Shown: in pieces, positions 1-25,638 of the stretch
Numbering within the stretch: the first letter of the stretch is position 1
How the letters are laid out: each line of letters begins with the position of its first letter
From: a virus
DNA length: 25,638 nt
Reading direction: 5' to 3' (one strand)
Virus record (IMG/VR): IMGVR_UViG_3300008450_003920
Span: 1-25,638 of that record
The notes under the pieces: generated by a model
Told to the model about the DNA's origin: nothing
Seen by the model: only the letters and a program-made list of their open reading frames with translations
Databases searched by the model: none
Position numbers and translations under genes: made by a program

Positions 1-3000
1 TTACTGTACCAATTGTTGTAACATTTGAACCTTCAAAAGTAACTCGTGTGCCACCATCTTCTGTTAGTACTAGGCTGTTACTGCCTTGTGCTAGAACAAA
101 ACTCCAATCCTTTGGTGTTACACCATTGTTTCTTGTGTATTCAACTGTGCCGGGGCCGGCTGTAACATTACTTACACCTAAGTTTACACCGCTGGTTAAT
201 CCACTATCATAATAAAGTTCATATGAATTTGTTAATCCACCACTAGTATTTGCTTTTACATAAAATACATTACCATTTAGTGCTGCGGCAACAGTAGTGT
301 TAACAAAGTTATTAATTGTTACTGCTGTGCCATCTACTAACCCATTTGGCGTAAAGGCAAATCTTATACGGTCTGGACTTGTGCCACCATAATAGTTTGT
401 TTGACCTGTTCTTACGCGAACATTTGCATTTGCACTGGTATAATTTCTATCAATGCTGAGAACAAGGTCACCTTCACGCTGTGTAGTTGAGTTGTTACCG
501 TTGGTTACAGCAAGTTTACTACCAGTTAATGCACCTGTATTGTTATAGTTAATCTGTGCAAAATGTGCGCCGCTAGTATTAATAGCAGTAGTATTAGGAT
601 CACTACCATTAATAGTTTGATTGTACAGTAATACGCTGTTACCTTGGCTACTGGCAACATAAGAAGGCGCAAAGATAATTGGTCGGTGTGTACCGGTGCT
701 GTCTTGAGCACTAGCAATAAGTGTATTGCCCATAGTGCTAGCAAGATACAAACTTCTATTAAAGTTTTCAGTAGAACTATTTGGACTAATACCAAAATAC
801 ATGCCAACACCACTGTTGGTATCTATATGGTCTTGACCAGCAACACCACTAATCCATGCTGGCGGACCTAATGTACCAGGAGCACCAAGTGTTTGAGTTG
901 AACCCCACCAAGTAATACGCCCTAATTCATCATTTTTGCGTGGATAAGTTTCTGTATAAGGTAAATTTTTATTGCCTCTAGCACTGGTAAAGAATAGACG
1001 TGGTCCAAAAGTTGTAGGATTAGTTGCCTGTCCACTGTTATCACTATATTGCTTTAATAGTAGTTGCGTGTTAGGTGCGTTACCAGCATAGTCAGTAGTG
1101 ACATTTGCTAAACCATCCCACAGCACATTAATACCAAAACTTGGTAAACTATCATTTTCAGCACGACCTGATAAATCAGCATTACCAACAACAAATCCTC
1201 GAGGTGCTTGGAACACTGAAGTAGGTGATTCTACTTTGTTTCTACCAATGAAATTATTTGTTAGATTACCTAGTGTGTAATTACCTGCAACACCTGCTGT
1301 AATTACATCAAAGTCATTGATATTGAATCCACTCTTTGGATATGCATATTTGCTAGTAAACAATGGCTCACTGTTTATTAGTGTAGTTTTACTGCCACTA
1401 CCATTAACATCAAACTCACTGTATACTGCAATTGCTTGACCTGTGGTTGTATCTAACAACACTGGGTGTAAGAAGAATGCAAGTACATCCAATGTTAAAT
1501 CTACTGATGCAGTTGCGCTAGCACTCATGTATATGGTACTGTTTGCAGCATCAACACTGGTTACTACAGTATTTTGTGGGAATGGATACGGTGAATCTTC
1601 ATTTACCGAAAGCATACTGTTAACAGCAACATTTGATATGTTTGCTGCTATACCTGCGCCGGTGATTCCAATAACATATTGATATAATGAAACACCTGTG
1701 ATAGCATTACTACCAACAGTGGTATTACCAGTATTAAACACAAAGTTTTCAATATTAGCAACACCGCTATATGAACTTACAGCATTACCGGCATAATTGT
1801 TTGCTCTAAAGAATGCATAACCATCACTGCTAACATTACCACTGAACACATCTGTATTGTTGTATTTCTGTTGCGTAACTAATGCGTTAGCAGTATTCAA
1901 TACAATGTTCTTAGTTGCTTCAGCAGTGATTGTGCTGACATTAGCCAGCGCATTTGCCATACCAATTGTACCAGTTGCAGTAATTGGACCACCAGTTAAG
2001 TTTTCACCAGTGTTAATTTGTGTTACTGTACCAGCCGCACTTGTATCAGCAGGTGTAAATGTAAACACACCATTGCTGTTGTCATAACTTAAATTACCAT
2101 TTCCGCTAGGTGATCCTACTGTTACACTGATGTTGCTTCTTACACGCTGAGTAGTGTAATAAAGATTTGTGCCTTCTGCTAGATCACTGGTTGATGCTGG
2201 AATTGGATAATATGTTGTACCGTTGTTGGTAAACTCCCAGCGTGTGCTTTGCTCGTTCCACTTCAACATTGTGTTTGTCGCAGTAGGACGATTAGAAATA
2301 ATTTCTACATTACTATTTGTTGCAGCATTACTGTTTAGTGTAATCTTTTGGTCTGTTACATACAAGTCAGTAACATTTTGATAATTGATGTTACCTGTTG
2401 CGTTAATGTTGCCATTGACATCTAGATTACCACCAACTGTTAATGGTTGTGTAGCAATGTATGCAACAACTTGTGCGTTTGACACAGTTGTTATGCCAGT
2501 TAGTAAACTACCATTACCTAAGAAATAATTTGTACTGATATTACCTGATGGTGCACTAATATTGCCGCCAGCAATAACATGGTTTAGGGTATTAAGTATT
2601 CTACCATAAATTTCGCCATCTTTCTTAATGTAAGCATTGCTGTTATCAATTAATGGATCTTCTGCACCAACATAAACATTGCCAAATATTCTTACGTCAG
2701 CATCAGCATCACTGCTGCCACTACCAGCAATTCTAGATCCAACTTGGAATAGTGTATTACCAGTTGTTTTATGCTTAACAGCAAATCTGTCTGCGGTGCT
2801 GTCATCGCCAATTACGACATTAACGCTGTCAAATCTAATTGTAGCGTTTTGTGATGCACCTGTTTCATCACCAATGATTGTTGGGCTTGTGCCTGATAGT
2901 CTTAGGTTCTTGCCACTAGCAATAGTAACGCAGGCACTTGCGCTGGTTAATGTACCAACACTAATTGTGCCAGTAGTTGTAATGTTGTTACTGCCAAAAC

Positions 3001-4150
3001 CATTTGCTAAGAAGTTAGCAACACTTGCATTGCTGTAAGTTGCTGGTAAGCCTGTTAGTAAACTACCATTACCTAAAATAAATCCGCCGCTGATATTGCC
3101 TGTTGTGGTAATGCTTGCAGTACCGCTCAATCCAATAATACCAGTTGTATTACTGTAAGTTATTGGAGATGTGCTGCTTAATAAATTGCGTACATCGCTG
3201 TCGCTAGGACCGCTGTAAGTAAACACACCATTTGCACTACTGTATGTAAATGAACCTAGTCCACCAGCATCTGTTGCGCTAACATTACCGCGTGCTCTTG
3301 CCGCAGTAAAATATAGATTTGTATTTTCAGCAATATTTGCTGTGGTTAGTGTTGCACTTGAACCAAGAGGAATTGTTATGCCATTAATAATAACATTGCT
3401 GTTAGCAAGTTGACTGTTTGGAATTAAATCACCGCCAGCATCAGTTAGAACACTTAGGTGATAATATTCGCCATCGTAAACAATGCCTAAGTAACTGACA
3501 CCATTAGGTGCTGCATTTAGTGCAGTATCATCGTTGACAAACTTCCAATTTGTCCAGTTGCTGGCAAAGGTAGTTGTATCTAAATATGCTAAACCAATAG
3601 CATCTTGTTCTAGTACTACTAATAAACTTGTGCCTGCTGCCACATTGGCAACATTAATACCTGTGATGTTACCAGTGATGTTGGCTTTGTGCATAGCACC
3701 ATTTGCAACATTGATTGTAACATTGCCGCTGATATTACCATTATCAAAAACAGTATCACGATATTGTTTTAGTGTGATATTGCTGTTTAGTATTGATGTT
3801 GGTACTCTATTATCAACTCGGGTATCTGTAAAATAAAGATTGGTGCTGCCTTCAGCAAGGTCGTCTGTGGTCTTGCCGCTAAATGCAGCATTACTATCAA
3901 AACTAAAGATACCTGTGCTGACATTGTATAGGATAGGTGCAGTATTGCCCAGCGCCGCGCGAACATCGGCGTCACTAACAGCCGCAACTTCTGCAACATT
4001 AATTATGTTTTGTGTTGTGCCTACATTAATATTACTTTCTAGTACAGTAATATTAGAAATAATAACACCGTCATCACTGACAGTAATATTACTTTGACTA
4101 GTGCTTACAACAATGTTGCTAACATTTGTATCAACGGAAACATTGGCCAT
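1..4150 (-). CDS. Giant tail fibre protein, 3' end outside window
   Basis: An uninterrupted reading frame of about 1383 codons runs from an ATG at 4150 to the left edge with no stop, so the C-terminus is missing. A ribosome site (GGAGA) sits 7 bases before the ATG, right after the stop of the upstream gene. The protein is dominated by Asn, Ser, Thr, Gly and Val. It has three copies of a tail-fibre word of the type LAEGTNLYYTTQRV (near residues 95, 268 and 652) and two copies of LGNGSLLTG (near residues 358 and 543). A segment LKWNEQSTRWEFTNNGTTYY precedes the third copy. These words are common in long fibres of marine T4-like phages. The inferred role is a trimeric adhesin contacting the host surface. 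Whether it ends in a self-cleaving chaperone domain cannot be seen. The fibre call is fairly sure; the receptor is unknown. Confidence 0.85.
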   Translation of the reverse strand, partial: MANVSVDTNVSNIVVSTSQSNITVSDDGVIISNITVLESNINVGTTQNIINVAEVAAVSDADVRAALGNTAPILYNVSTGIFSFDSNAAFSGKTTDDLAEGSTNLYFTDTRVDNRVPTSILNSNITLKQYRDTVFDNGNISGNVTINVANGAMHKANITGNITGINVANVAAGTSLLVVLEQDAIGLAYLDTTTFASNWTNWKFVNDDTALNAAPNGVSYLGIVYDGEYYHLSVLTDAGGDLIPNSQLANSNVIINGITIPLGSSATLTTANIAENTNLYFTAARARGNVSATDAGGLGSFTYSSANGVFTYSGPSDSDVRNLLSSTSPITYSNTTGIIGLSGTASITTTGNISGGFILGNGSLLTGLPATYSNASVANFLANGFGSNNITTTGTISVGTLTSASACVTIASGKNLRLSGTSPTIIGDETGASQNATIRFDSVNVVIGDDSTADRFAVKHKTTGNTLFQVGSRIAGSGSSDADADVRIFGNVYVGAEDPLIDNSNAYIKKDGEIYGRILNTLNHVIAGGNISAPSGNISTNYFLGNGSLLTGITTVSNAQVVAYIATQPLTVGGNLDVNGNINATGNINYQNVTDLYVTDQKITLNSNAATNSNVEIISNRPTATNTMLKWNEQSTRWEFTNNGTTYYPIPASTSDLAEGTNLYYTTQRVRSNISVTVGSPSGNGNLSYDNSNGVFTFTPADTSAAGTVTQINTGENLTGGPITATGTIGMANALANVSTITAEATKNIVLNTANALVTQQKYNNTDVFSGNVSSDGYAFFRANNYAGNAVSSYSGVANIENFVFNTGNTTVGSNAITGVSLYQYVIGITGAGIAANISNVAVNSMLSVNEDSPYPFPQNTVVTSVDAANSTIYMSASATASVDLTLDVLAFFLHPVLLDTTTGQAIAVYSEFDVNGSGSKTTLINSEPLFTSKYAYPKSGFNINDFDVITAGVAGNYTLGNLTNNFIGRNKVESPTSVFQAPRGFVVGNADLSGRAENDSLPSFGINVLWDGLANVTTDYAGNAPNTQLLLKQYSDNSGQATNPTTFGPRLFFTSARGNKNLPYTETYPRKNDELGRITWWGSTQTLGAPGTLGPPAWISGVAGQDHIDTNSGVGMYFGISPNSSTENFNRSLYLASTMGNTLIASAQDSTGTHRPIIFAPSYVASSQGNSVLLYNQTINGSDPNTTAINTSGAHFAQINYNNTGALTGSKLAVTNGNNSTTQREGDLVLSIDRNYTSANANVRVRTGQTNYYGGTSPDRIRFAFTPNGLVDGTAVTINNFVNTTVAAALNGNVFYVKANTSGGLTNSYELYYDSGLTSGVNLGVSNVTAGPGTVEYTRNNGVTPKDWSFVLAQGSNSLVLTEDGGTRVTFEGSNVTTIGTV
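2499..2521 (-). repeat. Internal direct repeat in the tail fibre gene, copy 2
   Basis: A 23-base stretch is identical to 3054-3076 and encodes LGNGSLLT in both places. It marks a repeated fibre module in which a GN-I-S-rich strand leads into GNGSLLTG. Exact nucleotide identity suggests recent duplication, or constraint on a folded module. Confidence 0.75.
3054..3076 (-). repeat. Internal direct repeat in the tail fibre gene, copy 1
   Basis: Identical over 23 bases to 2499-2521 and in the same reading frame of the fibre gene. The flanking sequence is similar but not identical. Confidence 0.75.
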
Positions 4151-4161
4151 GGTTTATCTCC

Positions 4162-4686
4162 TTATACCAGGCTTACAAAGCCGCCGTTTATACTGACGTT
4201 CGTCTCCGTTCTAGGGTTACCTATGCGACCTCCTACACGGGGATCAAATCGTTCGATGATCGCCCAGCGGTGCATATCTTTTCTTGCTGTGCTTGCGCTG
4301 CTTGAATCCCATTGGAAAGAAAGAACAGTAATTGCAACATTTGCTCTTGCATCTGGATAAATGTTACCAGTATAGCGGTTTTCAGGAATAGTTAATGTAA
4401 CTGTGCCAACCGATGCGTTGCTTACACTGATGTAAGGGGCACCAACTGTGCCTACATTAGCAAAGTAACCAACTACTGTTGAATCTGTAAAGTTGGGGTC
4501 GCCTGTATCACGATTGTAACTCATTGTATCAACAACAATGGTCTGGTAGTCTGCGCTGAACACATAACCAGTGATATTAGTGTTGAAGTTATAGGTAAAA
4601 GTCTTTTGACTTCTTGGGAACAACTCAATAACTTGAGTATCTGGACTGCCAATATAGTTGGCAAAATCTAACAATCGATTCGACAT
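4162..4686 (-). CDS. Virion-associated protein of unknown fold, 174 aa
   Basis: Starts at ATG 4686 with CAGGAG about 6 bases upstream and ends just before the fibre gene, whose ribosome site abuts its stop. The protein is beta-rich in appearance, with no signal peptide or membrane segment. The C-terminal third contains LSFQWD followed by DMHRWAIIERFDPRVGGRIG and a short NVSINGGFVSLV tail. I do not recognise a named family. Its place between a beta-propeller adhesin and the giant fibre suggests a fibre adaptor, baseplate-type connector or accessory virion protein; this is inference from position only. A 90-base leader with a T4-late-like ATAAATAG precedes it, so it may begin its own transcript together with the fibre. 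Confidence 0.75.
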   Translation of the reverse strand: MSNRLLDFANYIGSPDTQVIELFPRSQKTFTYNFNTNITGYVFSADYQTIVVDTMSYNRDTGDPNFTDSTVVGYFANVGTVGAPYISVSNASVGTVTLTIPENRYTGNIYPDARANVAITVLSFQWDSSSASTARKDMHRWAIIERFDPRVGGRIGNPRTETNVSINGGFVSLV

Positions 4687-4744
4687 AGCGACTCCTGAGG
4701 GATCTTCCCCATAGACTGAGGCCTATGAGGCTTAATTTACTTTA

Positions 4745-4752
4745 CTATTTAT
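4745..4752 (-). promoter_or_regulatory. Possible T4-late-like promoter element
   Basis: The minus strand reads ATAAATAG here, close to the T4 late promoter consensus TATAAATA, about 58 bases before the ATG of the 174-aa gene in a 90-base gap. Similar octamers occur before the portal and small terminase genes. No -35 box is evident. The rest of the gap (4687-4744) holds only weak short inverted repeats. Confidence 0.35.
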
Positions 4753-4776
4753 GCGTTTTGCAAAAATGTCTGCGTT

Positions 4777-6678
4777 TTAGTACTTGTTATAGTAGGAACT
4801 TAGCATCCAATGCCCTGCGTCTACTGATCCAATGTTTAAGTTAATCTTTAACACAGGTGTATTTGGTCCTGTAGGTGTGCAATAAATGCTGCCATCTTGC
4901 CCTAATGTACCACCCCACCATTTTATTTCGCTACCAAATGTGCCTATTGTGCTTGTGGTATTGCTGCTTGGATCATATACTAAAACACTTGTTGCTCTAT
5001 ATGGTATAAAATAAATTTTACCATCTGGTGCAGCCACAGCACCACTATATTTTTCTGTGCCAGCAGTAACACTTATTGAACTAGCACTACCATCTGCTTT
5101 TAATCTATAGATAGTATTAGATGTGTATGGTGCAAAATAAATGCTACCATCATTGCCTAAACAACCACCACTCCATTTTTGTCCACCTAATCCACCAATT
5201 GGTACAAATTGCTTTGTGCCAATATTGGGATTAACCTCTACATAACTAGTAGAATTATGTGGGATGAATACAACATTACCATTGTTTCTTAACACAGACC
5301 CTTGCCACATAACATTGCCTGAACCATAAGTTTCTACAAATGGTGGTGTTAAGAACATTCTTGTTCTTTGATTATTTTGCCAAGTTGTTAAAGTTTCGCC
5401 ACCTATTGAACCAAATGGTCTAGGCTCATAAGTGTAATCACCATCTGGTGGAGACGCAGTATATGTACCATAATTTTCTACTAACAATCTATTTCTTTCA
5501 CCGGGTGCAACAAAGATGTTACCTTGGTATGTTTGATAGATATTAGAAGTTGGTGTTAGTACTGAGCCACCAAATTTACATGTACCAACACCACCACCAA
5601 AGATTTCTAAAGTTCTTGTTGGTGATGATGTATCACCACTTCTTCTTACAATTGATATACTGTCGTTAATTGGGTTAATTGATAGGAAAGCATTAGCACC
5701 GCTATTTCCATCACCACCTGGAGCACAAACAATTTCGTTAGTTGAAGTATTTGGTATAGTTCTTAATGTACCGCCAGTCCAACCAGCATAGCCAGTGCCA
5801 CTGGGTAAATTAATAATACTTGTTGTGCCAGCAGTTGTATTGATCTTAAGAACAGTATTACTGTTAGTTGAATTACCTGATGGCGCATAAATGTTACCAC
5901 CCGGTGCAAGTACAGCACCTCGATACACATTTGATCTTGACACACTGATATTGCTTAGGGTAGGTGAACTTGCCACATTGGCTGGAGGTGTGTAACCACC
6001 TCTGCTTGGATGTAGTGCAAAGTATTCTGGTGAACGCACACCAACATAGTTACTGCTGGTTGCAATTACTCTACCAGTAGGACTTTGTGTACGCAATTGT
6101 ACAGCAATAGTTGCTTCTGTATAATATTGTGTGGCTGGATTAATTGTTAATGGCAAACTGATATTGCCACCAGCACCTACCACAGCACTACCAGTGCTAG
6201 CATTAAAAATACCTGTGTTAGTACCTGTTAGACTCCAATATACTGTTGTACCAACTGGTAATATACTGTTAACAATAAAACTTGCATTGTTAAAGAAAGG
6301 CGAACTTACATTACTAAATGTATAGTTGATATTTTGCACAGTTACATTAGAACTAGTTGCTAAAACTTTTGGACCAGATGTTAAACGCAATGCAAATGTT
6401 GCGTCATCATAAACTTGTCTTGTAATTGTACCAATGCCTGCACCATTAGGTGTTACTGTGCCTGTGGTAACATTATCAATAAAGATATTTGCTGTTTCAT
6501 ACAGCGTGTCCCAATTTAAAGTAGGACTGGTTGTTAAATTTGTTGACACATTGAACACAGCATTGATATTGCCATTTACAATACTTGCGGCTGGACTAAT
6601 AGAAAATGTCGCAAGAACAGGAGTAGTTTCTCCTACTTTCTTTTTTCTAAAGAATGTAAATTTTTCTGTAAATGGCAT
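4777..6678 (-). CDS. Tail adhesin with Ig-like repeats and a beta-propeller
   Basis: A 633-aa protein starting at ATG 6678 with CTGGAG close upstream. Residues about 20-215 appear to hold two tandem Ig-like repeats: each ends with a similar strand, one reading FALRLTSGPKVLATSSN and the other VQLRTQSPTGRVIATSSN. From about residue 245 to the end there are repeating blades of the pattern W/Y-x-GG-x-L-xx-DG-x-IYF-xP followed by a strand with V-x-P, for example WSGGCLGNDGSIYFAPY, YSGAVAAPDGKIYFIPY and WWGGTLGQDGSIYCTP. This looks like a kelch- or NHL-style beta-propeller. Such propellers bind sugars or proteins, so a receptor-binding role at the tail tip is inferred. It lies downstream of the tip protein and upstream of the fibre. 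The short N-terminal KFTFFRKKK stretch may be the virion anchor. Confidence 0.75.
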   Translation of the reverse strand: MPFTEKFTFFRKKKVGETTPVLATFSISPAASIVNGNINAVFNVSTNLTTSPTLNWDTLYETANIFIDNVTTGTVTPNGAGIGTITRQVYDDATFALRLTSGPKVLATSSNVTVQNINYTFSNVSSPFFNNASFIVNSILPVGTTVYWSLTGTNTGIFNASTGSAVVGAGGNISLPLTINPATQYYTEATIAVQLRTQSPTGRVIATSSNYVGVRSPEYFALHPSRGGYTPPANVASSPTLSNISVSRSNVYRGAVLAPGGNIYAPSGNSTNSNTVLKINTTAGTTSIINLPSGTGYAGWTGGTLRTIPNTSTNEIVCAPGGDGNSGANAFLSINPINDSISIVRRSGDTSSPTRTLEIFGGGVGTCKFGGSVLTPTSNIYQTYQGNIFVAPGERNRLLVENYGTYTASPPDGDYTYEPRPFGSIGGETLTTWQNNQRTRMFLTPPFVETYGSGNVMWQGSVLRNNGNVVFIPHNSTSYVEVNPNIGTKQFVPIGGLGGQKWSGGCLGNDGSIYFAPYTSNTIYRLKADGSASSISVTAGTEKYSGAVAAPDGKIYFIPYRATSVLVYDPSSNTTSTIGTFGSEIKWWGGTLGQDGSIYCTPTGPNTPVLKINLNIGSVDAGHWMLSSYYNKY

Positions 6679-6689
6679 TATGGCTCCAG

Positions 6690-6845
6690 TTAAATTGTGC
6701 TTTCGCTTACAATACGATATTCGTGTGCAGTACTGGTTTCCATAACAGCCTCAATTTGTGCAATACAATCTGCACGGTCTGTGCCTGTTACAGTTGCTTC
6801 AACACTTAAACTTGCATGAACATATTCTACAACAATCTTATACAT
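6690..6845 (-). CDS. Small hypothetical protein, 51 aa
   Basis: A short frame from ATG 6845 to TAA 6690 lies between the fibre-assembly chaperone-like gene and the propeller adhesin. A GGAGAAATAA ribosome site precedes it, and its end overlaps the ribosome site of the next gene. The protein begins MYKIVVEYVHASLSVEATVT and ends RIVSESTI, suggesting a small alpha/beta fold with an amphipathic middle helix (ADCIAQIEAVMETS). No family recognised. Codon use matches its neighbours and the spacing on both sides is tight, which supports a real gene. Confidence 0.7.
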   Translation of the reverse strand: MYKIVVEYVHASLSVEATVTGTDRADCIAQIEAVMETSTAHEYRIVSESTI

Positions 6846-6858
6846 TTATTTCTCCATA

Positions 6859-7248
6859 TCATTGTGGTGGCGTAGGCCACACTACTTCATCAAAACTATT
6901 TACTGTTCCTTGATCATCTGGCAGGTCTCTTAAGGCTTGACGATATACTACCCACTCTGCTCTTTTTGCATCACTGAGACCATTGTCGGGTAACTGACTC
7001 CAATCACTGCCTTCAAGTAAAAATCTTCTACGCTCTCTAATTAAGTTTGCAATACTGGGTTGAGGTACAGGTATTGGTTCAATCTTTAATGTTTCTAAGT
7101 TGACACGATTTTTACCAATGCCATCTACTGCACGTCTTAGCACATCCCAATTGGGATTAGTAGCCAATATTGATTGTAATTGTTCTTCACTGATGCGACG
7201 GCAACTTAGTATTTCGCCAGTTGTTTTATCATAGATTGTTTTAAACAT
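6859..7248 (-). CDS. Phage tail/fibre assembly chaperone-like protein
   Basis: A 129-aa protein whose ATG (7248) overlaps the stop of the tip-protein gene as TAATG. Residues 71-129 match the pattern of the small phage tail assembly chaperone family (Pfam Phage_TAC_APC type): an Arg-rich helix, then LLEGSDWSQLPD, LSDAKRAEWVVYRQALRDLP and a final FDEVVWPTPP. The first 65 residues are different and family-specific. Such proteins lie next to tail fibre genes and are thought to help fibre folding or attachment, or to be minor virion proteins. Its position between tip and adhesin genes agrees. Assignment rests on motif memory rather than alignment. Confidence 0.75.
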   Translation of the reverse strand: MFKTIYDKTTGEILSCRRISEEQLQSILATNPNWDVLRRAVDGIGKNRVNLETLKIEPIPVPQPSIANLIRERRRFLLEGSDWSQLPDNGLSDAKRAEWVVYRQALRDLPDDQGTVNSFDEVVWPTPPQ

Positions 7249-9794
7249 TATGGTTCTACCTGACTGTCATTGATCTTAAATAAGTTTACTTTTGGATCAC
7301 CAAAACTTCTAGTATACACAGCATTTGAAAGTGTGCTGTAACCTTGTGCCCAGACGTTTGCACTTACTGGTAACATGTCTAATGCAATGCTTGGATTTAG
7401 ACTGTTTAGATAAGGCACATCAATAAAGATACTGCGACTATCAACAAGTGTTGGCATAATTGTACTGGTTGTTAGTACAACGCCACCACCGCCATAAGTT
7501 ACAGTTGCTTGGTGTGTGGTATTTGCATACAACACATTTGCATTGCTCTTAAATCCTAATTGTGCACCACTATAATAACTACCGCTTGGAAATGCACTAC
7601 CATCTAAAATATATTCACCTTGGTCAATACCAGTTAGGTCATAGGTAATTGGTGTTAGTAGATTAGTATATGTTGCAGCAGTATTTGCTAAGTTAGGACT
7701 TGCATCTGCAAAATTTTCTAACTGTGTACCAGCACCATATGGAGCAATTTGTTTGTTGTCAATAATGTTTTCTACATTGATAGCAATTGGTGGTGTAGTA
7801 ACAACATTACTTCTAGTACCAGTCATACTATCTTCTAAGTGTATCTGGAATCTAAAATCATCACCACCGTTTAGGTTTGTAAAATTGTTTAGGTCACGCA
7901 CAAAGTTAAATGTGCTACCTGGTGCAAAATATGGAAATCCACCTGGTGGTGTAACAATTGTAGTTGTACTACCATTTGTGTTATCAATATTACTTGTGTT
8001 ATTATTAATAACTTCTACAACCGCAGTATCAAATGTTGTGTTGCCTGGCACAAAGATAGGAATATTAACCCACGGTGAAGTGTTACCAAAGTTAATGTTA
8101 CCACCGATAATTGCATCATTGATGTTGATATTTGCTACCACATTACCTGTATTTGGATTGTAGATGTTTGCATTACTGCCATAAATCACATTGCTGGCAA
8201 TGGTAATATTGCCTAATGAAATATTAGCATTGGCGTTCCATGCCCACCAGTTTGGAATACCACTATTGTCTGGTATCACACTACTATTTTCAACAGTTTC
8301 TGTATAAATGCTGTCATCATATTCTAACAATAATATATCAACACTAAGCATACCATCTGTATCTTCAACTTCAGTGGTACGCATTACGCGGAACAGTTTG
8401 TTAGTAAAGCCATAGATTTCATTGCTAACTTTAACAACATCACCTACGTCAACCTGTAGTGCTTGATAGTCTGCTCTAAATTGTAGAACAGTACTAAAGC
8501 GACTTTGGCGTAAATCAATGTTGGAAAGATTAATTGCACGAGCACGATCATTGACCATGTCTAATCTAACATTTAGTTTGTTGTCCGGCTCATTGATATT
8601 TCTACTGCCAGATGGTGTTTCTAAAAATACTGTGTCAGTTTGATCCTTTTGTACAACACTGGGAAATTCTATTTCCATTTGATTGTATAGATTAAACAGG
8701 TCAGTATTGGTCAATGTTATTTTGCTAACAATGTTGTCATCATTAAACACATAGGCATTGGCTTTTTCAGCAGTAGTGGCTGCGCGATTAACCACAATAC
8801 CAAACTTACCTGATTTATTATTGTAGGTAAAGAATGCGCCGCTGTTGCGACAAATCTTGTCAATGTTATCTTTGCAATTGTTGTAGGTGCTAACAATGCC
8901 ATCAATTTCATAGCGTGGATGACTTTGTAACACATTTGCGCTGTCGTAATAATTTACACTGGTGCTGCAATGTGTAGCCCAAGCATTGAAACTGTCAGTA
9001 TCAATAAAAGTATTAGCAAGATCACAACCATAGCGGTCGTTGCGTAAGTAATCAAGTAACACATTGGCTGGGTTGCTTACATTATTTTCAATATCAAATG
9101 TAATAGCATCCAACTGCACCAAGTTGTTCTCTGGATCATAATCAATTTCAAAAATAGCAAAAACTAAATTAGCCATACTATTTGATGCACTCCAGTTACT
9201 AAACTGTCCTGTGCCCGATCCATATGCGTTTACTTTGTTTGTGGTTGGAAAGATTTGATTGGTGCTACTGCTGCCGCCAGCATAAACTCTGCAACGGATC
9301 TTACCATTATCCCATTTCTTTTGAATGCCTACACTATTGGTCGCTGTTGCGTTGCTGTCAATAATACTACTTACAATGTGATTTTGAGCACCGCTGTAAC
9401 CAAACACCAATTCATTGTCACCGCGATAAATCTTATTCACAGTCCATGTTTCGCCTGGTGTAAATTCACTTAACACCAATGCGTAAGTCATTGTTTTGTT
9501 TTGATTTTTGATTTCAGCATCTATGATAATGCCGCCCATGTAATTGCGACCGTATAGTTTGCCTACTTTATTATCAGTGCCGGGCGGTAACTGAATCTTT
9601 GCGCCAGGATCCTCTGGTTTAGGTACTTTACCCACACCAAGTATCTTTGCAGTACCATATGCAAGACCAGCAGCAACAGCACCGGCAACAATTGTACCAG
9701 CAATACTGAGACCAACACCTGCAATGGTTGCAAAGGTACCGGTTAAACCAATAGCACCTGCAATTGCTGCACCTATCGCTGTAAAGACTGCCAT
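7248..9794 (-). CDS. Tail tip attachment protein (lambda J-like)
   Basis: An 848-aa protein from ATG 9794. The first 55 residues are a Gly/Ala-rich hydrophobic stretch (AIAGAIGLTGTFATIAG) resembling the membrane-active N-termini of many tip proteins. Next come IQLPPGTDNKVGKLYGRNYMGG and a long beta-rich hub region with the DYLRNDRYGCDLANTFIDT segment typical of J-like tip proteins (residues about 240-265), then VDVGDVVKVSNEIYGF near 455. The C-terminal 350 residues are Asn/Thr-rich and probably host-specific. The inferred role is to close the tail tip, contact the receptor and pierce the envelope. It follows hub genes in the usual lambda-type order (H, M, L, K, I, J). Confidence 0.85.
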   Translation of the reverse strand: MAVFTAIGAAIAGAIGLTGTFATIAGVGLSIAGTIVAGAVAAGLAYGTAKILGVGKVPKPEDPGAKIQLPPGTDNKVGKLYGRNYMGGIIIDAEIKNQNKTMTYALVLSEFTPGETWTVNKIYRGDNELVFGYSGAQNHIVSSIIDSNATATNSVGIQKKWDNGKIRCRVYAGGSSSTNQIFPTTNKVNAYGSGTGQFSNWSASNSMANLVFAIFEIDYDPENNLVQLDAITFDIENNVSNPANVLLDYLRNDRYGCDLANTFIDTDSFNAWATHCSTSVNYYDSANVLQSHPRYEIDGIVSTYNNCKDNIDKICRNSGAFFTYNNKSGKFGIVVNRAATTAEKANAYVFNDDNIVSKITLTNTDLFNLYNQMEIEFPSVVQKDQTDTVFLETPSGSRNINEPDNKLNVRLDMVNDRARAINLSNIDLRQSRFSTVLQFRADYQALQVDVGDVVKVSNEIYGFTNKLFRVMRTTEVEDTDGMLSVDILLLEYDDSIYTETVENSSVIPDNSGIPNWWAWNANANISLGNITIASNVIYGSNANIYNPNTGNVVANININDAIIGGNINFGNTSPWVNIPIFVPGNTTFDTAVVEVINNNTSNIDNTNGSTTTIVTPPGGFPYFAPGSTFNFVRDLNNFTNLNGGDDFRFQIHLEDSMTGTRSNVVTTPPIAINVENIIDNKQIAPYGAGTQLENFADASPNLANTAATYTNLLTPITYDLTGIDQGEYILDGSAFPSGSYYSGAQLGFKSNANVLYANTTHQATVTYGGGGVVLTTSTIMPTLVDSRSIFIDVPYLNSLNPSIALDMLPVSANVWAQGYSTLSNAVYTRSFGDPKVNLFKINDSQVEP

Positions 9795-10253
9795 TTACTC
9801 ACCCTCATAAACATAATTCTTTTCGATGGGCTTCCAACCAAACCTTTCCAAGTCTCTGATTGGACTGTCCATCAATGTTGTAATTGTAAAATTACTGATT
9901 GCACCTACTTCTCGACCTAACTTGCCTACTCTAATATATTCTTTCAAAATGCGATAGCCTAAACTGGTATTTCTATACTCTGGTTCAACCCACCATGCTA
10001 ATTCTTTCAATGTCTTTACATGAGGTAACCATGGATTGTTATCAACGCCCGCAATCAACATGCCTTGTATCACTCCGTCTACCTCACCAACAATAATTGT
10101 TCCGCTTTTTAAAATCATTGTTAAGAAATTTTGCACACCTCGGTAATTGTACTTTGGATTACGCAATGCTTCTATAGGAGCAGCATTAGCAAAATTAATC
10201 ATCAACGACATTATTCTATCAAAATCTTTTATACCTGCAAATCTTATTTTCAT
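9795..10253 (-). CDS. GNAT-family N-acetyltransferase in the tail module
   Basis: A 152-aa protein from ATG 10253, ending one base before the tip-protein gene begins. It has the layout of a GNAT acyltransferase: N-terminal IRFAGIKDFDRIMSLM, a central strand pair GTIIVGEVDGVIQGMLIAGV, then the core ELAWWVEPEYRNTSLGYRIL (84-103), where the R/Q-x-x-G-x-G/A acetyl-CoA loop appears as RNTSLGYR followed by a long helix, and a late DLERFGWKPIEKNYVYEG strand. The loop is degenerate compared with active enzymes, so activity is not certain. In lambda this place is held by the K/I genes. GNAT genes in this position recur in marine phages and their substrate is unknown; a virion or host protein amine is inferred. 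Confidence 0.8.
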   Translation of the reverse strand: MKIRFAGIKDFDRIMSLMINFANAAPIEALRNPKYNYRGVQNFLTMILKSGTIIVGEVDGVIQGMLIAGVDNNPWLPHVKTLKELAWWVEPEYRNTSLGYRILKEYIRVGKLGREVGAISNFTITTLMDSPIRDLERFGWKPIEKNYVYEGE

Positions 10254-10260
10254 GTTACAC

Positions 10261-10932
10261 CTAATTCAAATTGATATTGAAATCAAATCCATCAAAGCGG
10301 CCACCGCCGCCCCCACCGCCACCATAGTATCCACCGCCATAGCCGGTACCACCGGTGTATTTCTTACCAAAGTCAAAACTAATACCTTGTAGATCTTTTA
10401 CACGATCAAAACTGATATCGCCTGGATAGAATCTTTTTCTATCACTGCCGTTTGTTCTTTGTCCCATTACTTTGTTTTCTAGTAATTGGTTTAAACTTGC
10501 ACAACTGATTACCACAGTATGTGTTCTATCACCACTGAACGGATCATTTTGTTCATCGACGTTAAAATTAGTAATAATACCTGTGTAGCGTGTGTACACT
10601 TGTCCACTGATAATTTCATCAGTGTTGGTATCAAAGAAGCCGCGCTTAATTACAACCTTACCACCTTTGATAGGTGTACCTAGTACAATGCTTACTAGTG
10701 TATTGGGTACACCACTAAGACTGATCTGCATGTCATTGTTATTGCTTTTTAGATCGTCTTGTAAACTGCCTGCTTGTAAAAAATAACCTAGTTGGTTATA
10801 GGTGTTAGCGCCAATGGTAATAGGTTTGTATGCACTACTCACATAGTAAGTAGTGCCGCCAAGAGTAATATCCATGAACAGCGCATGGCTAATATTATTT
10901 TGACCGTCTACTGCACTAATAGGTGTTGTCAT
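10261..10932 (-). CDS. Minor tail/hub protein with Gly-rich tail, 223 aa
   Basis: From ATG 10932, one base after the neighbouring gene's stop. Residues 1-190 resemble the DUF2163/L-type hub proteins of siphoviruses and gene transfer agents: MDITLGGTTYYVSSAY, then QAGSLQDDLKSNNNDMQISL, a VVIKRGFFD strand and YTGIITNFNVDEQ. The C-terminal 30 residues are a low-complexity Gly/Tyr tail with eight consecutive glycines, then a charged aromatic end (RFDGFDFNINLN), probably disordered. The role inferred is a ring of the tail hub between tape measure and tip. The Gly tail is unlike usual family members and may act as a linker or docking tail. The family assignment is tentative. Confidence 0.65.
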   Translation of the reverse strand: MTTPISAVDGQNNISHALFMDITLGGTTYYVSSAYKPITIGANTYNQLGYFLQAGSLQDDLKSNNNDMQISLSGVPNTLVSIVLGTPIKGGKVVIKRGFFDTNTDEIISGQVYTRYTGIITNFNVDEQNDPFSGDRTHTVVISCASLNQLLENKVMGQRTNGSDRKRFYPGDISFDRVKDLQGISFDFGKKYTGGTGYGGGYYGGGGGGGGRFDGFDFNINLN

Positions 10933-10933
10933 C

Positions 10934-11587
10934 TTAAACTTCCGTAATTACTTCTATTAGTTGGAACTCACTGTCCCACTGAATTCTGTCATAAGGTACA
11001 ATTGTGTATGTTGGCTTCTTAAGCATCTTAACACGCCAAGTTACATTGCTGCCAACCACAATACCTTTGCCAGCAAAAGTATAACCAGTTTGGCTAATCA
11101 CTGGGCGGTGCACAGGAATGGTCACATTGCTGCTGGTGCTGTAGGCAACGTCAGCGGTTACTGTGTAGGGATATCTGTAACTGCTGGTTGGTTGAATATA
11201 ATCACCTTTGCGAAACAAATAACCACTCCCGGCACCAATGCTGCTGCAATTCAAATAGATATTGCTGCCGCTTACGCTGTTAATGGTTGCACTGGTAATG
11301 CCTGCTGCATCACCTTGATACGCTGTGATATACGCTAATCCTGCGTTGCTGCTACCAATGTTGATAGTTTCTTCTATGGTTCTATCTAGTCTGTCAATTT
11401 CTTCTGTGACAGCACGATTGGTACTGTAGGTCAAACCATTGTGCATTTCAACTGTGAACAGCCATGGCACATTACTAGCAAGTTCTGCTGTGCGTAGTAT
11501 GCCGCTGCGACTAATTGTTTGGCCGCTGGTCTTGTGGCGGTCAATTGTAATGCTGCTTGCGTTGTTAACTATTGTTTGTATACTCAT
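10934..11587 (-). CDS. Distal tail / hub-associated protein, 217 aa
   Basis: Starts at ATG 11587, overlapping the stop of the tape-measure gene (TAATG). A beta-rich protein. The N-terminal half carries an Arg/Thr-rich strand followed by VPWLFTVEMHNGLTYSTNR and a helix TEEIDRLDRTIEETI. The C-terminal half has YLFRKGDYIQP, VHRPVISQTGYTFAGKGI and WRVKMLKKPTYTIVPYDRI. This arrangement fits the M-, Dit- or DUF2460-type proteins directly downstream of tape measures, but no diagnostic motif was recognised, so the function is from gene order. It probably forms the ring that caps the tube at the tip. Confidence 0.65.
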   Translation of the reverse strand: MSIQTIVNNASSITIDRHKTSGQTISRSGILRTAELASNVPWLFTVEMHNGLTYSTNRAVTEEIDRLDRTIEETINIGSSNAGLAYITAYQGDAAGITSATINSVSGSNIYLNCSSIGAGSGYLFRKGDYIQPTSSYRYPYTVTADVAYSTSSNVTIPVHRPVISQTGYTFAGKGIVVGSNVTWRVKMLKKPTYTIVPYDRIQWDSEFQLIEVITEV

Positions 11588-14067
11588 TATCTTACACCTG
11601 CTCTTCTACCGCCAACTTGTGTTACGCTATAAATGAACTGTGGATCTTGGCTTACCAATGCTTTAAAACTTGGTGCATCTACTGCGCTGATGTTATACAC
11701 AACCTGTGTCATGCCGCCGCCATATTCACCACCTTCCATAAGTCTTGAATTAGGAATAACTGTGCCAGCACGACCAAAGCGTACCAATTCAGGGCCGCGT
11801 TCACCAACTAGATATGTTTTACCTGCTTGTACTGGACCACCAGCGGCTCTTGGACCACCAAATAGACTTACAAAAGGATTGCCGCCGCCAAAGATACTGC
11901 CAAAAATACCTTTGACAATGTTCTGTGCTGCAAGTCTAGCAATATCTGCTAGAATACTTTGTACTAGGCTCTTGAAACTAAGTTTACCTGTCATTACAAA
12001 GTTTGTAAATGCTTCTGTTAGACCATCTGTTAGATTTGAGAACTGTGTTTGGGCATACTCTGCCATATTGCCAGTGCTGTCTAACCATTGACCATATGCT
12101 TGTTCCCAACCATAACTAAAACTACGCTGTGTTTCAGCAAACTTTAATTTTTCTGGTGTTAGTTCATCAAATGCTTTTATTGTTGCTGCCTTGCGCTGTT
12201 CAAGTCTTGCTAGGTCATCTAATAATTCTTGATCATTTTGATTTTTGTATTGGCTACGCAGTTTGGCTTCTTGCATAGCAAAGTCATTTTCAATGGTAAA
12301 TCTTTCAGCAAGACGTTCTTTCTTAGCAGCATTGAATTCACCATCCAACTGCATCATCTGCTCAAACTCTCTGCGAGCGTTTTCTGCGCCGGCACCAATC
12401 ATTGCTAATTCTTGATTTTGTGCAAATGCTTTTTGTGCAGCGTCAAGTTTCTTCAATGACTCTTGTGCAGTATCACCTAATGATTTGTATAGTGCTTCTG
12501 CTTCAGTAAGTGCTTTGCTGCGATCTGCCGCACTTAGGTTTTCAATGCTGTTGATCTTTCTTACAACTTCATCATAATCTTCTGCGTTCTTTAGGCGTGC
12601 TTCTTCTAACTTCTTAGCAAGTTCACCAACACCAATGTTCTTTAGTTCACTTTCAGTCTTAGCGTTAAGTGCTTTGATCTGATCGCGAATTGCCTGTACA
12701 TATTCTTCTGCTTTCTTGCGGGCATTTTCTATGCGCTCGGCTGCTCGTTTGGCATCCTTGTCTTCTTTGCCTGCGCCAAGTGTTACTGGCATGTTGCCAA
12801 TGTCGCGTGGTGCCCTACCTTCTGGCTTAGGTACAGCAACATCAAATAACGGAATTGGTCCTTGTGCTGTTACCACAGCCTTGGCTTTGTTAAATGCGTT
12901 AACAACACCATTCTTCAGCATCTCAACTGTGCTTTGATCACTGAATGGATTGATAGCATTAATAAATGCTTTGCCCAACACTGGCAACACTTCACCCATA
13001 AAGGTAAAGAAGCCGCGGAAGGCCTGTATCAGCATGTTCACTGCACCAATGCCGTAGTTGGCCATTATCTTTAGTGCATTACTGAAACTGCCTGTTTGCT
13101 GTGTTAGTTCATAAAGTGTAGTAGCCACAATAGCAATTGCTGTGGCAATAGCAGTAAATGGGTTACGCATCATCAATGCTTGTACTGTTCTAAAGAACTT
13201 GACAACCATTGCAATGGCTGCTGGACCAAATGCTGCTGTTAATATAATTAGGAATGAACTTAAATTGTCTGCTACAAACTGAATAGCACCTGCAATTGCA
13301 CTGAATACACCAGTGTTGCTTTCTAATTCACCAAACAAACTGATGAAACTGTTTTTCAACTGTGTAAGGCTTTGTCCGATGGTTGGACCCATCTTACCAT
13401 ACTGTTCGTCAATGTCTTTGCTCATTTGTAGAGCAGCACCAGCCAGCAACTCGCTGGTTAATCTACCTTGACTGGCTAATTCTTTTAGGTTAACATTTGT
13501 TTCGCCAGTGCTTTTCTTAACTGCTTCCTTCAACTTGTTCATGAACACAGGACTGTTTTCCATCAATGAACGGAATTCGTCGCCGTTAAGTTTGCCTGCG
13601 GACATTGCCTGACTAAACTGCAACATACTTGCAGCCGCTTCTTGCGTGTTAGCACCACTTAACTGTGTGGCTTTGGCAAATGTTTCAGTAATCTGTGCTA
13701 CTTGATCTTGACTTAGACCCAAGTCTCTGCTGGCCAATGTTAATCTTGTGTACAGTTTACCTGTTTCTTCAAGACCTGTTCTTGCTGCCGCAGAAATTTC
13801 TTGCACATCTTTAAACTTGCTGTTGGCTTCAGCCTGGTCAACACTGAATGCTCGCAGTCTATTTTGTAAATTTGTATAGGTATCTGCGTAATCTACAACA
13901 GTAGTTAATGCCGCGCCAGCAAACAGACCAGCAAATGCGCCTGATATTGAATCGGCTGCACTGGTTGCACGCTGTCTAAGTGTATCAACACTTCGCGTAG
14001 CACGAGCAATACCAGTTTCAAATCCTCTGGTATCGAGCGTTAATAAGACTTTAATTTCTTTTGCCAT
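11587..14067 (-). CDS. Tail tape measure protein
   Basis: An 826-aa protein from ATG 14067, overlapping the previous gene's stop. The N-terminus (residues about 1-240) matches the lambda-type tape-measure domain, with DTRGFETGIARATRSVDTL, ADTYTNLQNRLR and LNGDEFRSLMENSPVFM. Residues about 250-380 contain several hydrophobic membrane-like segments. Residues about 440-650 are long charged helices (coiled coil). The C-terminus has the typical LTEAFTNFVMTGKLSFKSL followed by GGPVQAGKTYLVGERGPELV. It sets tail length: using about 1.5 angstrom per residue gives a tail near 120 nm, a rough rule only. It follows the chaperone pair, as in lambda (G, T, H). Confidence 0.95.
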   Translation of the reverse strand: MAKEIKVLLTLDTRGFETGIARATRSVDTLRQRATSAADSISGAFAGLFAGAALTTVVDYADTYTNLQNRLRAFSVDQAEANSKFKDVQEISAAARTGLEETGKLYTRLTLASRDLGLSQDQVAQITETFAKATQLSGANTQEAAASMLQFSQAMSAGKLNGDEFRSLMENSPVFMNKLKEAVKKSTGETNVNLKELASQGRLTSELLAGAALQMSKDIDEQYGKMGPTIGQSLTQLKNSFISLFGELESNTGVFSAIAGAIQFVADNLSSFLIILTAAFGPAAIAMVVKFFRTVQALMMRNPFTAIATAIAIVATTLYELTQQTGSFSNALKIMANYGIGAVNMLIQAFRGFFTFMGEVLPVLGKAFINAINPFSDQSTVEMLKNGVVNAFNKAKAVVTAQGPIPLFDVAVPKPEGRAPRDIGNMPVTLGAGKEDKDAKRAAERIENARKKAEEYVQAIRDQIKALNAKTESELKNIGVGELAKKLEEARLKNAEDYDEVVRKINSIENLSAADRSKALTEAEALYKSLGDTAQESLKKLDAAQKAFAQNQELAMIGAGAENARREFEQMMQLDGEFNAAKKERLAERFTIENDFAMQEAKLRSQYKNQNDQELLDDLARLEQRKAATIKAFDELTPEKLKFAETQRSFSYGWEQAYGQWLDSTGNMAEYAQTQFSNLTDGLTEAFTNFVMTGKLSFKSLVQSILADIARLAAQNIVKGIFGSIFGGGNPFVSLFGGPRAAGGPVQAGKTYLVGERGPELVRFGRAGTVIPNSRLMEGGEYGGGMTQVVYNISAVDAPSFKALVSQDPQFIYSVTQVGGRRAGVR

Positions 14068-14360
14068 TATAGTTTACCCAAATCTCTTTCGAGAATATCC
14101 TCGTAATAAGTGATAGTTGGGTCACTCATACCACCTGGCGCTTGACGACTGAAACCTTCATCAAGTTTACTAGCATAACCATAGTTGGCTCTAATAACTT
14201 TGCCGCGTGTATTTGTATTGCGTTTAGCATTACCAGTATCAATTGGTGTAATGTTACGAAAATGTGTTCCGGCCTTTTGCCAGTCAGCATTAGCAGTTTT
14301 CATAATGTCTTTGAGTAGACGTTTGAAATCTTTGTCATTTACTGTTATTGCCACGAACAT
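14067..14360 (-). CDS. HK97 gp10-like tail completion protein
   Basis: A 97-aa protein starting at ATG 14360, inside the last 26 bases of the frameshift extension. The segment ITPIDTGNAKRNT (38-50) followed by ANYGYASKLDEGFSRQAPGG matches the HK97 gp10-like family (I/V-x-P-x-D-TG-x-L/A-x-x-S), which functions in tail completion or the head-tail junction. Members normally lie upstream of the tail tube gene; here the gene sits between tail chaperone and tape measure, which is unusual. The family call is good; its exact role here is inferred. Confidence 0.8.
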   Translation of the reverse strand: MFVAITVNDKDFKRLLKDIMKTANADWQKAGTHFRNITPIDTGNAKRNTNTRGKVIRANYGYASKLDEGFSRQAPGGMSDPTITYYEDILERDLGKL

Positions 14361-14882
14361 TCTCCATTAACTGTTTCAATTGATCTTGGTTTGCCTTTGG
14401 TGCTTTTCCTTGTGCTTTGGCATCCTGTGCTTCGCGATAAGAAATTGCAACATCAAACACCCAAATATCTAAAGTGTTAGCATTTGCCAACACTTCTGAA
14501 GGGAGCATACCATACCGTTCGCCCAGCGCATCTAGCATCAAACAAGCGTGTAGTTCTCCGCTCCCTTCATCGAGCGAACTACCAGTTACTTTCCCAACTG
14601 TTCTACGACTTTATTCACGCACTTCATCAATAGGCCAGCAGGCAATACATGACCATCTGTCATGACCTTGTTACCATCGCTGTCTAGGATTAGTTCGCTG
14701 CAAAATTCAATGATCTTACCGTAGTCTTCTTCGCCGGCACCGGCAAATTTTACAAATTTTTCAATGGGCTGTTTGTCGTACACCCAAAACTCTACGGCTT
14801 CACCATATTTCTCAATGGTGTCTTCATCATCAAGTGTGATGTTTACTAGTTGAGGCTTGCTTGCTAAATTTTTGAGATTCAT
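14335..14882 (-). CDS. Tail assembly chaperone, -1 frameshift product (GT-type)
   Basis: Translation starts at 14882 like the short form, slips back one base at GGGAAAG (14595-14589), skips the TAA at 14588-14586 and continues in the new frame to TGA at 14335. Predicted product: 182 aa (98 shared plus 84 new). The extension contains VTGSSLDEGSGELHACLMLD, then ERYGMLPSEVLANANTLDIWVFDVAISYREAQD, resembling the T part of lambda GT that contacts the tape measure. The extension frame has no credible start of its own: only TTG or internal ATG codons with no ribosome site. The downstream gene begins within it. This makes the frameshift the most economical explanation. Confidence 0.85.
14550..14595 (-). 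promoter_or_regulatory. Programmed -1 ribosomal frameshift signal
   Basis: On the minus strand the slip heptamer GGGAAAG (14595-14589) lies in the correct X-XXY-YYZ phase (TTG GGA AAG TAA). A 6-base spacer follows, then a stem-loop: GTAGTTC (14582-14576) pairs with GAACTAC (14556-14550), and GCTC (14575-14572) with GAGC (14563-14560). There is a 3-base bulge (14559-14557) and an 8-base loop. The heptamer is the same as the one used in lambda G/GT. Confidence 0.9.
14586..14882 (-). CDS. Tail assembly chaperone, short form (G-type)
   Basis: A 98-aa acidic protein from ATG 14882, whose ATG overlaps the stop of the 57-aa coiled-coil gene (ATGA). It reads MNLKNLASKPQLVNITLDDE, then a region of alternating aromatic and acidic residues (AVEFWVYDKQP) and a helical end with LMKCVNKVVEQLGK. 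This is the expected size and character for the G-type chaperone that coats the tape measure during tail assembly and is absent from the virion. The zero-frame stop sits directly after the slip site, so most ribosomes would make this short form. Confidence 0.85.
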   Translation of the reverse strand: MNLKNLASKPQLVNITLDDEDTIEKYGEAVEFWVYDKQPIEKFVKFAGAGEEDYGKIIEFCSELILDSDGNKVMTDGHVLPAGLLMKCVNKVVEQLGK

Positions 14883-15052
14883 AACTTCATATCCTTTTTT
14901 AAGTAATGCACAGCAGTTAGCAAGAATGCTATTCTACTGCGGCTTTTTGATATATCTGCTTCAGCGCATTTTAATTCATTCTGCGCTTTGGCTAATTCCT
15001 GTTCCAGGGTCTTTACTATGTCCGCTTGGGTCAAGTTCTCCCACATCTGCAT
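14879..15052 (-). CDS. Small coiled-coil protein, 57 aa
   Basis: From ATG 15052 with AGAGGAAGAAG upstream to TGA 14879, which overlaps the next ATG. The protein starts MQMWENLTQADIVKTLEQEL and continues AKAQNELKCAEADISKSRSR, IAFLLTAVHYLKKD: one long amphipathic helix or coiled coil. Very similar small proteins with LTQxDIVxxLExELAKAQNE occur in marine T4-like phages, to my recollection, with unknown function. It overlaps the upstream gene by 77 bases in another frame. The good ribosome site, the stop-start coupling and the family-like sequence support it. Confidence 0.8.
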   Translation of the reverse strand: MQMWENLTQADIVKTLEQELAKAQNELKCAEADISKSRSRIAFLLTAVHYLKKDMKL

Positions 15053-15221
15053 GATCTTCTTCCTCTATATCTGTTTTAATATTTATTTGTTTTGCAGGTT
15101 TTCCGCCCGCTAACACATCCATTTCTGCTTGACTATAAGTGACATTACCTACAGCAAAACGATGGTCTGGTTGTGCTTTACGCTTCCACTCATGGTAGCG
15201 TTCAATTGTACTCTTATCCAT
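14976..15221 (-). CDS. Small hypothetical protein between tail tube and chaperone, 81 aa
   Basis: From ATG 15221 with GTGGAGATAGAAC upstream. The first 45 residues (MDKSTIERYHEWKRKAQPDH, then FAVGNVTYSQAEMDVLAGGK) look like a real folded segment. The last 30 are acidic and Gly/Ser-rich and overlap the 57-aa coiled-coil gene. No family recognised. The tail-module position suggests a tail assembly accessory. A strong hairpin lies between it and the tail tube gene, so it may be expressed at a lower level. Confidence 0.65.
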   Translation of the reverse strand: MDKSTIERYHEWKRKAQPDHRFAVGNVTYSQAEMDVLAGGKPAKQINIKTDIEEEDHADVGELDPSGHSKDPGTGISQSAE

Positions 15222-15239
15222 GTTCTATCTCCACATAAA

Positions 15240-15265
15240 CAATGAGGGGGTTTCCCCCCTCATTG
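15240..15265 (-). terminator. Strong hairpin after the tail tube gene (terminator or attenuator)
   Basis: An 11-bp perfect stem (CAATGAGGGGG with CCCCCTCATTG) closed, on the minus strand, by a GAAA tetraloop. It sits 16 bases after the tail tube stop and 18 before the next ATG. Only TTGTTTA follows, so the T-run is weak. Partial termination or protection of the tail-tube mRNA 3' end is inferred. Confidence 0.6.
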
Positions 15266-15281
15266 CGTTTTGTTGTGCGCT

Positions 15282-15761
15282 TTATAGCGTTACATCGCTA
15301 TCGAAGTCACCATCAACTTCAATCGTAACAGGTGTTACCCACAGAGGCGCATCTGGGTTAACAGTTGGTGCTAGACCACTGATAAAACCAGAACCCTTGA
15401 GGTAATTCTGTCCGGCTACTGCACCATTGAATGCAATCTCGAAATAGACACGAGTCTTGTTCTTGCTTGCACCATAGATACCAGTGTTGGCGATAGCATC
15501 AGTTAAACTTGCATTACCAAAGAATGCCTTATCGTCAACTACGACGTTAAGTGTTACTTGGTTTGTTGCAGGTGTTGTTGCTGCGCTTTCTGCTGTGTTA
15601 TCTAAGGTCTTCCAACGGAATACACCAGTTGAGTTGTTGATAGTGATATCCTGCATGTAAGGCACGACTAAAGCAGGTGTTGCTAAGACGTTAGCATTTG
15701 CTGCTGTTGCACCAAGGGCTAATACGGCCTTACTACCTGCGCTTGTGTTAATTACTGCCAT
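15282..15761 (-). CDS. Major tail tube protein
   Basis: A 159-aa protein from ATG 15761 with AGGAGATATCAA upstream. It begins MAVINTSAGSKAVLALGATA and continues with beta strands (VPYMQDITINNSTGVFRWKT, VYFEIAFNGAVAGQNYLKGS) and an acidic end DGDFDSDVTL. Size, Ala/Thr/Gly-rich beta composition and position after connector genes and before the chaperone pair fit a siphovirus tail tube subunit, which polymerises in hexamer rings around the tape measure. A hairpin directly downstream would fit high expression of this gene relative to the next. Confidence 0.8.
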   Translation of the reverse strand: MAVINTSAGSKAVLALGATAANANVLATPALVVPYMQDITINNSTGVFRWKTLDNTAESAATTPATNQVTLNVVVDDKAFFGNASLTDAIANTGIYGASKNKTRVYFEIAFNGAVAGQNYLKGSGFISGLAPTVNPDAPLWVTPVTIEVDGDFDSDVTL

Positions 15762-15776
15762 TTGATATCTCCTATG

Positions 15777-16169
15777 TTAAACAGTTGTAAAGTTATACTC
15801 TAAAGTATATGTAATAATATCGGAATCAATTTGAGAAGTTACGTCAACGGTACTCACAACCGCATTAATATTGTTCTTTGCCAACATTGCTGCGTTGATG
15901 GTTGCTGTAATGTTTGCTGGCTCAGTCTTTGCATCGTGAGCCATATAAACATTGATTACAGTTTCTGTCTTGTCTAGCACAGCATTATCTAAGGTTGAAA
16001 ATAATTCGACAAAAGCGGGTTGCTGTTGATCGGCATAAAATGTCCTTAGATTTTTTGTGTACAAGGCAGTACCATCAGGACTAGTAGGATACTCACTGCT
16101 TATTCTAAAATTAGAATAAGATGTGATTCTGTTTCCTATTGCTGTAATTAGTTCATTCCTAATTGACAT
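15777..16169 (-). CDS. Probable tail terminator / minor tail protein, 130 aa
   Basis: From ATG 16169 (overlapping the previous stop) to TAA 15777. MSIRNELITAIGNRITSYSN is followed by FVELFSTLDNAVLDKTETVI, NVYMAHDAKTE and a closing strand DSDIITYTLEYNFTTV. An N-terminal amphipathic helix with later beta strands (ETVINVYMA, TYTLEYNF) is the usual shape of the U- or gp11-like tail terminators that cap the tube and join it to the head. The position directly before the tail tube agrees. No diagnostic motif, so this is gene-order inference. Confidence 0.65.
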   Translation of the reverse strand: MSIRNELITAIGNRITSYSNFRISSEYPTSPDGTALYTKNLRTFYADQQQPAFVELFSTLDNAVLDKTETVINVYMAHDAKTEPANITATINAAMLAKNNINAVVSTVDVTSQIDSDIITYTLEYNFTTV

Positions 16170-16738
16170 TATCTAATCCTTACCACATTGCGCTTTGCAC
16201 GAGTTCTGCGATTCATGTAATAACTTACGGCCTTTTCATCATTTTGAACAGTACCATCGTTATCAAAATCATACCAGTCAGCAATTGCGATTAACTCGTT
16301 GTAGAGATCTTCGAACTTGCGTCCATAGTAATCTATCTTAGTCATATCAGCACTTGTTTCACCAAACTGTGCTACTAGCGGAAGGATATACTCCTTGATC
16401 GCATAGTAGACACAGAGATCGGTAAACTGCTGTTGGCGGCCTAATGCATTTGTTGGATCTATAAGATTTGGATTTACATTAGGCAACACATTTAAGTCGC
16501 TGATAGGGCTACCCATAAAACTGTTGTAACCCTGCCACCAAGTGCTGGTTTTGATTTTTAATAGAATGCGCTGAGTACTCTTTTTCAGCATGTCTTCTAT
16601 GAAGGTTGGAATATCCGCAAACCCACTTTCGGAAGGTATGCGGATTTCGTTTTCTTCGAGAAGGCGTTGGTCTTTCTGCAGAACATCTGTGTATTCTGCA
16701 AAACTTTGAACATTACCTGCTACAATTATGAATGCCAT
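16169..16738 (-). CDS. Head-tail connector / neck protein, 189 aa
   Basis: From ATG 16738 with GAGGAGAACGGCG upstream, 28 bases after the capsid stop. The N-terminal half is helical and charged (EYTDVLQKDQRLLEENEIRI). The middle holds TWWQGYNSFMGSP and a short acidic linker. The C-terminus is Arg-rich (SYYMNRRTRAKRNVVRIR), suited to contact with DNA in the connector. DWYDFDNDGTVQNDEKA (near 155-171) is an EF-hand-like acidic loop of D-x-D-x-D form, as seen in calcium-binding loops. Function is inferred from location between major capsid and tail terminator. Confidence 0.65.
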   Translation of the reverse strand: MAFIIVAGNVQSFAEYTDVLQKDQRLLEENEIRIPSESGFADIPTFIEDMLKKSTQRILLKIKTSTWWQGYNSFMGSPISDLNVLPNVNPNLIDPTNALGRQQQFTDLCVYYAIKEYILPLVAQFGETSADMTKIDYYGRKFEDLYNELIAIADWYDFDNDGTVQNDEKAVSYYMNRRTRAKRNVVRIR

Positions 16739-16765
16739 CGCCGTTCTCCTCAGTTGATTTCTCTA

Positions 16766-17680
16766 TTAAGTGTTGCCTACTGGTAGGTTGTTTGAACGAT
16801 ACCAACTCATACCTGCTGCCTGGCCGATAAGACCTGTTAGCAATGAGCGGTTACCGATGTCACTTAGGTTACCAATAGCAGCCTGTGTTACGCTGTTCAA
16901 CTGGCTAGCAATTGCATATTCAGTGGCTGGGCCAACGAATGCAACATATAGACCATCCTGACCAACTGGAGCATTTACTGCGCGGAGGTTGCTTACTGAC
17001 TTAGCAAAGTTGGAAAGTGTTAGAGCACTTGAACCAATTACGCTTGAGCCGTTCAACTTACGAACGAAAGTTGGGTAGATGTTGTTGAAACCGTTACGAA
17101 CTGTTGCACGGAACTGGTGAGTATCTAGATCTGGATCAAACCACATCTTAACTGTTGGCGCACGCTTTTCAGCATAGCCAAGAGCCATTGGGCTGATTAC
17201 GAAGTTAACTTCTGAGTTTGTTGAAGTTACAGATGCGTTACCATCCTGCTGTACGCTTGTGTTACCTGATGCACCACGAAGTGTTGTAAAACCTTCAATG
17301 TCTGTTGCCTGAGCAAGACCAGTTGAAAGTTGTGTTAGTAGTGCGTTACGAACTACTGACAAGCCACCATCTTCTAGTGATTCTTCAGTTACGTCACCGG
17401 CAACGCCCTTCTTGGTCATTGTGATGTTGACGTTGGTTGGCTGAACATTTGTTTCGGCTGCGGCAATAATTGAAGTACCTTCGCTTACGCTTGCGCCCTG
17501 TGTAAAGGCGTTTAGTTTTGGTACGCGAACCACATAGCCTGTTTCGCCAGCAATGCTGAAACGATTAAGGATAAAAGGTGCGTTTGGTAGCAATACCTGG
17601 TCCGAGAAAAAGGGCATGAGATCAGTTACGATATCAGTGTACAGTTGCTGGACCGAAGATTGTGTTGTTGGTGTTGGCAT
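16766..17680 (-). CDS. Major capsid protein
   Basis: A 304-aa protein from ATG 17680 with AGGAGAATAAA upstream. The segments GETGYVVRVPKLNAFTQGAS, AAAETNVQPTNVNITMTKKG and ITEESLEDGG-like VTEESLEDGG, followed by VRNALLTQLSTGLAQATDIE, are typical of HK97-fold capsid proteins (E-loop, then spine helix). A later VAFVGPATEYAIASQLNSV (beta strand, helix) fits the P-domain. It lies directly after the scaffold gene and before connector genes. No long N-terminal delta domain is evident, which agrees with a separate scaffold protein. Called by pattern and order, with good confidence. Confidence 0.88.
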   Translation of the reverse strand: MPTPTTQSSVQQLYTDIVTDLMPFFSDQVLLPNAPFILNRFSIAGETGYVVRVPKLNAFTQGASVSEGTSIIAAAETNVQPTNVNITMTKKGVAGDVTEESLEDGGLSVVRNALLTQLSTGLAQATDIEGFTTLRGASGNTSVQQDGNASVTSTNSEVNFVISPMALGYAEKRAPTVKMWFDPDLDTHQFRATVRNGFNNIYPTFVRKLNGSSVIGSSALTLSNFAKSVSNLRAVNAPVGQDGLYVAFVGPATEYAIASQLNSVTQAAIGNLSDIGNRSLLTGLIGQAAGMSWYRSNNLPVGNT

Positions 17681-17704
17681 TTTATTCTCCTATTCGGTTA
17701 ATTT

Positions 17705-18577
17705 TTATCTGGTGGGGCCAATCCCACGGGCTTTTCTTACCTTCTCGATTTGTTTCATTACCATATTATGTGTAACGTCGCTTCTACTTAGAGTTGGCTG
17801 ATATTGCCTAATCTGCATATAAGCATTTCTATATTCTGTATCGCTGCCGAGTCGACTGTCATCTACTGCTTTTACAGTATTAGGACTTTCGCCTAGGTCC
17901 ATTCCTGGCTCAGCGTTAACAACATTTATACCCTTCTTACCAAAGTTAAGACCTAGTGTGCGACCAACTGTTTCCACAGCAGTAGCATAGTCGGGTCTTT
18001 CACCATCAACAGTGAAGAAATCATCACCATTGCGTAATTGGAAACTTGAACCTTCTACAGCAAACATATTGCGGGCTTTCATTAAGTCTACAACAGCGGC
18101 TTTCTGTTCTTGGCTCCAACTTCCAGGCATAGCACCATATAAGTTAGTCATATGATCTTTTAACAGCAACTCTGTTTTTAGTTGACTTACTGTTTTTTGC
18201 AGTTCGTCCACTGTGGCTTCGCGTTTGGCAACCGCTTGCTTGAGTGCTTTGACATCTAATGTATGACTACCATCCTCTGTGAGGGGTGCAGTCTTTAGTG
18301 TCTTGATCACATCTTTAACATTGTCTAAACTATCAACTTCTAGTTCTCTGAGGAAACTATTCATTGCTTCGTTTTTAGCATTGCTAGCAATCTTATTTGT
18401 ATCGTCGCGAGTATAAATTCTCTGACCATTCAAATAGAACTTGCCATCACGCTGTTCGACTTTAGGTGCGTCGGATGTTGTTGATTCAGATTTAGTGTTT
18501 GCTTTTGCAACCTCAGAATCTGTAACTGATGCAATTTGGTCGGTTTGCACTTCCGTAACTGTGGATGCGTTATCCAT
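17705..18577 (-). CDS. Capsid scaffold / assembly protein
   Basis: A 290-aa protein from ATG 18577 with AAAGGAGAGAAGA upstream. The N-terminal 45 residues are low-complexity Ser/Thr/Glu. QRDGKFYLNGQRIYTRDD follows at 42-59, then a predicted coiled coil at about 108-141 (LKQAVAKREATVDELQKTVS), and a basic C-terminus (MVMKQIEKVRKARGIGPTR). Charged helical build with a basic end, lying between portal and capsid, is the usual scaffold arrangement; the basic tail would bind the capsid shell. No Ser-His or Asp protease motif was seen, so capsid maturation may not rely on a phage protease in this region. Confidence 0.75.
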   Translation of the reverse strand: MDNASTVTEVQTDQIASVTDSEVAKANTKSESTTSDAPKVEQRDGKFYLNGQRIYTRDDTNKIASNAKNEAMNSFLRELEVDSLDNVKDVIKTLKTAPLTEDGSHTLDVKALKQAVAKREATVDELQKTVSQLKTELLLKDHMTNLYGAMPGSWSQEQKAAVVDLMKARNMFAVEGSSFQLRNGDDFFTVDGERPDYATAVETVGRTLGLNFGKKGINVVNAEPGMDLGESPNTVKAVDDSRLGSDTEYRNAYMQIRQYQPTLSRSDVTHNMVMKQIEKVRKARGIGPTR

Positions 18578-18613
18578 TCTTCTCTCCTTTTAATCGCAGA
18601 AGTATTGCGTATA

Positions 18614-20431
18614 TTATAAACTGTTTTCTGAGAAACTGGAATCAATCAATTGCTTCATACGAGTCTTGAGTTTTTCCTTCATCTCATCTAAAAATTCTTC
18701 ATCGGAACCTTCTTCCATATCATCAGATTCTTCGTATTTCTCTGATTCCATTTCTTCAATTGGTTCCCACTTGGCACACCAGTAGTTTTCACGCACTGGT
18801 GCAGCAAATTTTGCACATTGGCCAGCCATGAAGTATTCACAGTTGGCACAATTTTGTCCCTCTGGTACTGCATCACTGCTGGCACTTTGATATAGTTCTG
18901 GTAATGTAACAGGAATTGCTTCACCATCAGGATATGTTCTACCTGGAATGTTTGGCAATTCTTCTGACGCCATTTCTGGCATTTCAATTTCTTCTTTGAC
19001 AAATCTAGTTTGATATTCTGTAATTAGATTCATCAAATCATTTACTTCAGCAATTTCTGTGGTTAAGCCTTTGCTGCTGTACAATCTGTTGTAACTCACA
19101 GTTAGATCTGTGGGCAGAGGCTTGTTCAACCAATCAAACCATATGAGCCACATCTTATATTCCCAGTTCTCTAGGCAAGTGGCTTTCTTACGAATGAATG
19201 CTTCTAGTTTGCTGTCATACTGTTCAATCTGTGCGCCACTGCGGCTAGCACGGATTAGATCCTCTGTGCGGATCATTGCGACCTGATTCATCTTGTCAAT
19301 CTTTTGATCAATCAACTCGCGTAATTCTTTGATACTGTCTAAGGGTGGTGCACGAAATTCAAACACATAGTTAGGTGTGCCACCAATGCTGGCAGGTACA
19401 CGCACAATGGTACCAGGCTCTGCACCTAACGCACCATCGTTAATTTTTGCTGTGTCCTCGTCTACAATGTTAACTGGATGAGCACCGTATGAGATTGAAC
19501 TGTAAATTTCTGCGCTGTCACCATAGATGCTGCGCTGAATCTGTGCAATGTCAAAGATTGGTGTGTGACCAATGCCGTTATAAATCTTATTGCTTTGGTA
19601 AACTGGTTCTACTGGAATGTAACCCAGTTCATTGATGCTTTGTATTACATAGTAACCATGAGGATAATCTTCATTCTCATCATCACTTTCAAAGTATACT
19701 GCTTCGTCAGGGAGATCTACTTCTAGTTCTTCTACCTTGGGAACAAACACAATATCAATGTTATCTTTGGTAATGTATTGGAAGATATCCATTTGACTGT
19801 CGCTGCTTACACGCAACACAATCTTTGACAGTTCTAGGTCACCGGCAGCGGTGTAACTGTACTTCCAGTTTGGTACGTCAATGGGACTAAACATGCGCCA
19901 ACGAGCATAGTTACTGCCCAAGGGCTTGATGCAACTGGTCCAAACCACACCATATACTGTGGTGTAGATATCAACCATGCTTACAAACTCGTTGATGCTG
20001 TTGCCTTCTCCATCTACGTCATTGATAAAATCTTGTACGTCTGGCAACTCTGGCAATTCACGCACAGGTGTATTGCGGAACAAGATACTGTTGTATTCAC
20101 TTACATACAGTCTTGTATAGGGAAATAATGGTACATTCTGTAGTTTCTCTAAGTAGAAACTGCTCAAGTACTGTTCGCCGCGTTCGTTAGCACTCTTACT
20201 GTCACTGACTGCAATACTGCTGTACTTGCCGGTTAGACGACCATCATCATCCATGTCATAGGTGCGGATTACTTCGCTGGGAGTAGCATCATCAATTGAA
20301 TAACGCTTTAAATATTTTGCGTCTCTGTACTCTACCCCGCCCCAGTATGAGCGTACTGCAAGTCTCCAGTCGTCCACATATCTAGCATACAGATCATGTG
20401 TGCCGGTTATAAAGTTTAAGTAGTCACTCAC
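18614..20431 (-). CDS. Portal protein with C-terminal four-Cys motif
   Basis: A 605-aa protein from GTG 20431 (CGGAGA 10 bases before), in the position of the portal of a head module. The crown/stem-like middle includes SRSGAQIEQYDSKLEAFIRK followed by a helix with KMWLIWFDWLNKP (about 400-445), typical of portals. The C-terminus has a metal-type cluster: C528-x2-C531-x7-C539-x12-C552, ending AAPVRENYWCAKWEP. After it comes an acidic stretch (ESDDMEEGSDEEFLDEM) and a basic helix. C-x6-V-x3-YWC-x2-W closely resembles the signature of high-potential iron-sulfur proteins, with Tyr for Gly. The portal forms the dodecameric DNA gate and binds the terminase. The fold call is from order and sequence style; the cluster is directly visible, but its metal is inferred. 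Confidence 0.88.
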   Translation of the reverse strand: MSDYLNFITGTHDLYARYVDDWRLAVRSYWGGVEYRDAKYLKRYSIDDATPSEVIRTYDMDDDGRLTGKYSSIAVSDSKSANERGEQYLSSFYLEKLQNVPLFPYTRLYVSEYNSILFRNTPVRELPELPDVQDFINDVDGEGNSINEFVSMVDIYTTVYGVVWTSCIKPLGSNYARWRMFSPIDVPNWKYSYTAAGDLELSKIVLRVSSDSQMDIFQYITKDNIDIVFVPKVEELEVDLPDEAVYFESDDENEDYPHGYYVIQSINELGYIPVEPVYQSNKIYNGIGHTPIFDIAQIQRSIYGDSAEIYSSISYGAHPVNIVDEDTAKINDGALGAEPGTIVRVPASIGGTPNYVFEFRAPPLDSIKELRELIDQKIDKMNQVAMIRTEDLIRASRSGAQIEQYDSKLEAFIRKKATCLENWEYKMWLIWFDWLNKPLPTDLTVSYNRLYSSKGLTTEIAEVNDLMNLITEYQTRFVKEEIEMPEMASEELPNIPGRTYPDGEAIPVTLPELYQSASSDAVPEGQNCANCEYFMAGQCAKFAAPVRENYWCAKWEPIEEMESEKYEESDDMEEGSDEEFLDEMKEKLKTRMKQLIDSSFSENSL

Positions 20432-20495
20432 AGGTGAGTCTCCGCGGTTTTAAATTCGTCTGCCAAACGCATTTAGCGCCATAATGACGCTGTTT

Positions 20496-20503
20496 TATTT
20501 ATC
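20496..20503 (-). promoter_or_regulatory. Possible T4-late-like promoter upstream of the portal gene
   Basis: The minus strand reads GATAAATA, followed by an A-rich stretch, about 65 bases before the portal GTG and just past the stop of the upstream small ORF. It resembles the T4 late consensus TATAAATA. The same kind of octamer lies before the small terminase gene and the 174-aa gene. Evidence is sequence likeness and placement only. Confidence 0.35.
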
Positions 20504-20508
20504 TGTAC

Positions 20509-20652
20509 TTATAAAATCAATGTGTCTTTTGACGGGTTTTGACCCTGAGGCGCATATTTGTCAGGGTTATAAGTCTTGTTCTTTCGACTTTGATTTCTCT
20601 TTGTTCTCTTCACTTGTAATCGTTTTTGTCTTGCCTTGTCTGTCTTCTTCAT
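20509..20652 (-). CDS. Small very basic protein, 47 aa
   Basis: From ATG 20652 with the strong site AAAGGAGAACAGGC to TAA 20509. MKKTDKARQKRLQVKRTKRN is followed by QSRKNKTYNPDKYAPQGQNP and a short SKDTLIL tail: a highly Lys/Arg-rich N-terminal half, then a Pro/Asn tail. It overlaps the C-terminal 86 bases of the WDRIFG protein gene in another frame. The strong ribosome site argues for real translation. DNA or RNA binding is a guess from charge. Confidence 0.65.
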   Translation of the reverse strand: MKKTDKARQKRLQVKRTKRNQSRKNKTYNPDKYAPQGQNPSKDTLIL

Positions 20653-20761
20653 GCCTGTTCTCCTTTATACCAAATATGCGATCCCAGTTATCTTCAAACT
20701 GTTCTCTGTATTTTATAGGGCGGACGCGACTGCCTTTGCCGCCATGCCAACTCTTACTCAT
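20567..20761 (-). CDS. WDRIFG-motif microprotein, 64 aa (copy 2)
   Basis: Start set at ATG 20761, which overlaps the stop of the preceding gene; a longer upstream version of the frame is unlikely. The protein begins MSKSWHGGKGSRVRPI and carries FEDNWDRIFGIKE at 22-34. It ends in a highly charged tail of Lys, Glu and Ser. The same WDRIFG word ends the neighbouring 71-aa protein. To my knowledge WDRIFG-ending small proteins recur in marine phages with no known function. The charged tail overlaps the 47-aa basic protein, so its last 29 codons are constrained by two frames. Confidence 0.7.
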   Translation of the reverse strand: MSKSWHGGKGSRVRPIKYREQFEDNWDRIFGIKENRHEEDRQGKTKTITSEENKEKSKSKEQDL

Positions 20762-20969
20762 CACTGTCCTGCTTACCAAATATTCTATCCCAACCATCCT
20801 TATAGGCTTGGCTACCACCAGCAACACGACTGCCTGATGTGCTGCTGGGACGGAAGCCTTCTGCAATATCGCGGGCCTCTCTCAACACAGGATCCTTGGC
20901 AATAAGACTTTCATTCTTACGCCACTGACTGCTGTTCTTTTCTGGTACTGCTGATTTCTTGTCGCTCAT
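20754..20969 (-). CDS. WDRIFG-motif microprotein, 71 aa (copy 1)
   Basis: From ATG 20969 with GAGGCTCTAAT upstream to TAA 20754. It begins MSDKKSAVPEKNSSQWRKNE, has a charged helix LIAKDPVLREARDIAEGFRP, a Ser/Gly linker and then YKDGWDRIFGKQDSDE at the end. The last bases overlap the next ATG. The motif WDRIFG is shared with the following gene, suggesting a paralogous pair or a common docking peptide. No known function. Confidence 0.7.
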   Translation of the reverse strand: MSDKKSAVPEKNSSQWRKNESLIAKDPVLREARDIAEGFRPSSTSGSRVAGGSQAYKDGWDRIFGKQDSDE

Positions 20970-20970
20970 A

Positions 20971-21180
20971 TTAGAGCCTCAATTGACTGTCTTTGCGTGG
21001 TGAGATCTCATTGCCATAACCACCTAACAACAGTGGCACAGCCAGTAACCACCACCATGGGCTAGCATAACCTAACACAATAGCCCAAAATAGACTTAGT
21101 CCTGATAATGTTAGCGTGTTTAATGGTCCGGTCTTAACGCTGCTTTCTTTATTCATGTACGGTACTTCTGGTAGTCGCAT
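20971..21180 (-). CDS. Small membrane protein, 69 aa (holin-like in shape)
   Basis: From ATG 21180 with GGAGGATTTCC upstream. After a 20-residue polar start (MRLPEVPYMNKESSVKTGPL) come two adjacent hydrophobic segments (LSGLSLFWAIVLGYA and WWWLLAVPLLLGGYG) and a polar tail (NEISPRKDSQLRL): a two-helix membrane hairpin. Size and topology recall small holins, but no lysis gene is next to it and the identity is open. It begins inside the end of the previous gene. Confidence 0.65.
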   Translation of the reverse strand: MRLPEVPYMNKESSVKTGPLNTLTLSGLSLFWAIVLGYASPWWWLLAVPLLLGGYGNEISPRKDSQLRL

Positions 21181-21370
21181 GGAAATCCTCCTCTGTTGTT
21201 ACGACACATTGCACACCTAGTGCGCCTGTTTGACTCATATGACGCTTTACAATTAGTTCACCATCGCTCTCATCTTCGCAAAACCAATAGCGTGTGATTT
21301 CTTCTGTATTGTTAGGCATCAATTCCTTGTTATATCTAAACTTGCCTATTACTACTAATTTAGAACTCAT
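21149..21370 (-). CDS. Hypothetical protein, 73 aa
   Basis: From ATG 21370, overlapping the stop of the 59-aa gene, to 21149. It begins MSSKLVVIGKFRYNKELMPN and continues TRYWFCEDESDGELIVKRHM, then VQCVVTTEEDFHATT. Beta-strand-rich and acidic, with no recognised family. The ribosome site is GAGGGGTGG a few bases upstream. Position in a chain of overlapping small ORFs between large terminase and portal supports it. Confidence 0.6.
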   Translation of the reverse strand: MSSKLVVIGKFRYNKELMPNNTEEITRYWFCEDESDGELIVKRHMSQTGALGVQCVVTTEEDFHATTRSTVHE

Positions 21371-21539
21371 CTGCCCACCCCTCTGCTACAACACTATAAT
21401 GATTGGTATCTAAACTTTCCAAGTAATCCACTAACTTGTCGTAGCAACTGTCACAGTCTGGACCTTGTATACGCACTTCCATGTTTACACCATTGCCATA
21501 GTGTATGATCACATCTAGTTCATAGAGGTAGGAATTCAT
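21360..21539 (-). CDS. Hypothetical protein, 59 aa
   Basis: The frame opens further upstream (to 21650), but the start at ATG 21539 has GGAGGAG 8 bases before it and avoids long overlap with the previous gene. MNSYLYELDVIIHYGNGVNM is followed by EVRIQGPDCDSCYDKLVDYL and a short acidic end. It contains C-D-S-C, a possible metal or redox pair. Overlaps both neighbours by a few bases. No family recognised. Confidence 0.6.
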   Translation of the reverse strand: MNSYLYELDVIIHYGNGVNMEVRIQGPDCDSCYDKLVDYLESLDTNHYSVVAEGWADEF

Positions 21540-21738
21540 CAGCATCTCCTCCAACATAGTGTGCAGTGAGTTCGATAACTCGCGTACCGGGTGGTGTGTT
21601 TTCATCCAACCAAGCCAGGCTAGTGGCTTTGGCTTGCTCCAGCGTGTCACCCCTAAAGCGTTTTACATAGCCCTGTGTCTTGCGCCGCTTACCTTCTGGT
21701 GTGGGTTCAAATACTGTTAGTACTAGTTCTACCTGCAT
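21520..21738 (-). CDS. Hypothetical protein, 72 aa
   Basis: ATG 21738, just after the large terminase stop, with AGGAAG nearby. MQVELVLTVFEPTPEGKRRK, then VKRFRGDTLEQAKATSLAWL and ENTPPGTRVIELTAHYVGGD. Alpha/beta appearance with a GDTLEQAK helix. No recognised family. Its last 20 bases overlap the 59-aa gene, as in a translationally coupled chain. Confidence 0.65.
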   Translation of the reverse strand: MQVELVLTVFEPTPEGKRRKTQGYVKRFRGDTLEQAKATSLAWLDENTPPGTRVIELTAHYVGGDADEFLPL

Positions 21739-21739
21739 A

Positions 21740-22981
21740 TCAAAATCTTCCTGTGTTACGTCTAATTTGACTCACGCTATCGCGATTGTAATCTACTCGC
21801 AGAGGATACAAATGATTGACCACATAGCCTAATGCGTCATTGAAATGATCATATCCTGTGTCTTTGCTGGGCTGACGTGTGCCTTCTTTATATGTATGCT
21901 TGCGTAGGCCCTCTATGAGGCGTTTACAGGCAGGCTCCACTGTTAAGCGTCTAACACCAGTGCCGCTACAAAACGCACTATTAACTGCGGCAATACGATC
22001 TGCTACTGCGGGGTTTACTGATCCTACTCGGAGATCAAATCCTGCATTTTTGAGAATGATATGATCTGTGATACCATGAGCACTGGTGCGTCGTTGCGAT
22101 CCGCTGGCATCAGGATACACGCTGACACGATGTTGAGGATAGCGACGTCGTATCTCATCCACCATCTCATGTGTGTTGGTACCATATATCTCAATCTCAT
22201 CAACTATGTGAAAGCCCTCGCGATGTTGAAAGCCCACAACAGCACAGCCAGGATCGACGTTGAAGTCCATGCCAATGTGCAAGGGCGTTCTATCATTGAG
22301 TGGTTCATCCCATTTAGTAATGTTCTCATCAGCAAACGCATAGTAGATAATATTTGTAATGTTGAGGAACTGAGCCATGTACTCTTGGTTGTAAGTACGC
22401 TCATCTAGATCACTGCGTGCTTGCTCTAGTTCTTCGGCTGTGACATTGCCACCTTCTGCTGTGGTAAACTGCCAACTGTGCCAATTCTCTGAACTTTGAC
22501 CATGTAGATAAAGATCATAAAAGAAGTCGCGTCCTTTGGGTGAACCAATGATAAGAGCACTTCCCAATCTATCTGATAGGATGGGGCGAATAACACTTTG
22601 CCATGTTGTTTCTAAATCGGGAATGTCGGCTGCCTCATCTATGACCACATGGTCTGCACCGATTCCCCTTATACTGTCAGGGTTGTCCGCACTTCGCAAC
22701 ATGATCTGACTGCCATTTACCAGCGTAATGGTAAGGTCACTTTCGTTAACACGCTTGACCCAGCGTCTAGACCCCAACAGTACTTTCAAGTCATCCCAAA
22801 CAATTTGTTTAGCCATGCGATATGAGGGTGCAATGTACAGCACACGCTTACCAGGATTGGCTGCTACTTTGACCATACTGCTGATGCTGGCATAGGTCTT
22901 GCCGAAACGTCGTCCGGCTGCTACGACCTTAAAGCGAGCATCACTGGTGATTATAGTTTGTTGAGGGAGTGTTAATCGCAA
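21740..22981 (-). CDS. terL: Terminase large subunit
   Basis: A 413-aa DNA packaging motor protein. It has Walker A (AGRRFGKT, 22-29), Walker B with the catalytic Glu (VVIDEAAD, D115/E116) and a C-terminal RNase H-like nuclease with acidic residues in GMDFNVDPGCAVV (D239), YPDASG and DHFNDALGY (D382). It couples ATP hydrolysis to pumping DNA through the portal and cuts the concatemer. The start is TTG at 22981: in that frame the nearest upstream stop is only 15 bases away and no ATG lies between, so a TTG (or a slightly internal) start is needed. It follows the small subunit gene by about 27 bases. Confidence 0.95.
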   Translation of the reverse strand: MRLTLPQQTIITSDARFKVVAAGRRFGKTYASISSMVKVAANPGKRVLYIAPSYRMAKQIVWDDLKVLLGSRRWVKRVNESDLTITLVNGSQIMLRSADNPDSIRGIGADHVVIDEAADIPDLETTWQSVIRPILSDRLGSALIIGSPKGRDFFYDLYLHGQSSENWHSWQFTTAEGGNVTAEELEQARSDLDERTYNQEYMAQFLNITNIIYYAFADENITKWDEPLNDRTPLHIGMDFNVDPGCAVVGFQHREGFHIVDEIEIYGTNTHEMVDEIRRRYPQHRVSVYPDASGSQRRTSAHGITDHIILKNAGFDLRVGSVNPAVADRIAAVNSAFCSGTGVRRLTVEPACKRLIEGLRKHTYKEGTRQPSKDTGYDHFNDALGYVVNHLYPLRVDYNRDSVSQIRRNTGRF

Positions 22982-23007
22982 TCTGCATATCCATTATCTG
23001 TAAATCT

Positions 23008-23445
23008 TTAATCTTTCGACTCTAACCATGGCAGCACTTGACTGCTTTCCGTGTTGATAGGATTATCCGCAAAGCCCATGATATTTTTTGAGAGCCAGAT
23101 TTGCATGGTGGGATTCATCTTATCAATAGCGTTACTCAACATTGCTTCCATAAGTTTTTGTTTGGTAACATTGCGATAACGCTCTACTTCTTGTTTAAAG
23201 TGATCGCGGAAAGTGTTTTCTTTTACACCAAAGAACTCGGCCATGTCTCTGTAACTGAGATGTAGTGCTGCTAGTTTACGCACTTGTTCTAAGGGCACAA
23301 CACGCTGATTATCATCCTTGCCCACAATGATGCCCTTTACTGTGGCAACGCCCAGTCGGCGCTTGGGTTGGACACGAGGTATTTCTACCGCACCTTCTTC
23401 TAGGTAATCCCATTCCTCAGGATTGATATCGTGCTCTTCTGTCAT
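23008..23445 (-). CDS. terS: Terminase small subunit
   Basis: A 145-aa protein. The frame opens with GTG at 23478, but ATG 23445 has the strong site AGAGGAAAGT just upstream and is chosen. A helix-turn-helix appears in LEQVRKLAALHLSYRDMAEF with FGVKENTFRDHFKQEV (about 70-105), as in DNA-binding small terminases. The C-terminus, with MNPTMQIWLSKNIMGFADNP, resembles the oligomer/TerL contact region. It recognises the packaging site and loads TerL. It lies directly before terL and after a 171-base non-coding block that could hold its binding site. Confidence 0.85.
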   Translation of the reverse strand: MTEEHDINPEEWDYLEEGAVEIPRVQPKRRLGVATVKGIIVGKDDNQRVVPLEQVRKLAALHLSYRDMAEFFGVKENTFRDHFKQEVERYRNVTKQKLMEAMLSNAIDKMNPTMQIWLSKNIMGFADNPINTESSQVLPWLESKD

Positions 23446-23504
23446 ACTTTCCTCTCTGTGATGACCCACAGTAATCACTTTTGTTCGCTGTGCGGGCGTA
23501 TTGT

Positions 23505-23512
23505 ATATTTAG
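23505..23512 (-). promoter_or_regulatory. Possible T4-late-like promoter upstream of terS
   Basis: The minus strand reads CTAAATAT about 60 bases before the terS ATG, next to a 15-base palindrome. It resembles the T4 late consensus and the ATAAATA octamers before the portal and the 174-aa gene. A sigma-70 reading (TTGAAC then TACAAT) exists but has a poor 15-base spacing. Confidence 0.3.
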
Positions 23513-23527
23513 TTTGAACAGTTCAAA
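23513..23527. repeat. Perfect 15-base palindrome TTTGAAC-A-GTTCAAA
   Basis: A perfect dyad of two 7-base arms around a single A, in the non-coding block upstream of terS and directly beside the CTAAATAT octamer. Such odd-length dyads are typical dimer-binding operators or nicking sites. No matching second copy was noticed elsewhere in the window by eye. Confidence 0.7.
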
Positions 23528-23649
23528 ATGGCGCTAAAAGGGCCGCCTAATGTGCTGAAGTTGATTATGGATCACTGCCTATTACTGTGAGATTGGGCTC
23601 CCACGCTAATTCCACAGTACCATCAGCACATTAGGTCTTACGCAACAGT

Positions 23650-23973
23650 TTATTCATCTGATTTCTTCTTCTTCACTGTGACGTTACCTGCGTTACCGCG
23701 TTTGGCCCAACGGCCAGTGGCTGTAACATAGTAATCTTCTTTTGAGTGTGTGCTAGGATGGAAAATGTTCTCATCATAGTACACGGTATTATTTAACACT
23801 TTTGAATTGCTGTGTACAAAATGTTCCAGCATTGCTACTTGTGCCAAACTCAGAGGATGAACACTTTGAGCCAATTCAAGTATGCGTCTGTGTGTGACAG
23901 CCGTGGTGTCTAAACTCTTGCCTTGTGTGGCTTTGAGTAATGCCATATGCTGTAGGGCCCAATGTGTTCTCAT
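23650..23973 (-). CDS. Hypothetical protein, 107 aa
   Basis: From ATG 23973 to 23650. MRTHWALQHMALLKATQGKS is followed by LDTTAVTHRRILELAQSVHP, then a central LAQVAMLEHFVHSNSKVLNN and a basic end NVTVKKKKSDE. Largely helical, His- and Lys-rich, with WAKRGNAG near the end. It starts 17 bases beyond the T-run of the terminator and has only a weak ribosome site; M10 is an alternative start. No family recognised. Placed between the early-type genes and the terminase, it could be a DNA-binding accessory or terminase helper, but that is a guess. Confidence 0.6.
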   Translation of the reverse strand: MRTHWALQHMALLKATQGKSLDTTAVTHRRILELAQSVHPLSLAQVAMLEHFVHSNSKVLNNTVYYDENIFHPSTHSKEDYYVTATGRWAKRGNAGNVTVKKKKSDE

Positions 23974-23989
23974 CGCTAATATTTAACCT

Positions 23990-24022
23990 AAAAAAAAGCA
24001 CCATGCTGTTAAACATGGTGCT
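23990..24022 (-). terminator. Rho-independent terminator ending the early-type transcript
   Basis: On the minus strand AGCACCATG (24022-24014) and CATGGTGCT (24005-23997) form a perfect 9-bp stem around an 8-base loop, directly followed by a run of eight T. It lies about 78 bases past the stop of the 116-aa gene. Confidence 0.92.
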
Positions 24023-24053
24023 GAGTCAGAGGAGTTAATTATGAGATCACATT

Positions 24054-24076
24054 GTGGGCTTTTGACTAGAGCCCAC
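24054..24076 (-). other. Second hairpin in the 3' untranslated region
   Basis: A perfect 7-bp stem, GTGGGCT (24076-24070 on the minus strand) with AGCCCAC (24060-24054), closed by a 9-base loop, sits between the 116-aa gene stop and the terminator. It has no T-run, so it is more likely a stabiliser or regulator of the 3' end than a terminator. Confidence 0.6.
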
Positions 24077-24099
24077 CAACTAGGTCCTTGGAGACAACC

Positions 24100-24450
24100 T
24101 TATGCCGCAGGATTGAGGTCGATCCTGTACTTGTGCAATTCATCGTAGTACGCTGTTTCAAGTTCATCAGCATCTGTAACGCCCTCAACTTGAAGTTGAT
24201 CTACGCGAGCAGCCGCACATTCAGCAGCCTGTTCAAACTGGCGGATGCGTTCTTCAAGTGTGGTAGCCGGCTTATATGTGTGCTGGCTCACCTCAGGACG
24301 CAGTTCTAGTAGTCGATCCACAACGCTGATGTTAGCATCAGTGTCTGCGTCAGCATCAAAAAGAATACGCATCATCATTGTGGCCATTTCTTCTACCTTG
24401 CGTTCGCGGGGCAAATTTGAAAATTCATTAGTAAAGTATCGGGTCTGCAT
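24100..24450 (-). CDS. Early-type hypothetical protein, 116 aa
   Basis: Start set at ATG 24450, preceded by TTGGAGACTTAGAC; an upstream in-frame ATG at 24480 lies in the leader hairpin loop and would add MLLHTLGDLD. The protein begins MQTRYFTNEFSNLPRERKVE, has an acidic middle (ILFDADADTDANISVVDRLL) and a long charged helix (TLEERIRQFEQAAECAAARV), ending DELETAYYDELHKYRIDLNP. No family recognised. It is driven by its own sigma-70 promoter (24494-24521) and is followed by a strong terminator, so it probably forms a short transcript, alone or as the last gene of the early run. Confidence 0.75.
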   Translation of the reverse strand: MQTRYFTNEFSNLPRERKVEEMATMMMRILFDADADTDANISVVDRLLELRPEVSQHTYKPATTLEERIRQFEQAAECAAARVDQLQVEGVTDADELETAYYDELHKYRIDLNPAA

Positions 24451-24469
24451 GTCTAAGTCTCCAAGTGTG

Positions 24470-24487
24470 TGTAGCAACATCGCTACA
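24470..24487 (-). promoter_or_regulatory. Leader stem-loop of promoter cassette copy 1
   Basis: TGTAGC-GATGTT-GCTACA: a perfect 6-bp stem with a 6-base loop, starting at the predicted transcription start. Identical to 25134-25151. It precedes the TTGGAGA ribosome site. Confidence 0.8.
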
Positions 24488-24493
24488 TTTATA

Positions 24494-24521
24494 ATAATAA
24501 CATCTTTTACGATGTTGTCAA
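24494..24521 (-). promoter_or_regulatory. Sigma-70 promoter, cassette copy 1
   Basis: TTGACA (24521-24516), a 16-base spacer and TATTAT (24499-24494), then TATAAATGTAGCG. The spacer holds a dyad ACATC-GTAAAA-GATGT not found in the other copies. The distance from -35 to the shared AAATGTAGCG is the same (25 bases) in all three cassettes. Confidence 0.85.
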
Positions 24522-24539
24522 CCTTTTTATGCGGCTTCT

Positions 24540-24746
24540 TTAGAAAATACCCTGTAAACTTTTGGATTCAATATCATTAAGTTCTCGCCGGATAATATAG
24601 GCAGGTATTCGCGTGCAAAGTCCAACATCCTTAGCACGGGACAACATACCTGCTTCTTCTATAGATATGTCATCAACGAATTTTGTATATTCATTTTCAT
24701 TAGCAATTGCTTTATAATCGTTAATCAATTGAGTAAGATTACGCAT
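24540..24746 (-). CDS. Early-type hypothetical protein, 68 aa
   Basis: Start set at ATG 24746 with TTGGAGAATGAA upstream rather than a TTG eight codons earlier. MRNLTQLINDYKAIANENEY is followed by TKFVDDISIEEAGMLSRAKD and VGLCTRIPAYIIRRELNDIE. Mostly helical and charged. No recognised family. It has its own promoter (24795-24822) and leader hairpin, and is followed by the next promoter within 20 bases of its stop, so each gene of this module can be expressed separately. Confidence 0.75.
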   Translation of the reverse strand: MRNLTQLINDYKAIANENEYTKFVDDISIEEAGMLSRAKDVGLCTRIPAYIIRRELNDIESKSLQGIF

Positions 24747-24763
24747 TTCATTCTCCAAGTTTC

Positions 24764-24787
24764 GTAACAAGCACTATTGCTCGCTAC
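24764..24787 (-). promoter_or_regulatory. Leader stem-loop of promoter cassette copy 2
   Basis: GTAGCGAGCA-ATAG-TGCTTGTTAC: a 10-bp stem that uses two G-U pairs and a 4-base loop. The loop sequence differs from the other two copies, but a hairpin is kept at the same place, which suggests that the structure matters more than the sequence. Confidence 0.75.
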
Positions 24788-24794
24788 ATTTACT

Positions 24795-24822
24795 ACTATA
24801 CGCTCTTTGCACTAAATGTCAA
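24795..24822 (-). promoter_or_regulatory. Sigma-70 promoter, cassette copy 2
   Basis: TTGACA (24822-24817), a 16-base spacer and TATAGT (24800-24795), followed by AGTAAATGTAGCG as in copy 3. Upstream, alternating A and T tracts (24823-24860) could act as an UP element. Confidence 0.88.
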
Positions 24823-24871
24823 CCACTTTTTTCAAAAAAGATGAAAAAAGATTTCTTTTAGAATCAAGAGG

Positions 24872-24898
24872 TTACGCAACCTGAAGTAGATTGCGTAA
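24872..24898. repeat. Inverted repeat TTACGCAA / TTGCGTAA
   Basis: Two perfect 8-base arms (24872-24879 and 24891-24898) with an 11-base loop lie between the 52-aa gene and promoter copy 2. Part of the left arm can also form a smaller hairpin (GGTT-ACGC-AACC), so two conformations are possible. No T-run follows on the minus strand. The stretch 24823-24956 holds no gene. Confidence 0.55.
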
Positions 24899-24942
24899 GT
24901 TGTTGATTTTGGGGGGCTTTTTTGTATATTTGTTCACGGGAG

Positions 24943-24965
24943 GTGGCGTATTGCGTTTACGCCAC
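24943..24965 (-). repeat. Inverted repeat over the stop codon of the 52-aa gene
   Basis: GTGGCGTA / TACGCCAC, 8 bp perfect with a 7-base loop that includes the end of the stop codon. No T-run follows on the minus strand, so it is not a classical terminator. It may protect the mRNA 3' end. Confidence 0.5.
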
Positions 24966-25115
24966 AACCGCATTCTGCATCTTTTCTGCTACAATGCGCT
25001 TCAAGTATGTGAATGGTACAGCATACAATCGCTGTAGTTCTGCTTGTGTAACTACAATACCATTACGCTCACAATGGTCCAAATACGCTTTTACAACTTT
25101 GATCTTGCTGTTCAT
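24957..25115 (-). CDS. Early-type small protein, 52 aa
   Basis: From ATG 25115 with ATTGGAGACCTTAA upstream to TAA 24957. MNSKIKVVKAYLDHCERNGI is followed by VVTQAELQRLYAVPFTYLKR and IVAEKMQNAVVA. The layout (helix, VTQAELQRLYAVPFTYLKRI) resembles a small helix-turn-helix, so a DNA-binding regulator is possible, but the match is by eye. Its own promoter (25158-25185) and leader hairpin precede it. Confidence 0.75.
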   Translation of the reverse strand: MNSKIKVVKAYLDHCERNGIVVTQAELQRLYAVPFTYLKRIVAEKMQNAVVA

Positions 25116-25133
25116 TTAAGGTCTCCAATTGAG

Positions 25134-25151
25134 TGTAGCAACATCGCTACA
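25134..25151 (-). promoter_or_regulatory. Leader stem-loop of promoter cassette copy 3
   Basis: TGTAGC-GATGTT-GCTACA, identical over all 18 bases to 24470-24487, located at the predicted 5' end of the mRNA and followed by a TTGGAGA ribosome site. Confidence 0.8.
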
Positions 25152-25157
25152 TTTACT

Positions 25158-25185
25158 ACTATACAGGATTTTGGGCATATGTCAA
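25158..25185 (-). promoter_or_regulatory. Sigma-70 promoter, cassette copy 3
   Basis: TTGACA (25185-25180), a 16-base spacer and TATAGT (25163-25158), followed by AGTAAATGTAGCGATG. A short A-tract and GG precede the -35 box, as in the other two copies. Confidence 0.88.
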
Positions 25186-25213
25186 CCTTTTTTTGTGTTG
25201 TTTTTTCACAACG

Positions 25214-25229
25214 CTGTATATCCATACAG
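25214..25229. repeat. Inverted repeat CTGTAT-ATCC-ATACAG
   Basis: A 6-bp perfect dyad in the 77-base gap between promoter copy 3 (minus strand) and the plus-strand gene. Its placement between divergent transcription units suggests an operator. No recognised regulator motif. Confidence 0.5.
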
Positions 25230-25248
25230 TACCAAACCTTACCAAACC
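25230..25248 (+). repeat. Tandem repeat of TACCAAACC with 10-base period
   Basis: TACCAAACC occurs at 25230-25238 and again at 25240-25248, directly after the dyad at 25214-25229 and upstream of the plus-strand gene. A 10-base period places both copies on one face of the helix, as for a cooperative binding site. Confidence 0.55.
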
Positions 25249-25262
25249 AATAAATATTACCT

Positions 25263-25415
25263 ATGACCCCATTTGAAATACGCTTAGAATTACTAAAACT
25301 AGCACGAGACATACTTCAGGCTCGATCGAACAAACCTGAAGATATGCCCAGTAGCAGTGAAATTATTTTGGAAGCGGAACGTCTTAATCAATTTGTCAGC
25401 AACAAAGCAGTTTAA
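25263..25415 (+). CDS. Conserved marine-phage type small protein, 50 aa
   Basis: The only credible plus-strand gene: ATG 25263 to TAA 25413-25415. It begins MTPFEIRLELLKLARD and continues with SSSEIILEAERLNQFVSN, a helical protein. Small proteins starting MTPFEIRLELLKxAxD are, to my recollection, frequent in marine T4-like phages and of unknown function. The ribosome site is poor, and AATAAATATT lies directly before the ATG, so translation may depend on an AU-rich leader. The last 4 bases overlap the end of the convergent minus-strand gene. Confidence 0.75.
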   Translation: MTPFEIRLELLKLARDILQARSNKPEDMPSSSEIILEAERLNQFVSNKAV

Positions 25416-25638
25416 AGCACAGTAATCTTTAGTGCGGTGTAACCCCGTGTGGTCTTGGTGTTCTTGCTGAACCAACGATTGTCCACACCCATGTCACGCA
25501 GTTTCTGTTCCATTGCCTTAGCATCCAAACTCTCACGGTCTGCTACTGTGTATACCGTTGCGGCGTGTCCATCTTGTTCATAGCGGCCATTACCCAAGCC
25601 TTTGATTTCTTCTGCCAACATCTTTTCAATATTCTGCA
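25412..25638 (-). CDS. Hypothetical protein, 5' end outside window
   Basis: The frame is open to the right edge (upstream residues QNIEK precede the first Met at 25621), and no ribosome site lies before that Met, so the start is probably outside the window. The visible part is MLAEEIKGLGNGRYEQDGHA, then VADRESLDAKAMEQKLRDMG and a C-terminal YTALKITVL strand. It looks like a small alpha/beta protein; no family recognised. Ends convergently with the plus-strand gene, overlapping by 4 bases. Confidence 0.65.
   Translation of the reverse strand, partial: QNIEKMLAEEIKGLGNGRYEQDGHAATVYTVADRESLDAKAMEQKLRDMGVDNRWFSKNTKTTRGYTALKITVL

Follow-up and report, generated by a model that had tools for sequence, protein, structure and literature searches.

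Near one end of the window, by which we mean the whole 25,638-nucleotide stretch of DNA analyzed here, three minus-strand genes are each preceded by a cassette consisting of TTGACA, a spacer, TATAGT or TATTAT, a gap of 7 bases, a hairpin that begins with GTAGC, the ribosome-binding site TTGGAGA, and ATG. The window, a 25.6-kb virus record, contains terminase, portal, and tape-measure genes and is therefore read as a fragment of a tailed phage genome. All three cassettes were located as described in the initial annotation, with TTGACA starting at 25185, 24822, and 24521 on the minus strand and the spacer 16 bases long in every case, except that 7 bases (AGTAAAT, AGTAAAT, and TATAAAT in cassettes 1, 2, and 3, respectively) rather than 9 separate the -10 hexamer from GTAGC. 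The promoters span positions 25158..25185 (TTGACA-N16-TATAGT), 24795..24822 (TTGACA-N16-TATAGT), and 24494..24521 (TTGACA-N16-TATTAT), and the ribosome-binding sites 25122..25128, 24752..24758, and 24458..24464, all on the minus strand. The window contains exactly 3 instances of TTGACA-N16-TATWRT, compared with 0.03 expected from shuffles.

The hairpins of cassettes 1 (25135..25150, minus strand, at the predicted mRNA 5' end) and 3 (24471..24486, minus strand) both read GTAGC-GATGTT-GCTAC and, as had been claimed, are identical, with AAATGTAGCGATGTTGCTACAC in common. Cassette 2 carries a long hairpin of other sequence, GTAGCGAGC-AATAGT-GCTTGTTAC (24764..24787, minus strand), in which the G-U pairs noted earlier were also found: there are two in a 10-bp stem (counting an A-U pair at the base of the loop). 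These three hairpins are the only model matches above 14 bits in the window (21.1, 21.4, and 20.3 bits for cassettes 1, 2, and 3). RNA folding gave copy 2 a C-closed hexaloop, AAUAGU, and -13.3 kcal/mol (z -4.9), making it the only copy strongly more stable than shuffles; cassettes 1 and 3 have less stable hairpins (-8.3 and -7.0 kcal/mol), which, because their z scores are weak (-2.0 and -1.0), are unproven by energy alone. Copies 1 and 3 fold into 6 bp with the loop AUGU, the alternative being a C-closed hexaloop GAUGUU. Just 3' of the hairpin, the ribosome-binding site is mostly unpaired; it occupies the place directly after the stem, where a T tract is absent in all three cassettes, and none of the hairpins was called as a terminator.

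The genes behind cassettes 1, 2, and 3 encode proteins of 52 (24957..25115), 68 (24540..24746), and 116 amino acids (24100..24450), all on the minus strand. They had been judged unrelated by eye, and indeed no similarity among them was detected, nor did any of them, including the 52-aa product, match a family in Pfam or PHROG. On the same strand, a terminator-like inverted repeat with a weak T tract lies between genes 1 and 2 (24872..24898), and a strong intrinsic terminator (23997..24022) marks the end of the three-gene block, before the terminase genes.

Contig L012, which is 99.85% identical and runs past the window end, carries a fourth cassette (L012:5566-5637; TTGACA-N17-TATAGT, then CATAAGC-AATGAT-GCTTATG) just outside the window, before the ORF at 25412..25638 (minus strand), the 3' part of a gene that is cut by the window end; the initial count of three holds within the window, and the full set is larger. 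Relatives carry 3 to 5 cassettes each, so that the hairpin, whose loss from related phages had been named beforehand as the finding that would speak against the proposal, is kept. L013 (terminase 94%) has 4, namely the orthologous fourth cassette (loop AATAAC) and three others. The L009 phage has five, among them one with an AATGTT loop (L051:8095) and, on the opposite strand, GTAGCAGGC-AATAGT-GCTTGTTAC, in which an A-U and a G-U pair are swapped relative to copy 2 of the window. The distant relative L005 (terminase 47%, portal 26%), first found via a pattern match, has three with ATGTAG stems. Near or distant DNA matches to the early region of the window were not detected among GenBank phages.

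Cassette 2 of the window and cassette 1 of L013 lie in an 88%-identical 200-bp stretch and have identical hairpins with unrelated ORFs behind them, and therefore the cassette stayed while the gene was replaced. Behind cassette 3, by comparison, the gene has a relative behind an L013 cassette (46% identity over 57 aa) and, weakly, in L009. As judged from these alignments, gene and cassette are exchanged independently of each other, and the presence of an identical hairpin cassette before a different gene in L013 upholds the proposal of a portable expression module. A separate feature of some cassettes in these relatives (L013:1146-1213, L013:1462-1528, and L009:5367-5436; copies 2 and 3 of L013 and copy 2 of L009) is that the spacer between -35 and -10 holds CGCTACAT, an inverted copy of the hairpin's ATGTAGCG, which lies upstream of the predicted start and is unexplained by a role in RNA.

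The fourth cassette and copy 2 together suggested the core AAGC-AATNNY-GCTT. A -10/hairpin/GGAG pattern was found in 31 IMG/VR stretches, nearly all with promoter, hairpin, ribosome-binding site, and ATG, compared with 9 IMG/VR stretches, none with this layout, for the same pattern with the control loop TAANNY; the scans used exact patterns, so these frequencies do not estimate those in the population, and counts are inflated by related contigs unless these are merged. Pattern matches in L035, L036, L038, L039, L041, and L042, which resemble coding sequence and do not have the promoter-hairpin-RBS-ATG layout, were dismissed as chance. Because A/G-A-U had been required when the hairpin set was collected, loop preference was fairly assessed by an IMG/VR scan in which the promoter, the stem TAAGC/GCTTA, and the ribosome-binding site were fixed and the loop was left free: 15 distinct sites with an AAU loop were recovered among about 20 independent sites with the layout, the others being four single sites and one orthologous gene family with the loop GGUACA (10 contigs). 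The recurrent core across phages is C-(A/G)AUNNN-G, the loop positions being A/G, A, U, N, N, and mostly Y, and both GAUGUU (copies 1 and 3) and AAUAGU (copy 2) fit it. Neither this recurring AAU hexaloop nor its distribution among unrelated phages had been noted in the initial annotation. Among 20 terminator hexaloops from the same contigs, not one begins with AAU or GAU after the closing C; in a generic, mostly noisy loop census outside the seed matches, C-AAU was the commonest hexaloop start but accounted for only 3 of 47.

Bacterial genomes yielded 48 matches to the same pattern, with the outer pairs paired in 27, 15, and 18 of 46, and because this pairing is only partial the matches are taken to be mostly chance, with some real leaders among them. 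Blast matches in Aeromonas and Pseudomonas were discarded, as they had only the ribosome-binding site in common. The model had no match in T7, one weak match in lambda, and weak matches in T4, those inspected being without the cassette layout, and no Rfam family matched above its gathering cut-off (only far sub-threshold matches were returned). We found no description of the C-(A/G)AUNNN-G loop class in Rfam 15 or the open-access literature; 5' stabilizing hairpins as a kind are already known.

Across phages, base-pairing is conserved and the stem sequence is not. In 27 phage sites chosen on the inner four pairs only, the unselected outer three positions pair in 23, 22, and 19 sites, with 5-6 pair types each; the corresponding figure for the scrambled-loop control is 0 of 6 sites. 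The covariation score of 31 hairpins is 0.451, as against 0.156 for shuffled and at most 0.123 for slid alignments, and changes on both sides are seen in 7 of the 8 pairs (inner pairs being partly fixed by the searches). Departures within stems are G-U rather than A-C by 8 to 1, an excess that fits an RNA of the sense strand. The compensatory changes and G-U pairs seen across phages strengthen what had been a hint of selection on structure. In 18 of 27 phage sites the stem starts 5-7 nt after the -10 hexamer, where transcription usually begins and hence at the predicted 5' end.

Several phages carry the arrangement in many copies. L083 has at least 7 cassettes in 9.8 kb, with the stems TAAGC, CGGGGC, CACCTGGGC, and ATGAGGGGG, the first two both carrying AAU loops, and with a sliding-clamp/resolvase-like protein among the products of the genes behind them; the cultured Erwinia jumbo phage vB_EamM_Y3 has three. 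The 349-kb genome of the cultured Vibrio phage 2.275.O contains a repeated promoter, GCAACTAATGTTTTATANT, with 32 copies on one strand and 3 on the other when up to 3 mismatches are allowed; a hairpin follows 2-9 nt after the -10 in 16 of the 32 copies inspected, compared with 1.4 expected. The stems of these hairpins differ (for example, ATAAGC/TATAAGC, TGGGAAC, and TGTAGGAC), several of them enclosing AAU loops. This promoter is without TTGACA, and therefore the hairpin is not restricted to a single class of promoter, a point in favor of a role in RNA; the 32 copies of a single promoter, half with and half without a hairpin, also offer a ready internal comparison. Within the same phage (91.6-96.2 kb; L193, MG592671.1 70000-110000), the promoter is found in tandem copies 70-200 bases apart with no ORFs between them, some followed by GGGTTAGCT-type hairpins, possibly an array of short non-coding transcripts, and a feature annotated as a CRISPR spacer sits among the copies.

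That many unrelated phages have 5' hairpins, frequently with one and the same loop, probably reflects a shared device for keeping messages stable or controllable. It suggests a testable rule, namely, that hairpins of one loop class stand at the start of messages in phages from several unrelated groups, the cultured Vibrio and Erwinia jumbo phages among them. If the hairpin stabilizes RNA, these leaders would make up a natural parts list for expression, and if a factor reads the loop, they would represent a new layer of phage gene control.

With slightly better than even confidence, we propose that the 5'-terminal stem-loop shields the mRNA from 5'-end-dependent decay and is used as a portable module. 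A strong sigma-70-type promoter would start the RNA at, or within about two bases of, the stem-loop, beyond which would lie a short unpaired segment containing a good ribosome-binding site, and then ATG. The stem-loop would most likely guard the triphosphate end against RppH/RNase E-type (or RNase J-type) 5'-end-dependent decay and would also render the leader independent of the downstream gene, so that small genes could be exchanged behind the cassette. RppH and RNase E need single-stranded 5' ends, with Bacillus subtilis RppH needing at least two unpaired nucleotides (PMC3997798), and T4 gene 32 mRNA is stabilized by a 5' CUUCGG hairpin (PMC8948821). End protection in a portable unit is preferred because the predicted 5' end falls on the first stem pairs, an arrangement that is known to impede RppH and RNase E. 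The layout and its repetition, the conservation and covariation of the structure, the exchange of genes, and the recurrence in unrelated phages and behind different promoters can be read from the sequence; the start site, the stabilizing effect, and any additional role for the C-(A/G)AUNNN-G loop are what we infer. Points against end protection are that some promoters in these phages lack a hairpin (L012:3626, L012:2996, and half of the copies in the Vibrio phage), that cassettes with other loops exist (GUUUU, GUGUU, and ACUUUC), and that the stability of copies 1 and 3 is not exceptional given their composition. The AAU preference is also left unaccounted for, because simple end protection demands no particular loop.

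That preference hints at possible recognition by a factor, the main alternative or addition to end protection. Tentatively, a phage or host RNA-binding protein might read the 5' C-(A/G)AUNNN-G loop and switch the stability, translation, or transcription of all cassette genes jointly: the loop is kept while stems vary widely inside one phage (L083; Vibrio phage 2.275.O), AAU is strongly preferred in the free-loop scan, and the TAA loop yields no layout-conforming matches. However, with the motif present in phages that include those of Vibrio and Erwinia, such a protein, itself only hypothetical, could only be a conserved host protein or one that was re-invented; loops drift in the relatives of the window (GAUGUU, GUUUU, GUGUU), and T4, T7, and lambda contain no convincing match. 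We are equally doubtful of the corresponding general proposition that C-(A/G)AUNNN-G 5' hairpins constitute a phage RNA element that is widespread but hitherto undescribed, and that a conserved host (or phage) factor reads it, so that messages in dozens of unrelated phages are marked for stability or preferential expression. It is improbable that the hairpin is a translation insulator or standby element that keeps the leader from pairing with the ribosome-binding site and ensures uniform translation, with decay unaffected; its place just upstream of a mostly unpaired ribosome-binding site and the unrelated genes behind it would suit this function, which nevertheless leaves unexplained both the loop preference and the placement of the stem at the predicted +1 instead of elsewhere in the leader. 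Highly improbable is a DNA operator, an inverted repeat at +1 at which a repressor dimer would coordinate the cassettes. TGTAGC...GCTACA is palindromic, and the additional CGCTACAT in the promoter spacers of L013 and L009 would accord with such a site, but the arms change together, their spacing varies (5, 6, or about 12-13), and G-U is tolerated and A-C is not, and for these reasons the operator is disfavored; stems also differ between cassettes of one phage, and the fixed sequence and fixed half-site spacing of a repressor operator are found neither within nor between phages.

End protection in a portable unit can be compared with several known systems. T7 class III transcripts come from a phage promoter with a 5' hairpin that is repeated before several genes, much as in the cassettes, but the promoter is that of T7 RNA polymerase and the hairpin is another one, whereas the cassettes use sigma-70-type or other promoters. 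HK022 put and lambda boxB/nut are likewise RNA hairpins near early phage promoters; unlike them, the cassettes are without boxA or a second put stem-loop and have the ribosome-binding site and ATG directly after the hairpin, with no long antiterminated operon. The 5'-terminal mRNA-stabilizing stem-loops of Escherichia coli ompA and papA (Emory, Bouvet and Belasco 1992, as cited in PMC3997798) resemble the cassette hairpin, with its predicted 5' end, in standing at the very mRNA 5' end before a single-stranded ribosome-binding region, whereas the phage cassette is repeated before several unrelated genes and has a preferred hexaloop. The CUUCGG hairpins of T4 (gene 32 leader; PMC8948821) also lie between phage genes and favor a particular loop, and one of them, at a 5' end, stabilizes mRNA; the cassette loop, C-(A/G)AUNNN-G (GAUGUU, AAUAGU), is not a UUCG tetraloop and is tightly linked to the promoter and start site.

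Hairpin leaders of other kinds were also encountered. In ten contigs (L145, L148, L150, L151, L153, L156, L161, L163, L166, and L171), an orthologous gene starting AUGUACCC(C/A) has the 5' hairpin GTAAGC-GGTACA-GCTTAC, with stem ends that vary; in all ten, the GGUACA loop is a perfect complement of UGUACC at the start codon, and a possible interaction between loop and start codon could control translation. Leaders from Clostridia/Lachnospiraceae (L099, L110, L122, L123, and L132) consist of AAGCAATGGCGCTT followed by a second arm such as GGAGCGCC, with T-rich sequence in several, and resemble attenuators with two exclusive hairpins; an AAU loop is common to them. A further conserved Clostridia element (L097, L116, L118, and L139) comprises a TTGACATTAACAGAGTTGTTTAG-TATAAT promoter with one variable base, a TAAGC-AATTNY-GCTTA hairpin, and a 65-codon ORF that starts from TTG (LNEN...FMR). 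At L016:6178-6260, TTGACA-N16-TATAAT is followed by CACAAC-AATAAT-GTTGTG and more inverted repeats, with no evident ribosome-binding site or start codon close by, and this locus may encode a small non-coding RNA with the same type of 5' hairpin.
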